From positions 4,154,001 to 4,218,000 of the forward strand of contig NZ_CP058910.1 in NCBI RefSeq assembly GCF_013415885.1: 64,000 nucleotides of DNA. Direction: 5' to 3'. The DNA is from Halosimplex rubrum (GTDB lineage Archaea > Halobacteriota > Halobacteria > Halobacteriales > Haloarculaceae). Below, piece by piece: positions 1 through 64,000 of the stretch. Every line of letters begins with the position of its first letter. Within the stretch, counting starts at the first letter, position 1. Below the pieces are notes generated by a model. That model was not told the DNA's origin. It searched no databases and was given only the letters and a program-made list of their open reading frames with translations. The translations under genes and the position numbers were made by a program.

Positions 1-380
1 GCGTCACCGCCGTCGAGTAACTGGGCGGCGAGGCCGACCAGTGCCGTATCCGCCTTTTCGATACCGTCTTCCTCACGCCCGGTTTCGTTCGCGATCACTC
101 GCCGCGCGTCGTCCATGACCGTCGAGACGAGTGGGTTCGCGTAGTCGAGTTCCGCGGCGACGACGATCCATCCTTCCTCAAAGCCCGTCGAACACGGGAT
201 ATCTCCGGACGGGTACTCGTCGGCGATCGAGTCACCGCCGAGTTCTTCGTACACGCGCCGCGGCACGCTGAGCGTAACGCCAGCCCGACAGACCGCCCCG
301 CGCAGCCGCTGGAACTTGTCGTTGTCGGGGCCACCACAGCGGACGAAAACGCCGGTATCGGCGACGTAGGCGGTCGTCAT
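1..380 (-). CDS. PIN-domain protein, C-terminus outside window
   Basis: Reads MTTAYVADTGVFVRCGG at its start, with 126 codons visible before the window edge. The acidic residues expected of a PIN nuclease are present: Asp8 after a beta strand, Glu45/Glu46 (VYEEL) and Asp111 (EKADTALVG). PIN proteins cleave RNA and are often toxins. Its ATG overlaps the stop of the upstream HTH gene (ATGA), so the two are co-transcribed, and this gene order (DNA-binding partner, then PIN) is that of an antitoxin-toxin pair. The nuclease fold is inferred from motif spacing; the toxin role is inferred from context only. Confidence 0.75.
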   Translation of the reverse strand, partial: MTTAYVADTGVFVRCGGPDNDKFQRLRGAVCRAGVTLSVPRRVYEELGGDSIADEYPSGDIPCSTGFEEGWIVVAAELDYANPLVSTVMDDARRVIANETGREEDGIEKADTALVGLAAQLLDGGD

Positions 381-910
381 TCTCCGACGGCGTAGGTTTC
401 GACGACCGGTTCGAGCGCCTGCAAGACGATCTCGGCTTCGAGCGGTGAGACGTCGAGTTCGCGGGCCGCGATGCGGGCGTTGACCGAGCCCTCGACGTAC
501 TCGGCGGCGTAATCGAGCGCCTGAGCGAGGCCGTCGAGGCCGTGACGGTCGACGAAGGTGTCGATGTCGCCGTCGTCCTCGCGACGCGCGACGGCCGCGA
601 TCAACGCCGGAGCGATGGTTCGGGAGTTCCCGTCCGTCGTCAGCGTGAGCGTGACTGGCTCGGCGGCGTACTCGCACGGCCGCTGGTCGCGGACCTTCTC
701 GACGAGGCCGGCAGTCTCCAGTTTCTCGACGTAGTCGTACGCCGTTCCCTGCGGCACGCCGAGATCCTCGACGAGGTCGGCGACGGTCACCGGACCATCA
801 TCGAGAATGTGAGCGTAGATCCGGGCCAGTGCGGGCGTCTCCAACACGTCGACCACAGTCTGGAGGTGTCGGATCGGCGGGTGGCTCGACCCCGTCGGGG
901 ACTTCGCCAT
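377..910 (-). CDS. winged-helix HTH regulator, partner of PIN gene
   Basis: 177 aa. Residues 25-78 form an ArsR/MarR-like winged helix (PVTVADLVEDLGV, then GTAYDYVEKLETAGLV). The C-terminal half (residues 95-177) is a helical region of unknown role that could bind the PIN partner. First gene of a two-gene operon, overlapping the PIN gene by 4 bp. An inverted repeat lies directly before the start codon, so autorepression is likely. Probably the DNA-binding antitoxin or regulator of a PIN toxin; it could instead be an ordinary transcription factor. Confidence 0.8.
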   Translation of the reverse strand: MAKSPTGSSHPPIRHLQTVVDVLETPALARIYAHILDDGPVTVADLVEDLGVPQGTAYDYVEKLETAGLVEKVRDQRPCEYAAEPVTLTLTTDGNSRTIAPALIAAVARREDDGDIDTFVDRHGLDGLAQALDYAAEYVEGSVNARIAARELDVSPLEAEIVLQALEPVVETYAVGE

Positions 911-917
911 CTCGGTT

Positions 918-937
918 ACGAATTGCAGATAATTCGT
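918..937. promoter_or_regulatory. inverted repeat before the HTH/PIN operon
   Basis: ACGAATT-6-AATTCGT, a perfect 7-bp inverted repeat with a 6-bp spacer, 8-27 bp before the HTH start codon. It overlaps the TATA-like TTATCA on the minus strand (about 936-942), where a bound dimer would block the promoter. Probable operator for the HTH protein's own control. Confidence 0.55.
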
Positions 938-982
938 GATAAGGGTTCCGGCGGTCGGGGGAACCGTCGGCGGGACGACAAT

Positions 983-1187
983 TCAATACAGCTGCTTCTC
1001 CTTCTCCTCGCGCTCCCGTTCGCGCTCCTGCTCGGCCTTCGACTCCCGGCGACGGGCGATCCACTCCCGCACACCCGGAACGTACGTCCGGCGCATGTCG
1101 CGGGCGAACGCCCAGATGCCGTAGACCCAGAAAAAAAAACAGCAGGGTCCCCATGCCGAAGTACAGCCAGGTGGCGGTCGAGACCAT
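983..1187 (-). pseudogene. small membrane protein gene, frameshifted at a T9 run
   Basis: Starts MVSTATWLYFGMGTLLFFF, then meets nine consecutive T on the minus strand (A run at 1131-1139). Reading on in the same frame gives low-quality sequence. Removing one T gives WVYGIWAFARDMRR and a charged helix ending EKEKQLY and a stop at 983. The expected product is about 67 aa with one N-terminal membrane helix and a basic/acidic cytosolic tail. The ATG overlaps the TGA of the transporter ATPase by one base, so it is the last gene of that operon. The run could be a sequencing error, a phase-variable tract or a true mutation. Confidence 0.65.
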
Positions 1188-2389
1188 CAGGTCTCCTCCC
1201 GGGCGCCGGGGTGGCCGCCGCCCATCGCCTCCGAGCGGAGGATGTCGTGGCAGACCGCGTCGCCGGTCTCCGTGTCGAAGACGTGGATCTTCCGGCGGTC
1301 GAGGACGACCTCGATGTCCTCGTCGCCGGCCAGGTCGCTGTCGGGCTCGACGCTCATCAGCAGTTCGTCGGCGCCGTGGGCGCTGGCGGCGCCGCTGGTA
1401 CCGGTGTCGGCGCCGGCGGCGTCCTCGCCGCGCAGGACGAGGTAGACGAATATCTGGTCGCCCATCGGTTCGAGCACGTCCGTCCGGGCGCGGATGCGCC
1501 GGGTGGGGTTGGCGAGTTCGCCGGCCTCGCTGGCGGGGTAGACGTCCTCGGGGCGGACGCCGATGGTCACGTCGTCGCCCTCGACGAGTTCGGGGACCTG
1601 CGCGGGGTCGAACGCCACGTCGAACCCCTCGGTCCGTATCTCCTCGGCCTCGACGGTCCCCTCGACGAAGTTCATGCCGGGCGAGCCGATGAACCCCGCG
1701 ACGAACAGGTTCGCCGGCTCGTCGTAACACACCAGCGGCGGCGCGATCTGCTGGAGGTGGCCCTCGTTCATGACGGCGATGCGGTCGGACATCGTCATCG
1801 CCTCGGCCTGGTCGTGGGTGACGTAGATGATGGTCGTGTCTAGTTCCTTGTGGAGGCGCTGGAGTTCCGTGCGCATGTGGACCCGGAGCTTGGCGTCGAG
1901 GTTGGCCAGCGGCTCGTCCATGAGGAAGACGGCGGGTTCGCGGACGATGGCGCGGCCGATGGCGACCCGCTGGCGCTGGCCGCCCGAGAGCTCGTCGGGC
2001 ATCCGGTCGAGCAGCTCCTCGATCTGGAGGATCTCGGCGGCGCGCTCGACGCGGCGGTCGATCTCGTCGCCGTCGAAGTCGCGCAGCCGGAGCCCGAAGC
2101 TCATGTTGTCGTGGACGTCCATGTGGGGGAACAGCGCGATATTTTGAAAGACCATCGCGATGTCGCGGTCTTTCGGCGGTTTCGTCGTCACGTCGTCGCC
2201 GGCGATGGTGATCGTCCCCTCGCTGGGGATGGTGAGGCCGGCGATGGTTTCGAGCGTGGTCGACTTGCCACACCCCGAGGGGCCGACGAGCGTGACGAAC
2301 TCGCCGTCCTCGATGTCGAGATTCATGTCGTCGACCGCCGTGACGTCCGCGTAGCGTTTCGTGACGTGTTCGAGTCTGACTTCTCCCAT
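1187..2389 (-). CDS. ugpC: ABC importer ATPase, UgpC/MalK type
   Basis: 400 aa. Walker A GPSGCGKST at 36-44, signature LSGGQ at 134-138, Walker B LMDEP at 156-160 and a switch His in VTHDQAEAM. Residues ~240-400 form the TOBE/regulatory extension typical of carbohydrate and glycerol-phosphate importers (CUT1 family). An Ala/Asp/Gly-rich insert near residues 315-345 is halophile-like. It energises uptake through the two permeases encoded just before it. Fourth gene of the operon, starting 5 bp after the second permease stops. UgpC rather than MalK is suggested only by the nearby phosphodiesterase. Confidence 0.9.
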   Translation of the reverse strand: MGEVRLEHVTKRYADVTAVDDMNLDIEDGEFVTLVGPSGCGKSTTLETIAGLTIPSEGTITIAGDDVTTKPPKDRDIAMVFQNIALFPHMDVHDNMSFGLRLRDFDGDEIDRRVERAAEILQIEELLDRMPDELSGGQRQRVAIGRAIVREPAVFLMDEPLANLDAKLRVHMRTELQRLHKELDTTIIYVTHDQAEAMTMSDRIAVMNEGHLQQIAPPLVCYDEPANLFVAGFIGSPGMNFVEGTVEAEEIRTEGFDVAFDPAQVPELVEGDDVTIGVRPEDVYPASEAGELANPTRRIRARTDVLEPMGDQIFVYLVLRGEDAAGADTGTSGAASAHGADELLMSVEPDSDLAGDEDIEVVLDRRKIHVFDTETGDAVCHDILRSEAMGGGHPGAREET

Positions 2390-2393
2390 TGTG

Positions 2394-3344
2394 TTACTCC
2401 TTGAGTGCGCCCGCAGTGAGTCCGCTGACGATGCGCTCCTGGGCGATCACGACGAGGATCACCACGGGGAGGACGCCGACGATACTCGCCGCCGCCATCA
2501 GGTTGTAGAAGGCCTGATACTGGCCCTGGTAGTTGACGACGCCCCAGACGATGGGCGCCCAGTTCTGTGCCTGCCCGTCGGTCATCAGGAACGAGATGAA
2601 AAACTCGTTGTAGACGCCGATGAAGGTGAGGACGCCGGCCGTGGCGACCCCCGGCGCCGACAGCGGGATGATCACGCGAAAGAGGGCGCCGATGCGGGTG
2701 GCGCCCTCGACGCGGGCCGCGTCCTCCAGCCCGTCGGGGATCTGGCTGTAGAAGGTCGTGAGGATGAAAATAGAGAGGGGGAGAAAGAGCGCGCTGAACG
2801 GCGTCACCATCGCCCCGGGCGTGTTGAACCAGTTCGGGCTCGATATCGTCCCGACGGCGGGGAGCGTGAGGATCTCGACGTTGCCCGTGAAGAACTGGAA
2901 GAGGGGGATGATAAAGGCCGCCGGCGGGAAGTAGGAGATGGCCAGCAGCACGAGCAACAGGGCGGTCTTGCCGCGGAACTGCAGGCGGCCGAAGGCGTAG
3001 CCGGCGAAGCTGGCGACGAGGAGGACGATGAGCGTCGTCGTCAGCGCGATGACGATGCTGTTGAACATGTAGACGTGGAACGGCAGCCGCTGGAACATCT
3101 CGACGAACGAGGCGGGGTTGAACCCGTTGGGCAGCAGGCCGATGTCGGTCATCCGGTCGCCGGGCGTCAGCGCCAGCACGAGCAGCCAGTAGAAGGGAAA
3201 CAGCGTCGTCACGAGGAAGAAAACCGTGACGACGTAGAACAGGAACTGGTAGGCGTCGCCGGGGTTGCGGATGGCCGCCCGGGTGCGCTGGGCGATCGGG
3301 CCGTCGTCGTCGCTTTCGCTCTCCTCGACCGTCTGGGGGGCCAT
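2394..3344 (-). CDS. ugpE: ABC importer permease, MalG/UgpE type
   Basis: 316 aa with six predicted membrane helices and the EAA loop near residues 215-235 (EDAARVEGATRIGALFRVIIP), which docks on the ATPase. CUT1-family inner permease. Start chosen at MAPQTVEESESDDDG, whose ATG overlaps the stop of the upstream permease (TGATG). The N-terminal 30 residues are acidic and cytosolic. Part of the solute-binding protein/permease/permease/ATPase operon. Confidence 0.9.
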   Translation of the reverse strand: MAPQTVEESESDDDGPIAQRTRAAIRNPGDAYQFLFYVVTVFFLVTTLFPFYWLLVLALTPGDRMTDIGLLPNGFNPASFVEMFQRLPFHVYMFNSIVIALTTTLIVLLVASFAGYAFGRLQFRGKTALLLVLLAISYFPPAAFIIPLFQFFTGNVEILTLPAVGTISSPNWFNTPGAMVTPFSALFLPLSIFILTTFYSQIPDGLEDAARVEGATRIGALFRVIIPLSAPGVATAGVLTFIGVYNEFFISFLMTDGQAQNWAPIVWGVVNYQGQYQAFYNLMAAASIVGVLPVVILVVIAQERIVSGLTAGALKE

Positions 3345-4321
3345 CAGGCGCCCACCTCCAGGTCGGCGAACTTGACGATGTACACCAGCGCGACCAGGGC
3401 GACGATGCCGGCGGTGATGAACGCGACGGCGGCGGAGGTGGCGTAGCGTCCCGACCGGAAGGTAGAGACGACCAGGCAGGTCAGCGACGGCAGGGTCGAA
3501 CAGCCGCCGGTCGTCTCGATGATACCGTAGACGCGCATCGACTGGATGGTCCGGAACAGCAGCGCCACGAGGAGCGCCGGCAGCACCAGCGGGAAGGTGA
3601 TGTAGCGGAACTGCTGGACCCTCGAGGCGCCGGCCACCTTCGCCACGTCGTAGAGGCTGCGGTCGACGCTCTGGAGGCCGGCGAGGATGAGCAGCGCCAT
3701 GAACGCCGAGGTCTTCCACACGTCGGCGACGATGACGATGATCAGCGTGTCGGTGGTGTTGATCAGCGGGTTCGCCGAGAACACGCCCAGGCTCTGCATC
3801 ACGTCGGTGCCGACGCCGATCCCCGGCTGGAAGAACAGCCAGAAGATGAGCCCCTGGATGGCGATGGGCACCGCCCACGGGATGAGGATCGCGACGCGGA
3901 CCCACCGGCGCCCGCGGAAGCTCTGGTCGAGGACGAGCGCCTGCCCGAAGCCGATGACCGTCTCCAGGGTGACCGCGATGGCCACGTAGATGAGCGTCAC
4001 CGTGAGCGCGCTCTGGAACGGCTGGCCGAAGTCGAGGAAGGGGCTGCCGAGGACGGCGTTTCGCTCGCCGGTCAGCAGTTCGACGTAGTTCTCGAAGCCG
4101 ACGAACTCGCCGACGTACTCCGCCGAGAACAGGGCGTCGGCGCGCAGCGACATCTCGAAGGTGCTGACCAGCGGCCACAGCGCCATCGTCGAGACGAGCA
4201 ACAGCGTGGGCACGAGGAGGACGTACGCGAACCCCTGTTCGGAGAGACGCTCGGTCCAGTTGGCCGGGGCGACCGCCGCCGACCGCAGGCGGCCGCGGCC
4301 GTGTTCGTCGCTGGTCGCCAT
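3344..4321 (-). CDS. ugpA: ABC importer permease, MalF/UgpA type
   Basis: 325 aa, six membrane helices, with the EAA loop around residues 235-255 (YDVAKVAGASRVQQFRYITFP). It pairs with the following permease to form the membrane channel. It starts 1 bp after the solute-binding protein gene stops and overlaps the next permease by 1 bp, so translation of the operon is coupled. The short extracytoplasmic loop 1 resembles UgpA more than bacterial MalF, which has a large insert there. Confidence 0.9.
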   Translation of the reverse strand: MATSDEHGRGRLRSAAVAPANWTERLSEQGFAYVLLVPTLLLVSTMALWPLVSTFEMSLRADALFSAEYVGEFVGFENYVELLTGERNAVLGSPFLDFGQPFQSALTVTLIYVAIAVTLETVIGFGQALVLDQSFRGRRWVRVAILIPWAVPIAIQGLIFWLFFQPGIGVGTDVMQSLGVFSANPLINTTDTLIIVIVADVWKTSAFMALLILAGLQSVDRSLYDVAKVAGASRVQQFRYITFPLVLPALLVALLFRTIQSMRVYGIIETTGGCSTLPSLTCLVVSTFRSGRYATSAAVAFITAGIVALVALVYIVKFADLEVGA

Positions 4322-4322
4322 G

Positions 4323-5912
4323 TTAGACGCTCTGTTCGAGTTCTTCGAGGCTCCCCGCGAGCGCGGACATCGCCTCTTCTGGGGCCTGCTGCTGGGCGAT
4401 CACCGCGTTGACGCGACTGGCGATCTGCGAGGACTGGTCGGGCCAGACGACCGTCACCGGCCGCGGGATGGCGTTCTCGCCGGCCACCCGGAGCGTCTCC
4501 AGGTGGGGGCCCCACGGGTCCACGTCGCCGACGTTCTCGGGGTCGAACAGCCGCCGGTCGCCGGTGAGGTAGCCGAGTTCGCTGAACTGGAACGTCCGGA
4601 AGCTCTGCTGCATCGTCGCCTCGATCACCTGGACCGCCGCGTCGACGTTCTGTGAGTTGGGGTTGACGGTGAGGTGCCACCCGCCCAGCGCCGAGGCGGT
4701 GCCGCCGATCCCCTCGTATTCGGACTCCTCCTGGCTGACCGCGTAGGGGATCGGCATCGTCCCCAGGTCGTCCGGCGAGAGGTCGCCGGACTCCTCGAAG
4801 GCGGTCGCCGCCTCGAAGATGCCGCTGGGCCAGTACCGCAGGGCGACGGCGTTGCCGTTCGTAAAGGGCGACAGCGACGGCCCCTCCGTCCACTCGAGGA
4901 CGGCGTTGGGCGAGATCTGCCGGTAGCCGTCCAGCGCCTGCTCGTCGTCGGAGCCGTGGATGAGCGCCCGGACCATCCGCAGCGCCTGGTGGACGGGCTC
5001 CTCGTTCACCGTGACCGGGCGGTCGCCGACGGGGCCAAAGAGGGTATCCCGGCCGCCGAAGTAGGCGCCGCCCCAGGTGCTCATGAACTCGTTGAACGTG
5101 CAGCAGGCGAGGCCGACGTAGTCGGTCCCCTGCCAGTTGAAGCCGTACTCCACGTCGGCGTTGCCGTGGGTCTCGGCGATGACCTCCGAGAACCGCTGCC
5201 AGGTCATCGGCTCGGTCCCCCAGTTGTTCCCCTCGGGGTCGAAGCCCGCGTCGGTCACCAGGTCCTGCCGGTACTGGATCGTCGGGAAGCCGACCTGCCA
5301 GGGGACGCCGTACAGCTCGCCACGCGGGCCGCCTCCCATCCCGGTCCCGGTGTCGGTGTCGCCCCCGCCGCCGCCGACCGCCTGGGCGGGCGCGCGGGCG
5401 CTCTCCAGGGGCGCCTCGAAGTAGTGCTCGTCGAGCATCGACTGGGCCTCCTGGGAGAGCCGCTCGCTGAGGTTGACGAGCTGGTCGCGGACGATGAAGG
5501 GGATCGTCCACCCGCTGTCCATCCGGAACACGTCCGGCGTCTCGCGGCCGGCGTTGAGCCAGCTGCGGTACTGGGCCTGCACGTCGCCGGATATCTCCGA
5601 GGTCGAGAGGAAGGTCACCTCGATGTCCTCCGAGAGGCCGGCGTCGTACAGCGCCTGGCGGGTGTCCTCGGCCCGGTCGGTGACGTTCGACGGCATCGCC
5701 ATCTCGACGGTCCCGCCGCCACCGCCGCCACCGCCGTCGCCGCCCGTCCCGTCTCCGGTCCCGTCCGTTCCGTTACCTGCTCCGGGCCCCGCGCCGTCCT
5801 GGCAGCCGGCGAGCCCGACCGCGCCGGCCACGCCGACGGCCTTGACGAACCGCCGCCGCGAACTCGACGCTCCGGGCCCACTCTCCGCTCCCGACGATGA
5901 GTTCTGGGACAT
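4323..5912 (-). CDS. ugpB: family 1 solute-binding lipoprotein, UgpB-like
   Basis: 529 aa. Start set at MSQNSSSG, which directly precedes a twin-arginine signal (SRRRFVKAVG) and a lipobox ending LAGC, so the protein is Tat-exported folded and lipid-anchored. A Gly/Thr/Asp-rich linker of ~40 residues follows the cysteine. The rest is a type-1 extracellular solute-binding fold (PDVFRMDSGW, LYGVPWQVGFPTIQYRQDL). First gene of the importer operon. With a glycerophosphodiesterase gene divergent from it, glycerol-3-phosphate or a glycerophosphodiester is a reasonable substrate guess; a sugar is the alternative. Confidence 0.85.
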   Translation of the reverse strand: MSQNSSSGAESGPGASSSRRRFVKAVGVAGAVGLAGCQDGAGPGAGNGTDGTGDGTGGDGGGGGGGGTVEMAMPSNVTDRAEDTRQALYDAGLSEDIEVTFLSTSEISGDVQAQYRSWLNAGRETPDVFRMDSGWTIPFIVRDQLVNLSERLSQEAQSMLDEHYFEAPLESARAPAQAVGGGGGDTDTGTGMGGGPRGELYGVPWQVGFPTIQYRQDLVTDAGFDPEGNNWGTEPMTWQRFSEVIAETHGNADVEYGFNWQGTDYVGLACCTFNEFMSTWGGAYFGGRDTLFGPVGDRPVTVNEEPVHQALRMVRALIHGSDDEQALDGYRQISPNAVLEWTEGPSLSPFTNGNAVALRYWPSGIFEAATAFEESGDLSPDDLGTMPIPYAVSQEESEYEGIGGTASALGGWHLTVNPNSQNVDAAVQVIEATMQQSFRTFQFSELGYLTGDRRLFDPENVGDVDPWGPHLETLRVAGENAIPRPVTVVWPDQSSQIASRVNAVIAQQQAPEEAMSALAGSLEELEQSV

Positions 5913-5941
5913 ATCTCTCACGATCGATGCTGCCAGACTAA

Positions 5942-5947
5942 GGTATA
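5942..5947 (-). promoter_or_regulatory. TATA box of the importer operon
   Basis: TATACC on the minus strand, centred about 33 bp before the start of the solute-binding protein, in a 136-bp divergent intergenic region shared with the glycerophosphodiesterase gene. Position and sequence fit an archaeal promoter with a very short leader. Confidence 0.45.
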
Positions 5948-6048
5948 GTCCGCCATCCGCTGACACGCTCGGGATAACCGCGGGTTACCGCCGGCCCCGC
6001 TGTCGAAACGGTCGCCGCCGATTTGATGACGGGTGCCCGACATACCGC

Positions 6049-6750
6049 ATGGAACTCGTCGGTCACCGGGGTTGCCCCGACCACGGTCCGGAGAACACCG
6101 CCCGGGCGGTCGCGTCGGCCGCGCGCCACCTCCCCGCCGTCGAGGTCGACCTCCGGCGCTGCGGCTCGGGCGAACTCGTCGCCGCCCACGACGAGCGCGT
6201 CGACGGCTTCACCGACGGGACCGGCCGCGTCGCCGACCTCGACCTGGCGGCCTTGCGGGGCCTGCGCGTCGACGGCTCCGACGAGCCCGTCGCCACGTTC
6301 GCCGAGATTCTCGACGCCGCCCCCGTCGAAACGACGCTCCACGTCGAACTCAAAGAGCCCGGCCTCTGGCGGGACGTGCAGGCGACGCTGGACCGGACGG
6401 ACCGGCCGCCCGTTCGCCTCTCGTCGTTCTCGGCGCCGGCGCTGGCCGAGATCGCCCGCTCGGAGTGGGACCCGGAGACGGGCCTGCTGTTCGGCGACCA
6501 CCCGATCGCGAACCTTGACCTCGCGGCCGCGCTGGACTGCGCGAACGTCCACCCGCCCGCGGGGCTGTGTCTCGACCCCGGCGGTCGCGCCCTCGTCGAG
6601 CGAGCCCACGACGCCGGGTTCGGCGTCTACGCCTGGGGACTGGACGCGGCGGCCGGCGACCGGGAGAGTCGGTCGGCGACGGTCCGGGGGCTGGCCGACC
6701 GCGGCGTCGACGGCGTGACGACCGACACCTGGGACCTCCCGTCGCCGTAG
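6049..6750 (+). CDS. ugpQ: glycerophosphodiester phosphodiesterase
   Basis: 233 aa, the usual length for a GDPD. Catalytic motif GHRGCPDHGPENT supplies His6, Arg7 and Glu15; Glu32 and Asp34 (VEVDLR) bind the metal; His47 (AAHD) is the acid/base. It releases glycerol-3-phosphate from deacylated lipids. No signal peptide, so it acts in the cytoplasm. It is divergent from the ABC importer operon with 136 bp between starts, which supports a joint role in glycerol-phosphate use. TIM-barrel strands continue to the C-terminal GVDGVTTDTWDLP. Confidence 0.9.
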   Translation: MELVGHRGCPDHGPENTARAVASAARHLPAVEVDLRRCGSGELVAAHDERVDGFTDGTGRVADLDLAALRGLRVDGSDEPVATFAEILDAAPVETTLHVELKEPGLWRDVQATLDRTDRPPVRLSSFSAPALAEIARSEWDPETGLLFGDHPIANLDLAAALDCANVHPPAGLCLDPGGRALVERAHDAGFGVYAWGLDAAAGDRESRSATVRGLADRGVDGVTTDTWDLPSP

Positions 6751-6831
6751 CGACCGCCTACGGGCCGTAATCCACGCCTAGGCGACCGAACCGACGATAC
6801 GCTCAAACGGGCGACCGCCGAACCGCGAGCC

Positions 6832-7476
6832 ATGCGACGACTCCGGAGAGCCGACCGGTCGAACGGTGTCCGAGCCGCGCCCGCGGACTCGGTGTCCGGC
6901 GGGGAGGAACCGGGAACCGACGACCCGACGCCGGCGACGCTCGCGGAGGCGACGACGGCCGACGGCGAGGCGATGCTCGCCGACCTGGTCGAGGCGGGCG
7001 TCGTCGACGCGACCGGTGGCGACGCGCGACTCGCGGCCGACTTCGACGAACACCGGCGGACGGCGGTCGAACGGCTCCGCGCGCTCCCGCCCGACGACCT
7101 CGCGGCCGCGACGCTCGCCGTGGCGCCGACCGCGACGAGCGCCGAGGCGGTGACCGAGGGCGAGCGAACGTTCGTCGTGCTCTCGGACGGGTCGAGCGAG
7201 CCCGCGGGGGAGGTGTGGCTACGCCGACCCGTCGCGGTCGCCGAGACGGCCGCCGCGCTCGCGCTGGCGGAAACCGCCGACCTCGACGCGGACCGCCGGG
7301 CGGTCGCCGCCCACGGCCTCTCCGTCTACCTCGACGACTGCCCGGTCTGCGGGACCGACCTCGAAGCCCGCAAGGCCGGCGGCTGCTGCGGCCCGCCGCG
7401 CACCGACGCCGAGGGCCACCCGCTGCGGGCGCTCGTCTGCGTCGACTGCCGGACGCAGTTCGTCGCCTTCGAGTAG
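6832..7476 (+). CDS. haloarchaeal zinc-ribbon protein, function unknown
   Basis: 214 aa. Residues 1-35 are low-complexity and basic/acidic. Residues 40-165 are an Ala/Asp/Glu-rich helical region. The C-terminus holds cysteines in CPVCGTDLE, GGCCGPP and CVDCRTQF, a likely zinc ribbon. I do not recognise a named family. It lies 22 bp before the UspA gene on the same strand and may be co-transcribed with it. The ATG at 6832 is the first in frame. Confidence 0.75.
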   Translation: MRRLRRADRSNGVRAAPADSVSGGEEPGTDDPTPATLAEATTADGEAMLADLVEAGVVDATGGDARLAADFDEHRRTAVERLRALPPDDLAAATLAVAPTATSAEAVTEGERTFVVLSDGSSEPAGEVWLRRPVAVAETAAALALAETADLDADRRAVAAHGLSVYLDDCPVCGTDLEARKAGGCCGPPRTDAEGHPLRALVCVDCRTQFVAFE

Positions 7477-7497
7477 CCGCGGCGCCACTCGTCCGGT

Positions 7498-7914
7498 GTG
7501 ACCCGCTATCTCCTCGCGACCGCGTCGGTCCACACGACCGCCGCGGCCGCCGACTACCTCGCCGACCGACTCGGCGCCGACGACGAGGTCGTCGTGCTCA
7601 CGGCTTCGGAGCCCGACCTCGACGCCCGCGACGCCGGCGACGCCGCCAACGTCGCCCGGTCGCGGTTGCTGCCCGCGACCGTCGACGTGCTGGAACGGAC
7701 GGGCGACCCCGCCGACGAGATCCGAACCGTCCTCGCCGAGCGAGACGCCGACGCGCTCCTGCTCGGGCCGCGCCGGGGTGACCCAGCGGCGAGCGGCGAC
7801 GGTGACGGCCCGGCCGCCGGTTCCGCGCTCGGCTCGACGGTTCGCGCGCTGCTCGGTGACGTGGCCGTGCCGGTCGTGGTCGTGCCGGTGCCCGAGTCGT
7901 CGGAGCCCGCCTGA
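7498..7914 (+). CDS. universal stress protein (UspA family)
   Basis: 138 aa starting at GTG (MTRYLLATAS). The fold is Rossmann-like with the typical C-terminal strand GDVAVPVVVVPVP preceded by GSTVRALL, matching the GS-9x-(V)P-V nucleotide-binding end of UspA proteins. Residues 95-110 carry an acidic/Gly insert (DPAASGDGDGPAAG) in the ATP loop, so ATP binding is uncertain. Stress-response role is inferred from the family. Confidence 0.8.
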   Translation: MTRYLLATASVHTTAAAADYLADRLGADDEVVVLTASEPDLDARDAGDAANVARSRLLPATVDVLERTGDPADEIRTVLAERDADALLLGPRRGDPAASGDGDGPAAGSALGSTVRALLGDVAVPVVVVPVPESSEPA

Positions 7915-7977
7915 CGCCGCGGTTCCCCTCGCATCGCCGCCGAGTGTCGCGGGAGTCGCCACCGGCGGCCGCGCCGG

Positions 7978-9093
7978 TCAGTCGTCCTCGGCCGCGAGCC
8001 CGATATCGGCGCCGTCGGCCTCGATACTCCCCGTGTCTGGCGTGGTCCGCTCGCCGCGGGCGGACTGGATCTTGCCGACCGCGACGGCACAGACGTAGAT
8101 CCCCACGGCGAAGAGGACGATGACCCCGCCGGCCGTGACCCCGCCGTAGTAGGCGGCGGCGATGCCCAGCAACACCGCCAGTTCCGCGAGGACGACCGAG
8201 ACCACGAGCGACTCGGAGAAGCTCCGGGACACCTGGGTCGCACCGGCGACCGGGACCACGAGCATCGCCGCGACGAGGATGACGCCCATGATCTGCATCG
8301 CGCCGACGACGACCATCGCCGTCAGCATCACCATCACGCGGTTGTACCAGTTGACGGGGATCCCCGAGACCTCGGCCGCGGTCTCGTCGAAGGTGACGTA
8401 CAGCAGCTGGTTGCGCGTGACGGCCACCGTCCCGACGATGACGGCGAACAGCACCAGGAGGATGGCCGCGCTCTGTGGCGACACCGTCGAGAGGTTCCCG
8501 AAGAGGAACTGGTCGACGCCGACGGCGAGCCCGCCCGCGTTGAGGCTGATGAGGGTCGTTCCCAGCGCGAACCCCGTCGAGAGGACGATCGCCATCGACA
8601 CGTCGTTGTAGGCGTCGGTGGTCTCGGAGATGAGTTCGATACAGAGCGCGGCGATCATCGCCACGATGACCGCGGTGAGGTACGGCGACACCCCCAGGTC
8701 GATGACGGCGTTGAGGAACAGCCCGACGGCGACGCCGGCGAACCCGGTGTGGGCCAGCGCGTCACCGATGAGCGCGAGCTGTCGGTGGACGAGGAAGGTC
8801 CCGATGAGCGGCGCCATCACGCCGACGCAGAGCCCGACGAGTATCGCCCGCTGCATGAACCGGAAGCGCGGGTTCAGCATCTCCAGGCCCGTGAGGTAGT
8901 ACGCCCAGTCCATCAGCCAGTACCACTGCTCTAAGACCCACAGGAGGACGCCGAAGACGAGGTCGCCGACGGCGCCCAGCCCGCCCTGCAGGGGGAGCGC
9001 GAGCGACGGGTCCACGACCGACGGGGTCACCAGCGACGGGTCCACGGCGGCGAGGACGGTCGCCGCGAGCGCGGCCGCCGCTCCCGCGCTCAT
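7978..9093 (-). CDS. znuB: metal ABC importer permease (ABC-3, ZnuB/MntB type)
   Basis: 371 aa with 8-9 membrane helices. The ABC-3 family core spans residues ~75-345 (PLIGTFLVHRQLALIGDALAH is the diagnostic start). The N-terminal 70 residues include an extra hydrophobic segment and a loop typical of haloarchaeal members. ATG overlaps the ATPase stop (ATGA). Third gene of a metal-uptake operon. Zn and Mn importers cannot be separated by permease sequence. Confidence 0.88.
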   Translation of the reverse strand: MSAGAAAALAATVLAAVDPSLVTPSVVDPSLALPLQGGLGAVGDLVFGVLLWVLEQWYWLMDWAYYLTGLEMLNPRFRFMQRAILVGLCVGVMAPLIGTFLVHRQLALIGDALAHTGFAGVAVGLFLNAVIDLGVSPYLTAVIVAMIAALCIELISETTDAYNDVSMAIVLSTGFALGTTLISLNAGGLAVGVDQFLFGNLSTVSPQSAAILLVLFAVIVGTVAVTRNQLLYVTFDETAAEVSGIPVNWYNRVMVMLTAMVVVGAMQIMGVILVAAMLVVPVAGATQVSRSFSESLVVSVVLAELAVLLGIAAAYYGGVTAGGVIVLFAVGIYVCAVAVGKIQSARGERTTPDTGSIEADGADIGLAAEDD

Positions 9094-9914
9094 CCGTCGA
9101 CCCCCGCCAGCGACCGCGCCCCGGGCCCGAACGCACGGGCCAGCGCGTCGCTGTCGACGAACTCGTCGGTCGGCCCGTCGAAGTACACCTCGCGGTTGAG
9201 ACAGACGACGCGGTCGGCGTGTTCGACGACCGCCCCGAGGTCGTGCTCGATGAGCAGGACGGTGATCCCCTCGGCGTTCAGCGCCGCCAGCAGGTCGTAG
9301 AAGGCGTCGACCGACTCGGCGTCGACGCCGACGGTCGGCTCGTCTAAGACGAGCAGGTCGGCCTCGCCCGCCAGCGCCCGCGCGATGAACGCGCGCTGGC
9401 GCTGTCCGCCCGACAGCTGCGTGACGCGCCGGTCGGCGAACGCCGTCATCCCGACGGTCGCCAGCGCCTCGTCGACAACGGCCCAGTCCTCGCTCGATAG
9501 CCGCCCGAACCCGACGTGGGGGAACCGACCCATCTTCACCACCTCGCGGACGGTGATGGGCATCTCCTTCGCGGCGCTGGCGTGCTGGGAGACGTAGCCG
9601 ACCCGCTCGCCGTCGTCGAAGCGGTCGGCGCGCTCGCCGAACAGGCGGGCCCGTCCCGCGTCGGGTTCGAGCAGCCCGAGCATCAGCTGCATCAGGGTCG
9701 ACTTCCCCGAACCGTTCGGGCCCACGACCGCGACGTACTCGCCCGGGTCGACGGCCAGCGACACGTCCTCGACCACCGGCGTCGCCGTGTAGCCGAAGGT
9801 GACGCCCGCGAGATCGACGACCGGCTCGCTCGCCGTGGCCTCCGCGTCCGCCGCTGTGGTCGTCCGCTCGTCCGCTCTCTCCGCGGTTCCGGAGTCGATA
9901 TTCTGCGAGTTCAT
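9090..9914 (-). CDS. znuC: metal ABC importer ATPase (ZnuC/MntA type)
   Basis: 274 aa. Walker A GPNGSGKST at 65-73, signature LSGGQ at 167-171, Walker B LVLDEP at 188-193, switch His in LLIEHD. Start at MNSQNIDSG, whose ATG overlaps the stop of the binding-protein gene by 4 bp. The first 30 residues are an acidic Ala/Thr-rich halophilic extension. The segment QHASAAKEMPITVREVVKMG is typical of the zinc/manganese (MZT) subfamily. Confidence 0.9.
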   Translation of the reverse strand: MNSQNIDSGTAERADERTTTAADAEATASEPVVDLAGVTFGYTATPVVEDVSLAVDPGEYVAVVGPNGSGKSTLMQLMLGLLEPDAGRARLFGERADRFDDGERVGYVSQHASAAKEMPITVREVVKMGRFPHVGFGRLSSEDWAVVDEALATVGMTAFADRRVTQLSGGQRQRAFIARALAGEADLLVLDEPTVGVDAESVDAFYDLLAALNAEGITVLLIEHDLGAVVEHADRVVCLNREVYFDGPTDEFVDSDALARAFGPGARSLAGVDG

Positions 9915-10990
9915 CTCGGTTCGAAGTTCCGCCACTGTTCGAGCCACTCGGCCGACGGCGCCGCGTTCTCGGGCGTCTCGTTGCCGAGGACGATGTCGAG
10001 CGTCGGCATGTTGACGTTGTACGCGATCTCCTCGTAGCCCCAGTTCCGTGCGACCCACTCCTCGTGGACGCCGGCGTACGGCGTCACGGGGAAGTACGCC
10101 TCCACGTCCGTCTCGCGGACGAGCTGCTGGGCGGGGCGCTGGGACTCGAAGACGCCGTTGGCGATATACTTGATATCGTTCTCGCGGATGACTCGCTCGG
10201 CCTCGCGGATGTCGGCGGGCTTGACGTCGCCGCTCGCCGCGAGGCTGGTCACCAGCGGTCGCATCCGCACGCCGTAGCGCACCCCGAGGTACTGGAAGGC
10301 GTTGTGCGCGGCCAGCTGGACGACGTCGCGGCCGGACCGGTCGAAGATGGCCTCGTAGTCCGCGTCGATACGGTCGAGCACGTCGGACTTGTACGTCTCG
10401 GCGTTCTCGCGGAGGGCGTCGGCGTGTTCTGGGACGATCTCCGCGAACCCGTCGGCGATGTTGTCGACGGACCGCTTCGCGCGCCGCGGATCCAGCCAGA
10501 AGTGCGGGTCCTTCCCGCGCTGGGCGCCGACGCCCTCCTCGTCGCGGTCCAGCGACGCGGCGAGGTCCACCAGTTCGATCCCCTCCCGGACGTTGATCAG
10601 CGCCGTGTCCACGCCGTCGCCCTCGATGGTCCGGATAGCTCGGTCGGCCCAGGGCTGGAACTCCTCGCCGACGTGGACGAACGCGTCCGCCTCGATGATG
10701 CGCCGGGTGATGCTGGCGTTGGGCTCCCACCCGTGGCCGTGCAACCCCGTCGGGACGAGGTTCTCCACCGTCAGCGGGGTCCCCTCGGCGATCCGTCGGC
10801 CGAAGTCGAAGAAGCTGAAAAAGGACGCCACGGCGACCGGCTCGCTCCCGCCGTCGCCGTCGCTCCCGGCCTCGACCGGCGCGCTCGGGAGCGCCGTGCA
10901 ACCGGCCACACCCGCCAGCATCGCCGCGCCGCCGGCGCGGAGCGCGTCCCGTCGCGTCACTGCCTGTTGGTCGTCTGTATCGTGTGACAT
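9911..10990 (-). CDS. znuA: metal-binding lipoprotein, ZnuA-like (cluster A-I)
   Basis: 359 aa. Twin-arginine motif TRRDAL at 12-17 and lipobox ending at Cys31, so it is a Tat lipoprotein. Candidate metal ligands: His84/His86 in GLHGHGWEPN, His163 in KDPHFWLDP, and the AAHNAFQYLG histidine. The family's His-rich loop is absent; a charged loop (DRDEEGVGAQRGKD) occupies that place, which leaves zinc or manganese open. First gene of a three-gene operon with 4-bp overlaps throughout. Promoter and a palindromic operator lie directly upstream. Confidence 0.88.
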   Translation of the reverse strand: MSHDTDDQQAVTRRDALRAGGAAMLAGVAGCTALPSAPVEAGSDGDGGSEPVAVASFFSFFDFGRRIAEGTPLTVENLVPTGLHGHGWEPNASITRRIIEADAFVHVGEEFQPWADRAIRTIEGDGVDTALINVREGIELVDLAASLDRDEEGVGAQRGKDPHFWLDPRRAKRSVDNIADGFAEIVPEHADALRENAETYKSDVLDRIDADYEAIFDRSGRDVVQLAAHNAFQYLGVRYGVRMRPLVTSLAASGDVKPADIREAERVIRENDIKYIANGVFESQRPAQQLVRETDVEAYFPVTPYAGVHEEWVARNWGYEEIAYNVNMPTLDIVLGNETPENAAPSAEWLEQWRNFEPR

Positions 10991-11011
10991 GACTTAGCAC
11001 CAAATCCAAAA

Positions 11012-11027
11012 ATTAGACTTGTCTAAT
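11012..11027. promoter_or_regulatory. palindromic operator of the metal importer
   Basis: ATTAGACTTGTCTAAT, a perfect 7-2-7 inverted repeat at 22-37 bp before the znuA-like start. With a TATA box at 11049-11056 the transcription start should fall at about 11025-11030, inside the repeat. Size and TTAG/CTAA ends resemble sites of DtxR/MntR/SirR-type metalloregulators; the actual regulator is not in this window. Confidence 0.7.
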
Positions 11028-11048
11028 CCATAGTTCGTGAAAGGCACG

Positions 11049-11056
11049 TTTATATA
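11049..11056 (-). promoter_or_regulatory. TATA box of the metal importer operon
   Basis: TATATAAA on the minus strand, preceded by a purine-rich BRE-like CCGAAA. It is about 25 bp upstream of the operator palindrome, giving a consensus archaeal core promoter. The short A/T-rich block stands out in G+C-rich surroundings. Confidence 0.75.
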
Positions 11057-11202
11057 TTTCGGTCAGGGAAACAACTGCTGACGGGGCGCTGGGACGGCGA
11101 CGGACACCGGCTCGTTCCCGCGGATCGCCGAACCGACGCCTCGGTCGGTACCGCCGTTCGGAGAACGTCGCGGGGGCGGCCGGTGCGGGAACCGTCGGTC
11201 CG

Positions 11203-11290
11203 CTACAGCCGGTCGAGGACGGCTTCGGCGTCGTAGTTGAGGGGTAGCTCCCGCGAGCGGCCCCGCCCCTCCACGTCGGCGTAGCTGGCG
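11203..11290 (-). pseudogene. remnant of an orc1/cdc6 3' end
   Basis: Translates as ASYADVEGRGRSREL, PLNYDAEAVLDRL, stop. The intact orc1/cdc6 at 12680 ends ASYADVEGRGRSREL, TLNYDADAVLERL, stop, so about 29 codons match with four changes at protein level. Upstream of this stretch the homology stops and the reading frame is unrelated. It is a truncated copy of the winged-helix C-terminus, left by duplication or by loss of an older second orc1 gene. It sits between the metal operon promoter and hicA. Confidence 0.8.
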
Positions 11291-11335
11291 GCCGTCGACG
11301 TGCCCGTCGTGTCGTGCCACTGGTGGCACTGTAAC

Positions 11336-11581
11336 CTACGCGTGGTCGTCGATCCAGCGGCACCACGCCTCGAACGCTTCGGCGCCGCACTGGTCGGCGA
11401 TCGAGTGTAGTGTTCCGATCCGAACTTCCGTGTGCATCGGAACGTCTACGTTTCTGACCTCTCCGGTGTCGGCGTTCTCGTACCGGAGTCGAACGTGACT
11501 CCCGGATCGGGAGACAGGTTCGTACCCGAAGTCGGTCAGGACAGCGATGATCTCCCGTCCCGAGAACGTCGTCCGCACCAT
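11336..11581 (-). CDS. hicA: HicA-family mRNA interferase toxin
   Basis: 81 aa. dsRBD-like HicA fold with the catalytic His in SRSGSHVRLRY (about residue 28), then a strand pair (VRNVDVPMHTEVRIGTLHSI). Here VPMHTEVRIGTL replaces the usual VPxHxxxxxGTL. HicA cleaves mRNA until neutralised by HicB. It lies 6 bp after the hicB-like gene on the same strand, so the order here is antitoxin then toxin. Slightly longer at the C-terminus than the 60-70 aa norm. Confidence 0.85.
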   Translation of the reverse strand: MVRTTFSGREIIAVLTDFGYEPVSRSGSHVRLRYENADTGEVRNVDVPMHTEVRIGTLHSIADQCGAEAFEAWCRWIDDHA

Positions 11582-11587
11582 CAGCAG

Positions 11588-11866
11588 TCAACGAAGAAAC
11601 TCGGGGAGCGGTCCGTCGGCGTCGCGCTCGTCCGGATCGACATCGAGTTCGTCTCGAAGGAACTCGTCGGGGTTTTCGATGGACTCGCCGCCGCCCTCGT
11701 GGAGTTCGAGTACCTCCGCGAGCTGTGCGAGCGCCTCCGCGCGGCTGTCGCCACCGCGTGCGAGCCCCGTCTCTAGGTCCCGTGCGGTGACTGTCCCGTC
11801 GTCCTCCCGGACGAACTCGACGCCGTCGGGACCGTCGCCGTCGGGGTCGTCGGTCGCGCTTGCCAT
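11588..11866 (-). CDS. hicB: HicB-family antitoxin
   Basis: 92 aa. Core VEFVREDDGTVTARDLETGLARGGDSRAEALAQLAEVLELHE matches the HicB partial RNase H fold, in which the pattern is D-x-GLA-x-GDSxxEAL. No C-terminal DNA-binding domain is visible, only an acidic tail. A TATA-like TTTATC lies about 25-30 bp upstream of the start on the minus strand (about 11890), so the pair has its own promoter. Confidence 0.85.
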   Translation of the reverse strand: MASATDDPDGDGPDGVEFVREDDGTVTARDLETGLARGGDSRAEALAQLAEVLELHEGGGESIENPDEFLRDELDVDPDERDADGPLPEFLR

Positions 11867-11917
11867 ACGCAGACGTTGCTCGGTTTCGGCGATAAACCTT
11901 CGCCCGTCAGCACCGGA

Positions 11918-12613
11918 CTATTTCAATTCGACCAGCAGGCTCCGTGCGACCCGTTCGAACCCGAGTCCCCCGGCCAGCGCCACAGAGGCCGTCCACCGTT
12001 CGACCGTCCGATACTCCACGAGATGCCCGCGGTCGAGCGCGTGGGCGGTCGCCGCAGAGACCGCCGCCTTGGCGTGCCCCTCGCCGCGGTGTGCCGGGTG
12101 CGAAGCGACCGCGAGTTTCGCCACACCGTCGACGACGCCGTACTGGACCGCCGCGACCGGTCGGTCGGCTCGAAGCACTGCGAACGTCGGTACGTCGGCA
12201 TCGACAGCGAGTCCCGAACGCACCCACTCCTCGACCGGACAGGGGTCGCGGAGCCAGTCGAGTCGACGGGGCTCGATCCGCCGGACCCCGCGTTCGACGG
12301 GATCGAAGGTGGTTTCGTCGCAGTACTCGACGAACTGGGGACCGAGCACGTCGTCGACTGCCGCCACGGGTTCGACCAGCGCCCGTGCCCCTTTGCGGTC
12401 GATATCGAACGGGACGTGGTCGGCGTGCTCCCGGAGCGCCTCGAGAAATGCGGGCGGTGCGCCGACGGCCCCGCCGCTCTCCCAACAGAGAATTTCGACG
12501 CCGTTCTGGCCCCATTCCGTCACCGTCGTCGCCGAGTCGAAGACCGACTCGGGGCGGCAACCGATGATGTCGGCCCAGTGGCGCCTGGCAGTTCCACGGG
12601 CATCGGAGTGCAT
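11918..12613 (-). CDS. GNAT-family N-acetyltransferase
   Basis: 231 aa. The acetyl-CoA loop motif is SHPAHRGEGHAKAAV (about residues 170-184), followed by a strand with GLGFERVARS typical of the GNAT C-terminus. The N-terminal 110 residues form a separate region of unknown type, as in GNATs whose N-terminal half is a degenerate second domain. Substrate unknown. It ends 52 bp before hicB on the same strand. Confidence 0.75.
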   Translation of the reverse strand: MHSDARGTARRHWADIIGCRPESVFDSATTVTEWGQNGVEILCWESGGAVGAPPAFLEALREHADHVPFDIDRKGARALVEPVAAVDDVLGPQFVEYCDETTFDPVERGVRRIEPRRLDWLRDPCPVEEWVRSGLAVDADVPTFAVLRADRPVAAVQYGVVDGVAKLAVASHPAHRGEGHAKAAVSAATAHALDRGHLVEYRTVERWTASVALAGGLGFERVARSLLVELK

Positions 12614-12679
12614 ATCGAACCGAGCGCTCGCGCGTGAAAAAAGCGTTTGCAGGCCCTGTGAACGAGTGTCGGACGTCCC

Positions 12680-13807
12680 TCAGAGCCGCTCCAGCACCGC
12701 GTCGGCGTCGTAGTTCAGCGTCAGTTCCCGCGAGCGGCCCCGTCCCTCCACGTCGGCGTAGCTGGCGGTGATGATCCCCAGCTGGTCGAGCTTGTTCGTC
12801 ACCTCGGAGTAGCGGGTGTAGCCCAGCCCGGTCTCGTCGTTGAACACGTCGTAGATGTCGCCGGCGCGCTTGCCGTCGTGCTCGGCGATCACCTCCAGCA
12901 GGGCGCTCTCGGCCTCCGAGAGTTCCTGCAGGCGCCGCGAGAGGTGGACGTACTTGGACTTGTCGTAGGCCTTCTCGACGTCCTGCATCTCGATGGCCTT
13001 GCTCGCGCGCATCTCGGCGTTGAGCCCCGCACGGCGCATCAGGTCGATGCCGACGCGCAGGTCCCCGCCCTGTTCCTCGGTACACTCGGCGACCCGGTCG
13101 AGGACCGGCGCGTCCATCACGCCCTCGTGGAACCCCCGGTCGACCCGCTCTTCGAGGATGTCGACGATCTCCGTCTGGTCGTACTTCGGGAAGTACACGT
13201 CCTCCGGACGGAAGACGCTCTGGACGCGCGTGTCCAGCGCGTCGATCACGTCGAGATCCAGGTCCGAGGAGATGCAGACGACGCCGATCTTCGCGCCGCC
13301 CTGCTCCTCGTGCGCGCGCAGGAGCGAGTAGAGGGTGTCGGAGGCCTCGTCCTCGTAGAAGAGGTAGTTCACGTCGTCGAGCGCGACCGCCAGCACGCGG
13401 TCGTCGTCGACCAGCTGGTCGGTGATCTGGGAGAACAGCTTCTTGAACGAGATGCCCGAGGAGGGCGGCTCGTAGTCGAACACCCCTTCGAAGAGCCGCG
13501 AGAACACCGAGTACCGGGTGGAGTTGACCTGGCAGTTGACCCGCACCGTCTTCACGTCGGTCTGGGCGCGCAGTTCGCCGAACAGCTTCTGGACCGCCGT
13601 GGTCTTGCCCGTCCCCGGCGGCCCGCGCGCGACGACGTTGAGCGGTCGCGAGCCCCGGACGGCAGGGCGGAGCGCGTACTTCAGCGTCTCCATCTGCGTG
13701 TCGCGGTGGAGAAACGTCTCCGGCAGGTAGTCGATCTCGAAGACGTGTTCGTCGCGGAACACCGACTCGTCCCACGACAGCATCCCCTCCTCGGGGTCCT
13801 CCGTCAT
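12680..13807 (-). CDS. orc1: Orc1/Cdc6 replication initiator, AAA+ type
   Basis: 375 aa. Walker A GPPGTGKTT at 62-70, Walker B LDDVNYLF with Asp144/Asp145, sensor region GVVCISSDLDLDVIDALDTRVQS, sensor 2 GGDLRVGIDLMRRAG, and a C-terminal winged helix (residues ~290-375). Walker B ends DDVN instead of the common DEID. Archaeal Orc1/Cdc6 proteins bind origin repeats and load MCM. Start set at MTEDPEEG; a TATA-like GGTTAAG lies about 30 bp upstream. I see no origin recognition repeats around it, so this may be one of the several non-origin orc paralogues haloarchaea carry. Confidence 0.92.
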   Translation of the reverse strand: MTEDPEEGMLSWDESVFRDEHVFEIDYLPETFLHRDTQMETLKYALRPAVRGSRPLNVVARGPPGTGKTTAVQKLFGELRAQTDVKTVRVNCQVNSTRYSVFSRLFEGVFDYEPPSSGISFKKLFSQITDQLVDDDRVLAVALDDVNYLFYEDEASDTLYSLLRAHEEQGGAKIGVVCISSDLDLDVIDALDTRVQSVFRPEDVYFPKYDQTEIVDILEERVDRGFHEGVMDAPVLDRVAECTEEQGGDLRVGIDLMRRAGLNAEMRASKAIEMQDVEKAYDKSKYVHLSRRLQELSEAESALLEVIAEHDGKRAGDIYDVFNDETGLGYTRYSEVTNKLDQLGIITASYADVEGRGRSRELTLNYDADAVLERL

Positions 13808-14033
13808 TACTTTCACCACGCTCCCCGCGCCACTTAACCGTTTGCCAGTCGGGGCGAAAGTGGAACGCAACCGCCAGCAGACGGTATGTTTTCCCGACCG
13901 TCGGGCCGAAAACTGGTCGGCGTCCCGCGGAACCGCCCTGGGCTCGACGGAAGTGAAGCGGGCGTCGGGCGGTTCGACGAGTGGTGTCGCGCGGCGATGG
14001 ATCGAAGCCGAGCCGGCGGGACGCTCCCCCAGT

Positions 14034-14317
14034 ATGGAGCCGACCGAGGCGACGCTCTGCCATCCCGTCGTCGACGACTCGATGCACGTCCACGTCTTCG
14101 CCGCGACGGCGTCGAGAGCGAGCCCGAGACGACCGAGGAGGCCGTCCCGGAGTGGTACCCCACGGAGGCGGTACCCTACGACGAGATGTGGATCGACGAC
14201 CGGGTGTGGCTCCCGCATCTCGTCGCCGGCGAAACCTTCCGCGGGACGTTCGTACTGAGCGACGACGGCGAGTCACTGGTGCGCTACGAGATGGACATCG
14301 GCGTCGCCGTGGAGTGA
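14034..14317 (+). pseudogene. gutted Nudix (8-oxo-dGTPase-type) gene
   Basis: Begins MEPTEATLCHPVVDD, the usual start of haloarchaeal MutT-like Nudix proteins, then jumps straight to SMHVHVFAA from the second half. The Nudix box (GX5EX7REUXEEXGU) and surrounding ~60-70 residues are missing. Near 14105 the frame shifts, and the other frame continues VESEPETTEEAVPEWYPTE, VPYDEMWIDDRVWLPHL and ends YEMDIGVAVE at 14317. An internal deletion plus a frameshift means no active enzyme can be made. Confidence 0.75.
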
Positions 14318-14344
14318 GTCGGCGGTCAGTGCAGAGTGTTGTGG

Positions 14345-14648
14345 TTGCAGTGCGGTCGGCGCGTGCTGTCGAGCGTGCCCGCCTTTTGGCGGGCCGCTCG
14401 AAATAGCCGCGCGAGGGATGAGAGAGCCGAAGGCGAGCGAATCGGCTGGGGAGGCTCGTGGCTGCCTGCGGTGCTGTGCGGGGCAGTTACCGTTGCGGTG
14501 CCGTGCGGTCCCTGGTGGACTGAACGGGCGAGGCGTGCTCGCGCCGGTAGTCGCCTGAGCGGCCACTATCCGCGCGGGCGGTGCCGAGAGCGCGGATATC
14601 CCGCTCAGCGACCGCGAGCGCGTCGAGGACGTTCATCGCGTGCTGTCA
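14345..14648 (+). repeat. dispersed structured repeat, copy A
   Basis: About 304 bp matching copy B (45580-45896) in inverted orientation. It contains a long hairpin at 14369-14401: TCGAGCG, a bulged T, GCCCGCC, TTTT loop, GGCGGGC, CGCTCGA. Downstream blocks shared with copy B include GGATGAG, CGAATCGG, GGGGAGGCTCGTGGC, TCGCCTGAGCGG, CACTATCCGCGC and GCGGATATCCCGC. Open frames across it are not conserved between copies, because indels break them. It looks like a multicopy noncoding element or RNA gene, not a protein gene. Confidence 0.75.
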
Positions 14649-14785
14649 TCTGCAGTCACGATCGTCCCCGTTTCTTCCACGAATGAGCAACTCGAAACCA
14701 CTGCTCAACTCGCAACCCGAACAGACCATCGTCGCGATGCTCCCGGCAGGGCTTTTGCGTCGTCGCCACGTAGCGCCGGCCAGTC

Positions 14786-15358
14786 ATGCAACTCGACGCC
14801 GACAGCGCGGCGGTCGTCGTGGTGGACATGCAGAACGGGTTCTGCCACCCCGACGGCAGCCTCCACGCACCGGGGAGCGAAGACGCGATCGAACCCGTCG
14901 GCGAGGCGGTGTCGACGGCCCGCGAGGCGGGCGCCGAGGTCGTCTGGACCCGCGACGTACACCCGCCCGAGCAGTTCGAGGACGCCCACTACTACGACGA
15001 GTTCGACCGCTGGGGCGAACACGTCCTCGAAGGCTCCTGGGAGGCGGAGATCGTCGACGGGCTCGACCCCCGTAAGGAGGACCTGGAGGTCGTGAAACAC
15101 ACCTACGACGCCTTCTACGAGACCCAGCTGGAGGGGTGGCTCGACGCCCACGACATCGACGACCTGGTGATCTGCGGGACGCTGGCGAACGTCTGCGTGC
15201 TCCACACCGCCTCCAGCGCGGGCCTGCGAGACTACCGGCCGGTGCTGGTCGAGGACGCCGTCGGCCACATCGAGGAAGGTCACCGCGAGTACGCCCTGGA
15301 ACACGCCGATTTCCTGTTCGGCGAGGTCGCGCCGCTGGCCGACATCGAGTTCGCCTGA
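14786..15358 (+). CDS. isochorismatase-fold cysteine hydrolase, nicotinamidase-like
   Basis: 190 aa, the normal size for the family. Catalytic triad Asp14 (VVDMQNGF), Lys104 (VVKHTYDAF) and Cys137 (LANVCVLHT), with the cis-peptide region before the cysteine. Metal ligands of true nicotinamidases (D-x-H) may be DVHPPEQF at 57-64. It hydrolyses nicotinamide or a related amide to feed NAD salvage; a nicotinate phosphoribosyltransferase gene is present elsewhere in the window. It is immediately followed (TGA-ATG) by a GNAT gene. Confidence 0.85.
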   Translation: MQLDADSAAVVVVDMQNGFCHPDGSLHAPGSEDAIEPVGEAVSTAREAGAEVVWTRDVHPPEQFEDAHYYDEFDRWGEHVLEGSWEAEIVDGLDPRKEDLEVVKHTYDAFYETQLEGWLDAHDIDDLVICGTLANVCVLHTASSAGLRDYRPVLVEDAVGHIEEGHREYALEHADFLFGEVAPLADIEFA

Positions 15359-15865
15359 ATGGATCCCGACACCGATCCCGGTCGGCTCCGCAGATACGAA
15401 CCGCGGGACCGAGATGCCGTCTGGAGTCTGCACCGGACCGCGCTACGCGACGCCGGCTCGAACCCCGAAGACGTGCCCGACAACGACGACATCCGCGCTA
15501 TCGAGGCGAACTACCTCGACACAGGCGGGGAGTTCCTCGTGGTCGAAGTCGGCGGCCAGGACGGGGACGGCGAGGTCGTCGCGATGGGCGGGCTCGCCGT
15601 CGAGGGCGAGGAGATCCCCGACGGAGCGGGCGAACTACTGCGGATCGCGGTCCACATCGACCACCAGCGCGAGGGCTACGGCGGCCGGGTCGTCGCCGGG
15701 CTGGAGGACGCGGCCCGCGAGCGCGGGCTCGACCGGGTGTTCCTCTGGACCGCCCAGCGCCAGCGGTCGGCCGTCCGCTTCTACCGCTCGCGAGGCTACG
15801 AGGGCACCGACCACCGGACCGAGGGCGAGTACGAACTGCTGCGCTTCGAGAAGGCGCTGGGCTAG
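15359..15865 (+). CDS. GNAT-family N-acetyltransferase
   Basis: 168 aa. Acetyl-CoA motif QREGYGGRVV at 103-112, then WTAQRQRSAVRFYRSRGYEGTD, the standard GNAT motif B with catalytic-type Tyr. Its ATG directly abuts the stop of the nicotinamidase-like gene, so they form a two-gene operon. The substrate is unknown. Confidence 0.85.
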   Translation: MDPDTDPGRLRRYEPRDRDAVWSLHRTALRDAGSNPEDVPDNDDIRAIEANYLDTGGEFLVVEVGGQDGDGEVVAMGGLAVEGEEIPDGAGELLRIAVHIDHQREGYGGRVVAGLEDAARERGLDRVFLWTAQRQRSAVRFYRSRGYEGTDHRTEGEYELLRFEKALG

Positions 15866-16059
15866 CGGGACGCTCGGACGGACGGATCCGCCGGTCAGCG
15901 TCGTCTGACCGCGAGCGCCGCCGCGAGTGCGAGCGACGACCGTCGCGGTCTCGCGATCGGGCATTGCGAGCGATCGGCGCGGACGCAGGATATCTCTTCT
16001 AGTCAGAACAAACTGTTTTCGATAGGGCGAGCGTCCGGGTCGGGGGAACCGCGCCTCGA

Positions 16060-16950
16060 CTATCGCCGGCGGAACTCGACCGAGACGGCGTCGCCGACGG
16101 AGAGCGACATCGACTCGTCGACGAGTTTCACGGCCGCCCGTTCCCGGCCGAGCGCGAGCGCCAGACCGGTGATCGGTTCGCCGTCGGCCAGCACCGTCGG
16201 GTCCGTCCAGGCCACGTCGCGGCCGTCCACGCTCCCGACGCGCTCGCCGAGGAGGAACGCGTCGGACGGCCGGCCCCGGGCGCGGAGCAGCCCGCCGCAG
16301 TCGTAGTGGGGGAGCCCGCCGTCGAGGACTCCGATGGACTCGCCCCCCGCGTCCGTCGCGGCGAGGCCGGCGAAGCGCTCGCCCGGGGCGGGGTGGGTCG
16401 GCGAGTCGAGGACCGCGTAGGTGTCGCCCGCCGCGACCACCGTCCCGGTCCCGTCCCAGTCGAGCGCGTCGACGCCCAGCGTCGGGTCGATCTCGACCGG
16501 CAGCGACCCCGCGGCGCGGTGGTGGTTCGCGCCGTGCTCGCGAAACCCCAGGTGGAGGTGGTTGGCGACCCACGGCGCGAAGAACCCGGCGCGGACGAGT
16601 CGACCCAGCGAGTCGCCCACTGCGACGCGCTCGCCCGGTTCGACGGCGGGGTCGACGTGCAGGACGCGCGCGACGGCGTCGCCGGCGTCGACGAGGATCA
16701 GGTGGTCCTCCTCGGCCGCGTACGGTCGTGACGGCGCCCGCACGGTCCGGGTCTCGACCACCTCGCCCGCGACCGGCGAGGGCGCGTCGATCCGAGGGCC
16801 GTCCTCGGGGTTCGGCCGGAGCGTGTCGCCGCCGGCGTCGCCGGGGTACAGGTCGACTGCGCAGCCGCGGTCGTGGGCGTCGAACGGCGAGTCGTAGAGG
16901 GTGACCCGTCGGAAAGGGGCGAGCGACTCGGCGGACAGCGTGACGGCCAT
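16060..16950 (-). CDS. M23/LytM-like fold protein, function unknown
   Basis: 296 aa, start at MAVTLSAES. His26 and Asp33 (AHDRGCAVDLYPG) and the pair His131/His133 (NHLHLGF) match the H...D and HxH zinc ligands of M23 peptidases, and the region between them has the SPVAGEV and VLHVDP elements of that beta fold. Haloarchaea lack peptidoglycan, and there is no signal peptide, so a cytoplasmic role other than cell-wall cleavage is likely. Residues 160-296 are an extra domain with no recognised motif. Confidence 0.6.
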   Translation of the reverse strand: MAVTLSAESLAPFRRVTLYDSPFDAHDRGCAVDLYPGDAGGDTLRPNPEDGPRIDAPSPVAGEVVETRTVRAPSRPYAAEEDHLILVDAGDAVARVLHVDPAVEPGERVAVGDSLGRLVRAGFFAPWVANHLHLGFREHGANHHRAAGSLPVEIDPTLGVDALDWDGTGTVVAAGDTYAVLDSPTHPAPGERFAGLAATDAGGESIGVLDGGLPHYDCGGLLRARGRPSDAFLLGERVGSVDGRDVAWTDPTVLADGEPITGLALALGRERAAVKLVDESMSLSVGDAVSVEFRRR

Positions 16951-17366
16951 CGGCGGCGGTTGGGCGAGCGGACACATTACGGTCGCGCTTCCGGGTCGAA
17001 CGCGGACCACGCCGCTCGCGGCCCGAACCGAACACTCCCTCGGGGTCGCCGACAGGGATTTGACCGCGAATTCGAATATTCGGACGATACGCCGGTGCGG
17101 CGGCGACGCTGACACTCACCGGTACCCTCCCGGTCGGCGATAGCGCGACGAACGACTCCGCGGAGACCGGCCGCTTCGGCGGGCGGGCCACGGCGACGCC
17201 GGCCAGCGACGCGACGGTGACGGTCCCCCGACGGCGTCGAGGCGGCCGACCGAACCCGCGGGGCCGCCCGCACCGGGCAGAACCCGGTTCCGTATCGCGA
17301 TATGGGATTTATCCCAGTTCGCACACCCCTCTCTCGTCGGTTCGAACACGAACGAGAACCGGTTAG
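16951..17366. other. intergenic region without a gene
   Basis: 416 bp between two minus-strand genes. Six-frame reading gives only arginine-rich shadow frames. An A/T-rich patch at 17066-17084 holds two overlapping palindromes, CGAATTCG and CGAATATTCG, which could be a protein-binding site for the M23-like gene. No hairpin terminator or RNA gene seen. Confidence 0.4.
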
Positions 17367-18179
17367 TCAGGCGGGGTCAGCGGCGGATTCGCGGTCGCAG
17401 GCGACGCGGTCGCCCACGGAGAGCGTCGCGGGGGCGCCGGGGACGCGGGTGTTGACCATCAGGCGGTAGAAGTGGTCGTACCAGTCGCGGTCGACCCACT
17501 CGGGGAGGGTCGCCCGGCGGCGCTCGACGAACCGCTCGCGGAACCCGTCGTCGGACTCCCCGGTGTCCGGGTCCCGCGTCGGAACGACGCAGCGCTGACA
17601 GGGGTTGACGCCGGCGAACTCGACGCCGCCGACCGAGAAGCCGACGGTCGACGCCCGGTCGGCGTACAGCCGGTCCTCCCAGAAGGCGGGCGCGTCGACG
17701 ACGAGGTTCGGCCGGAAACGCCGCCGCAGTTCCGCCGCGTCGACGGCCGGGCGGCCGGACTCGCCGTCGAACCACGACGCGACGGCCTCCAGGGTCGCCG
17801 TCGAGATGAGCGTCGGGCCGCCCGCCGACGTGTCGTCGGGGTGCCCCTGTTCGTCGTCGCGTCGGACGGTCACGTCGTAGCCGAAGAACTCCGAGAGCCA
17901 CGCTTCGAGTTCGCCGCGGTCGGCCTCGGGGTCGAATCGGGCCCACTCGTCGCTCCCCTGCTCGCGCAGACGGACCTCGCCCGCGCCGAAGTCGAACTCG
18001 GAGCGGATCCGGTGGACCCGTCGTTCGTTTTTCCCGTTGACGTAGTCGCCGTCGGCGTCGAACAGCGCGTAGCGGCGGTCGGACTCGATGGCGCCCGAGT
18101 CGGCCAACCGGACCGACTCGACGGGTTCGGGGTCGAGCGACTTGACGGGGTAGACCCGGATCTCGGAGAGCGGTGGCAT
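17367..18179 (-). CDS. MOSC-domain protein
   Basis: 270 aa. N-terminal MOSC beta-barrel domain (SEIRVYPVKSLDPEPVESVRL, then DRRYALFDADG) followed by a C-terminal MOSC domain with the conserved cysteine region FAGVNPCQRCVVPTRDPDTGE. MOSC proteins bind molybdenum cofactor or transfer sulfur, as in mARC/YcbX reductases that reduce N-hydroxylated bases. Start set at MPPLSEIRV because residues before it are basic and uncharacteristic. No ferredoxin domain is fused, so an external electron donor would be needed. Confidence 0.85.
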   Translation of the reverse strand: MPPLSEIRVYPVKSLDPEPVESVRLADSGAIESDRRYALFDADGDYVNGKNERRVHRIRSEFDFGAGEVRLREQGSDEWARFDPEADRGELEAWLSEFFGYDVTVRRDDEQGHPDDTSAGGPTLISTATLEAVASWFDGESGRPAVDAAELRRRFRPNLVVDAPAFWEDRLYADRASTVGFSVGGVEFAGVNPCQRCVVPTRDPDTGESDDGFRERFVERRRATLPEWVDRDWYDHFYRLMVNTRVPGAPATLSVGDRVACDRESAADPA

Positions 18180-18271
18180 ACCTCCCGTTCGCGGCGCCCG
18201 CCCCTTCAGGTTGCGGTTGCCGCGACGCCTGCCGCCGGCCGAACGCGTGCGGCCGTGGCGGGCCGGGGCGG

Positions 18272-18916
18272 TCACGATTCGCCGGCGAACGCCGTCAGGA
18301 CGGCCGACTCCGCCCGCCGCAGGAGTTCCCCCGCCGTGCTGGGTGCGCAGTCCAGTGCCGTCGCCACGTCCGCGACCGAGCCCGACCGGTCCACGTCGTA
18401 GTAGCCGACGGCGACGGCGGCTTCCAGCGCCTCTCGCTGGCGGTCGGTCAGCCGCGCGGGCTCGGGCCAGCGGCGGAACTCGCGGACGCGAACGACCTCG
18501 GTGTCGAAGGCGGCGTCCAGATCCCGGTAAAACTCCGCGAGCGCGTCCGACTCGCCGACGGCCTCGAACCGCGCCGCGCCGGACCCCCGGAAGGAGACGG
18601 GCGGGACGAAGGCGACCCGTGAGTCGGCGACCGCTTCCAGCGCGGCCTCGGGGAGTTCGTAGGCCGACTGCCGGACGAACGCGTAGGTCCCCCCGTCGGC
18701 GGCCACCAGCCGCGTTTCGGTCGCCGAATCGACCGCGTCGAGCACCTCGTTCACGGCCGCCGGCTCCGCGTCGAACCAGGTGAGCGTGGTCACGTCGGCC
18801 GTCGGCCCCCAGATCAGCAGCTCGGCCCGCGTCACCGGCCCGTCACCCGTCAGTCGCCGATGGAGCGGGTGGGCCGCCTCAGGCGGGTACGTCGTCTCGA
18901 AGGTGACCTGCCGCAT
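18272..18916 (-). CDS. Bat-type HTH_10 transcriptional regulator
   Basis: 214 aa. The C-terminal 60 residues (LTDRQREALEAAVAVGYYDV, then SVADVATALDCAPSTAGELL) are the HTH_10 domain found in bacterio-opsin activator-like proteins. The N-terminal part is a small-molecule or regulatory domain of unknown ligand. An upstream TTG at 18937 is possible, but a TATA box at 18937-18944 is 24 bp before the ATG at 18916, so the mRNA is probably leaderless and starts there. Confidence 0.85.
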   Translation of the reverse strand: MRQVTFETTYPPEAAHPLHRRLTGDGPVTRAELLIWGPTADVTTLTWFDAEPAAVNEVLDAVDSATETRLVAADGGTYAFVRQSAYELPEAALEAVADSRVAFVPPVSFRGSGAARFEAVGESDALAEFYRDLDAAFDTEVVRVREFRRWPEPARLTDRQREALEAAVAVGYYDVDRSGSVADVATALDCAPSTAGELLRRAESAVLTAFAGES

Positions 18917-18936
18917 CGCTCGCTCCGTCGTGCTCA

Positions 18937-18944
18937 ATATAAAA
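18937..18944 (-). promoter_or_regulatory. TATA box of the Bat-type regulator
   Basis: TTTATATT on the minus strand, centred 24-25 bp before ATG 18916. It decides the start codon, since transcription would begin at or just before that ATG. Confidence 0.6.
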
Positions 18945-18998
18945 GACCGTACTGATCCGGGACAACGACCGAGGGTCCGGCTCGCCTACGATCGATCG

Positions 18999-19940
18999 AT
19001 GACTCACTCGACGCCCGCTCGTGAGCGTCCCAACGGGACCGACACCCTGTCGCCGGAAGCCGGGGGGAGCGGCGCCGCCCCGACGGCAGCGGACGCCGAG
19101 GACCCGCGAACGGTCGAGTACGGGACGGCGGGGCGGCGGCTGGCCTACGGCGAGTGCGGGACGCCCGACGGCGACCCGGTCGTCTTCCTCCACGGGACGC
19201 CCGGGTCGCGACGACTGGGCGTGCTCGTCGACGACGCCGCGCGCGCGGCCGGGATTCGTGTGCTCGCCCCTGACCGGCCGGGGTTCGGCCGCTCGACGGA
19301 CTGGTCGGGGCGCCGGCCGACAGACGCGCCCGCGTGGGTCGAGCCGCTGCTCGCGGACGCCGGGGTCGAGCGGGCGCGCGTCCTCGCGTTCTCCGGCGGC
19401 GCGGCCGACGCGCTCGCGCTCGGAGCGACGCGGCCGGACCTGGTCGATCGGATCGACCTCGTCTCCGGAGCGGCGCCGCCGTCGGTCGCCGCGGCGACGC
19501 CGCGACTCCAGCGCCTCCTGGGCCGGCTGGCGGCGACGACGCCGCGACTCCTCGGGGCGATCCTCCGGGGGCAGACTCGGCTGGCCGAGCGGACCGGACC
19601 GTCGACCGTCCTCGCGCAGTACACCGACGACCCCGGCCAGATTCCGGCCGACGCGGCCGAACTCGTCCGCGCGGACTTCCTCGAAGCCCTCGGCCGCTCG
19701 CGCGACGGCGCGGTCACCGAACTCGCCTGGATCGCCGAGGGGTGGGGCGTCTCGCCGGCGGACGTGACGGTCCCGGTCCGTCTGTGGCACGGGGGCGGCG
19801 ACGCGAACGTGCCGGTGGAGGACGCCGAGCGCCTGCGTGACCGGTTGCCCGACGCCGAGCTGACCGTCCTCGACGGCGACCACCTGACGACGCTGCTGGA
19901 CGCCCGGTCGCGCGCGTTCGATACCGCGCCCCGGGGTTGA
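18999..19940 (+). CDS. alpha/beta-hydrolase
   Basis: 313 aa. Oxyanion motif HGTPGSRR, nucleophile elbow FSGGAA (Ser), and catalytic His in DGDHLTTL near the C-terminus. The first 35 residues are an acidic, disordered halophilic extension. FSGG departs from the GxSxG norm (AFSGG), which occurs in some proline-iminopeptidase-like members. Substrate unknown. The next hydrolase gene starts 25 bp downstream. Confidence 0.85.
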   Translation: MTHSTPARERPNGTDTLSPEAGGSGAAPTAADAEDPRTVEYGTAGRRLAYGECGTPDGDPVVFLHGTPGSRRLGVLVDDAARAAGIRVLAPDRPGFGRSTDWSGRRPTDAPAWVEPLLADAGVERARVLAFSGGAADALALGATRPDLVDRIDLVSGAAPPSVAAATPRLQRLLGRLAATTPRLLGAILRGQTRLAERTGPSTVLAQYTDDPGQIPADAAELVRADFLEALGRSRDGAVTELAWIAEGWGVSPADVTVPVRLWHGGGDANVPVEDAERLRDRLPDAELTVLDGDHLTTLLDARSRAFDTAPRG

Positions 19941-19965
19941 TTGCCCCGGCGCCCGATCGACCGGT

Positions 19966-20817
19966 ATGGTCGAGCGACGCCACGAGACGGCCGTCGTCGA
20001 CGGTCACCGGATCCACTACCTGACCGCCGGGGACCCGGGGGATCCGCCGCTGGTGCTGTTGCACGGCGGGATCGTCGACGCCGCGGGCGTGAGCTGGGGC
20101 GCCGTCCTCGAACCGCTCGCCCGGGAGTACCGCGTCGTCGCGCCCGACCTGCTCGGCTACGGCCGCAGCGCCAAGCCCGACGTGACCTACTCGCTGGATA
20201 CGCACGTCGACGCGGTCGCGGCGTTCGTCGAGACGGTCGGCCTGGAGCGTCCCGCGGTCGCCGGCATCTCGATGGGCGGCGGCACTGGGCTGGGACTCGC
20301 GCTCCGGTCGCCCGAGCTGGTCGACCGCCTCGTCCTGCTCGACAGCTACGGGCTCGGCCGGGAACTCGCCAACGGCGGGCTCACACGCCTGCTGTCGAAA
20401 CAGGGGGTGACCAACAGACTCGCTATCGCGCTGATGCGGCGGAGCCGCGGGTTCACGAAGGCCAGCCTGGAGAATATCGTCCACGACACCGACCGCCTCT
20501 CCGCCGACGCGGTCGACGCCGTCTGGGCGGAGGCCAAACGCCCCGGCGTCGGGACGGCCTTCCGGAGCTTCCGAGCGGCGGAAGTCGGACCCGAGGGCTA
20601 CCGGACGGACTTCACCGACCGGCTGGGCGGCCTCGACACCCCGACGCTGCTGCTCCACGGCGAGTTCGACGAGGTGTTCCCCCACCGCTGGAGCGAGCGC
20701 GCGGCCGCCCGGCTCCCCGAGGCCGAGTTCCGACTGCTCGACGACTGCGCCCACTGGGCGCCCCGCGAGCGACCGGACGCCGTCGTCGACCTGATCTCGG
20801 GATTCGTCCCGCGGTAG
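19966..20817 (+). CDS. alpha/beta-hydrolase
   Basis: 283 aa. HGG oxyanion motif (LLHGGIVD), nucleophile GISMGG, acid in LLHGEFDEVFP, catalytic His in DDCAHWAPRERP. Cap domain at residues ~135-205. Resembles 2-hydroxymuconate-semialdehyde hydrolase or haloalkane dehalogenase-like C-C hydrolases, without enough to name a substrate. It shares only the fold with its upstream neighbour, so it is not a simple tandem duplicate. Confidence 0.87.
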   Translation: MVERRHETAVVDGHRIHYLTAGDPGDPPLVLLHGGIVDAAGVSWGAVLEPLAREYRVVAPDLLGYGRSAKPDVTYSLDTHVDAVAAFVETVGLERPAVAGISMGGGTGLGLALRSPELVDRLVLLDSYGLGRELANGGLTRLLSKQGVTNRLAIALMRRSRGFTKASLENIVHDTDRLSADAVDAVWAEAKRPGVGTAFRSFRAAEVGPEGYRTDFTDRLGGLDTPTLLLHGEFDEVFPHRWSERAAARLPEAEFRLLDDCAHWAPRERPDAVVDLISGFVPR

Positions 20818-20985
20818 CCGCCCGTCTTTCGGGATATCTCCATTCTACACACCGAGCGACCGATTCGTCGCCGTCTCCGTACTGTGGGTCGTCCCGCTCG
20901 CCCGCGGACGATAAACTGTATTTCGCGATAGGAAAATCAAGCCACGCGGGGAACGGCGGGGGACGATCGGACGGGCGAAAACCGG

Positions 20986-22314
20986 CTACAGCGCGTCCAG
21001 GAAGGCGTCGATAGCGCCGCTCTCGGGGTGGCAGTGGCAGTAGGTCCCGAGCGTGCGGTACTCAGTGAGTCCGTCGCGGCCGTCGTCGATGCCGTCCCCG
21101 CGTTCCACGTCGAACGCGAAGCGGGCGTCCTCGGCGGTGTCGGCCGAGGAGTAGTGGAACTCGTGGCCCCGGCGGCGCTCGCCCGCCGCGGCGGTCAGCG
21201 TGTCCGTCCGCGCCTGGAGTTCGACGTGGTCCAGCGCCCGGTAGCGCTCGTGCATCGCCACGTCGGCCGGCAGGACGCCGGCCATCTCGTGGGTCTCCCC
21301 CGCCGTGGTCGTCAGCGACTCGGAGAGGGCCATCAGCCCGCCGCACTCGCCGAAGACGGGGAGGCCGTCGGCGGCGCGGTCGGCCAGCGTGTCGAGCGCG
21401 GGGCTCGCCGCGAGGTCGGCGGCGTAATTTTCGGGGTAGCCGCCGGGCAGGTAGACGCCGTCGCAGTCGGGCAGGCCCTCGCCGTCGGCGGGCGCGAACG
21501 GGACGAGTTCGCCCCGCTCGCGGATCCGTTCGAGCGTCGCCGGGTAGACGAACCGGAAGGCGTCGTCGCGGGCGACGGCGACGCGCGGGCGGGCCGTGTC
21601 CTCGTCGACCGAGGGGATCGTCCCCGTCGGCCGGCCGCCCGCCCGCTCGGGTTCGGGCGGTTCCCGGGCCACCGCACGCAGGCGGTCGACGCGGAGGTGC
21701 TCGGCGGCGGCGTCCAGCGCGCCGTCGCCGAGCGGCGACTCGTCGCCCATGTGGAGGCCGAGGTGGCGGTCGGGGATCTCCAGGTCGTCGTCGGGCGCGA
21801 TCCGGCCGAAGTAGGTCAGCCCGTCGGGCAAGGCCTCGCGGATCCCCTCGGCGTGGCGGCCGCCGTGGGCGCGCTGTGCGATCACGCCCGCCACGTCGAT
21901 GTCGCGGCCGGCGTGGGCGGCGTACTCGCGGAAGCCGACGGCGGTGGCGGCGACGCTCTCCATCCCCGCCTTCGCGTCGACGACGAGGACGACCGGGAGG
22001 TCGAGCGCCTCGGCGACCATCGCCGTCGAGGAGCCGTCGCCGTCGTACAGCCCCATGACACCCTCGACGACGCACACGTCGCCCTCGCCGCGGTGGTAGT
22101 TTCGCCGCAGTCCGGCCTCGCCCTGGAGCCAGCGGTCGAGCGTCCGCGAGGGTCGGCCCGCGACCCGCTCGTGGTGGCTCGGGTCGATGAAGTCGGGGCC
22201 CGCTTTGGCGGGCTGGACGGCGACGCCCTCGCGGTCGAGGGCGCGGATCGTCGCCAGCGTCGCGACGGTCTTGCCGACGCCGGAGCTCGTCCCGCCGAGG
22301 ACGAACCCCTTCAT
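20986..22314 (-). CDS. cbiA: cobyrinate a,c-diamide synthase
   Basis: 442 aa. P-loop GGTSSGVGKT at 8-17, then the dethiobiotin-synthase-like domain (PAKAGPDFIDPSHH, VVEGVMGLYDG). The C-terminal class I glutamine amidotransferase domain carries Cys324 in VFGECGGLMAL and GYPENYAADL. It amidates the a and c side chains of cobyrinate using ATP and glutamine in cobalamin synthesis. Overlaps the upstream cbiE by 4 bp (ATGA), so the two are one operon. Confidence 0.95.
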   Translation of the reverse strand: MKGFVLGGTSSGVGKTVATLATIRALDREGVAVQPAKAGPDFIDPSHHERVAGRPSRTLDRWLQGEAGLRRNYHRGEGDVCVVEGVMGLYDGDGSSTAMVAEALDLPVVLVVDAKAGMESVAATAVGFREYAAHAGRDIDVAGVIAQRAHGGRHAEGIREALPDGLTYFGRIAPDDDLEIPDRHLGLHMGDESPLGDGALDAAAEHLRVDRLRAVAREPPEPERAGGRPTGTIPSVDEDTARPRVAVARDDAFRFVYPATLERIRERGELVPFAPADGEGLPDCDGVYLPGGYPENYAADLAASPALDTLADRAADGLPVFGECGGLMALSESLTTTAGETHEMAGVLPADVAMHERYRALDHVELQARTDTLTAAAGERRRGHEFHYSSADTAEDARFAFDVERGDGIDDGRDGLTEYRTLGTYCHCHPESGAIDAFLDAL

Positions 22315-23129
22315 TCGTCGCTACCTCCGACCCGCTCGGGATCGGAGCTGTCGGCCCGGACGACGAGCACCGACAGATCGGAGAAGGGCGTGTCGTCGGG
22401 ACCGCCCCCGCCGGCGTGGGCCGCCAACTCGCCGAGCGCGGCCCGCGTCACCGCCTCGTCGTCGTGGGTGAGTCGCTCGTAGACGAGCGCGGTGAGGGCC
22501 GGATCGGCGCCGGCGTCGAGCAGGTCGGCGGCGATATCGCCGGGCATCAGGTCGTAGGGCCGCGGGAGCACCAGCAGGTGGCGGTCGCCGACGGCGGCCC
22601 GCAGTCGCTCGCGGTCGGCGGTCAGGTCGCCTCGCCTGTGGAGCGTGACGAACGTCGCGTCCTCGATCGGCGTGCGGGCGCGACTCGCCGCGACCTGGAC
22701 CGCGGAGATCCCCGGTACGACCTCGACGGGGCGGTCGACGGCCCGTTCGACGCGGCCGAGGAACTGGTACCCCGAGAAATTGGGGTCGCCCATCAGGACC
22801 GCCGTCCCCGCGGCGCCGTCGGCGACCCGCTCGGCGAACGCGGCCAGGGTCTCGCCCTGGTCGTCGTAGCCGCAGGCGAGGGGCTCCCCGTCGATCCGCT
22901 CGCGGACGTAGTCGACGACCGTCTCGAACCCGACGACGGCGTCGGCCTCGCGGATCGCCCGCTCCCCGCGCGGGGTGAGATACTCGGGGGTCCCGGGACC
23001 GATGCCGACGGCGCGGACCGGATCGGCGCCCCGCGGTCGTCGGTCGGTCTCGGCGACCGGCCGTTCGGGCGCCGCGGCGGCGACGGACTCGGGCGGACGG
23101 TCGTCGTTCGTCGGAGATGTGTCGGTCAC
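22311..23129 (-). CDS. cbiE: cobalt-precorrin-7 C5-methyltransferase
   Basis: 272 aa. SAM-dependent tetrapyrrole methylase fold: VGIGPGTPEYLTPRGERAI at the N-terminus, PNFSGYQFLGRV, then VVPGISAVQVAASR, the CbiE/CobL-N pattern. The first 35 residues are an acidic/proline extension. No CbiT (C15 methylase/decarboxylase) domain is fused, so that activity must be encoded elsewhere. First gene of the cbiE-cbiA operon in the anaerobic cobalamin route. Confidence 0.88.
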   Translation of the reverse strand: MTDTSPTNDDRPPESVAAAAPERPVAETDRRPRGADPVRAVGIGPGTPEYLTPRGERAIREADAVVGFETVVDYVRERIDGEPLACGYDDQGETLAAFAERVADGAAGTAVLMGDPNFSGYQFLGRVERAVDRPVEVVPGISAVQVAASRARTPIEDATFVTLHRRGDLTADRERLRAAVGDRHLLVLPRPYDLMPGDIAADLLDAGADPALTALVYERLTHDDEAVTRAALGELAAHAGGGGPDDTPFSDLSVLVVRADSSDPERVGGSDE

Positions 23130-23209
23130 GATATCGGGGCCACGGCGGGCGCCCCGTTGACCGTTTCGGACCGGCCGGACGGATCGGTAGACCGGCCGCG
23201 TCAGGACGG

Positions 23210-23359
23210 TCAGTAGATCCGCCGGGTCACGAAGACGAGGACCCCCAGCACCAGCAGGCCGATCCCCCAGTAGAGCGATGGGTACGGCAGATATTCGAGC
23301 AGGAGCGTGACGATGCCGGAACTGATGAGCGACCAGCCGATGGTCGTTCGGTAGGCCAT
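23210..23359 (-). CDS. 49-aa membrane protein
   Basis: Two hydrophobic helices (TTIGWSLISSGIVTLLLEYL and LYWGIGLLVLGVLVFV) joined by a short YPYPS-type turn, ending in RRIY. An in-frame ATG at 23359 gives a hairpin inner-membrane protein with the positive C-terminus inside. Not recognised as a named family. It stands alone between cbiE and a DUF5518-like gene. Confidence 0.7.
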   Translation of the reverse strand: MAYRTTIGWSLISSGIVTLLLEYLPYPSLYWGIGLLVLGVLVFVTRRIY

Positions 23360-23481
23360 GGTCGACCGGTCGGCCCGCCCGCGGTTAGTTACCCGCCGGT
23401 TTCGCTCGTAGCGCGAGCCTACCGGTCGACGGGGGCGTCGAAACGCCGTAGTACGGGTTTCGACAGCCTGAGGGCGCGATA

Positions 23482-23940
23482 TCAGGCGCTCGCGGTCGAC
23501 GGGCTCTCCCGCCCGACCTTCCCGCAGATCCAGGAGCCGACGACGCCACCGAGGAGACCAGCGATCGCCGCAGTACCGAGGACGACGGCGCTGAAGACGA
23601 CGAACAGCAGTCCCGTCGCGGGCGCGAACGACCACGCGTCGGCGAAGCTCTCGGCGCTGGTGCGTATCGCGGGAGCGATCCAGACGTAGCCGGCCAGGCC
23701 GCCGATCACGCCGGCTCGGAGGCCTGCGGCCCCCGCGTCTGCGGCGTACCGACGGGCGAGGAAGCCGGCGATCAGGCCCCCGACGACGACCGCGTTGAAC
23801 GAGAAGTGGTCGCTCGCGCCGGAACTCCAGTAGACGGCGAGCGTGAGCGGCATCGACACCGCGCCGCCGACGAGGGCGTACTGCCACGTCCGCGAGAGCG
23901 ATCCGGGCGGGAGGCCGGAACCGGGACCAGTTCGGGACAT
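23482..23940 (-). CDS. DUF5518-like four-helix membrane protein
   Basis: 152 aa, start at MSRTGPGSG. About four membrane helices rich in Gly/Ala (WQYALVGGAVSMPLTLAVYW, FNAVVVGGLIAGFLARRYA, GVIGGLAGYVWI, then a long C-terminal pair). The pattern of glycine-rich helices with an AGFLAxRY motif resembles DUF5518 proteins of haloarchaea. A TATA-like TTTATG sits about 35 bp upstream. Function unknown. Confidence 0.7.
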   Translation of the reverse strand: MSRTGPGSGLPPGSLSRTWQYALVGGAVSMPLTLAVYWSSGASDHFSFNAVVVGGLIAGFLARRYAADAGAAGLRAGVIGGLAGYVWIAPAIRTSAESFADAWSFAPATGLLFVVFSAVVLGTAAIAGLLGGVVGSWICGKVGRESPSTASA

Positions 23941-24019
23941 AGCCGTTGGGTTGACAGTACTTCGCGCGCCGACATAAATCACGCGTCGCTCGACGGGGAC
24001 GGGATCCGTCGGTCCACGC

Positions 24020-25936
24020 CTACAGCCGCTCGGCGAGCGTCCCGGCGGTCTTGGCGCCGACGCCGTCGACGCGCTCCAGTTCCTCGCGGGAGGCGCCGCG
24101 GACGTTCTCGACGCTGCCGAACCGCCGGAGGAGCCGCTTGCGCGTCTCGGGGCCGATCCCGTCGATGTCGTCCAGCACCGTGGACACGTCGTCCCGCAGC
24201 GTCTGGTGGTACTGGACGGCGAAGCGGTGGGCCTCGTCGCGGGCGCGCTGGAGGAGGTGGAGGTGGCCGGCGTCGTCGGGCCAGTCGTAGACGCCTGACG
24301 GGGTCACCACGAGTTCCTCGTCCTTGGCGAGCGCGACCGCGGGCACGTCCCAGCCCGCCGCCGCCAGCGCGTCCCGCGCGGCGCCGAGTTGGCCCTCGCC
24401 GCCGTCGATCAGCAGCAGGTCGGGGTCGGGCCGCTCGTCGCGACCCTCGACGGCGCGGTCGGCGCGCCACCGCACCAGCGACCGCATGTTCGCGTAGTCG
24501 TCGTTCTCGTCGGCGAGTTTCTTCCGGCGGTAGTCGGCCTTCTCGGGCTCGCCGCCGACGAACGTCACGTCGCTACCGACCGCCGACTTCCCCTGGGCGT
24601 GGCTCACGTCGAAGCCCTCGATCCGTTCGACCCGCGCGTCGAGGCCGAGCGCGTCGGTCAGCGCCCGGCCCTCGTCGTCGCGGCGGTCCCTGCGGCGGGC
24701 GTTCTTCAGCGCCAGGTCGACCAGCGTCGCCTCGCGGCCGGCGCCGGGCACCCGCAGGGCGACGCCCTCGGCATCGAGCCACCCCTCCAGGTCGCCGTCG
24801 TCGGGGTGGTCCGAGCAGAGGACCGCGTCGGGCAGCTCCCGCTCGGCGTAGTACTGCGCGATAAACGCCGCGAGCACCGCGCCCGCCCGCTCACCCTCGG
24901 GCGCGTCGAGGGTGTGCCGTTCGCGGTCGACGAGCTTGCCGTCCTCGCTGTGCAGGCGCGCGACGGTCGCCCGTTCGCCCTCGACGGCGACGCCGAGCAC
25001 GTCCACCGCGCGCTCGCGGTCGGGGTCCTCGTGGCGCCCCTCGCTCGCGACGGCGTCGCCGGCCTCGCCGTGGATCGCCTCCACGGCGTCCAGCCGGTCG
25101 CGGAGGTTCGCCGCCCGCTCGAACTGCTGGTCGCCGGCCGCCGCCTCCATCTCCCGGCGGATCGGGTCGGCCAGCGCGCCCGTCTCCCCCTCGAAGAAGC
25201 GCTCGACCGCTTCCACGTCGCCCACGTAGGCCTCGCCGTCCACGTCGGTCTCGGGGACGCAGGGGCCCGAACAGAGCCCGATGTCGTGGTCGAGACACGG
25301 CCGGTCGCGGTTTTCGAACTTGTGGTCGGAACAGCCACGCAGGCCGTAGGTCTCCCGGACGGCCTTGACCACGGTTTCGAGCCGGCCCTTGTCGGTGAAC
25401 GGCCCGAAGACGGTGGCACCGGGGTCGGGGTCGCGGGTGATCTCGATCCGGGGGAACTCGTGGACGGTCAGCTGGACCAGCGGGTAGGACTTGTCGTCTT
25501 TCAGCCGGACGTTGTAGCGCGGGCGGTGGCGCTTGATGAGGTTCGCTTCCAGCAGCAGCGCCTGGGTCTCCGTGTCGGTGACCGCTACCTCGACGGATTC
25601 GGCCTCGGCGACCATCCGCCGGATGCGCTCGCTTCGGGGGTCCCCGTAGGAGCGTACCCGACTCCGCAGGTCGACCGCCTTCCCGACGTAGAGGACCCGT
25701 TCGTAGGCGTCCGTCTCGGCCAGGTCGGAGTCCGTCCGGGGTTCGGAGGCGCCCCCGTTCGCGTCGTCGCCGTCGGTCGGGCTGTCGCTGCCCGCCGCAC
25801 CGTCGCCGCTCGTCGGATAGGCGTCGGCGTCGCTCCCGCCCTCCCGGCGCCCCCGGGACTCCCGGACGAGGAACTGGTAGACGCCCGGCTCGGCGGGCAG
25901 GTCGCCGGCTCGGTCCCGGACCGCGTCGGGATCCAT
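24020..25936 (-). CDS. uvrC: UvrC, nucleotide excision repair endonuclease
   Basis: 638 aa. The N-terminal GIY-YIG nuclease domain is split: EPGVYQF at ~16-22 and [14 protein letters not shown] at ~85-98 are separated by a ~55-residue acidic insert. Next come a cysteine cluster ([25 protein letters not shown], shown here only as landmarks at ~197-221), a UVR helix pair, the RNase H-like 5' nuclease ([26 protein letters not shown]) and C-terminal helix-hairpin-helix repeats. It makes both incisions around lesions with UvrA/UvrB. Start at MDPDAVRD; upstream residues are uncharacteristic. Confidence 0.93.
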
Positions 25937-26020
25937 CGCCCGTCGGTAGCGACTCTGCGGATTTGAACCCTGCGTCCGCGGGCCGACCGGGCTCACCCGC
26001 GCCCGTCGCCGCCCGCCGTC

Positions 26021-26899
26021 TCACTCGCTTGTCTCGCGCTCGCCGGTCCCCATCACCTCGTCGACCTCCTCGGAGAAGTCCGCCCGGCCGGTCTCGCGGA
26101 CGGCGCGGTCCACCTCTGACGCCTCGCGCTCGCTCGAACCGGCTCCGCCGGCGATCCCCCCGCTACGGACGGCGCCGGAGTCGCCGGCCAGCGGATCCCC
26201 GTCGCCGGTCCGCGGATCGCCGTCGCTCGTCGGCGTGTCGCGAACGCTCGCGTCGTTCGCCCCGCCGGTCTCGGCGGTCCCGAACAGGACGACTTCCAGG
26301 TCGGCGACCGCGCCGTCGATCGTCTCGTCGTCGGCCGGGACGCGGATCGGGTCGGCGTCGCCGGCGACGCCGACTTCGAGCACGCGGTCGCGGGTCAGCA
26401 GGTAGACGCCGAAGACGAAGACGGCGAACAGCACCAGCAGGGCGCCGATCGTGCGGGCGAACTCGTCGGTACGGGCGATCAGCGAGAGGAACCGCTGCAA
26501 CATCGCGAGTAATCCGCCCATCCCGAGCTGGCCGGCGCCCGCGCCCGCGAAGGCGTCGGTCGGAACGAACGACCCGAAGTCGACGAAGACGCCGACCGCC
26601 AGCAGGACGGCACCGTAGATACCGAGCCGGCCGCCGTGTCGGATGAGGTTGTCCTCGCCTTCGTGGCCGGCGCGCACGTCGGCGACGTTCGGCAGCTCGA
26701 CCGCGCGGTAGTTCTCCCCGTCGCCGTCCGGAGTGAACGCCAGCAGCCGATGCGAGGTGACGACGACGCGGTTGTCCTCGCCCAGTTCGAGCCGCTCGCG
26801 GACCGACTCCCCGTCGTACAGCAGGTCGTCGACCGACCCGGCCCACGCCCGCCCACCCGTCCCCCGGACGCTGTCGACGAACCGCCGGAGTCGGGACAT
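26021..26899 (-). CDS. membrane protein with PH-like N-terminal domain
   Basis: 292 aa. Residues 20-90 (DDLLYDGESVRERL, VVVTSHRLLAFTP) look like a bacterial PH-type domain. Two or three membrane helices follow (residues ~90-175), then a further soluble strand-rich part and an acidic, Gly/Ser-rich disordered tail of ~90 residues. Function unknown. The gene is monocistronic and divergent from the next. Confidence 0.7.
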   Translation of the reverse strand: MSRLRRFVDSVRGTGGRAWAGSVDDLLYDGESVRERLELGEDNRVVVTSHRLLAFTPDGDGENYRAVELPNVADVRAGHEGEDNLIRHGGRLGIYGAVLLAVGVFVDFGSFVPTDAFAGAGAGQLGMGGLLAMLQRFLSLIARTDEFARTIGALLVLFAVFVFGVYLLTRDRVLEVGVAGDADPIRVPADDETIDGAVADLEVVLFGTAETGGANDASVRDTPTSDGDPRTGDGDPLAGDSGAVRSGGIAGGAGSSEREASEVDRAVRETGRADFSEEVDEVMGTGERETSE

Positions 26900-27015
26900 A
26901 TCTCCCCCTGTCGCGCGCTAGGTCTTGAAACTGTGGCCCGGAGTCTCGCGATCGATACGCGGGACAGTCGGGTAGGCACCTCATTACTACCTCGGTGACC
27001 GCGCGAACGCGACGC

Positions 27016-27690
27016 ATGTTCGACGCCCTCCGGTCGAAGCCGGTCGCGGCGGCCTGTCGCTGGGCGCTGGTCGTCGCGGTCACCGGCGTCGAGGCGGCGG
27101 CGCTGTCGGTCTGGTTGGCGCTGCTCGTCGGGGCGACCCCCGTCTCGCGGGCGGTCGCCGTCGGCGTAGTCGTGCTCGCCGCCGGCCTCCTCGTCGGCCA
27201 GTTCCTGATCGACGTGGCCGTCAACGGGCCCGCCGTCGGGTTCCCGCTCGGACGGACGCTCGGCGTCGCCCTCAGCGAGACCGCGCTCTGGACGGGGTGG
27301 CTGGCCGCCGTCGCCGCCCTCGGCGGCCCGCGCGGCGCGTTCGTCGGCGGCGTCGCCTTCGCCGTCGCGCTCGCCGTCCAGCACACCGCCGAGGTCGACG
27401 CCCTCCGCGGGGCGCCGCTGGGGTCGCGACTCGTCGACCCCAGCACCGTCGGCTACAGCCTCGTCACCGCCGCCGGGGCGACCGCCTGGCTCTCCCTGGA
27501 GACGGGACTCGCGAGCGTCGGCCCGCTCGCCGGCCTCGCCGCGGACGCCGGCTTCGCGCCCGAAACGGTCGGGTTCGTCGCGCTCGCCGGCGCGTTGCTG
27601 GTCGAACACGTCGTCGGCGTCGCGGTCGCGCGTCGCGAGTGCGCCGAGCGGACGGCGCCGACCTGGTTCCGCCGGCGTTCGTGGACGTGA
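27016..27690 (+). CDS. multi-pass membrane protein, function unknown
   Basis: 224 aa with about six hydrophobic helices rich in Ala/Val/Gly and a basic C-terminus (WFRRRSWT). Start set at MFDALRSKPV; a GTG at 26995 would add seven basic residues. No conserved charged motif inside the helices, so transporter or enzyme function cannot be argued. Confidence 0.65.
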   Translation: MFDALRSKPVAAACRWALVVAVTGVEAAALSVWLALLVGATPVSRAVAVGVVVLAAGLLVGQFLIDVAVNGPAVGFPLGRTLGVALSETALWTGWLAAVAALGGPRGAFVGGVAFAVALAVQHTAEVDALRGAPLGSRLVDPSTVGYSLVTAAGATAWLSLETGLASVGPLAGLAADAGFAPETVGFVALAGALLVEHVVGVAVARRECAERTAPTWFRRRSWT

Positions 27691-27778
27691 GCGCGGCGGC
27701 CGGGCGCCCCCGGAGACGCGGTCGCCCGCGACTGTCGGATCCGCTGGCTACAAACCCGCGCGCGTTCCACGTGAGGGT

Positions 27779-28042
27779 ATGAGCGACGACACCGTCAGGT
27801 GCTGGCTGGTCGACCGGATCTCCCGCGACGAGAACCTCGTCACGCTGGTGTACGCGACCCCCGACGGCGAGCGCCAGCTCACCAAACAGCTCTCCTTCCG
27901 GTTGCTCTCGCGCAAGCCCACTACGGCGGCCGTCGACGTCGACCCCGAGAAGCTGGAGCCGACGGCCGACGACGAGCGCGAGCGCTACGCGACGCAGGCC
28001 CGGTCGATGGCCGACTCGCACGACCCCGACGACGAGGTCTGA
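27779..28042 (+). CDS. small haloarchaeal protein, function unknown
   Basis: 87 aa: an N-terminal strand-rich part (VRCWLVDRISRDENLVTLVY, then ERQLTKQLSF) and an acidic helical tail ending DDEV. No transmembrane segment or cysteine. Codon use is typical of the genome. It lies 96 bp before the ABC exporter operon and is not obviously part of it. Confidence 0.65.
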   Translation: MSDDTVRCWLVDRISRDENLVTLVYATPDGERQLTKQLSFRLLSRKPTTAAVDVDPEKLEPTADDERERYATQARSMADSHDPDDEV

Positions 28043-28138
28043 GCCGGTCGCCGGCCCCGTCGCCGACGCTCGCGGATCCGTCCGTCGGAGGCCGAGAGTG
28101 TATCAAAACCTAAATCGGAGGGCGCGAAAGGCCCGGCC

Positions 28139-29185
28139 ATGCCAGCGATCGAACTCGACGGCGTGGCGAAACGCTTCGACGACGTCACCGCCTTGCGGGG
28201 GGTCGACATGACCGTCGAGGACGGGGACGTGTTCGGGTTTCTGGGGCCCAACGGCGCCGGCAAGACGACGACCATCGACATCCTCCTCGATTTCGTCCGG
28301 CCGACCGCCGGCTCGGCCGAAGTCCTCGGGATGGACGCCCGCGAGGACTCGGAAGCCATCCGGGAGCGACTGGGGGTGCTCCCGGAGGGCTATGACCTGT
28401 ACGACCGGCTGACCGGCCGCCACCACATCGAGTTCGTCGGCGAGGCCAAGCGGGCCGACCCCGACCCGGAGGCCATCGCCGAGCGCGTCGGCCTCGACCG
28501 CGAGGACTTGGACCGGACAGTCGAGGGCTACTCCCGCGGGATGGCCCAGCGGCTCGCGCTGGGGATGGCCCTCGTCGGCGAACCGGACCTGCTTATCCTC
28601 GACGAGCCCTCCTCGGGACTCGACCCCAACGGCGCGCGCCTGATGCGCCGGATCGTCCGCGAGGAGAACGAGCGCGGCGCGACGGTCTTTTTCTCCAGTC
28701 ACATCCTCGGACAGGTCGAAGCCGTCTGCGACCGCGTCGCAATCCTCCAGGACGGCGAGGTGATCGCCGTCGACACCGTCGAGGGGCTGCGCGAGGCGAC
28801 CGACACCGGGACGCGCCTGGTCGTCAGCGTCGCCCCCGACGACATCGAGGCGGCCGCCGACGCCGCCCGCGACGTCGACGCCGTCGAGGACGCCGCCGTC
28901 GAGGGCGACGACCTGGTCGTGACCGTCGACAGCGACGCGAAGATGACCGTCCTCACCGCCATCGAGGACGCCGGGGTCGCGGTCGACGACTTCGAGACCG
29001 AGGAGGCGTCGCTGGAGGACCTGTTCGCCGCCTACACCGACGCGGGGGCCGACGCCGCCCCGGCGGCGACCGCGGGCGGCGGGAGCGATGCGGACGCCGA
29101 CGGCGACGACGGCGACGACGCCGACGACGCCGACGGTGGTGCGGAGGGAGAGGCCGACGGCGAAGACGGAGGTGAGGACCGATGA
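28139..29185 (+). CDS. ABC-2 type exporter ATPase
   Basis: 348 aa. Walker A GPNGAGKTT at 36-44, signature YSRGMAQRLALGMA, Walker B LLILDEPSSGLDPNG, switch region FFSSHILGQVEAV. After residue 215 is the usual C-terminal accessory region, then a ~50-residue Asp/Ala/Gly tail of simple sequence. It drives the permease encoded by the overlapping next gene (ATGA). Resembles NosF/CcmA-like haloarchaeal exporters; cargo unknown. Confidence 0.9.
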   Translation: MPAIELDGVAKRFDDVTALRGVDMTVEDGDVFGFLGPNGAGKTTTIDILLDFVRPTAGSAEVLGMDAREDSEAIRERLGVLPEGYDLYDRLTGRHHIEFVGEAKRADPDPEAIAERVGLDREDLDRTVEGYSRGMAQRLALGMALVGEPDLLILDEPSSGLDPNGARLMRRIVREENERGATVFFSSHILGQVEAVCDRVAILQDGEVIAVDTVEGLREATDTGTRLVVSVAPDDIEAAADAARDVDAVEDAAVEGDDLVVTVDSDAKMTVLTAIEDAGVAVDDFETEEASLEDLFAAYTDAGADAAPAATAGGGSDADADGDDGDDADDADGGAEGEADGEDGGEDR

Positions 29186-30216
29186 GCGCGGATTCGGGGA
29201 ACGAGAGCGGCGGTCTCGACGGCGCGCTCCGGGACGCGTTCGACTGGTACCCGGTCGCCAAAAAGGAGTTCCGCGACGCCATCCGGTCGAAGGGGCTGTG
29301 GGTTCTCTCCTTCCTGTTCACGGCGCTGTTCGTCATCCCGGCCGCGCGCAACTGGTGGACCCTGCGCGGTGCCCAGCAGGTGCCGCGCCGCCTGCAGGAG
29401 TTCGGTCTGCAGACGGCGATCTCCCGGCCGTACCTGGACATCGTCACGCTGCTGGTGCCCATCGTCGTCATCTTCGCGGCCTACGCGGCGGTCTCCGACG
29501 AGCGCACCAGCGGGTCGCTGAAGGTCCTCCTGTCGCTGCCGTTCTCCCGCCGCGACGTGATCGTCGGGAAAGTGGTCGGCCGGAGCGCCGTCGTCGGCGT
29601 CCCGCTGCTCGCCGCGCTCGGGCTGACGGGCCTGTTTTTCGCCGTCTCGCCGTTCACGTTCAAGATCGGCGTCTTCGCGTGGTTCGTCCTGTTCACGGTC
29701 GCGTTCACCCTGGTCTTCACCGCCTTCGTCGTCAGCATCTCCGGCGCGATGTCGACGAACCTCCGGTCGCTGGCCGGCGCCGGCATCGTCTACTTCTATC
29801 TCTCCTTCGGCTGGAACGCGCTCGCGAACTCGATCGGCGACGTGCTCGCCAACTACGCCGGAATCGAGGGCGCGCTGCGCTGGCAGATCGTCCTGTTCGT
29901 CAAACTGCTGAGCCCGACCCAGGCGTACAAGACGCTGACCAACTCGATGCTCGGCGAGGGCGCGGGCGCCGCGACGACCGCCCGCTACGGCATGTTCCAG
30001 CAGAGTCAGGAGGCCATGAGCACCATCTGCGGCGGCGTGCTCGGTGGGACCCCGTCGGTCCGCCAGACCATGTTCGGTAACCAGACCGTCTGCGAAGCGG
30101 GCGGCTCCGGCGTCCCGTTCTACTTCTCGGACCCCGCCGTCTTCGCGAGTTTCCTCGTCTGGATCGGCCTCGCCGCCGCGATCAGCTACTACACCTTCGA
30201 CCGGGTGGACCTCTAA
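29182..30216 (+). CDS. ABC-2 type exporter permease
   Basis: 344 aa with six membrane helices. VAKKEFRDAIRSKGLWVLS at the N-terminus and SDERTSGSLKVLLSLPFSRRD (about 110-130) are hallmark ABC-2 elements. A large extracytoplasmic loop between helices 5 and 6 (residues ~235-310) contains cysteines (ICGG, TVCEAGG) that may form a disulfide. Its ATG overlaps the ATPase stop by 4 bp. Confidence 0.88.
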   Translation: MSADSGNESGGLDGALRDAFDWYPVAKKEFRDAIRSKGLWVLSFLFTALFVIPAARNWWTLRGAQQVPRRLQEFGLQTAISRPYLDIVTLLVPIVVIFAAYAAVSDERTSGSLKVLLSLPFSRRDVIVGKVVGRSAVVGVPLLAALGLTGLFFAVSPFTFKIGVFAWFVLFTVAFTLVFTAFVVSISGAMSTNLRSLAGAGIVYFYLSFGWNALANSIGDVLANYAGIEGALRWQIVLFVKLLSPTQAYKTLTNSMLGEGAGAATTARYGMFQQSQEAMSTICGGVLGGTPSVRQTMFGNQTVCEAGGSGVPFYFSDPAVFASFLVWIGLAAAISYYTFDRVDL

Positions 30217-30220
30217 CCGT

Positions 30221-30275
30221 CGTTCGTTCCGGTCGTATCCGATTCGTTCGTTCCGGTCGTATCCGATTCGTTCGT
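30221..30275. repeat. 24-bp tandem repeat, 2.3 copies
   Basis: Unit CGTTCGTTCCGGTCGTATCC plus GATT, perfect in two copies (30221-30244 and 30245-30268) with a partial third. It begins 5 bp after the exporter permease stop. Probably a replication-slippage duplication in a 3' untranslated region; no hairpin function seen. Confidence 0.85.
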
Positions 30276-30356
30276 CCCCTCCGGTGGCGCTTTGCTCCGA
30301 GATCGGCGACTCCGACAGCGCTCGCCGTCCCTGTCGAGAGCCGTGGCGCCGTCGTG

Positions 30357-30662
30357 CTAGAGTGCCGCGCCGAACAGCCCCAGGACGGTCTGGAGGAGGA
30401 GGAACACGAGCGCGAGCACGAAGAGCGCGACCACTGTCACGATGACGACCGTCTGGAGAGTCGAGTCCTCGCTCGTAGCGGCCCCGTCGCCCCTGCCGAC
30501 TTCGCCGTCGCCGTCGATGTACCCCATCGACCGAAGTGTTCCGGTCGCGGAGTCGTCCGGGCCCTCCTCCCCCACGTCGACGTTTCCATCTGCACCCCCT
30601 GTCTCGGAACTGTTCAGCTCCCCTCTCCCGCGGTCCGGTCCCCCGTCGCCGTTTCGGCTCAT
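30357..30662 (-). CDS. small single-pass membrane protein
   Basis: 101 aa. Residues 1-70 are acidic, Gly/Ser/Asp-rich and disordered. A single strongly hydrophobic helix covers residues ~73-97 and ends LFGAAL. It is a C-terminally anchored protein facing the cytoplasm. The region SMGYIDGDGEVG is the only ordered-looking stretch before the helix. Family not named. Confidence 0.7.
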   Translation of the reverse strand: MSRNGDGGPDRGRGELNSSETGGADGNVDVGEEGPDDSATGTLRSMGYIDGDGEVGRGDGAATSEDSTLQTVVIVTVVALFVLALVFLLLQTVLGLFGAAL

Positions 30663-30735
30663 ATGTATTCGAGTCGACAGACGGGGATAAGCTTTCTCCA
30701 GCGATCCGGCCCCGACCCCGCTCGCGACGCCGGCG

Positions 30736-32829
30736 TCAGGCCCCCACCTCGACGCCGTACTCCCGCAGTTTCGACTCGAACGCCTCGACGCCGTCCAGTG
30801 TCTCGACCCCGTGTTCGGCGGCGTCGTCGCGTTTGGTCTGGCCCGGATTCGACCCGAGGACGAGGAAGTCCGTGTTGCTCGACACCGAACTCGTCGCCGA
30901 GCCGCCGGCCCGCTCGACCAGATCCTGGGCGTCGCCGCGGGTGTAGCCGTCGAGCGACCCGGTGAAGACGAAGGTGAGCCCGTCGAGCGCGTCACCGGTC
31001 TCCGTCTCGGCTTCCCGGGGGTCGACGTGGGCGAGCAACCGGTCGAGCACGTCGCGGTTGGCCTCGCTGTCGAAGAAGTCGCGGATCTCCGCCGCGACGG
31101 TCGGCCCCACGTCCTCGACGGCCTGGAGGTCGTCCTCGCCGGCCGCGCGGACGGCGTCGAAGGTGCCGAAGTACCGGGCGAGCGACGCGGCGACGGTCTC
31201 GCCGACCTCGGGGATGCCGATGGCGGTGAGGAAATCGGCGAGCGGCGGCTCGCGGGCCTCGTCGAGTTCGGCGATCAGGTTCTCGGCGCTCCTCGCCCCC
31301 CACCCCTCCAGGTCGGTCAGGTCCTCGACCGTCAGCTCGTAGAGGTCTGCCACGTCGGCGACGAGGCCGGCGTCGAGCAGTTGCTGGACGCGCTCCTCGC
31401 CGACCCCCTCGATGTCGAGGCCCTTGCGGGAGGCGTAGTGCTGGACCGACCGCTCGCGCTGGGCGCGACAGCCCAGCCCCCCCGAGCAGAAGGCCATCGG
31501 ACCGTCGCGCTCGACGGGGCTGGCGCAGACCGGGCAGGTCTCGGGGAACGCGAAGTGACCGTCGCCGTCGGCGTCGGTGACCTCGGCGACCTCGGGGATC
31601 ACGTCGCCCGCGCGGCGGACGCGGACCTCGTCGCCGATCCCCACGCCGAGGCGCTCGATCTCGGCGGGGTTGTGCAGGGAGGCCCGCGAGACCGTGACGC
31701 CGCCGACTTCGACGGGGTCCATCAGCGCCACCGGGGTGAGCCGGCCGGTCCGGCCGACCTGGACGACCACGTCCCGGACCGTCGTGTGCTCGCTGCGGGC
31801 GGGGAACTTGTAGGCGAACGCCCAGCGGGGCGCTCGCGAGGTGGCGCCCAGCTCCTCGCAGGCGTCGGTGTCGTCGACGGAGATCACGACGCCGTCGATC
31901 TCGTAGTCCAGATCGTCGCGTTCGTCCAGCCGGGCGTCGCGGTAGTCGATGGCGGCCTCGATGTCCGGTTTCAGGTCGGTCTTCTCGCAGACGCGGAGCC
32001 CCCACTCGGGAAGGGTCTCGTGCATCTCCCAGCGGGTGTCGAACTCCGTTCCGGCGAGGGTGTCGAAGAAGAACACGGAGAGCGGGCGCTCCGCCGTCAC
32101 GGACGGGTCCAGTTGCCGGAGCGTCCCGGCGGCGGCGTTGCGGGGGTTGGCGAAGGGGTCGTCGCCCCGTTCGACGAGCTCGCGGTTGTACTCCTGGAAC
32201 GCTGGCTTGGGCATGTACACCTCGCCGCGAACCGCGAGGAAGTCGGGGTGGTCGCCCCGGAGGCGCTGGGGGACGCTGGGGATGGTGCGGACGTTCTCGG
32301 TCACGTCGTCGCCCGCCTGACCGTCGCCGCGGGTGGCCGCCCGCTGGAAGACGCCGTCCTCGTAGACGACCTCGACGGAGAGGCCGTCGAACTTCGGCTC
32401 GCAGTAGTACTCGAGTTCGCCCGCCCAGTCGGCCGATTCGAGCCCCTGCCGGACGCGGCGGTCGAACTCCCGGACTGCCTCGGCCTCGCCGCCCTGGTCG
32501 ATCGAGCGCATGGGCGCGACGTGTTCCACGTCGGGGAGTTCGTCGCGGGGCGCACCGCCGACGCGCCGGGTCGGGCTGTCCTCGGTGCGGACGTCGAACT
32601 TCTCCTCGAGGTCGCGCAGTCGGGAAAAGAGAGCGTCGTAGGCGCGGTCGTCGATAGCGGGGTCGTTCTCGACGTAGTAGCGGTGGTCGTGGTAGCGGAT
32701 CGCCTCGCGGAGCCGCTCGGCCTGGACCGCGGCGTCGGCCTCGGTCAGGGCCTCGACCGGGTCGAAGTCGGTCGGCGGCTCGTCGAGATAGGGGTTGTCC
32801 GCGGGCGGGTCGGCCGCGTCGTCGCTCAT
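30736..32829 (-). CDS. ligA: NAD-dependent DNA ligase
   Basis: 697 aa. Domain Ia (residues 30-95), adenylation lysine Lys146 in CEPKFDGLS, OB fold, Cys4 zinc finger (CPVCASPV and AFCSGGLGC), helix-hairpin-helix repeats and a C-terminal BRCT domain (LDGLTFVFTGSLDGYTRG). It seals nicks using NAD+. Archaeal replication normally uses an ATP ligase; haloarchaea also carry this bacterial-type enzyme, thought to be acquired by transfer. Codon use matches its neighbours, so the transfer is old. Confidence 0.96.
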   Translation of the reverse strand: MSDDAADPPADNPYLDEPPTDFDPVEALTEADAAVQAERLREAIRYHDHRYYVENDPAIDDRAYDALFSRLRDLEEKFDVRTEDSPTRRVGGAPRDELPDVEHVAPMRSIDQGGEAEAVREFDRRVRQGLESADWAGELEYYCEPKFDGLSVEVVYEDGVFQRAATRGDGQAGDDVTENVRTIPSVPQRLRGDHPDFLAVRGEVYMPKPAFQEYNRELVERGDDPFANPRNAAAGTLRQLDPSVTAERPLSVFFFDTLAGTEFDTRWEMHETLPEWGLRVCEKTDLKPDIEAAIDYRDARLDERDDLDYEIDGVVISVDDTDACEELGATSRAPRWAFAYKFPARSEHTTVRDVVVQVGRTGRLTPVALMDPVEVGGVTVSRASLHNPAEIERLGVGIGDEVRVRRAGDVIPEVAEVTDADGDGHFAFPETCPVCASPVERDGPMAFCSGGLGCRAQRERSVQHYASRKGLDIEGVGEERVQQLLDAGLVADVADLYELTVEDLTDLEGWGARSAENLIAELDEAREPPLADFLTAIGIPEVGETVAASLARYFGTFDAVRAAGEDDLQAVEDVGPTVAAEIRDFFDSEANRDVLDRLLAHVDPREAETETGDALDGLTFVFTGSLDGYTRGDAQDLVERAGGSATSSVSSNTDFLVLGSNPGQTKRDDAAEHGVETLDGVEAFESKLREYGVEVGA

Positions 32830-32907
32830 TGCACCTCTCTCGCGGCGGCACCCTCTTTGAAGGTTCGGTGCGAGGTCACCGACCCGCGCGGGCGGCCTCG
32901 GGAGCGG

Positions 32908-33168
32908 TCACTCCCCGGCGCTCACTTTCCAGGTCGTGCTCGACGAGCGACCCCACTGCTCGATGGTCACGTCGTCGGTGCGGTCGGCGAGGATGCCCAT
33001 GTTGATCCCCACCTCCTTCGACGAGAGGTCCAGGTCGTCGGCGACGTACTTGGCCTTCAGGTAGGCGGTCCCGTCGACCCGGTCGCACAGGTACGAGAGG
33101 AGTCGCGCCTGCGTCTCGGACAGCGAGGGCCTCGCGATCGACCCGTTCCGGCCGGCTGGCGTGGGCAT
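32908..33168 (-). CDS. 86-aa winged-helix-like protein (DUF7123-like)
   Basis: Core SETQARLLSYLCDRVDGTAYLKAKYVADDLDLSSKEVG (residues ~17-54), then EQWGRSSSTTWKV. The helix-turn-helix-like spacing and the terminal WGRSSxTTW motif are shared by small haloarchaeal proteins I recall as DUF7123. It may bind DNA. Start at MPTPAGRNG, 85 bp after the opsin-like gene on the same strand. Confidence 0.75.
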   Translation of the reverse strand: MPTPAGRNGSIARPSLSETQARLLSYLCDRVDGTAYLKAKYVADDLDLSSKEVGINMGILADRTDDVTIEQWGRSSSTTWKVSAGE

Positions 33169-33253
33169 GGTCGAGCGAACGACGCGCCGACACATCGTTA
33201 TGCGCCGTATTCCGTCCGGAAAGCGGGGTGTTCTCCGACGACCGGGAACGCGG

Positions 33254-33988
33254 TCAGTCGCCGCGGGCGGCGCCCGGGCGGTCGGGTTCGGCATCCGGTC
33301 GCACGGCGTCGAGCAGCTCGTCGCCGGCGTCGTCGACCTCGATCGCGTCGACGTTGGCGAACAGGAAGCCGGCGAACCCGACGCGGATCAGCAGGTCCAT
33401 GTACGCCCCCACGGTGCTGACGACGAACTCGTCGAACACCTGCGCGACCGAGAGCAGGGTGAACGCGATGAGCATCCCGATCAGGAAGAGGAGGAGGTTC
33501 CGCGCCTTCCAGTGGAGGAGGCGCTGCCGGTCGGGGAGTCGTTGAGCGCGCTCCCAGACCCGGCCGAGCAGGAGGTACGCGAACAGGACTTGCCCGACGA
33601 TCATCACGAACAGGCCGACGATCCCGGCGGTGCCGCCGAGGATCACTCCGCCGTTGAACGCGACGACCTGGACCACCGGGACGACGACGAAGACGCCGAC
33701 CATTCGGCGGGATTCGCCGGCGAGCAGGGCCGTTATCCCCCACAGTACGGAGTAGGCGATCAGGTCGTCGGCTATCCCCGGCGCGTCGAGACTGGTTCCG
33801 CCGATGTCAGTACCGACACCGAGCGCGATCAGCACCGTCGCGACCAGCGAGACGCCGAGGACGACCAGGACGGGATAACAGTACTGTCTCCGGGACGCCG
33901 AGATCTCCCGGAGCCAACCGAGCAGGACGACGAGCGCGACGGCCTGCACGGCGGCCGAGGCCCAGAAGACGACCGACGACTCAATCAT
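33254..33988 (-). CDS. lysine-less opsin homologue (sensory rhodopsin II-like)
   Basis: 244 aa with seven membrane helices. It aligns end to end with sensory rhodopsin II: FWASAAVQAVALVVL with helix A, TVLIALGVG with helix B, APGIADDLIAY with helix C, RNLLLFLIG with helix F, AYMDLLIRVGF with helix G. In helix G the retinal Schiff-base Lys (K205 in N. pharaonis SRII) is Arg202. Pocket aromatics W171, Y174 and W178 are Ile170, Leu173 and Thr177; R72 is Gly71. Kept are the counter-ion Asp positions (Asp74, Asp198) and Tyr196, the partner of HtrII Asn74. It overlaps the transducer gene by 8 bp, as in htrII-sopII. It cannot bind retinal covalently; likely a taxis receptor for another stimulus. Confidence 0.85.
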   Translation of the reverse strand: MIESSVVFWASAAVQAVALVVLLGWLREISASRRQYCYPVLVVLGVSLVATVLIALGVGTDIGGTSLDAPGIADDLIAYSVLWGITALLAGESRRMVGVFVVVPVVQVVAFNGGVILGGTAGIVGLFVMIVGQVLFAYLLLGRVWERAQRLPDRQRLLHWKARNLLLFLIGMLIAFTLLSVAQVFDEFVVSTVGAYMDLLIRVGFAGFLFANVDAIEVDDAGDELLDAVRPDAEPDRPGAARGD

Positions 33989-35585
33989 CGTCGCCCCCCG
34001 CGAGCGAGACGGCGCCCGGTCCCGTCCCGTCGCCGGCCGCGCCCGCCTCGTCGCGCGTCTCGAACTCGGCGAGGCGGTCGAGCAGGTCGTCGGTCCGCGT
34101 GGAGAGGTCGTCGGCGCGCTCGCGCACGCCGGCCATCGTCTCGGCGGTCTCGGCGGCGGTGTCGGCCAGTTCGTGCGAACGGTCGGCGACGCGGCGGGCG
34201 ACCTCGCCGACGGAGTCGACGGTCGCGGCGACCTCCTCGGTGGCGGCGGCGCCGTCGTCGGTGGCGCGGGCGATCTCGCCCATCGCGGCGTCGACGTCGT
34301 CGACGGTGTCGGTCAGCGAGTCAAGCGTCTCGCCGACGCCGGTCACCGTGTCGACGCTCGCGTCGATCCGGTCGCGGGTCCGGTCCATCTCGCCGGTCAC
34401 GTCGTCGACGTCGGCCCGTGCCCCCTCGACGATGGCCTCGATCTCGTCGATGGCGTCCTGGGTCTCCTCGGCGAGCTGCTTGACCTCGTCGGCGACGACG
34501 GCGAACCCGTCGCCGCCAACGTCCGCGTGGGAGGCCTCGATGTTGGCGTTCAGCGCGAGGATGTTGGTCTGCTCGGCGATGTCGTCGATGATGCCGGTCG
34601 TCGCCGCCACCTCGTCCATCCGGTCGTCGAGTTCGGTGACCAGCCGGTCGAGTTCGTCGACCGTCTCCTCGACGGTCTGGATGGCCGCGATGGCCTCCTC
34701 GGCGCGCTCGGCGCCGGTCGCGCCGACGTCGGAGGCCTCGGCGGCCTGGTCGGCGATCTCGTCGGTCGTCGCGGCGACCTCCTCGATCGTCGCCGAGAGG
34801 TCGTCGACCTCGGCGACGGCGCTCTCTAACTGTTCGGCCTGGTCTTCGAGGTCGGTCGCCAGCTCGCGGATGTCCGCTGCCAGCCGCTCGTTGAGGTCCT
34901 GGACCTCCGCGGACTCGGCGGCGACGGTCGTGCTCGACTCCTTGACGCGGTCGGCGAAGGTGCGGATCTCCTCGACGGTCTCGGAGAGGCCGTAGGTCAT
35001 CTCGTCGTAGGCGTCGGCGATCCGGTCGACCGCGTCGACGTCGGTGTCGGTCTCGAGGTCGCGCGTGAAGTCGCCCTCGGCGGCGGCGGTCATCGCGTCG
35101 CCGATGCGCTCGGCGTGGTCGAGCAGTTCCTCGTTGAACGCCTCGGCCTGTTCGGTCGCCGCTTCGGCCTCCTCACGGGCCCGTTCGGCCTCCTCGCGCG
35201 CTTCGTCGGACTCGTCGAAGGCCTCGCCGAGCGACCGACGCATGCTGTCGAAGGTGGTCGCGAGGCGACCGAACTCGTCGCCCCGGTCGACGTCGGCCGA
35301 GGCGTCGAGGTCGCCGTCCTCGACGGCCTCGGCCGCGTCGGTCAACCGGCGGAGCGCGACGGCCGCGTTGCCGCCGAGCACGATGGCCAGCAGTCCGAGA
35401 TTGAGGACGAGGACGAACAGCGTCCCCGCGATCCCGGAGACGCCCGCGGCCGACCCCGTCGCGGACGCCGCGTGGTCCGCGAACACCGCCCCCAGCGCCA
35501 CGGTCGCGGCGCCGGTCAGCGCGACCGCCGTAGCGATGCGCCGACTGTAGTGGTTTCCGATCGCTGATACTGTCGCCGTATTCAT
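33981..35585 (-). CDS. HtrII-like taxis transducer (methyl-accepting)
   Basis: 534 aa. TM1 (~17-35) and TM2 (~52-71) are joined by only ~17 residues, so there is no periplasmic ligand-binding domain, as in HtrII of N. pharaonis. TM2 holds LNLGLLAIVLGGNAA, close to the HtrII sequence, including Asn62 (HtrII Asn74). Two HAMP segments (~75-125, ~155-205), a long coiled coil, and the CheA/CheW-binding tip at ~335-370 (AEQTNILALNANIEASHAD). The tip has ASHA where AARA is usual, so a nearly invariant Arg is His353. The signal must come from the opsin-like partner encoded next. Confidence 0.92.
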   Translation of the reverse strand: MNTATVSAIGNHYSRRIATAVALTGAATVALGAVFADHAASATGSAAGVSGIAGTLFVLVLNLGLLAIVLGGNAAVALRRLTDAAEAVEDGDLDASADVDRGDEFGRLATTFDSMRRSLGEAFDESDEAREEAERAREEAEAATEQAEAFNEELLDHAERIGDAMTAAAEGDFTRDLETDTDVDAVDRIADAYDEMTYGLSETVEEIRTFADRVKESSTTVAAESAEVQDLNERLAADIRELATDLEDQAEQLESAVAEVDDLSATIEEVAATTDEIADQAAEASDVGATGAERAEEAIAAIQTVEETVDELDRLVTELDDRMDEVAATTGIIDDIAEQTNILALNANIEASHADVGGDGFAVVADEVKQLAEETQDAIDEIEAIVEGARADVDDVTGEMDRTRDRIDASVDTVTGVGETLDSLTDTVDDVDAAMGEIARATDDGAAATEEVAATVDSVGEVARRVADRSHELADTAAETAETMAGVRERADDLSTRTDDLLDRLAEFETRDEAGAAGDGTGPGAVSLAGGDDD

Positions 35586-35611
35586 CACTGGATCGGCGTT
35601 TCGTGAGCCCA

Positions 35612-35619
35612 CTTTTATT
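35612..35619 (-). promoter_or_regulatory. TATA box of the transducer/opsin-like operon
   Basis: AATAAAAG on the minus strand, about 30 bp before the transducer ATG at 35585, giving a near-leaderless mRNA. The surrounding 35600-35730 is distinctly A/T-rich for this genome. Confidence 0.55.
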
Positions 35620-35757
35620 CGTACCTCTCCGAGTATGCGTTCTGATAACGGATTTATTATAGAACGTTACCTAGAGGAGTATTGGCGTGGGAATCGAGGG
35701 GAAAGAGTCAGAATTGATATTTGAGGGGGGGCCTCCATCCCCGTCCTGTCCGCCGAA

Positions 35758-36305
35758 TTAGTCGTCGTCCAGCACGCCCTCGGCGACGGCCGTGTCGTCG
35801 ACGGCGGGGTCGTCGGCGGTCGACCGGAGCACGAACCGCTTGCCGTACTCCCCGCGGATCTGCTCGTGGGCGTACATCTCCGCGGCGGAGCACTGGATGG
35901 CGCCGCCCCCGTATCCCTCGTCGAGGTCCGACTCGACCACGTCGCCGACGGCGGCCTGCTGGGCGGAGTCGAGGTCGCCGTACTCACCCCCGTAGCGCTC
36001 GCCGGCGTAGTAGTCGCGCATGCGCTCGACTTTCAGATCGAGCGTGTCTGCGGTGTAATCGGCGCCGTAGTAGGCGCCGTTGCTCAGGATCGACCCGTGG
36101 TTCATCAGCCCGTCGCGCTGGAAGGCCTTCTCGCCCTCGCGGATGTCCGTGCCCGTCATCACCGTCTCGCCGTCGGGACCGACGACGTTCTCGGGGATCG
36201 GCGGTGGCTCCTGGTAGGCCAGCCACGCGCCGCCGGCCATCACCACCAGGTTGAACACGAAGACCGCTGCCAGTATCTTCGCGATCGTCGCCGTTCGACT
36301 TCCAT
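35758..36305 (-). pseudogene. norB (quinol nitric oxide reductase) 5' fragment
   Basis: Encodes only the N-terminal part of qNor: a membrane helix, GGAWLAYQEPPPIPENVVGP, then FQRDGLMNHGSILSNGAYYG, ADYTADTLDLKVERM and RMRDYYAGERYGGEYGD. It stops after ~165 codons, before any of the haem- and iron-binding helices of a ~750-residue enzyme; the last ~25 residues (from STADDPAVDD) are not NorB-like. An ATG at 36305 starts MEVERR, but one base is missing before TIAKILAAVFVFNL. Truncation plus a 5' frameshift make it non-functional. Confidence 0.75.
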
Positions 36306-36463
36306 GTGCGGGCGTCGGTCGTCCCTACTTACCAGTCCCCGTCCCGCTCTCGGCGACCGGCAACCGACCCGAACACGTTCGATCGGTCGGAGTCGCTACC
36401 GTGCGATCCGGGCACAATTCTGCAAAAAGTCGGCTCGGTCCGGCCGGCGGCTGGCTCCCCGAT

Positions 36464-37585
36464 TCAGAGGTCGGCCACGTCTTCGATCGCGTCGGTGAGT
36501 TCCTGAATACTCTCCAGGTCGTGTTCGCCCATGTGGCCGATGCGGAACGTCTGCTCGCCCAGCTGGGAGCCGTAGCCGTTCGAGAAGACGAAGTCGTACT
36601 CCTCGGAGACTTCCTCGATGGTCGCGGCCACGTCGATGTCCTGGGTGTTCTCGATGCAGGAGACCGTCTGGGAGCGGTAGCCCTCCTCGGCGAAGAGATC
36701 GAAGTGCTCCTCGGCCCAGTCGTGGACGTACTCGGTCATCTCCCGGTGGCGCTGGTCGCGGCCCTCGTGGCCCTCTTCGAGCATGTACTTCATCTGCTTG
36801 CGGTAGGCGAGCATGACCGGGATCGCGGGGGTCGAGTGAGTCTGACCCTTCCGGTCGTAGTAGTCGATGGTGCGCTGGAAGCCGCCGTACCACGAGGCCG
36901 AACCCTTGTCGAGTTCCCGGTCGTAGGCGTCGTCGCTGACGACGCAGACGGCGAGGCCCGGCGGCATGGCGAAGGCCTTCTGGGTCGAGGCGAAGATCAC
37001 GTCGATGTCGTGCTCGTCGATGTCGACGTAGTCGCCGCCCAGCGCGGAGACGGCGTCGACGACGAAGTAGGTGTCCGGGTAGTCGGCGACCACGTCGCCG
37101 ATCTCCTCTATCGGATTGCGGACGCCCGTCGAGGACTCGTTCATCACCGTCGCGACCACGTCGTAGTGTTTGTCGCTGTCCTCCAGTTCGGCGCGGATGT
37201 CCTCGGGCTTGATGGCCTCGCCCCAGTCGTACTCGAGGCGGTCGACATCCTTGCCGAGCCGTTCGGCGACGTTGGCGTGGCGCTCGCTGAAGCTCCCGCA
37301 GGTCGGCACGAGGATGTTCTCGTCGACGAGGTTGAGCGTCGACGCCTCCCAGAACTCGGTGCCCGACGCGGTGAGGATGACGACCTCGTTGTCGGTGCCG
37401 AGGAACTCCTTGGTGTCCTCGACGATGGTCGTGTAGAGGTCGGTCATCCGGTCCATGCGGTGGCCGAACATCGGCTGGGCCATCTCGTCGATGACGTCTT
37501 CGCGGACCTCGGTCGGGCCGGGGATGTACAGCGTCTTGTCGTCGTAGTCGCCTGTGTATTCCTGTTTTGTGGGCACGGAAACCAC
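36464..37585 (-). CDS. class V aminotransferase, alanine-glyoxylate type
   Basis: 373 aa. PLP lysine Lys203 in ASTQKAFAMPPG, with the cofactor aspartate in VVDAVSALGGDYVDI. N-terminal YIPGPTEVREDV and GHR (FGHRMDRM) are typical of serine-pyruvate and alanine-glyoxylate aminotransferases. It moves an amino group to glyoxylate or pyruvate, in glycine/serine metabolism. Start is GTG at 37585; a second GTG three codons later is equally possible. Confidence 0.88.
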   Translation of the reverse strand: MVSVPTKQEYTGDYDDKTLYIPGPTEVREDVIDEMAQPMFGHRMDRMTDLYTTIVEDTKEFLGTDNEVVILTASGTEFWEASTLNLVDENILVPTCGSFSERHANVAERLGKDVDRLEYDWGEAIKPEDIRAELEDSDKHYDVVATVMNESSTGVRNPIEEIGDVVADYPDTYFVVDAVSALGGDYVDIDEHDIDVIFASTQKAFAMPPGLAVCVVSDDAYDRELDKGSASWYGGFQRTIDYYDRKGQTHSTPAIPVMLAYRKQMKYMLEEGHEGRDQRHREMTEYVHDWAEEHFDLFAEEGYRSQTVSCIENTQDIDVAATIEEVSEEYDFVFSNGYGSQLGEQTFRIGHMGEHDLESIQELTDAIEDVADL

Positions 37586-37783
37586 CGTCTGTTACCGAAA
37601 CCGTCGGAGCGGGAGGGTATGGTAGTTTTGATGCCGGGGCGACACCGTCGACGCGGTCGACACAGTTCGTTCGAAACCGAGTGGTCGCGGACGCGACGAC
37701 AGCGGGAAGGAGACGGCGCGGAGCGAGCGCGATAGTGAAACCGACGGGTGACGACGGTACCGAAGACGGACGACCCGGCGGCG

Positions 37784-38185
37784 TCAGGACAGGTCGATGT
37801 TCGCGGAGTCGTCCGCGCGGTCGAACGTGACTTCGAGGATGCCGTTGTTGTACGACGCCGAGGCGGAGTGTTCGTCGACGCGGGCGGGGAGGCGAACCCG
37901 CTCGTGGTACTCGCGGGCGTCGCCGCCCGCGTCGAGGGTGAGCACTTCGCCGTCACAGCGCAGGTCGATGTCGCGCTTGTCGACGCCGGGGATGTCCGCG
38001 ACGACCCGCAGGGAGTCCTCGGCCTCGTACACGTCGAGGTGTACGTCCGCGCCCGACGGCTCCGAGGCGGCGGGCCCGCCGGCGCCGGCACCGCGAGCGC
38101 GGGCGTCGTCCATCACGTCGTTCATCATCCGCTCTATCTCCCGGAAGAACTCGTCGAAGGGGTCGTCGCGGTCGTCGCGTCGCAT
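37784..38185 (-). CDS. Hsp20/alpha-crystallin small heat-shock protein
   Basis: 133 aa. Alpha-crystallin domain from residue ~47 (VHLDVYEAEDSLRVVADIPGVDKRDIDL) with the strand YHERVRLPARVDEHSASASYNNGILEV. N-terminus has FDEFFREIERMMND for oligomerisation. Holdase chaperone that keeps unfolding proteins soluble. The C-terminal IxI motif is replaced by SANIDLS (I-D-L), which may weaken oligomer contacts. Start at MRRDDRDD. Confidence 0.92.
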   Translation of the reverse strand: MRRDDRDDPFDEFFREIERMMNDVMDDARARGAGAGGPAASEPSGADVHLDVYEAEDSLRVVADIPGVDKRDIDLRCDGEVLTLDAGGDAREYHERVRLPARVDEHSASASYNNGILEVTFDRADDSANIDLS

Positions 38186-38347
38186 GCCAGAGGCTATGTG
38201 GATCGGCGGCAAAAGCTTTCGGCTCGCGGATCCGCGACCGTGCGCGGCGGTGTGGGGGCGTCTCGGCCGTCTCCGGTCGGTCCGACGCCGAAGGGACGTG
38301 GCCACCGCGCTCACCTGCGCCGGACGCGCTCGGCGCCCTGACCGCGC

Positions 38348-39520
38348 TCACTCTGCGGCGTCGCGGACCGGCGCCTCGAAGCCGACGGCGTCGGCGTCCT
38401 CGGCAGCGCGGTCCGCGGCGGCGTCGAGGTCGAACGAGCGGACCACCTCGCCGTCGCGGACGAGCGGCTGGAGCAGCGCCTCGCCGTCGGGGCCGTCGGC
38501 GTCGGCGAGCCGGACGTGGTGGCCGCCGTCCGCCGTGCGGTACACCTCCTTCTTCCCGGTGAGCTTGCCGCGCTTGGCCGCGAGCTCGCCCTCGATTTCG
38601 ACGATATCCAGGGAGAAGTCCGTCGGGTCGGCGTTGCTGACGTGGCTCCCCACGCCGAACCCCTCGACGTACTCCCGGAGGTCGTGCAGTTCTTTCGGAC
38701 CGAGCCCGCCGCTGACGAAGATGCCCACGTCGTCGAACCCCTCGGCGTCGAGCGTCCAGCGCACCTCCCTGATGATGTGTTCGAAGTCGCCGCGCCGGGA
38801 CCCGGTGGTGTCGAGCCGCACCGATTCCAGGGCGTCGACGGCCTCGGCGGCCCGCACCGACTCGTCGACCTCGTCGCTGTAGGTGTCGACCAGGGCGACG
38901 CGGGGCACGTCGGGGCCGACCGCCTCGTCGAACGCCTGCCAGGCCGCCTCCTGCCCGCCGCGACCGAAGCAGATGACCAGCGCGTGGGGCATCGTCCCGC
39001 CGGCCTCGCGGCCGATCACCTCCCCGGCGGCGACGTTCGAGAAGCCGTCGAGCCCGCCCAGAATCGCCGAGCGCTCGACCATCGCGCCGATGGAGGGGTG
39101 GACGTGGCGCGACCCGAAACTCAACACCGTCGAGTCCGGCGCGGCCCGTCGCGCTTCGAGCGCCCCGGTCGCGACGCCCGTCGCGTGCGAGAGGAACCCC
39201 AGCAGCGCGGTTTCGAGCCGGCAGAACTCCAGATACGGTCCCTCGATGCGCATCACGGGGCCGCCGTCGAACAGCCGCCCCTCCCGCAACGCGTCCACGT
39301 CGACGGCCCGCCCCTCGAAGAGCCGGGCGGCGTCTTTCACGCCCGCGAGCAGTTCCCACTCGCCGGTAGCGAACTGGTCGGCGGTCACCTCGGCGACGAC
39401 GCGGGGGTTGCGGTCGGCGTGCTCCAGCGTCTCGACCGTCCGGTCGAAGTAGGCGTCCGTGGCTCGGCCCCCGGCGATGGCCTCCGGCGGGACGATGTCG
39501 AAGCCCGACTCGTCAGTCAT
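38348..39520 (-). CDS. pncB: nicotinate phosphoribosyltransferase
   Basis: 390 aa. RATDAYFDRTVETL, HVHPSIGAMVERSAILGG, the phosphate-loop region VSGGLGPKELHDL and FGVGSHVSNADPTDF are conserved in NAPRTases of the archaeal type. It makes nicotinate mononucleotide from nicotinate and PRPP, the next step after nicotinamidase; a nicotinamidase-like gene is at 14786. The C-terminal HHVRLADADGPDGEALLQPLVRDGEV is the usual small domain. Confidence 0.93.
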   Translation of the reverse strand: MTDESGFDIVPPEAIAGGRATDAYFDRTVETLEHADRNPRVVAEVTADQFATGEWELLAGVKDAARLFEGRAVDVDALREGRLFDGGPVMRIEGPYLEFCRLETALLGFLSHATGVATGALEARRAAPDSTVLSFGSRHVHPSIGAMVERSAILGGLDGFSNVAAGEVIGREAGGTMPHALVICFGRGGQEAAWQAFDEAVGPDVPRVALVDTYSDEVDESVRAAEAVDALESVRLDTTGSRRGDFEHIIREVRWTLDAEGFDDVGIFVSGGLGPKELHDLREYVEGFGVGSHVSNADPTDFSLDIVEIEGELAAKRGKLTGKKEVYRTADGGHHVRLADADGPDGEALLQPLVRDGEVVRSFDLDAAADRAAEDADAVGFEAPVRDAAE

Positions 39521-39633
39521 GGGCTGTCTTCCGGGGCGAGCGCCAAAAACCGTCCGCGTTCGAGTCGAGCGTCGGTCCCGAGGATCCGACGGGTCGGCGG
39601 GACGCCGGCCGGTCGCCGGGGCGCCGGCCCCGC

Positions 39634-40986
39634 CTACCGCGAGCGCGAGTGAACCGCACGCAGCCCGTCGACGGTGGGCGCGTTGACGACCCGAACCGTG
39701 TCGCCGTTCCGAACGACGCGGAACGCGTCGGCGAACTCGCCGTCGGGGACGACGTAGACGTTCCCGCGCGGGTTGCGTGCGTCGTGGGTCTCCAGCACCT
39801 CGCGGTAGGCCGACGCGAACTGTTCGGCGTCGCGCTCGGAGTCCCAGGCGGTCTCCCAGACGTAGGCGCCGGTCGTCCCGTTCGTGTAGGGGACGACGCT
39901 GTCGCCGCCCCAGCCGGCGGACGGGTCAGAGTCGTAGCCGTAGCGGTTCTCGGGGTCGACGGCGCCGTTGTGGACGAGCATGGCGTAGATGGACGCCTCG
40001 CCGACGGTGTCGGCGACGGGGTCGACGTCGAAGCGGCGCCACTCCCCGTTCGAGCGGTCGGCGACGGTCACGTTCACGGGGTCCTCGTCGGGGTACAGCT
40101 GGGGATGGATCAGCTGTTCGGTGCTCTCCGGGCGGGCGTCGTAGAGCTCGTTGACGCCGTCCCAGCCGCTCTGGGCGCGCACCTGGTCGACGAACTGCGA
40201 GCCCGCCGCGTAGGGCGTGTAGATGGTCAGAAACAGGCCGCGGTTGTAGTCGCTGCTCGCGGAGCCGCCCCCGCCGCCGGCGTCGGGCTTGGGGATACAG
40301 GCCCACTCGCTCCCGCAGCGGTTCTCGTAGAGGGCGTCGACGTAGCGGGCGTCGCCCTCGGTGACGCCGCGGTTGGCGAGTTGCTGGTCCTGGGTCTCGC
40401 CGTCGGCCCCGAAGCCGAAGTGCTGGTCCTGCAGGGCGTGGACGAGTTCGTGGGCCAGCGTCGTCCGGTCGATGGTCGGGGTCTCAGAGTCGCTGACGAG
40501 GACGATGGCGTCCTCCCCGGGCGAGTAGGCGCCCTGGATCGACTGGCCCAGCGTCTCGTCGGAGGAGTTCGAGAACGACGAGCGCTCGCCGACGATGAAC
40601 AGCGACTCCCAGACCTGGTCGTTCCACCGGGAGTGGGTCGCCGACCCGTTGCCGCCGCCGCTCCGGTTGGCGAGGTACTGCTCGCGACTGAGCACGTCGA
40701 CCGGCACCGTCGAGTTGAACTCCAGGTCGCGGATCCGCTCGACGCGGGCCATCGTGCGGGCGACGATCGCCTCGCGCTCGGTGGCGTTGTAGCCGTCGCC
40801 GCTGGTCACGTTCACCGGGTCGTCGTACCAGTAGCCGTTCTCCCACCCGATGCGGTCGCTGTCGGGGTCGCCCTCGGGGTGACCGCCGCCCAGCGACTCG
40901 AAGGCGGTACAGCCCGCGAGGAGCGCGAGGACGGCCACCGCCGCGACTGCGACGCGCAGGCGCGATTCGGGTCCGAGCCCTGCCAT
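39634..40986 (-). CDS. Hvo_1808-type surface lipoprotein with HExxH
   Basis: 450 aa. N-terminal signal with lipobox ALLAGC, no twin arginine, so Sec-type. Contains TLAHELVHALQDQ, a zincin HExxH motif, at about residue 175. The rest has IGWENGYWYDD, many N-glycosylation sequons (NVT, NRS, NGS, NAT) and a C-terminal RVVNAPTVDGLRAV block. A haloarchaeal cell-surface family, probably a metalloprotease or derived from one. Tandem paralogue of the next gene, with 9 bp between them. Confidence 0.85.
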   Translation of the reverse strand: MAGLGPESRLRVAVAAVAVLALLAGCTAFESLGGGHPEGDPDSDRIGWENGYWYDDPVNVTSGDGYNATEREAIVARTMARVERIRDLEFNSTVPVDVLSREQYLANRSGGGNGSATHSRWNDQVWESLFIVGERSSFSNSSDETLGQSIQGAYSPGEDAIVLVSDSETPTIDRTTLAHELVHALQDQHFGFGADGETQDQQLANRGVTEGDARYVDALYENRCGSEWACIPKPDAGGGGGSASSDYNRGLFLTIYTPYAAGSQFVDQVRAQSGWDGVNELYDARPESTEQLIHPQLYPDEDPVNVTVADRSNGEWRRFDVDPVADTVGEASIYAMLVHNGAVDPENRYGYDSDPSAGWGGDSVVPYTNGTTGAYVWETAWDSERDAEQFASAYREVLETHDARNPRGNVYVVPDGEFADAFRVVRNGDTVRVVNAPTVDGLRAVHSRSR

Positions 40987-40995
40987 CGAGGGGAC

Positions 40996-42846
40996 TCACT
41001 CCCTCCGCCGCCCGAGGAGGGCGACGAGCGCGAGCGCGACGAGCGCACCGGCGAGCCCGAAGCCGGGACCGCCCGACGCGGTGGTCTCGGCGGGCGCGTC
41101 GGTCGCCCCGCCGTCGTCCGCGTCGCCGTCACCGCCTGCGTCCGCGCCATCGTCGGTCATCGGTTCCTCGGTCGCGGTGTCGGTGGCGGTCGCGGTGTCC
41201 GAGTCGGTGTCGGGCGCGTCGGTCGCCGTCCCCTCGGCGTCGGTGGTCGTCTCGGTCCCGTCCGAGTCGGTCGCGGTCGCCGCGGCGGTGTCGGTCTCGT
41301 TCGACTCGGCGGCCGGCGCCGCGCCGGCGCGGACGGCGCTCAGTCCCTCGACCGTGGGCGCGTTGACGAGCGTCACCGTCGTGCCGGTGTGGTTGACGTA
41401 GAAGGCGTCGGCGTAGGAGCCGTCGGCGATCCGGTAGGTGTTCGCGCTGTCGTCGACGGACTGGGCGCCGTAGTAGTCGAGCAGCATCGAGTACCCCTCG
41501 ACGAAGTCGGCGGCGTCGCCCTCGGAGTCCCAGACGGTCTTCCAGACGTAGCCGGTCTCGTTGGTCTCCGCAGAGTCGTCAGTGACGTAGGGGTACAGTC
41601 GGTCACCGTCCCAGCCGTCGGTGTACTGGGTCGAGTAGTTGATCGGGTCGTAGCTGCTGAGCGCCCCGCCGGCGGAGAGGTTGAAGAACGACTGCGGTCC
41701 GACCACCGGCGCTCGGGTCCGTTCCGAGTCGTAGTACGGGTAGAACAGCATCGTCGCCAGGCCCGCCTCGCCGAACTGCGCGTAGTCCACGGTGCCGTTC
41801 TCCAGGTGCGGGACGGTCCAGTCGGCGCCGGACGTGTCCGCGAAGCTCACGTTCGTCGGCTCGTCCTCGCCGTACTTTTCGGGGTGGATGGTCTGTTCGG
41901 TGCTCGCGGGCGGGTTCTCGTAGACGGCGTTGACGCCCTCCCAGCCCTCGGCCCGGTAGATCCGGTCGACGAACTTCGGGCCGTCGCTGTAGGGCTGGTA
42001 GGTCACGAGGTACATCCCGTAGTGGATGGCGGACTGACCGCCGCTCCCGCCGCCGGGCTGCATCTGCGGCATCAGACAGTCCCACTCGGCGCCACAGCGC
42101 TGGCTGTACAGCTTGTCGACGAGGTTCCCGTCGCCTTCGATGATACCGTCTCTCGCGTTGTGCAGTTCCTCGGTGTACTGGTCGAACCCGGAGATGTTGT
42201 AGCGCTGGTCCTGCAGCGCGTGGAACAGCTCCTGGGAGAGCGTGATCTCGTTCATCTTCGGCGCGGTGGTGTTCTCCGAGACGATGACGATCCGCTCCTC
42301 GGTGGGGCTGTAGTAGCCGCCGACGCTCGCGCCGGTGTTCGACTCCTGGACGGAGATGGCGTCCGTGTTCTCGCCGACCATCAGCATGGCCTCCCACTTG
42401 ACGTTCTGGTGGAGGCTCCCGTTGGTCGTCGTGTTGTAGCTCGTGTTGGCGCTGAACTTCTCGCGGGAGACGACGTCGACCGGAACCGTCTCGTTGAATT
42501 CAAGCTCGCGGATCTGCTCGACGCGTGCCATCCCGCGGGCGACCACGGCGTCGAGCTCCGTGTCGTTGAGGCCGTCCGAGCGGTCGACCTGGATCGACTC
42601 GTTGTACCAGCAGCCGTTCTCCCAGCCGAGCGTGTCCGTGTGCGGGTTGCCCGGCGCCGACCCGTTCGAGACGGGCGCGCAGGCGTCGTCGCTCTGGCGG
42701 GCGTCGGTGGACGAGGCGCCTTCGGCGTTCGAGGACCGATCCGTCGTCGCGGCGTCGACCGGGTCGGCGGCGGCCGCGGCGGGGAGGGCGGCCACCGCGG
42801 ACAGCACGACCAGCCCGGCGACGACTACGGAGAGGGCGGAACGCAT
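40996..42846 (-). CDS. Hvo_1808-type surface protein, PGF-CTERM anchored
   Basis: 616 aa. Sec signal peptide at 1-27. It shares LGWENGCWYN, VEQIRELEFNETVPVDV, ALQDQRYN and VTLVNAPTVEGLSAVR with its neighbour, but the zincin motif reads SQELFHALQDQ, with Gln in place of the first His, so metal binding is doubtful. A ~90-residue Thr/Asp/Glu-rich stalk precedes a PGF-CTERM signal (GGPGFGLAGALVAL) and an RRRE tail for archaeosortase processing and lipid attachment. First gene of the pair. Confidence 0.88.
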   Translation of the reverse strand: MRSALSVVVAGLVVLSAVAALPAAAAADPVDAATTDRSSNAEGASSTDARQSDDACAPVSNGSAPGNPHTDTLGWENGCWYNESIQVDRSDGLNDTELDAVVARGMARVEQIRELEFNETVPVDVVSREKFSANTSYNTTTNGSLHQNVKWEAMLMVGENTDAISVQESNTGASVGGYYSPTEERIVIVSENTTAPKMNEITLSQELFHALQDQRYNISGFDQYTEELHNARDGIIEGDGNLVDKLYSQRCGAEWDCLMPQMQPGGGSGGQSAIHYGMYLVTYQPYSDGPKFVDRIYRAEGWEGVNAVYENPPASTEQTIHPEKYGEDEPTNVSFADTSGADWTVPHLENGTVDYAQFGEAGLATMLFYPYYDSERTRAPVVGPQSFFNLSAGGALSSYDPINYSTQYTDGWDGDRLYPYVTDDSAETNETGYVWKTVWDSEGDAADFVEGYSMLLDYYGAQSVDDSANTYRIADGSYADAFYVNHTGTTVTLVNAPTVEGLSAVRAGAAPAAESNETDTAAATATDSDGTETTTDAEGTATDAPDTDSDTATATDTATEEPMTDDGADAGGDGDADDGGATDAPAETTASGGPGFGLAGALVALALVALLGRRRE

Positions 42847-42950
42847 TGCTACCGGAACATAGGAGGGGGGACATAAAAATCGCCGCACTGTCGGCCGACG
42901 CGGGCGTGCGGACCGACGGGCTTAATCCCCGGTGTCCGCTACTCCCGACC

Positions 42951-43360
42951 GGCAGAGGGAGCCCGGCCTCCGTGCCCAGGCCCGCGCCGACACCGTCGGC
43001 GCGCTACGGGCATGAGGAAAGTCCCCCCACCGTCCGGGCAGGTGACCGGGTGCAAACCCGGAGCGGGAGACCGCTGGCGCTGGAACAGAAACGAGACCAC
43101 TCCGCTCGACTGATGACGTGCGCGAACCCGGAGCGACCGGCCTCGCCGGGAAGCGACGGGGAGCTAACCCACCGAAGGCAGACGGCGTCCGCGAGTCCAG
43201 ACGGACTCGCGGGCCCGTCGGGCGCTTTGCGTCCGACGGCGGAGAACGGATGGAACGGCGAATCCTCACCGGTGCAAGTCCGCGCCGCATGGTAGCCCGG
43301 ACGCGGGCGCGGACGCTCAGCCGAATGCCGGGCCGAACAGAAGGGGGCTTACTCCCCTCA
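42951..43360 (+). ncRNA. rnpB: RNase P RNA
   Basis: About 410 nt, archaeal type A. Conserved region I GAGGAAAGTCCCCCC at 43014, CR-II/III region GGTGCAAACCCGGAGCG, the ACAGAAA-type element (GGAACAGAAACGAG), and the 3' end GAATGCCGGGCCGAACAGAA followed by GGGGGCTTACTCCCC. P1 forms between GAGGGAG near 42955 and CTCCCCTC near 43352-43359. It removes the 5' leader from tRNA precursors. A TATA-like TTAATC is about 25 bp before the 5' end. End points are good to about 5 nt. Confidence 0.95.
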
Positions 43361-43422
43361 GCCGTCTCACACGCCGAGCGACGGCTCTCTTCGAAGCGAT
43401 GGATCGTATCGGAGGCGGCGAC

Positions 43423-44397
43423 TCAGTGTTCGCCGTCGCCGTTGGTGATCGTGGTGTGGGCGCCGATGAGCGCGCCGGCCAGGTCGAGGTTCTCCAGGGT
43501 GGTCTCGCGGTCGATGATCGACTCGCGGATGTCGCAGTCGCGCAGCGTCGCACCGGGGAAGACGATGGAGTTGTCGAGGTTCGAATTCACGACCTCGGCG
43601 TCGTCGAGGACGTGGACGTTCTCGCCGAGCGCGGAGTTCTCGACGGTAGCGCCGTCGGCGACGCGACTGTCCCCGTCGAGGTGGTAGGCGACGGCGGTCA
43701 GGTAGCTCTCGGGCGTGCCGATGTCGAACCAGGCCTCGTCGAACGTGTAGGCGTAGACCTCGTCGTTGTCGACGAGCCACTGGATGAACCAGCCCGGCTC
43801 GTCGGGGTTGTTACCGTCTTCGAGGTACTCCTCGAATCGGACCTGGTCGGCGGGGAAGACGTAGCAGGCGATGGAGACGAGCGTGCTCGCCGGGTCCGCG
43901 GGCTTCTCCTGGAAGTCGACGACCTCGTCGCCCTCCAGCGTCACGAGGCCGTACGACTTTGCCTTCTCCCGCGAGCCCACGTCGTAGGCCGCAAGCGTCG
44001 TCGCGCCGTTGGCCTCGTAGGCGTCGATGAAGTCGCTCACGTCGAAGCTGATGAGGTTGTCGCCGGCGATGACGAACAGGTCGTCGTCGATCCCCTCGCG
44101 GTCGACCAGCTGGCCGAGCGCGCCGACGACGCCGAACTTCTCGTCCTCGCCGGTGGTGTCCTCGACCGACAGCCGCGGCTTCTCGTAGTCGCGGTCGGCG
44201 AGGAACTGCTCGAAGTCGTCGGCGAAGCGCTCGTTCGTGCTGACGAACACGTCGTCGATCCGGTCGTCGGACTCCAGCTCCGAGAGGACCCGGTCGATGA
44301 CGGTCGTCTCGCCCACCGGCAACATCATCTTCGGCCGGTGGCGCGTGATCGGCCAGAGCCGCGTTGCGTAACCACCCGCGAGTACGACGGCGTCCAT
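43423..44397 (-). CDS. sugar-phosphate nucleotidyltransferase
   Basis: 324 aa. GGYATRLWPITRHRPKMMLP is the nucleotide-binding signature; NLISFD and EKPADPASTLVS are the sugar/metal regions. The C-terminal ~75 residues are left-handed beta-helix hexapeptide repeats (VADGATVENSALGENVHVLD), as in bifunctional GlmU-like or mannose-1-phosphate guanylyltransferase-like enzymes. It makes an NDP-sugar, likely for S-layer glycans. Start at MDAVVLAGG. Confidence 0.9.
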   Translation of the reverse strand: MDAVVLAGGYATRLWPITRHRPKMMLPVGETTVIDRVLSELESDDRIDDVFVSTNERFADDFEQFLADRDYEKPRLSVEDTTGEDEKFGVVGALGQLVDREGIDDDLFVIAGDNLISFDVSDFIDAYEANGATTLAAYDVGSREKAKSYGLVTLEGDEVVDFQEKPADPASTLVSIACYVFPADQVRFEEYLEDGNNPDEPGWFIQWLVDNDEVYAYTFDEAWFDIGTPESYLTAVAYHLDGDSRVADGATVENSALGENVHVLDDAEVVNSNLDNSIVFPGATLRDCDIRESIIDRETTLENLDLAGALIGAHTTITNGDGEH

Positions 44398-44521
44398 GCT
44401 CGATCCTCCACAGCCTCGCCTGAAGGCCTTTTTCATTGCGACGATCCTGACGGGGTTCGGCGGGCCGAACGAGCGGCGCCGCCGGCGGAACCGATTTGTG
44501 GCCGGTTACCCAAGGACCGGT

Positions 44522-44812
44522 ATGCGCGAGGCCAGCCGGACGACGCGCCAGCGGATCGCGGACAGACTGCGCGAGGAGCCAACGGTCGCGAGCGCGCTCG
44601 CCAACGAATTCGAGGTCCGCACCGCCACCGCGCTCGACCACGTCGAACACATCTCCCAGTCGCTCGAACCGACCGACGAGACGCTGCTCGTCGCGCCGCC
44701 GACCTGCGAGGACTGCGGTTTCGACGAGTTCGACGACCTGGTCAACCGCCCGGCGCGCTGCCCCGAGTGCAAGAGCGAGGCCGTCGCCGAGCCGTCGTTC
44801 GTCATCGAGTGA
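44522..44812 (+). CDS. HTH plus zinc-ribbon regulator (COG3357 type)
   Basis: 96 aa. An N-terminal winged helix (TRQRIADRLREEPTVASALA and HVEHISQSL) and a C-terminal zinc ribbon with CEDCGFDEFD and CPECKSE. A compact DNA- or RNA-binding protein widespread in haloarchaea and related to TFIIE-like/ribbon regulators. Divergent from the nucleotidyltransferase with 124 bp between starts. Confidence 0.85.
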   Translation: MREASRTTRQRIADRLREEPTVASALANEFEVRTATALDHVEHISQSLEPTDETLLVAPPTCEDCGFDEFDDLVNRPARCPECKSEAVAEPSFVIE

Positions 44813-44860
44813 CTCCGGCGGGCCCGGCCGCGGCGGTGCCGCGTCGCCCGCGCCGCCCGG

Positions 44861-45478
44861 CTACAGGATCACGTTCGACGACGAGGACAGGTCGTCGTCG
44901 CTCTCGACCGGTCCCTCGCCGACGTACTCGAAGTCCCCGTCGTCGAGGTAGACGCCGCCGTCGGCCACTCGCACGTCGAGTTCGTTGAGGAAGGCGCCCT
45001 CGCAGGGGCCGTACGTACACTCCCCGGAGTCGGCGGCGAACAGCGCGCCGTGGTTGACGCAGATCACCTCGCCGTCCCGAACCGGCGCGCCCGAGCCCTT
45101 GTCGAGTTTGATGTGGGTCATGTGCTGGCAGTAGTTCAGCCAGCCGACGACCGCCTCGGCGTCGTCGTCCTCGCCGCCCAGCTTCAGGAGGATCGCTTCG
45201 CGCACGTCGTCATCGTCGTCCTGCATGTCGTCGGGCATCGCGATGCCGTCGTCGTCGGTCGCTGCGCCGGGGGTTTCGCCACCGTCGGTCTCGGCGTCCG
45301 TATCGGCGCCGTCAACCGCCTCGGCGGCCCGTTCGTCGGCGGCGTCGGCCGTCCGCTCGTCCGAGCGCAGGGCGGCGTCGCCGCTGGCGACGGCGTTGTC
45401 GTCCACCGAGCGCACGCGAAAGAGGAAGGTGTCGTCCGTCGAGAGGTCGCTCACGTCGGCGATCCGCGTCCCGTCCAT
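44861..45478 (-). CDS. Rieske-type 2Fe-2S protein with acidic insert
   Basis: 205 aa. Cluster ligands Cys117-x-His119 (NYCQHMTH) and Cys140-x2-His143 (ICVNHGALF), the Rieske pattern with a 20-residue spacing. The N-terminal strand MDGTRIADVSDLSTDDTFLFRV is separated from the cluster fold by a ~55-residue Asp/Ala/Glu stretch (residues 33-90). No membrane helix, so a soluble ferredoxin. Electron partner unknown. Confidence 0.85.
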   Translation of the reverse strand: MDGTRIADVSDLSTDDTFLFRVRSVDDNAVASGDAALRSDERTADAADERAAEAVDGADTDAETDGGETPGAATDDDGIAMPDDMQDDDDDVREAILLKLGGEDDDAEAVVGWLNYCQHMTHIKLDKGSGAPVRDGEVICVNHGALFAADSGECTYGPCEGAFLNELDVRVADGGVYLDDGDFEYVGEGPVESDDDLSSSSNVIL

Positions 45479-45579
45479 ATCCTCGGGTGGGACCGTCGCC
45501 GCTTGAACGCACCGGTTGGGGTAGTTTGGAGTGGTTAGGTTGGACTCTGGTCGTGCGCAGTCGTGTCTACCGCACTCGA

Positions 45580-45896
45580 CAGCAAGCGATGAAAGCCCTC
45601 GACCCGCTCGCGGTCGCTGAGGCGGGATATCCGCGCTCTCGGCACCGCCTGCGCGGATAGTGCCCGCTCAGGCGACTACACTGGACGCGAGCGCGCCTCG
45701 CCCTTTCAGTCCACCAGGAACGGCACAACACAGCACCGCAACAGCAGACCGCTCCGCACAGCACCGCAGCCGGCCACGAGCCTCCCCAACCGATTCGCTC
45801 TCTCGCTTCACTCGCTCGCTCATCCCTCGCACGGCTATTTCGAGCGGCCCGCGAAGACGCGGGCACGCTCGACAGCGCGCGCCGACTGCATTGCTC
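45580..45896 (-). repeat. dispersed structured repeat, copy B
   Basis: About 317 bp, inverted relative to copy A (14345-14648). Its hairpin (45840-45872, minus strand) reads TCGAGCG, bulged T, GCCCGCG, TCTT, CGCGGGC, CGCTCGA. Compared with copy A the loop-closing pair has changed from C-G to G-C, so pairing is kept. Small indels versus copy A (for example near 45800, where GAGCGAGTGAAGCGAG replaces a shorter run) argue against coding. It fills most of the 490-bp gap between the Rieske and SDR genes. Confidence 0.75.
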
Positions 45897-45970
45897 ACTG
45901 TGTCACTTGCACCGTCCACCGTCGAACCGGAGAGCCGAGACTTAACTGGGGGGCGTTCGTCGTCGGGCAC

Positions 45971-46795
45971 ATGACGAAGACGGCGCTGATAACGGGTTGC
46001 TCGTCGGGCATCGGGCGGGCGACCGCCGTCGACTTCCTGCGGCGGGAGTGGACGGTGTACGCGACGGCCCGGGACACCGACGACGTGGCCGACCTGGCCG
46101 AAGCCGGCTGCGAGACGGCCGAACTGGACGTGACGAGCGACGCCGACGTCGAGCGGGTCGTCGACCGGATCCTCTCGGAGACCGGTCGTATCGACTGTCT
46201 GGTCAACAACGCGGGCTACGCCCAGTACGGCCCGGTGGAGGACGTGCCCGTCGACGCCCTGCACGACCAGTTCGACGTGAACGTCTACGGCCCGCACCGA
46301 CTCACCCGGGCGGTCCTGCCGAACATGCGCGAGCGCGGCACGGGGACGGTCGTCAACGTCTCCAGCGTCCAGGGGCGGATCGCCACCGCGGGCTCGGGCG
46401 CCTACAGCGGGTCGAAGTTCGCCCTAGAGGCGATGAGCGACGCCCTGCGCGTCGAGGTCGAGGAGTTCGGCGTCGACGTGGTGCTGGTCGAGCCCGGACC
46501 GGTCGCCACGCGGTTCGGCGACCGCGCCGACTCCGAGGTTGACCGCCTCGACCGCTCGGCGGGCTACGGCGACCTCTACGCCCTCTTCGAGGACACGGAT
46601 GTCCTCGCCAGCGGGAACGACTTCGGCGTCCACCCCTCGGAGGTGGCGGCGGTGATCGCCGACGCCGCCTGTACGTCGGACCCCGAGGCCCGCTACCCCG
46701 TCGGCACGCTCGCGACCGCGATGGTCGCGACGCGACACCTCCCCGACGGCTTGCGCGACGCAGGCTATCGGCTGGTGCGGTGGGTGCTGTCCTGA
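45971..46795 (+). CDS. short-chain dehydrogenase/reductase
   Basis: 274 aa, classical SDR. Cofactor motif TGCSSGIGRA (residues ~8-17), NNAG at LVNNAGYAQYG, catalytic Ser-Tyr-Lys in VNVSSVQGRI and YSGSKFALEAM. ARDTDD after beta 2 with an Arg suggests NADP(H). Resembles oxidoreductases that act on acyl or retinal-type alcohols; substrate unknown. It is convergent with the ArsA-like gene, with 10 bp between stops. Confidence 0.9.
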   Translation: MTKTALITGCSSGIGRATAVDFLRREWTVYATARDTDDVADLAEAGCETAELDVTSDADVERVVDRILSETGRIDCLVNNAGYAQYGPVEDVPVDALHDQFDVNVYGPHRLTRAVLPNMRERGTGTVVNVSSVQGRIATAGSGAYSGSKFALEAMSDALRVEVEEFGVDVVLVEPGPVATRFGDRADSEVDRLDRSAGYGDLYALFEDTDVLASGNDFGVHPSEVAAVIADAACTSDPEARYPVGTLATAMVATRHLPDGLRDAGYRLVRWVLS

Positions 46796-46805
46796 CGGCG
46801 ACCGC

Positions 46806-47876
46806 TCACTCCTCCAGACACGCGGCGACGATCCGGAGCGTCCGTTCACCGTGGACCTCCTCGGCGAACAGCGGGACGCGCCGCACGTCGTGGCCGCCGA
46901 AGACCTCCTGAGAGCGCGCGAGCGCGTCGCGCTGCACGTCCCACCGGCGCTGACAGAACTCGCAGTCCTCCAGGTCGGGCGCGACGAACCAGTCGGCGTC
47001 CACGTCGGCCACGTCGGTCAGGTCCTGCATCACCCGGTTGACGACGACGGTCCCGACCGGCACGTCGAACTCGTCGAGCCGGGAGAGCAGGCGCTCCGAC
47101 TCCAGCACCGACAGCTCCTCGGGCACCATCACGACGCGGAAGTCCGTCTGGGTCGGGTCCTGCAGCACGTCCCGCAGCTGTTCGATGCGGTCGCTGAGGA
47201 CGCGCAAGTCGTCCAGGCCCTCTTCGGGGTCCACGTCACCGTCGTCGCCGCCGAACATCCCGCCGAGGTTCTCCATCATGCCGCCCATCCGCTCGCGCAT
47301 CGCGAGCACCTTGCCGAGCATCGAGTCCATCACGTCCGGGAGTTCGAGCAGCCGCAGGGTGTGGCCGGTCGGCGCCGTGTCGACGACGACGCGGTCGAAC
47401 CGCGGGTCGTCCATGTAGCGGATGAGCAGCCTGATGGCGGCGGCCTCGTCGGCGCCGGGCATCGACCCGCCCAGCGGGTCGACCATCTCCTCGCCCGCCC
47501 CGCCCAGCATCTCGCCCAGCCCGCCCATCGCGCCGCCCGCCCCGCCGAGACCGCCGCCGCCCTCGGCGAAGGGGCCGTCCTCCAGCGCGGCCTCGGGGTC
47601 GATCTCCGCCGCGTAGAGGGGCACGTCCTCGCGGATCTGCGCCGGCTCGGCCGGGATCTCGGTCTCCAGCGTGTCCGAGAGCGAATGGGCCGGGTCGGTG
47701 GAGACGACGAGCGTCGCGGTGCCGTCGCGGGCGCTCGCTAGCGCCGTCGCGGCGGCCATCGTCGTCTTCCCGACGCCGCCCTTGCCCCCGTAGAGGACGT
47801 ACTCGGGCGCGTCGACCCCCGACGGGACCGCGTCGTCGTCGATGTCGTCGACCGCTTCCACGTCGATCTCGCTCAT
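46806..47876 (-). CDS. ArsA/Get3-family ATPase
   Basis: 356 aa. Deviant Walker A GGKGGVGKTT at 30-39, STDPAHSLSD (switch I), VVDTAPTGHTLRLL (switch II) and a zinc-ligand CxxC at Cys305/Cys308 (DCEFCQRRW). These are Get3/TRC40 features; no second ATPase half, so not bacterial ArsA. It may target tail-anchored proteins or act as a chaperone. A Gly/Met-rich insert (residues 104-140) lies near the client-binding helices. No arsenic genes adjacent. Confidence 0.88.
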   Translation of the reverse strand: MSEIDVEAVDDIDDDAVPSGVDAPEYVLYGGKGGVGKTTMAAATALASARDGTATLVVSTDPAHSLSDTLETEIPAEPAQIREDVPLYAAEIDPEAALEDGPFAEGGGGLGGAGGAMGGLGEMLGGAGEEMVDPLGGSMPGADEAAAIRLLIRYMDDPRFDRVVVDTAPTGHTLRLLELPDVMDSMLGKVLAMRERMGGMMENLGGMFGGDDGDVDPEEGLDDLRVLSDRIEQLRDVLQDPTQTDFRVVMVPEELSVLESERLLSRLDEFDVPVGTVVVNRVMQDLTDVADVDADWFVAPDLEDCEFCQRRWDVQRDALARSQEVFGGHDVRRVPLFAEEVHGERTLRIVAACLEE

Positions 47877-48175
47877 ACGTTCGTGTGAACCCGGCGGGCG
47901 GATGTATCCGTCGGACCGTCCCGAACGGGACGGACGGTCGTCGCGCGCGCTGCTCAGTACAGGTGGTGCAGTTAGTGGTCGATCCCTAGTCGATCGTCCG
48001 CGAGCGAAGCGAGCGGTTCACCGCCGGAGCCGTCGAAGACGGCGGAGGCGGCCTTTTTCACCCATGTTTTTGCGCCGAGTGGTTCCCGCAGCGAACGGAG
48101 TGAGCGAGGAAACCCGAGGCGGAAAAAGATGGTTTCGCAGAAACAGTTACCGGCGAGCCGCGTCTACGGCCACCC
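47877..48175. other. intergenic region with a terminator-like hairpin
   Basis: 299 bp between divergent genes. A 6-bp stem GCCGTC-GAA-GACGGC at 48029-48043 is followed by T5 at 48054-48058 on the plus strand, terminator-like but not downstream of a plus-strand gene. Short GAGCGAAGCGAG-type runs (48001-48012, 48092-48111) are simple low-complexity elements common in haloarchaeal spacers. No gene seen. Confidence 0.35.
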
Positions 48176-49117
48176 ATGCGACTCGACCGGATCGGCGTCG
48201 ACGAGTCGGTCGCGGCGGTGTTCCCGCCGGCGCGGCTGGTCGACCGACTCGCCGACGCGACGGACGAAGCGGGTGTCGACGTGACCGCGGTCGACGGCTC
48301 GCCGGACGCCCTGGCCGACTGTGACGCCGTCGTCACGCTCGAACACCGCGAGACCTACCTCGACCTGTCGTGGGTCCACTCGATCCAGGCCGGGGTGGAC
48401 CGCTTTCCCCGCGAGCGCCTGCGCGAGGGGAACGTCGTTCTGACGAACAGCACCGGAATCCACGGGGACGCCGTCGGCGAGACGGTCGCGGGGTTCGTCC
48501 TCGCCCTGGCTCGGCGCATCCACGAGTACGCCGCGGCACAGACCGACAGCGAGTGGACCAGACCCGACTGGGACGAGGCCTGGACGGTCGCGGGCGAGCG
48601 GGCCTGCGTCGTCGGTATCGGCGGCCTCGGACGGGGGATCGTCGACCGACTGACCGGACTCGGACTCGACGTGGACGGCGTCCGGCGCACGCCCGTTCCC
48701 GAACCGGGCGTCGACCGCGTGTACACGACGGACCGACTCCGCGAGGTCATCGGGGACGCGCGGTTCGTCGTCCTCGCGGTGCCGCTGACCGACGCGACCC
48801 GCGGATCGATCGGCCGCGACGAACTCGCCGCGATGGACGACGAGGCGTACCTGATCAACGTCGCCCGCGGCGGCGTCGTCGACCAGTCGGCGCTGGTCGC
48901 GGCGCTTCGGGACGACGAGATCGCCGGCGCCGCGCTGGACGTGTTCGAGACCGAACCGCTCCCCGCCGACTCGCCGCTGTGGGACCTCGAAGACGTGATC
49001 GTCTCCCCCCACTGCGCGGCCTACACTCGCGACTACTACCGCCACGTGAGCGAGATCGTCACCGAGAGCGTCCGCCGGATCGCCGACGGCGACGAGCCCG
49101 TCAATCGCGTGGTCTGA
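48176..49117 (+). CDS. D-2-hydroxyacid dehydrogenase
   Basis: 313 aa. NAD-binding motif GIGGLGRGIVDRL (residues ~145-157), catalytic Arg in INVARGGVVDQ, Glu in the VFETEPLP region and His in VSPHCAAYT. This pattern is of the 2-hydroxyacid dehydrogenase family (glyoxylate/hydroxypyruvate reductases). RRTP after beta 2 suggests NADP use. Short N-terminal catalytic domain. Substrate unresolved. Confidence 0.9.
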   Translation: MRLDRIGVDESVAAVFPPARLVDRLADATDEAGVDVTAVDGSPDALADCDAVVTLEHRETYLDLSWVHSIQAGVDRFPRERLREGNVVLTNSTGIHGDAVGETVAGFVLALARRIHEYAAAQTDSEWTRPDWDEAWTVAGERACVVGIGGLGRGIVDRLTGLGLDVDGVRRTPVPEPGVDRVYTTDRLREVIGDARFVVLAVPLTDATRGSIGRDELAAMDDEAYLINVARGGVVDQSALVAALRDDEIAGAALDVFETEPLPADSPLWDLEDVIVSPHCAAYTRDYYRHVSEIVTESVRRIADGDEPVNRVV

Positions 49118-49192
49118 GCGATCGACTCGCCTCGGCCGGCCCCTCGTTTGACGCTCCGCCGGCGGAGTCACGGGCGCCCGTCGGCAGCAGAG

Positions 49193-50158
49193 TCAGGGCT
49201 CGACGACGAGCTTGCCGAAGAAGCTGTCCTCCAAGACCGCGCGCTGGGCCTCGCCGGCCTCCTCGAGGTCGTAGCTGCGGGCGCACTCGATCGACAGCCG
49301 GTCGCGTGCCATCAGGTCGGCGACGCCGGCCAGTCCCACCCGCAGGTCCGGCATGTTGAACATCGACATGAACTGGTAGGACACGTCCTTCGAGCGGGCG
49401 GCGCCGTCGTTCGTGAACCCCGGGTCGGGGCTGTTCTCGCCGATGCCGACGACGCGGGCGCCCTGGGCGGCCACGTCGGCGTCGAACTGGAGGTAGTCGT
49501 CCAGGCGGTGGTCCAACACCGCGTCGACGCCGCCGTCGGACGCCTCGGTGACGGCGTCGGCCAGGTCGTCGCGGCCGTAGTCGAGGACGGTGTCGGCGCC
49601 CAGCGCGGACAGGTCGTCGTGATAGCCCTCGCCGGCGGTCGTGATCACGCGGGCGCTGACGGCGTCGGCGACCTGGACGGCCGCGTGGCCGACGCCGCCG
49701 GAGCCGCCGTGGACGAGGCAATGTTCGGCCGGGTCGAGGGCGGCGTGGTCGACCAGCGCGCGCCAGGCGGTCACCGCAGCGACGCCCGCGGCGCCGGCCT
49801 CGGTCAGGTCGACGCCGTCGGGCAGCGCGACGACGCGGTCGGTGGGGACGGTCGCGTACTCGGCGTAGGCGCCCTGGTGGCCGCCGTTGCCGATGCCGGT
49901 GCCGAACACCCGCTCGCCCTCGGCGAACTCGGCGACGCCGTCGCCGGTCGCGGCGACGACGCCCGCGAAGTCGACTCCCGGCGTGAACGGGAGGGCGACG
50001 GGCTCGTACGAGCCGTCGCGGAAGTAGGTGTCGACGGGGTTGACGCCGGCCGCCGCCACCTCGACGAGCAGTTCGTCCGACGCCGGGGTCGGACGGTCGG
50101 TCTCCTCGACCCCGAGGGCATCGGGGCCGCCGTGGTCGTGCAGGCGGACTGCGCGCAT
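49193..50158 (-). CDS. NADPH:quinone oxidoreductase (zinc-free MDR)
   Basis: 321 aa. GroES-like N-terminus (VNPVDTYFRDG, PGVDFAGVV) and the Rossmann motif VHGGSGGVGHAAVQVA. Catalytic zinc cysteines are absent, as in the QOR/zeta-crystallin group of medium-chain reductases. It reduces quinones or enones with NADPH. Start at MRAVRLHDHGG; an upstream open frame is arginine-rich and rejected. Confidence 0.9.
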   Translation of the reverse strand: MRAVRLHDHGGPDALGVEETDRPTPASDELLVEVAAAGVNPVDTYFRDGSYEPVALPFTPGVDFAGVVAATGDGVAEFAEGERVFGTGIGNGGHQGAYAEYATVPTDRVVALPDGVDLTEAGAAGVAAVTAWRALVDHAALDPAEHCLVHGGSGGVGHAAVQVADAVSARVITTAGEGYHDDLSALGADTVLDYGRDDLADAVTEASDGGVDAVLDHRLDDYLQFDADVAAQGARVVGIGENSPDPGFTNDGAARSKDVSYQFMSMFNMPDLRVGLAGVADLMARDRLSIECARSYDLEEAGEAQRAVLEDSFFGKLVVEP

Positions 50159-50517
50159 ATCGGTCGAACGAACGGGTCGGCGCCGGTTAACTGTGGCCGT
50201 CGGCTCGTGCCATCCCCTCGGCGCCCGCCTCGCGACCGACCGCCGGGCCCGTCGTCGCAGTCGACGCCCGACCGCCGGACCGCGCGGCGACGGTCGCTCG
50301 ATGCCTAACTGCTGAGGCCCTGCGACCTTCCGTCTCCAGGCCCTACTCCGAGATGGCTCGTGTGACCGCGAGCCCCATCCGACCACGGATGCACCCACCC
50401 GCAACCCACACCGTCCGCACCCACCCGTTCCCGCGCTCGGGGGAGCGTAGGAACCCTACCCTTTCCGGATCCCACCGTGCCGGCGACCGCTCGACGTCCC
50501 TCGCCGCACTTCCGTTT
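50159..50517. other. intergenic region, nothing recognised
   Basis: About 360 bp after the quinone oxidoreductase start and before a possible gene fragment. Frames on both strands are arginine/proline-rich shadows. I looked for tRNA arms and hairpins and found none convincing. Confidence 0.4.
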
Positions 50518-50706
50518 TCACCCGCCGAACGCACCGAACAGCGGCAGTGATCGGTCGAACCGCGCCGTCGTCACCAGCCGCTCGTCACCGCCGAAGCCGC
50601 CTTCGGCGTCGCGCACCTCGTCGGCGTTCGGCCGCAGGTCCGAGCCCAGCGCCGGCCTCGGTGTCGCTGGACACGCGTTCGGCCCCGACAGCCACTTGTC
50701 AGTTGC
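50518..50706 (-). pseudogene. possible fragment of a protein gene
   Basis: A minus-strand frame reads DLRPNADEVRDAEGGFGGDE, then LVTTARFDRSLPLFG, ending at a stop at 50518. Amino-acid and third-position usage look like real haloarchaeal coding DNA, but the frame has no start codon and is closed by a stop near 50707. It may be the 3' end of a decayed gene. Identity unknown; could be chance. Confidence 0.3.
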
Positions 50707-50748
50707 TCCGGAGGGGACGGCGTGTCAACAGCCGACAGGGGACCGCTC

Positions 50749-51195
50749 TCACTCGTAGTAGCTGCGCCGCTCGACGACCTCGGCGAAGGCGACGTTCTCG
50801 CGCACGTCCGTGATCTCGACGGTGACGCGCTCGCCCTGGTCGGTGTCGGGGACGATGACGACGAACCCGCGCTCGACGCGAGTGATCCCGTCGCCCTGCT
50901 CGCCGATGTCCTCGATCTCGACGGTGCGCTCCTCTCCCTCCTCGACCGGGGGCGACCGGCCAGACCGGTCGTCGGTCCCCCGGTCGCCACGCTCCGCTCG
51001 CGTCGCGTCGTCGGCGTCGTCCCCTTCGTCGTCGCCGCCGCTCGACGGCGAGGGGACCAGCGCCACGCGATACGTGTCGCCGGCCGCGAGCGAACCCGTT
51101 CGAACCTCTCGTTTCGGGACCTCGACGACGTAGGACCCGTCCCGTTCCTCGACCTGCGCGGAAAACAGACAGCGAAGCTGATCGGAGATCTCCAT
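50749..51195 (-). CDS. TRAM-domain protein
   Basis: 148 aa. The C-terminal ~60 residues (ERTVEIEDIGEQGDGITRVE, then VTVEITDVRENVAFAEVVER) are a TRAM beta-barrel, an RNA-binding domain common in small archaeal proteins and suggested to act as cold-shock-like chaperones. The N-terminal 45 residues form another strand-rich part; an acidic linker (residues ~50-85) joins them. Its mRNA may carry the structured region 51290-51402 as a leader. Confidence 0.85.
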   Translation of the reverse strand: MEISDQLRCLFSAQVEERDGSYVVEVPKREVRTGSLAAGDTYRVALVPSPSSGGDDEGDDADDATRAERGDRGTDDRSGRSPPVEEGEERTVEIEDIGEQGDGITRVERGFVVIVPDTDQGERVTVEITDVRENVAFAEVVERRSYYE

Positions 51196-51289
51196 TCGTA
51201 GCGTCTATCTCCCACGCAGGCGGCCGGTCCACTTGGTTCTATCGTGTGCCGAGCGACACGACGCGACCGCGGCTGGTCGATTCGAAAGC

Positions 51290-51402
51290 GGGCGGGCCCG
51301 GGCAGGGCCCGCCGCGAAACAACGAACGGTGGGGTGTGGGGCGGTTCGGGGTGACCCCCGAACGGAGTGGATGGCTTCAGTGTCCGTGTGTGCGGACGGA
51401 TC
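51290..51402 (-). ncRNA. candidate structured RNA or TRAM-gene leader
   Basis: Three hairpins in ~110 nt: GGCGGGCCC/GGGCCCGCC (51291-51313, 9 bp), GTTCGGGG/CCCCGAAC (51344-51363, 8 bp, 4-nt loop) and GTCCG/CGGAC (51382-51397). On the minus strand a TATA-like GCTTATGA at 51422-51429 would start transcription near 51400, and the 9-bp stem is followed by a short T run (CTTTCG). It is noncoding. It may be an independent small RNA or the 5' leader of the TRAM gene 95 bp further on. Confidence 0.4.
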
Positions 51403-51563
51403 GGTCTGAGGGCGTTCGCGTCATAAGCTTTGTCCCGACCGGGTCGCAGGCCCCGTCGCGAGACCGACTCGTCGGCCGACCCAGCGCTTTTGTCACCCGC
51501 GAACGACGACGCGTGGCGGTCGTCGGACGATTTAAGAGAGCGACGGGAGTATCGCGGCACCGA

Positions 51564-51758
51564 ATGACGAACTCGGGAACCTTCGAAGTGTATCGGGACA
51601 GCGCCGGCGAGTGGCGGTGGCGGCTCGTCGCCACCAACGGGAACATCATCGCCGACAGCGGTGAGGGGTACAACTCCAAGCAGGGGGCCAAGCGGGGTAT
51701 CGACAGCGTCCGCCGCAACGCACCCGACGCCGACGTGGAAGTCCTCCCCGACTCCTGA
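51564..51758 (+). CDS. HVO_2922-type YegP-fold protein (DUF1508)
   Basis: 64 aa. FEVYRDSAGEWRWRLVATNG and SGEGYNSKQGAKRGIDSVR are the DUF1508 repeat motif, here a single copy; such proteins dimerise to form the YegP fold. Function unknown. A TATA-like TTTAAG at about 51531 is ~30 bp before the ATG, fixing the start at MTNSGTFEV and ruling out the longer upstream frame. Confidence 0.9.
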   Translation: MTNSGTFEVYRDSAGEWRWRLVATNGNIIADSGEGYNSKQGAKRGIDSVRRNAPDADVEVLPDS

Positions 51759-51998
51759 CGCCCGCTCGACCGACTCGCCCGGCCCGCCCGGTCCGCCGAC
51801 GGCCGCGACGGCGCCGCTCGCCCTCGTTGTCCCCCGAAACGCACGCATTTACCCGTTTTGACACCTATCCGTCCGATTCTCTCCCCCTCCCGCCGAACGG
51901 GCGATTCGGCCCAGTCGTCCGCCCACACCGGTCGGATCGGCCGTATCGTCGATATCTTGTGGATTATACGTTCCGGCCGGGTCGACTCCGACGAACGC

Positions 51999-53345
51999 AT
52001 GTCTCGGTTGCGCCATCCGCTCGTCGCCGTCGCCGTCGCGCTGGTACTGACCGTGCCCTGGATCGGGGCCTTCCTCTCGTTCGGCGGGTACGGGACCGTC
52101 CACCCCGGCGAGAATATCACGCCCGTGCTGGCGGTCCTCGTCGCCGGGGCCGCGATCCTCGGGGCCGCGTTCTTGCTCGCGTGGGCCGCCGAGACCGCCG
52201 AGAAGGACGTGCCGCGGGCGTTCGCCATCGCGGTGCTGGCGGTGCTGGCGGTCGCGCCCGAGTACGCCGTCGACGCGCTGTACGCCTGGCAGGCCGGCGC
52301 CGGGTCGACCGAGGCGGCCAACCTCGCGGTCGCGAACATGACCGGCGCCAACCGCATCCTCATCGGGCTCGGCTGGTCGGGCATCGCCCTGTTCAGCATC
52401 TACCGCGCGACGCAGACGGCGGACCCGGCCGTCGAGGAACGGTCGGGCCGTCTCGCGAACGTCGTCACGCTCGACCGCGACATCTCGCTGGAGATTACCT
52501 TTCTGCTGGCCGCGACCGCCTACGCCTTCTTCGTCCCGCTAGGCGGCGGCATCGGACCGCTCGACACGGCCGTGCTCGTCGGGCTCTACCTCGCGTACCT
52601 CCTGATCGTCGTCCGCGGCGACGTGGAGGAGTCCGAGCAACACGTCGGCGTCCCCGCCTACTTTCAGGGGTTCTCGACGGTCCCGCGGGTCGCGGTCGTC
52701 CTCCTCGGGTTCGCCTTCTCCGGGGCGCTCATCTTCACCGCCGTCCACCCCTTCGCCGAGGGGCTCGAACGGCTCGGGCTGCAGTACGGCGTCCCGAAGT
52801 TCTTCATGGTCCAGTGGCTCGCGCCGCTGGCCTCCGAGAGCCCCGAGCTGATCGTCGTCGCCTACCTGGTCAACAAGGCGCGGACGACGGCGGGGTTCAA
52901 CGCGTTGATCTCCTCGAAGCTCAACCAGTGGACCCTGCTCATCGGGACGCTCGCGGTGGTCTACTCCATCTCCGCCGGCGCCGTCGGGACGCTGCCGTTC
53001 GACGGGAAACAGGCCGCCGAGATCTGGATCACGGCCGCCCAGAGCTTCTTCGCCATCGCCATCCTGGCGAACTTCTCGATCAGCACTCGCGAGGCGCTCG
53101 CGCTGCTCGCGCTGTTCGCCAGTCAGGTCCTCGCCGAGTTCGTCGTCGTCCAGACGGTCGCCGAGCCGGCCGCGGCGGAACTCAGCATGGCGATCCTCTA
53201 CGTCTACACCGCCGTCTACGTCGTCCTCGGCGCCGCGCTCGTCGTCCGCCGCCGCGAGAGCGTCCGCGCCCTGTTCGGCCGCACCGTCGCGACCGCCCGC
53301 GAGGCCGTCGGGTCGGAGTCGCCGCGACCAGACCACGCGGACTGA
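51999..53345 (+). CDS. CaCA-family Na+/Ca2+ antiporter-like protein
   Basis: 448 aa with ~11 membrane helices. Two alpha-repeats: FLLAWAAETAEKD with AVAPEYAVDALYAW, and WLAPLASESPELIVVAYLV; the PE and ESPE glutamates are the ion-binding acids of the family. A membrane protein exchanging Na+ or H+ for Ca2+. The cytosolic loop between repeats is short. Start at MSRLRHPL; TATA-like GATTATAC about 33 bp upstream. Confidence 0.85.
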   Translation: MSRLRHPLVAVAVALVLTVPWIGAFLSFGGYGTVHPGENITPVLAVLVAGAAILGAAFLLAWAAETAEKDVPRAFAIAVLAVLAVAPEYAVDALYAWQAGAGSTEAANLAVANMTGANRILIGLGWSGIALFSIYRATQTADPAVEERSGRLANVVTLDRDISLEITFLLAATAYAFFVPLGGGIGPLDTAVLVGLYLAYLLIVVRGDVEESEQHVGVPAYFQGFSTVPRVAVVLLGFAFSGALIFTAVHPFAEGLERLGLQYGVPKFFMVQWLAPLASESPELIVVAYLVNKARTTAGFNALISSKLNQWTLLIGTLAVVYSISAGAVGTLPFDGKQAAEIWITAAQSFFAIAILANFSISTREALALLALFASQVLAEFVVVQTVAEPAAAELSMAILYVYTAVYVVLGAALVVRRRESVRALFGRTVATAREAVGSESPRPDHAD

Positions 53346-53400
53346 TCGCCACTCTCCCGAAACCGGGAGTTTAACCTTCGACAGCCACCTCCCGGACGGT

Positions 53401-54708
53401 ATGTCGCTCGGCTCGTCGCTCGGTCGCTCGCTGCGACGATGCGTCGCCGCGGCCGGGATCGGCGCGGAGACGCTCGGCTCGCTGGACACGAACCCGGTCC
53501 CCGCCGACTGGCGCCACGTCACCAAAGTCGACCCGGAGACGGCGAAGCTGCTCCCGGTCGCCTACCCGCTCTACCTCCGTCACACCGACGCCGTCTCGGT
53601 CGGCGGGTCGAGCGCCGTCACCGCCGAGAACACCGAGGAGACGTTCCGCCTGCTGGCCCGCGCGCCGGTCCCCGCCTTCCACGAGCCCAGCGAAGCGCGT
53701 CACGTCACCGAACGGACCCGCGAGCTGGCCGCCTTCCTCGCGCTGCCGGAGGTGCTCAACGGCGAGACGGAGGCGCTCGTCGGCACGCTCGGCGAGGGGC
53801 TGGCCTACATCCGCGACGAGATGGTCCCCGCGTTGCTCCGCGAGAAACTCCCCGGCCCCCTCTACCGGCTGGTCGGCGACCCGCTCGTCGACTTCGCGAC
53901 GAGCTGGCTGCTGGCGGAGGCGGTCTTCGAGGCGTACATCGTCCAGAACCCGGCGAGCGCGGCGGCCCGCCGCAGCGGCGTCGACGAGTCGGACGTGCTC
54001 TCGCCCGCCGTCGCCCGGGAGCGAGCGATGGTGGCCGACCGCCACCTCGACAGCGAGGTCGTCTACGTCGAGTACTCGGGCACCTACGGCGGCGACGAGG
54101 CCGCCGACGTGCTCCGGGCGGTCGCCGACTCGGTCAACGGCGCGCGGGTCTGGTACGGCGGCGGGATCGACGACCGCGAGAAGACCGTCGAGATGCTGGC
54201 GGCGGGCGCCGACACGGTCGTCGTCGGTGACTGCTTCCACGACGTGGCCGACGAGGAGGTCGCGGTCTGCGCCCGCGCGGTCGAGGCGCTCGGCGTCGCC
54301 CCCTCGGCCGACGAGATCCGGTCGTGGTTCGACGCCGAAGTCGACCCCGCCGAGACGGCCGCGGCGCGCTACCTCCGGACGACGCCCGGAGTCGACGACC
54401 CCGTGGCCGCCGCCGAGCGCGCGCTACTCGCCGCGCTCGCGCTCTGTTTCGGCGCGCTCCCGGCGGCCGTCGGCGAGGAGGGGGAGCCAGCGGCGAAGCG
54501 CGCGGACCGGCTGCTCTCGGCGGTCGACCCCGGCGCCGTGACCCGGCTGGCGGCCGCGCTCACGGACGGGGACGGCGACGGGAGCGGGAACGCCGACGCC
54601 GCCCTCGGCGACTACTGCGGCCGCGTCGCCGCCGCGCTGTCCGATACCGACCCCGAGCCCCAGCGGGTCCGGCACCTGAGTCTCTCGAAGCTCTCGGTAT
54701 CCCGGTGA
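53401..54708 (+). CDS. GGGP-synthase (PcrB)-like protein with C-terminal extension
   Basis: 435 aa. Residues ~35-290 match the TIM-barrel prenyltransferase family: DWRHVTKVDP (36-45), VSVGGSSAVT, YVEYSGTYGG, VWYGGGIDDREK, and the phosphate motif AGADTVVVGD. These enzymes attach a C20-C35 prenyl chain to glycerol-1-phosphate, the first step of archaeal lipid synthesis. The domain is lengthened by helical inserts (residues ~95-210) and followed by a ~150-residue helical C-terminal region not present in standard 230-250 aa GGGPS. Probably a paralogue with an altered substrate. Confidence 0.75.
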   Translation: MSLGSSLGRSLRRCVAAAGIGAETLGSLDTNPVPADWRHVTKVDPETAKLLPVAYPLYLRHTDAVSVGGSSAVTAENTEETFRLLARAPVPAFHEPSEARHVTERTRELAAFLALPEVLNGETEALVGTLGEGLAYIRDEMVPALLREKLPGPLYRLVGDPLVDFATSWLLAEAVFEAYIVQNPASAAARRSGVDESDVLSPAVARERAMVADRHLDSEVVYVEYSGTYGGDEAADVLRAVADSVNGARVWYGGGIDDREKTVEMLAAGADTVVVGDCFHDVADEEVAVCARAVEALGVAPSADEIRSWFDAEVDPAETAAARYLRTTPGVDDPVAAAERALLAALALCFGALPAAVGEEGEPAAKRADRLLSAVDPGAVTRLAAALTDGDGDGSGNADAALGDYCGRVAAALSDTDPEPQRVRHLSLSKLSVSR

Positions 54709-54741
54709 GCGCGGCGAACGGGCGACCGAACGACGGCAGAA

Positions 54742-56019
54742 CTACCGGTCTCGGCGCCCCGGACTGCCCGGGAGGACGCCGGGGTCGCCCGAGAGGTAGA
54801 TGTACTCGGCGGCGATGCCCGTCAGGATGGAGTCGGAGTCGACGGCGTACTCGATCGCGCGGTCGAGGTACGTCGCGGAGATGTCGACGACGCGGTCGTA
54901 GGCCTCGGCGTCGTCGTCGGCGACGATGTACTCGGCGGTGACGGGGGTCAGCTGGGTCTCCGCGCGGTCGGCCGCGAAGTCGTCCACGTCGTCGAGCCAG
55001 ACCTGCGCGCCGATGATCGCCAGGACGACGGCGTGCTCGAACGCCGGTTCGACGGCGATATCGGCCGCCCGGAACATCTCGATCATCCCCTCGTAGATGA
55101 CCCCGACCCGCTCGTACTGGGTCTTGCAGTAGGGCCACCCCTGCTCCTCGGCGGTCAGCGACCCGGCCTCGCCCTCGAAGTCGGCGAACTTGTACTCCGC
55201 CTCGATGCGCTCGACGGCGGCCTCGGGGTCGCCGTCGTTCCCGTCCGCGTCACCCTCGCCGAGCGCCCGCGCCATCAGCTCGCGGAAGTGCTCGTCGTCG
55301 GCCTGGTGGGTGTTCGACTCCGCGACGGCGGACTCGTAGGCCTCCCGGACCGCGTCGGGGACCCCCTCCATCTGCGCGTCGACGCGTTCGCGGAGCCGCG
55401 ACTGGGCGATCCGGGCGGCCCGCTCGCGCTCCGCGTCGTCGAGCGCCGGGTCGGTCTCGAAGTCCTCGTACTCCGCGTCGTTGATCGCGTCGCGCATGTC
55501 GCCGTCGAGTAGCGCCTCGGTGCAGAGGCGGGCGACCCGCTCGACGCGGCCGACGAACTCGACCTGCTCGCTCGCCTCGCGGCGCAGTCGCTCCCGACGG
55601 GTCGGGTCCGTCCCGCCGCCGAGCGACGGGACGGGCCCCCCGGCCGACCGCGTCGGTTCGTCGGTGACCGGGTTGTAGCCGTCGCAGTCGTCGAGCGCTC
55701 GGCGGTAGAGATAGCCCAGCGTCAGCTCGACGGGCAGCGTCAGCTTCGTCTCGTATCGGAACTCGACGTCCTCGTAGCCGAGTTCGGCCTCGAGTTCGGC
55801 CTCGATAGCGCCGTAGGCGTCGTCGAGAAATCCCTCGAGGGTGTCGTCGACCCACGACTTGATCCGCAGCGCCGTGAGGTCGAGTTCGCCCGTCCGCGCG
55901 TAGAACCGGGCGACGGCGCGGAACGACAGCGGCAGCCGGTCCCGCTCCGACGCCCACCGCGCGGCCGAGCCGAGCGGGGTCGAGCCGAGCGAGGGCGACG
56001 AGCCCGATCCGGAACTCAT
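54742..56019 (-). CDS. helical protein with prenyl-synthase-like DDxDD motif
   Basis: 425 aa, start at MSSGSGSS. Mostly helical and acidic. Near residues 350-375, AQVWLDDVDDFAADRAETQL resembles the second aspartate motif of isoprenyl diphosphate synthases (Q-x-x-DDxxD). No first DDxxD motif in the usual place was found. It is convergent with the GGGPS-like gene and upstream of a prenyl-synthase homologue, so a role in isoprenoid handling is possible. The family itself I do not recognise. Confidence 0.7.
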   Translation of the reverse strand: MSSGSGSSPSLGSTPLGSAARWASERDRLPLSFRAVARFYARTGELDLTALRIKSWVDDTLEGFLDDAYGAIEAELEAELGYEDVEFRYETKLTLPVELTLGYLYRRALDDCDGYNPVTDEPTRSAGGPVPSLGGGTDPTRRERLRREASEQVEFVGRVERVARLCTEALLDGDMRDAINDAEYEDFETDPALDDAERERAARIAQSRLRERVDAQMEGVPDAVREAYESAVAESNTHQADDEHFRELMARALGEGDADGNDGDPEAAVERIEAEYKFADFEGEAGSLTAEEQGWPYCKTQYERVGVIYEGMIEMFRAADIAVEPAFEHAVVLAIIGAQVWLDDVDDFAADRAETQLTPVTAEYIVADDDAEAYDRVVDISATYLDRAIEYAVDSDSILTGIAAEYIYLSGDPGVLPGSPGRRDR

Positions 56020-56251
56020 GGCGCGTCTGTTCCCCGGCGGCGTTTGTATAGCTGTTGAAACCGCCGGCCCCCGTCGGCAGCGGTGCCGACCGGCGTCGAA
56101 GCGCTCGCTTCGCCGCCTCGGCTGACCGACCAGTAATCTACGACACGGAACGAACGATCCGTTTCGACTTCGAACGCTGCCGTACTCCCGCAAAAATCGC
56201 CTGGAAGCCCATCTCCGCCGTCTGCGTGCCCGACCGTTCGCTGCGGATCGT

Positions 56252-56269
56252 ACTAACCGATCAGTTAGC
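56252..56269. promoter_or_regulatory. TetR-type operator, site 1
   Basis: ACTAACCGATCAGTTAGC, an imperfect palindrome (CTAAC at one end, GTTAG at the other). It matches site 3 (60586-60603) at 16 of 18 positions and resembles site 2 (59387-59400). It is 31 bp before the ATG of the small membrane protein gene at 56300. Confidence 0.55.
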
Positions 56270-56299
56270 TTTTCGGTCGGTCGGTGCGTACGCTCGGCC

Positions 56300-56446
56300 A
56301 TGGCGAGATCCGTCAGTCCGCGCCGGTCGGACAGGTCGAACACCGAGATGACGACCGTCGGGTATCTGGTCGCGGTGCCGCTGTTCGCGCTGTTGCTCCC
56401 GATCGCGCCCGTGTTGCTCGTCCTCTGGCTGGTCGACCGGCTCTGA
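56300..56446 (+). CDS. 48-aa membrane protein
   Basis: Reads MARSVSPRRSDRSNTEMTTV, then a ~24-residue hydrophobic helix and ends VLWLVDRL. The N-terminus is positive, so inside. Not long enough for ordinary gene callers. A TetR-type operator sits just upstream, in keeping with a regulated gene linked to the MATE/TetR locus. Single-pass small proteins sometimes modulate transporters; that is inference. Confidence 0.6.
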   Translation: MARSVSPRRSDRSNTEMTTVGYLVAVPLFALLLPIAPVLLVLWLVDRL

Positions 56447-56493
56447 GCGGCGCTCGTCCGGCCCTCGGTCGAGCGGGTCCGACCCCCCCGCGA

Positions 56494-57282
56494 TCACTCG
56501 CTCCGCCCTGCGTCGCCGAGCCGACGAAGCGGCGACGCGTCGGCACTCGACGGCAGCGCAGCGAGCGCTCGCTGTCCTTCTTCCCGGCGGCGGGTCGCGT
56601 ATTCGTCGAGTCGCTCCACCGGGCGCTCGGGGACGACCACCATCGCCGAACCGGGCTCGCGGTCGAGCGCCCGTCGGATCGTGCGCGCCGCGGCGAAACA
56701 GCGGCCCGCCCGCGCGAGGGGGTCGCGATGGCGCTCGTCCGCGTCGGTCAGCCGGGCGCCGAGGACGGCGGCGGCTTCTCCGAGCCGTCCCGCGGTCCGT
56801 TCGACGAGCGCGACCCGGTCCGGGAGCGACTCGCCCGTCTCGACGTAGGTGTCCGCGAACGCCCCGGAGACGGCTTCGAGCGCGTCCGTAACCTCCTCGA
56901 AGCGGTCGCCGTGACCCGGGTCGTCGGCGGCCGCGAGCGCCGAGTACGCTCCCGAAGAGAGGTAGTCGCCCGCGAGGAGCGTGGCGACCTCGTCGCGGGT
57001 GAACGCGTGCGGGCGGCTGTCGGTGAGCTGGACGAGCAGTTCGCTTCGGAGCCGGCAGTACCCGCAGAGCAGCTCCACCGCCGCCGCGGCGGGGACCGCT
57101 CGCTCGGTGTCCGGCTCGTCCGCGAGCGACCGGTAGGCGCCGGCGACCAGCTGGCCGTACCAGCGGTCCTCGGCGGCCTCGACGGTCTCGCGAGCGAGCG
57201 CGAGTCCGGCGCCGTCGGCGCCGTCCAGCGCCGATTCGAGCCGCGACTCGATCGCCGAGCGCGGGACGACGGTCGGCCCCAC
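56494..57282 (-). CDS. prenyl-synthase homologue lacking both Asp motifs
   Basis: 262 aa from GTG 57282. Helical landmarks of isoprenyl diphosphate synthases are present: AAAVELLCGYCRLRSELL, AGDYLSSGAYSAL, and GRLGEAAAVLGARLTDADER followed by AGRCFAAARTIRRAL. In active enzymes the first is A-x-E-L-(I/L)H-x-x-xL-x-x-DDxxD and the last ends QIxDDxxD; here these are RLRSELL and RRALDRE. With both Mg2+-diphosphate sites gone it should not catalyse chain elongation and may be a regulatory subunit. It starts 2 bp after the MATE gene in the same operon. Confidence 0.7.
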   Translation of the reverse strand: MGPTVVPRSAIESRLESALDGADGAGLALARETVEAAEDRWYGQLVAGAYRSLADEPDTERAVPAAAAVELLCGYCRLRSELLVQLTDSRPHAFTRDEVATLLAGDYLSSGAYSALAAADDPGHGDRFEEVTDALEAVSGAFADTYVETGESLPDRVALVERTAGRLGEAAAVLGARLTDADERHRDPLARAGRCFAAARTIRRALDREPGSAMVVVPERPVERLDEYATRRREEGQRALAALPSSADASPLRRLGDAGRSE

Positions 57283-57284
57283 GG

Positions 57285-58769
57285 TCAGTCGTCGCCCGTC
57301 GAGCTCTCGACGCCCGTCGGCTCGGCGTCGACGCTCTGTTCGGTCAGTTCGGTCCCCTTCCAGGTGCCCCGGCGATACCACAGGACGGCGATCACCGCGC
57401 CGACGACGTTCGAGACGGCGAAGGAGAGCCAGACCCCCGTCTCGCCGAGCGGGTCGGCGGCGAACCAGGCTATCGGGAATCGGACGACCCCGAGCATCGC
57501 GACCGAGATGGCCGCGGCGGTGAGCGTCCGGCCGGCGCCCCGGAAGCTCCCGGTGTAGGCCCGGGTGATCCCGATGAACCCGAACGTCAGCGCGACGTAG
57601 CGGAGGAACTGCGCGCCCGCCGAGACCACCTGGTCGGCGTTCGCTTGGTCGGCGCCGACGAACACCGAGACGATGGGCTCGGGCACGAGGAAGACGACGA
57701 CGCCCGCGAGCGTGAGGATGCCGAACAGCACCTTGGCCGCGAGATTGGCAGCCGCTTCCGCCCGTTCGGGTTTGTCCGCGCCCATGTTCTGGCCGGTCAT
57801 CGTCTCGACGCCGCGGGCGACGGCGATGGCCGGCAGGACGATGACCGAGAAGACGCGCGTCCCGATGCCGTACGCGGAGACGACGGGGTCGGAGAACGTG
57901 GCGACGACGAACAGCAGGAGGTTCATCGACAGCGCTCGTCCCATCCCCTCGACGGACGCCGGGAGACCGATCCGGACGAGCCGGCCGAGATACGACAGGT
58001 CCGGGACCATGTCGCCGAGGTGGATCTGGACGCCGCGGTCGCCCCGGAACATGATCGCCAGCCCGACGACCAGCGCGAGCCCGCGGGAGAACACCGTCGC
58101 GACGGCCGCGCCCTGTATCCCGAGTTCCGGGAAACTGACCGTCCCGACCAGCGGCGCCGACTCGACGACCGTCCACCCGAAGATCAGGAACGGGTCGAGG
58201 ACGATGTTGAGGACGACCGACCCGAACATGACGAGCATCGGCGTGATCGTGTCGCCGTAGCCCCGCATGAGCGCGATGAACACGAAGAAGCCGAACATGA
58301 ACAGCAAGCCCAGGGAGATGACCTCCATGTAGCTCGACGCCAGCGGCAACACGTCCTGGGAGGCGCCCATCAGCGAGAGGAACTCGCCGACGACGAAGTA
58401 GCCGACGACGCCAAGGACCAGCGAGACGATGGCCGCGAACGTGACCGTCTGGGAGGCGGCGTACTCGGCCTCGCGGGGCTCGTCGGCGCCGGTGAACTGC
58501 GCGACGAGGACGCTCCCGGCGACGGAGATACCGGTCCCGAAGGAGATGAGCAAGAACACCATCGGGAACGCGAAGCTGATCGCCGCCAGCGCGTCCGTGC
58601 TGTACTGGCCGAGCCAGAACGTGTCCGCCAGGTTGTAGGCCGTCTGGAAGAGGTTCGTGACGACGATCGGCATCGCGAGGAAAAAGAGCGGTTTGCCGAT
58701 CTCCCCCGACGTGAGGTCGAAGTCCTCGGGCCCCTTGAACAGGGCGTCGAGTCGGCTGCGCAGTCCCAT
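57285..58769 (-). CDS. MATE-family efflux transporter
   Basis: 494 aa, twelve membrane helices in two six-helix halves. FFLAMPIVVTNLFQTAYNLADTFWLG at the start and the second half from ~residue 250 are typical MATE (NorM/DinF) features. Exports drugs or metabolites using a cation gradient. ATG overlaps the stop of the TetR gene by one base, so regulator, transporter and the following prenyl-synthase homologue are one operon. Confidence 0.92.
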   Translation of the reverse strand: MGLRSRLDALFKGPEDFDLTSGEIGKPLFFLAMPIVVTNLFQTAYNLADTFWLGQYSTDALAAISFAFPMVFLLISFGTGISVAGSVLVAQFTGADEPREAEYAASQTVTFAAIVSLVLGVVGYFVVGEFLSLMGASQDVLPLASSYMEVISLGLLFMFGFFVFIALMRGYGDTITPMLVMFGSVVLNIVLDPFLIFGWTVVESAPLVGTVSFPELGIQGAAVATVFSRGLALVVGLAIMFRGDRGVQIHLGDMVPDLSYLGRLVRIGLPASVEGMGRALSMNLLLFVVATFSDPVVSAYGIGTRVFSVIVLPAIAVARGVETMTGQNMGADKPERAEAAANLAAKVLFGILTLAGVVVFLVPEPIVSVFVGADQANADQVVSAGAQFLRYVALTFGFIGITRAYTGSFRGAGRTLTAAAISVAMLGVVRFPIAWFAADPLGETGVWLSFAVSNVVGAVIAVLWYRRGTWKGTELTEQSVDAEPTGVESSTGDD

Positions 58770-59368
58770 CAGCCGGGCACCTCCGTCGGCCCGTCGGCGA
58801 CCAGATGACGCTCGGCGTAGCGCGTCATCGTCTCGGCCAGGCGGTCGGACGAGCGGTCGACGGTCGCCCGTCGCGTGTGCGCGCCGGAGATGGCCGTCAC
58901 GATGAACTCGGCCGCGACCGCCGGCTCGACGTCGTCGTCGAACGCACCGGCCGCGACGCCGTCGGCGACGATCGACTCCACCCGTTCGAGGAGGAACTCG
59001 TCGAACCGCTCCAGCCGCGTCCGGATCGCGTCGTCGTAGGGCGCCTGCGCGTTCACCGCCAGCATCGCCGTCCGCAACTGCTCGCCGGCGGTCCCCTCCC
59101 CGTCGGCGAGGACCGTCTCGAAGAGCCCGACGAGCCGCTCGCGCGGCGCCTCGCCCTCGACAGACTCGATCCGCTCGGTGTAGCGGTCGTAGAGGTAGTC
59201 CAGAAACTCCGCGAACAGCGTCTCCTTGTCGTCGTAGTAGTAGTGGATCAGCCCCTTGCTCGTCTCGGCCTCCGCGGCGATATCTTCGAGGGTCACGTCA
59301 GCGTAGCCACGGTCGCAGAGCGCTCGATGCGTCGCCGCCAGAATCTCCGTCGCTGCGTCGTCGTCCAT
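58769..59368 (-). CDS. TetR/AcrR-family repressor of the MATE operon
   Basis: 199 aa. N-terminal HTH (residues ~8-55: ATHRALCDRGYADVTLEDIA, GLIHYYYDDKETLFAEFLDY). The C-terminal ligand domain is helical. First gene of an operon with the MATE exporter. A perfect palindrome ACTAACTAGTTAGT sits 19-32 bp before its start, making autorepression likely. Confidence 0.92.
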   Translation of the reverse strand: MDDDAATEILAATHRALCDRGYADVTLEDIAAEAETSKGLIHYYYDDKETLFAEFLDYLYDRYTERIESVEGEAPRERLVGLFETVLADGEGTAGEQLRTAMLAVNAQAPYDDAIRTRLERFDEFLLERVESIVADGVAAGAFDDDVEPAVAAEFIVTAISGAHTRRATVDRSSDRLAETMTRYAERHLVADGPTEVPG

Positions 59369-59386
59369 CGGTCGATAGCGAACTTA

Positions 59387-59400
59387 CTAACTAGTTAGTC
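59387..59400. promoter_or_regulatory. TetR operator, site 2
   Basis: ACTAACTAGTTAGT, a perfect 14-bp palindrome 19-32 bp before the first TetR gene. A bound dimer would cover the transcription start. Similar half sites (ACTAAC / GTTAG) are at 56252 and 60586. Confidence 0.75.
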
Positions 59401-59547
59401 AAAAACGTTTGGACTCGGGATCGGTCCGATATCGGGGGAGAGTGGGCGCTACCGACGCCGGTGGTGACCCGACTGTCCGCTATCCGTGGGTATCGACTGA
59501 CGAGGTGGTCACAACTGTTAACCCGGCGAGCGCGGAACTGATAGGTG

Positions 59548-60138
59548 ATGGCCGATCCAACGGAGGGGAGCTTCTCGGAGCCGGAAACGGAGATCATGCG
59601 GGCGACGTATCGGGCGCTCCGGGAGCACGGGTACGCCGACCTCACGATCAAGCGGATCGCCGCGGAGTACGGGAAGTCGACCGCCGCGGTCCACTACCAC
59701 TACGACACGAAAGACGAGCTGCTCGTCGCCTTCCTCGACTACCTGCTCGAACGCTTCGTCGACACGATACGCGACGTGGAGACGACCGACCCCCACCAGC
59801 GCCTCGACCTGCTCCTCGACGAGCTGATATTCGCTCCCGAGGAGCACCGCGACCTGGCGATCGCGATGCTGGAGATGCGCGCCCAGGCCCCCTACAAGCC
59901 CGACTTCCGCGAGCGCTTCCGCGGGAACGACGAGTACACCCGCTACATGATCAAGGCGGTGATCAACCACGGGATCGACGAGGGAGAGTTCGACGACGTC
60001 GACGCCGACCACGTGACGCGCGGCCTGATGACCATCGTCGACGGCGCCCGGACCCGGGCCGTCGTCCTCGACGACACCGACGCGCTCGAAACCGCGCGGC
60101 GGACCGCCGAAGAGTACGTCGACGCCACGCTGACCTGA
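59548..60138 (+). CDS. TetR/AcrR-family regulator
   Basis: 196 aa. HTH at ~15-60 (TYRALREHGYADLTIKRIA, AVHYHYDTKDELLVAFLDYL). Divergent from the MATE operon's TetR gene (180 bp between starts) and clearly its paralogue. ATG at 59548 preferred over the overlapping GTG at 59545. Followed convergently by the zinc-ribbon membrane protein gene. Confidence 0.9.
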   Translation: MADPTEGSFSEPETEIMRATYRALREHGYADLTIKRIAAEYGKSTAAVHYHYDTKDELLVAFLDYLLERFVDTIRDVETTDPHQRLDLLLDELIFAPEEHRDLAIAMLEMRAQAPYKPDFRERFRGNDEYTRYMIKAVINHGIDEGEFDDVDADHVTRGLMTIVDGARTRAVVLDDTDALETARRTAEEYVDATLT

Positions 60139-60147
60139 CGAGGCCGG

Positions 60148-60579
60148 TCAGTCGTCCGAGTCCTCCGCCGCGTCGACCGGCTCGACTTCCAGCCCCGAGA
60201 GGTCCGTCGTACACCAGTGACAGAAGTCGATGCTCGGGTCGAGTTCCCGACCGCAACTCGGACAGTGCGTGACCGCCCCGTCCGGTGTCGCGGTGATCCG
60301 GGCGACGGCGTTGTGCGCTCGAGCGACCAGGTACGCGTCGATCACGCTCAGGGCCCCGACGAAGACGACGGGCGCGACCGCGAGCGGGTCGACCGGGTCG
60401 CCGCCGACCAGCGCCGTCAGCGCCGCTCCGTCGACGAACAGGAAACTCACGCCGAGCAGGGCGACCAGCCACCCGGCCGCGCGGCGCACCCGCCGGAGGT
60501 AGACGTGTCCGAGCCCCGTCGCGAGCACCGCGAGCACCGCGGCGAGCCACGGTCGCTTCCGCGAGACGGATCGGTCCAT
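60148..60579 (-). CDS. zinc-ribbon membrane protein
   Basis: 143 aa. Three hydrophobic helices (residues ~10-75), then a zinc ribbon CPSCGRELD and CHWCTTDL, and an acidic tail. The N-terminus carries MDRSVSRKRPW, positive inside. A TetR-type operator at 60586-60603 lies 7 bp upstream of the start, so it probably belongs to the local TetR regulon. Function unknown. Confidence 0.8.
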   Translation of the reverse strand: MDRSVSRKRPWLAAVLAVLATGLGHVYLRRVRRAAGWLVALLGVSFLFVDGAALTALVGGDPVDPLAVAPVVFVGALSVIDAYLVARAHNAVARITATPDGAVTHCPSCGRELDPSIDFCHWCTTDLSGLEVEPVDAAEDSDD

Positions 60580-60585
60580 GGAGTT

Positions 60586-60603
60586 ACTAACCGATTAGTC
60601 AGC
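60586..60603. promoter_or_regulatory. TetR-type operator, site 3
   Basis: ACTAACCGATTAGTCAGC, near-identical to site 1 (two differences in 18) and sharing the ACTAAC half with site 2. It is immediately upstream of the zinc-ribbon membrane protein gene, overlapping its expected transcription start. Confidence 0.6.
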
Positions 60604-60655
60604 CATAAGTCTTGTCCGATCTCGCGACGGGACCGGCGACGGGACCGGCGGCCGA

Positions 60656-61528
60656 CTACGGCTCGGGCGTCGCCGACGCCGTCCGGAACCGGACGTCGAT
60701 CCCGTCGGGGTCGGTCACTTCGAAGCCGTCCTCGCGGTCGGTCACCGGAACGCCGGCGGCCGAGAGGCGACGGCGGGCGGTCGCGACCGTGTCCGCGTCG
60801 GGCAGCAGGAACTCGAACCACGCCAGGCCGCGGCCGCCCGCCGGGTCGGTGCGACCGTTCCAGCTGTTGATCCCGACGTGGTGGTGGTAGTCGCCCGCGG
60901 CGAGAAACGAGGCGCCCCGCGCCTCGGTCCGGACGCCCAGTCCCAGCCGGTCGACGTAGAACGCCCGCGCCCGGTCGAGCGACGACACTTCGAGGTGGAC
61001 GTGTCCGATATCCGTCCCGGGCGGTGCCTCGGCGGCGCCGTCCGACTCGGCGGCGAGGTCCGACAGGTCCAGCGGCACCGTCCCGATCTCGACCGTGCCG
61101 TCGTCGGCGCGCGGCCACTCCTCGCGCCGACGGTCCGTGTACACCTCGACGCCGTTGCCCTCGGGGTCCGTGCAGTACAGCGCTTCGCTGACGTGGTGGT
61201 CCGAAGCGCCGTCGAGCGCCCCGCGCTCGCGGATCCGTTCGAGCGCGGCGCCGAGCGCCCCGCGGTCCGGGACTCGGAACGCGGTGTGGAACAGCCCGGC
61301 CTGTTCGCGCCGCCTCGGCGCCGCGTCCGGGTCACCAACCAGTTCCAGCAGCGGCGTCTCGCCGGCGCCGAGCGTCGCCGCCCGTTCGCTCCGGGTCCGA
61401 ACGGCGAGCCCGACGACGTCCCGGTAGAACGCGACCGTCTCGTCCACGTCCGCGACGGTCAGCGCCGTCCGGCCCATCCGGGCCGTCTCCGGAACGACGG
61501 GGTCGTTCGTCTCGCTGGCGTCGGTCAT
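60656..61528 (-). CDS. VOC-superfamily dioxygenase/glyoxalase, two-module
   Basis: 290 aa: two VOC modules in tandem. First: RTALTVADVDETVAFYRDVVGL, with DHHVSEALYCTDPEGNGVEVY. Second: GHVHLEVSSLDRARAFYVDRLGL, with HHHVGINSWNG. The metal ligands are His/His/Glu from these strands. Resembles CatE-type catechol 2,3-dioxygenases. Ring-cleavage or glyoxalase activity cannot be decided by sequence. Next to an LLM flavin oxidoreductase on the same strand. Confidence 0.88.
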   Translation of the reverse strand: MTDASETNDPVVPETARMGRTALTVADVDETVAFYRDVVGLAVRTRSERAATLGAGETPLLELVGDPDAAPRRREQAGLFHTAFRVPDRGALGAALERIRERGALDGASDHHVSEALYCTDPEGNGVEVYTDRRREEWPRADDGTVEIGTVPLDLSDLAAESDGAAEAPPGTDIGHVHLEVSSLDRARAFYVDRLGLGVRTEARGASFLAAGDYHHHVGINSWNGRTDPAGGRGLAWFEFLLPDADTVATARRRLSAAGVPVTDREDGFEVTDPDGIDVRFRTASATPEP

Positions 61529-61636
61529 CCCCTCGACATCGGAGTCGAGCGCATATGTAGTTCAGGCGGCATCAGTGTAACCGGCTCATCCGGTGGGGCT
61601 GAACCCCACGCGGCACCGACCGTCGGGACCGGCCCG

Positions 61637-62665
61637 TCACCGGCCGTCGAGGCCGACCCCGTCGGCGAGCAACTCGTGGGACCGCAGCGCGTCCTCGTGA
61701 GTCGGCGCGGACTGCTGGATCATCACCTCGTCGACGCCCACGCGGTCGGCCAGTTGGTCGAGCAGGCCGGCCAGCGTCTCCGGACTCCCCGAGATCGATC
61801 GCGGCCACTCGTCGGCGTCGAGCCGATCGGGCGTCGGCTCGGGAACCCCGCCGAGTTCGTCGATCGCCTCCTCCACCGTTGGCGGCGACCCGACCTCGCC
61901 GCGCTGCATCCGGCGGAAGACCGCCTCGGTGACCGATCGCAACCGAGCGGCCTCGCCGTCGGTCTCGGCGCAGACGGCGTTGACGGCGACCATCCCCCGC
62001 GGTTCGTCGATCCCGCCGGTCAGCTCCGAGGGTTCGAACGCCGCGCGGTAGGTCTCGAAGGCGCGGGTCGCGAATTGCGGGCGGATGAACGCCGCGAAGC
62101 AGTAGGGGAGGCCGAGTTCGGCCGCGACCTCCGCGCTCGACGGGCTCGATCCGAGCACCCACGGCACCGCCGGTCCCTCGGCCGACCCCGGGATCTCGAT
62201 ATCGCCGTAGGGGTGCTCGTCGGGGAAGTCGCCGTAGAGGTGCGAAGCGACCGCTTCGACCTTCTCGGCGTGGTCGCCGTCGGGGTCTTCGACGTGACGG
62301 TCGGTCCCGAGCGCCCGGTCGACCGCGGGAGAGCCGTTCGCCCGGCCGAGCCCGGCGTCGACCCGCCCCGGCGCGAGCGCGTCCAGCGCGCCGAACTGCT
62401 CGGCGACCTTCAGCGGGCTGTAGTGGTTGAGCAGGACCGCACCCGAGCCCAGTCGGATCGCGTCGGTCTCGGCCGCGAGGTGGCCCAGGAGCACCTCGGG
62501 CGTCGTCCCCGCGAGCGTCTCGGCGCGGCCGTGGTGTTCGGCCACCCATAACCGGGTGTAGCCGAGTCGCTCGGCCTGCTGTGCGGCTTCGACCGTATTC
62601 GCGTACGCCTCGGTCGCGGTGCCCGAGTCGGGGACGGGAGAGAGATCGACGATGGACAGATCCAT
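61637..62665 (-). CDS. LLM-class flavin-dependent oxidoreductase
   Basis: 342 aa, luciferase-like TIM barrel. N-terminal DLSIVDLSPV, WVAEHHGRAE, SGAVLLNHYSPLKVAEQFG and LDALAPGRVDAGLGR are standard group signatures. Uses FMN or F420; archaeal members often use F420, which haloarchaea make. Substrate unknown. The VOC gene lies 108 bp downstream on the same strand. Confidence 0.9.
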   Translation of the reverse strand: MDLSIVDLSPVPDSGTATEAYANTVEAAQQAERLGYTRLWVAEHHGRAETLAGTTPEVLLGHLAAETDAIRLGSGAVLLNHYSPLKVAEQFGALDALAPGRVDAGLGRANGSPAVDRALGTDRHVEDPDGDHAEKVEAVASHLYGDFPDEHPYGDIEIPGSAEGPAVPWVLGSSPSSAEVAAELGLPYCFAAFIRPQFATRAFETYRAAFEPSELTGGIDEPRGMVAVNAVCAETDGEAARLRSVTEAVFRRMQRGEVGSPPTVEEAIDELGGVPEPTPDRLDADEWPRSISGSPETLAGLLDQLADRVGVDEVMIQQSAPTHEDALRSHELLADGVGLDGR

Positions 62666-62802
62666 ACCGACGCTGTGGGATGGCGGGGGAAAACGGTTCG
62701 GCTCGCGGCGATCCGCGGACCGGCTCCGGAGGTGGTCGACCCGCGGTGAGGCGTACTACGTCCTGCTCACCCGGTCGGCGTGGGCCTCCCGGACTAGCGT
62801 GG

Positions 62803-64000
62803 TCACCGTCTCGGCCGCATCCGCCTCGACCGACGACGGGACCGTTGCGGTCGGCGAATCGCCGACGCGCCCGGCCGCCGAGACAGACCGAATCCCGACG
62901 GGGCGAGCGACCGGGACCCGCTACCCGCGAGGTCGTCGGCCGACACCTCGGTGCCGTTGATCCGGATCGTCACGTTCGTCTCGGCCGAGATCCGTGTGAA
63001 GTTCTCGATCGTCCCCTCGAACCTGTAGGCGTCGCCGTACCCGGCGTTGCCGGTGAACCCGTCGATGATCGTCCGCCCGTCGTCGGTCCGCCTGATCTCG
63101 TCGTTGGCCTCGGCTTTCACTCGCTGGGAGACGTTCGCCTTCTCGGCGGTGCCGTCGAGGACGATCTCGTACTCGTACTCGCCCTGCTCGCTCGCGACGA
63201 TCTCGAGCAACGACTTGCGCGGCGAGCGGACCTCCGAGGGGTCGAGCACGCGAACGTCGTCGTAGATCCAGCGGTCGCCCGCACCGTGGCCGAAGAAGCC
63301 GATGCCGCCGCTCGTCGGTGCCCCCTGTGGCTCGGGTGCGCGGATCGTCCCGAGCGGCGCGCTCGCGTTCGCTATCGGCGCTTCGTAGACTCTGAGGGCG
63401 ATATCGTCGGTCGAGGCGGCCCAGTCGACTTCGACCGTGTAGAACGTGTCCCGTCGGAAGTCGACGGCGGTCGTGCCGAGCGTCCGGTCGGAGCCGTTGG
63501 GCCGGTCGTACTGCAGGCGGACCGTGTCCGTCTGCGGCTCGAGCTCGACCTCGTACCGGTTGTTGAACCCGCTGTCGGGCTGCTGGCCGAACTGGAACGT
63601 CGTTCGGAAGTCCCAGTCCCCGTACGTTCCGACGTCGAACCGGAGCACGTCTCCCCTCTCGGGGTAGGTGTCGAGGCCGCTGAACGACGCGATCTCCGCG
63701 GGGTCGTCGCTCCCCGCGTACTGCAACGCACCGTCTCCCTCGGTGGTCGTCGTCGTGTTCACTCGCCAGGCCTCTTTCGATCCGGCGAGGGGGACGTACT
63801 CCGAGAGGGTTCCGTCCTCGAAGTCGTCGACCGACTCCGGCCGGATCGGGTCGGCGCTCCCGACCGCGACCGCTTCCGTCCCGACGTCGCTGGCCCCGCA
63901 GGTCTTCTCGACGGCGAGTCGCACGCTGTTAGTGCTGGCGTTGTCGTAGCTGTGGGTGACGTTCCGGCCGACCGCGTCGACGACGCCGTCGTTGTCGAAG
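62803..64000 (-). CDS. surface protein with lectin-like domain, N-terminus outside window
   Basis: About 400 codons visible; the frame runs open to the window edge, so the start is outside. Near the edge is FDNDGVVDAVGRNVTHSYDN, and then SVDDFEDGTLSEYVPL starts a ~190-residue concanavalin A-like/LamG-type beta domain ending DRWIYDDVRVLDPSEV. A strand-rich domain follows (EYEYEIVLDGTAEKANVSQR, FTGNAGYGDAYRFEG). Many N-glycosylation sequons. Secreted surface protein, perhaps glycan-binding. The last ~40 codons are arginine-rich and probably out of frame. Confidence 0.7.
   Translation of the reverse strand, partial: FDNDGVVDAVGRNVTHSYDNASTNSVRLAVEKTCGASDVGTEAVAVGSADPIRPESVDDFEDGTLSEYVPLAGSKEAWRVNTTTTTEGDGALQYAGSDDPAEIASFSGLDTYPERGDVLRFDVGTYGDWDFRTTFQFGQQPDSGFNNRYEVELEPQTDTVRLQYDRPNGSDRTLGTTAVDFRRDTFYTVEVDWAASTDDIALRVYEAPIANASAPLGTIRAPEPQGAPTSGGIGFFGHGAGDRWIYDDVRVLDPSEVRSPRKSLLEIVASEQGEYEYEIVLDGTAEKANVSQRVKAEANDEIRRTDDGRTIIDGFTGNAGYGDAYRFEGTIENFTRISAETNVTIRINGTEVSADDLAGSGSRSLAPSGFGLSRRPGASAIRRPQRSRRRSRRMRPRR

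Follow-up and report, generated by a model that had tools for sequence, protein, structure and literature searches.

What can a taxis receptor sense when its opsin has no lysine to hold retinal? The question is raised by two overlapping genes in a 64,000-nucleotide stretch of the Halosimplex rubrum genome, a 4.48-Mb single contig (NZ_CP058910.1, positions 4,154,001 to 4,218,000; hereafter the window). Lysine-less relatives of the sensory opsins have been described in haloarchaea as opsin-related proteins (ORPs), 48 in number and divided into two groups (Becker et al. 2016, PMC4915679). Group A is characterized by Lys→Arg at the retinal position, W76→D and Y174→L (SRII numbering), with a HAMP/MCP transducer adjacent in 15 of 16 cases and Tyr199 kept throughout. 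W178→Ala and Met108 are given as descriptive features of the published group A members, mainly from Halorubrum, and an aminotransferase is named in the S1 Fig context legend. ORPs are transcribed, and mass spectrometry failed to detect the native protein. Retinal addition gave no band from two ORPs, one per group; the purified group A protein, from Halorubrum distributum, shows none between 480 and 580 nm. Eight species without retinal synthesis carry ORPs, both groups counted, and the proposed role is taxis to non-light stimuli (PMC4915679). In the literature found, a stimulus, binding or a taxis response is reported for no ORP, and a search for functional tests after Becker 2016 returned none.

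Architecture of the locus

Both genes lie on the minus strand (Table 1). The transducer stop codon (33981-33983) falls within the overlap with the opsin gene, whose ATG occupies 33986-33988, and the transducer itself starts either at GTG 35612 or at ATG 35585. The open reading frames, their coordinates and the length of the overlap are exactly those of the initial annotation.

Table 1. Positions of the opsin and transducer genes, their key residues and a neighbouring gene in the window
Feature	Position	Strand	Basis or conservation
Opsin-related protein, group A type, 244 aa, 7 predicted helices, lysine-less	33254..33988	-	ORF, phmmer to SRII, AlphaFold2/Foldseek, tree
HtrII-type transducer: 2 TM helices, very short loop, HAMP, MCP signalling domain	33981..35612	-	Pfam, HtrII match
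Overlap of transducer 3' end and opsin start, 8 bp, ATGATTGA	33981..33988	-	
Codon CGC, Arg202 at the retinal-lysine site (SRII Lys205)	33383..33385	-	Arg in 62/62 group A
Tyr196 (SRII Tyr199, transducer contact)	33401..33403	-	Tyr in 62/62 group A
Asp75-Asp74 (SRII Trp76, Asp75)	33764..33769	-	Acid at one or both sites in 60/61 scorable group A
Transducer Asn62, numbered from ATG (HtrII Asn74), partner of Tyr196	35400..35402	-	Asn 49/58, His 9/58
Aminotransferase-type gene	36464..37585	-	Same-strand neighbour at every Halosimplex locus and in several related genera

Adjoining the transducer is norB (quinol-type nitric oxide reductase; 35758-36258, minus strand), which in the assembled sequence is shortened by an internal deletion that preserves the reading frame. 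What is left is the N-terminal NorB cytochrome-c-like region together with the final residues, and all catalytic helices are missing; the gene is full length (769-812 aa) in the Halosimplex relatives L124, L125 and L126.

Fold and retinal site of the opsin-like protein

A Pfam search finds no identity for the window opsin, which gives no match to Bac_rhodopsin (PF01036) above the gathering score. A phmmer search against all PDB chains returns sensory rhodopsin II (SRII) chains only, the best being 1gu8 (E 1.5e-7, residues 4-223). The AlphaFold2 model, built with nine homologues (pLDDT 79, pTM 0.74), has SRII 3qap as its best Foldseek match (E 3.6e-8, TM 0.78/0.86). The two approaches agree on a seven-helix protein akin to SRII over its length, as initially proposed.

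In the alignment with SRII, K205 is replaced by R202, and the pocket aromatics W171, Y174 and W178 by I170, L173 and T177, reproducing the substitutions read from the sequence beforehand; W76 is also replaced, by Asp75. Y199, D75 and D201 correspond to Y196, D74 and D198. The lysine codons AAG and AAA were looked for at the Arg202 codon, where CGC is found; it differs from both at all three positions, so a single base-call error cannot account for the arginine. By computation, the window opsin has the ancestry and fold of SRII and has lost both the retinal lysine and the pocket aromatics. It is without the SRII-type Schiff-base lysine and retinal pocket, yet retains a type 1 opsin fold and an HtrII-type partner, and we infer that it has itself lost retinal binding.

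The protein is a group A ORP by the features that define the group: arginine at the Schiff-base site, an adjacent HAMP/MCP transducer, Asp75, Leu173, Tyr196, and a place in the lysine-less clade next to the sensory opsins. It also shares with the published members the loss of the pocket aromatics and a nearby aminotransferase gene. It differs from them in being of a Halosimplex type, Becker's being mainly from Halorubrum, in having both Asp74 and Asp75, and in carrying Thr177 and Gln107 where Ala178 and Met108 were described. Among the 62 group A rows the former site is usually Ala (49) or Ser (9) and the latter Gln (29) or Met (28), so both are lineage features and not definers of the group.

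Census and phylogeny of lysine-less opsins

Homologues were gathered from 146 family genomes and 391 class genomes, and about 140 loci were examined; these whole-genome searches supersede an initial contig scan that had returned one locus only, in Halosimplex pelagicum. Four lysine-less types are distinguished by the residue at the retinal position: group A with Arg (62 rows), a second Arg type termed R2 (9, one a divergent fragment), group B with Leu, Phe or Val (26), and a type with His (4).

In the LG+C20 tree of 126 rows, to which Becker's sequences were not added by name, one branch with support 100/100 parts all lysine-less rows from SRII, BR and HR. The window protein, for which such a tree had been called for, falls on the lysine-less side with its Halosimplex relatives, inside a group A clade likewise supported at 100/100. 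Separate branches hold the R2, group B and His rows, in an order that the tree does not settle. The single deep branch suggests, without proving, that the retinal lysine was lost in one event, SRI and middle rhodopsins not having been deliberately sampled.

The R2 clade (100/99; L091, L092, L095, L100, L102, L103, L107 and L111, family f3) mostly retains Tyr51, Arg72, Asp75 and Tyr174. Its transducers, read by eye against HtrII on account of their large extracellular insert, have roughly 200 residues from TM1 to HAMP (HAMP at 297-347), and with so large an extracellular segment the R2 pairs may be bimodal receptors. Of the four loci with His at the retinal position (L028, L029, L031 and L117), three are without a transducer directly upstream.

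Group B resembles the window protein in lacking the lysine, in lying on the same side of the tree and in often standing near transducers. It differs in having Gly at SRII 75 (25/26), in keeping Tyr51 and Arg72, and in the absence of an upstream transducer from 13 of 26 loci. Rh-noK and the freshwater FArhodopsins are also lysine-less opsins, sometimes with Arg, but they are bacterial relatives of proteorhodopsin and xanthorhodopsin; the FAR cluster is without transducer genes, and Rh-noK stands in tandem with a proteorhodopsin gene (PMC10308929).

The transducer and its interface with the opsin

The transducer matches MCPsignal (2.1e-35) and HAMP (4.4e-12) in Pfam, with a further match between its N-terminal region and the HtrII chain of the SRII complex (2f95_B, E 2.4e-20). 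The TM1-TM2 loop is 7 residues shorter than that of NpHtrII, which bears out the reading of an HtrII-like transducer with a very short periplasmic loop. Such a loop is too short for a ligand domain, leaving the opsin as the sole plausible extracellular or intramembrane sensor, provided that the pair responds to anything outside. The pair resembles SRII-HtrII of Natronomonas pharaonis in fold, in gene pairing, in the two-helix HAMP/MCP transducer and in the residues of the Tyr199-Asn74 contact; it differs in the shorter loop, in having no lysine, retinal pocket or Arg72/Tyr51, and in being about 24% identical.

SRII Tyr199 is the residue in contact with HtrII Asn74. Its equivalent is Tyr in every group A row, and the Asn74 site of the partner transducers holds Asn in 49 of 58 and His in the other 9, which backs the initial view that the signalling interface is kept. 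Conservation within group A peaks at the cytoplasmic end of helix F and in helix G, likely the transducer-facing side, and the extracellular half is variable.

The gene order is similarly stable: 59 of the 62 group A opsins have a transducer directly upstream, and the identical 8-bp overlap recurs at 42 loci. No lasting partner beyond the transducer was found, the neighbouring aminotransferase, DNA ligase and DUF7123 genes being kept only within the family. These neighbours are lineage-local, so the stimulus is not readable from gene context.

Conservation and charge pairing at the former retinal site

Six residues are invariant in the 62 group A rows (about 42 effective): Arg202, Tyr196, Lys161, Arg163, Asn164 and Leu165. 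The site is therefore under selection and not drifting, and the conservation of Arg202 across homologues, singled out beforehand as worth examining, is complete within the group. The initial annotation had also counted Tyr196, transducer Asn62, Asp74 and Asp198 as kept. All four are present here, but Asp occupies the Asp74 site (the SRII Asp75 counterion) in only 22 of 62 rows and the Asp198 site in 36 of 62; neither is conserved across group A, and both are thus weak evidence of kept function. The conserved acid is instead Asp75, at the SRII Trp76 site (53/62).

The charge at position 205 and an acid at SRII 75/76 change together, in counts that are not independent and cluster in a few clades: the acid accompanies a charged residue (Arg or Lys) in 77 of 78 cases and a neutral one in 0 of 26, being absent from 75/76 in all of the latter. 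By residue, Arg is paired with an acid in 68/69 scorable rows (60/61 in group A, 8/8 in R2), Lys in 9 of 9 and His in 1 of 4. In one branch inside group A (L089), Arg and acid are lost together. At the level of the alignment, this pattern suggests that a buried ion pair may have taken over from the Schiff base and its counterion.

Retinal supply and motility genes

The source genome has a Brp/Blh match (E 2.2e-75) and three canonical opsins, the only PF01036 matches in the genome scan, so retinal is available; one of these opsins is SRII-like, with its own transducer upstream. Archaellin and CheW genes are also present. Of 30 group A genomes checked, three (G065, G169 and G263) lack Brp/Blh and any PF01036 opsin; in a fourth (G122) Brp/Blh is also absent, and the PF01036 matches, all weak, are its own ORPs. 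At least four group A genomes thus have neither Brp/Blh nor a canonical opsin, and the pair persists where the known enzyme cannot make retinal. Archaellin is found in 29 of the 30. The G122 locus (L023) holds a group A pair in a genome with no archaellin match as well as no Brp/Blh; flagellar output is therefore not universal, and a non-motility output is possible for this pair.

Proposed function and alternatives

A group A ORP and its cognate transducer probably form a taxis receptor that uses a retinal-free opsin as its input module. Sensing of something other than light had been proposed for this pair from its sequence; it is well supported, apart from the appeal to Asp74 and Asp198, and is essentially the hypothesis already published for group A (PMC4915679). 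That the protein is still a photoreceptor, holding retinal or another carotenoid-derived chromophore non-covalently, is quite improbable. The organism does have Brp/Blh and three canonical opsins, and a bacteriorhodopsin without its lysine is able to function when given retinal analogues that carry an amine (cited in PMC4915679). Against this, the aromatics at 171, 174 and 178 and W76 are all replaced, several group A genomes are without Brp/Blh, three of them without any PF01036 match, and a group A ORP gave no band (PMC4915679).

It is somewhat less improbable, although still unlikely, that the opsin senses nothing and serves as a structural partner that sets the basal activity or assembly of the transducer. 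A conserved, probably transducer-facing side with a variable extracellular half would fit such a role, as would the near-constant overlapping gene order, which suggests equal dosage. A scaffold, however, needs neither Arg202 nor an acid at 75/76, both strongly constrained in the old retinal core, and the short loop would leave the transducer without extracellular input. The many lost canonical residues and the truncated neighbouring norB might also be taken for signs of a decaying former SRII gene pair, which is highly improbable: the frame is intact, residues are invariant over many genera and families, the gene overlap is conserved, and dN/dS between the window opsin and its closest homologue is 0.36. 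Between more distant Halosimplex pairs dN/dS is 0.6-0.7, only mildly purifying. A pseudogene reading of the opsin was rejected on its conservation and the lower of these values.

For the taxis receptor with a retinal-free input module, a mechanism can be outlined. Opsin helices F and G would bind TM1 and TM2 of the transducer in a 2:2 complex, and the former retinal cavity would be closed by a buried ion pair between Arg202 and Asp75/Asp74. A non-light stimulus, acting on this cavity or on an outward-opening pocket, would displace helices F and G relative to the transducer, which would relay the signal via HAMP to CheA and the archaellum. Our guess is that the stimulus is most likely a small molecule or an ion. 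A more specific version, doubtful as it stands and derived from residue patterns, is that in group A the Lys205-retinal linkage with its counterion Asp75 was exchanged for a permanent buried Arg202-Asp75 pair, whose acid sits one residue on, at the old Trp76 site; the signal would then be the formation or rupture of this pair, brought about by a proton, another ion, a small anion or voltage. If this is true, the opsin, once switched by light, is now switched electrostatically or chemically.

Implications

Beyond the work of Becker et al., the analysis adds a wider census, independent cases of pair-bearing genomes without retinal synthesis, the invariance of the arginine, a conserved acid that has moved from 75 to 76, the correlation of charges at 205 and 75/76, and the separate R2 and His clades, which are absent from that paper's text. 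The Halosimplex pair lends itself well to testing: it is minimal, a ligand domain is absent from its transducer, and the same genome offers for comparison an SRII-like opsin that has a transducer of its own. Two defined sites for mutants are at hand, namely Arg202, which is invariant, and the acid on helix C that partners it. Should ORPs prove to be taxis receptors for stimuli other than light, type 1 opsins would parallel the GPCRs, with one seven-helix scaffold serving both light and other signals.
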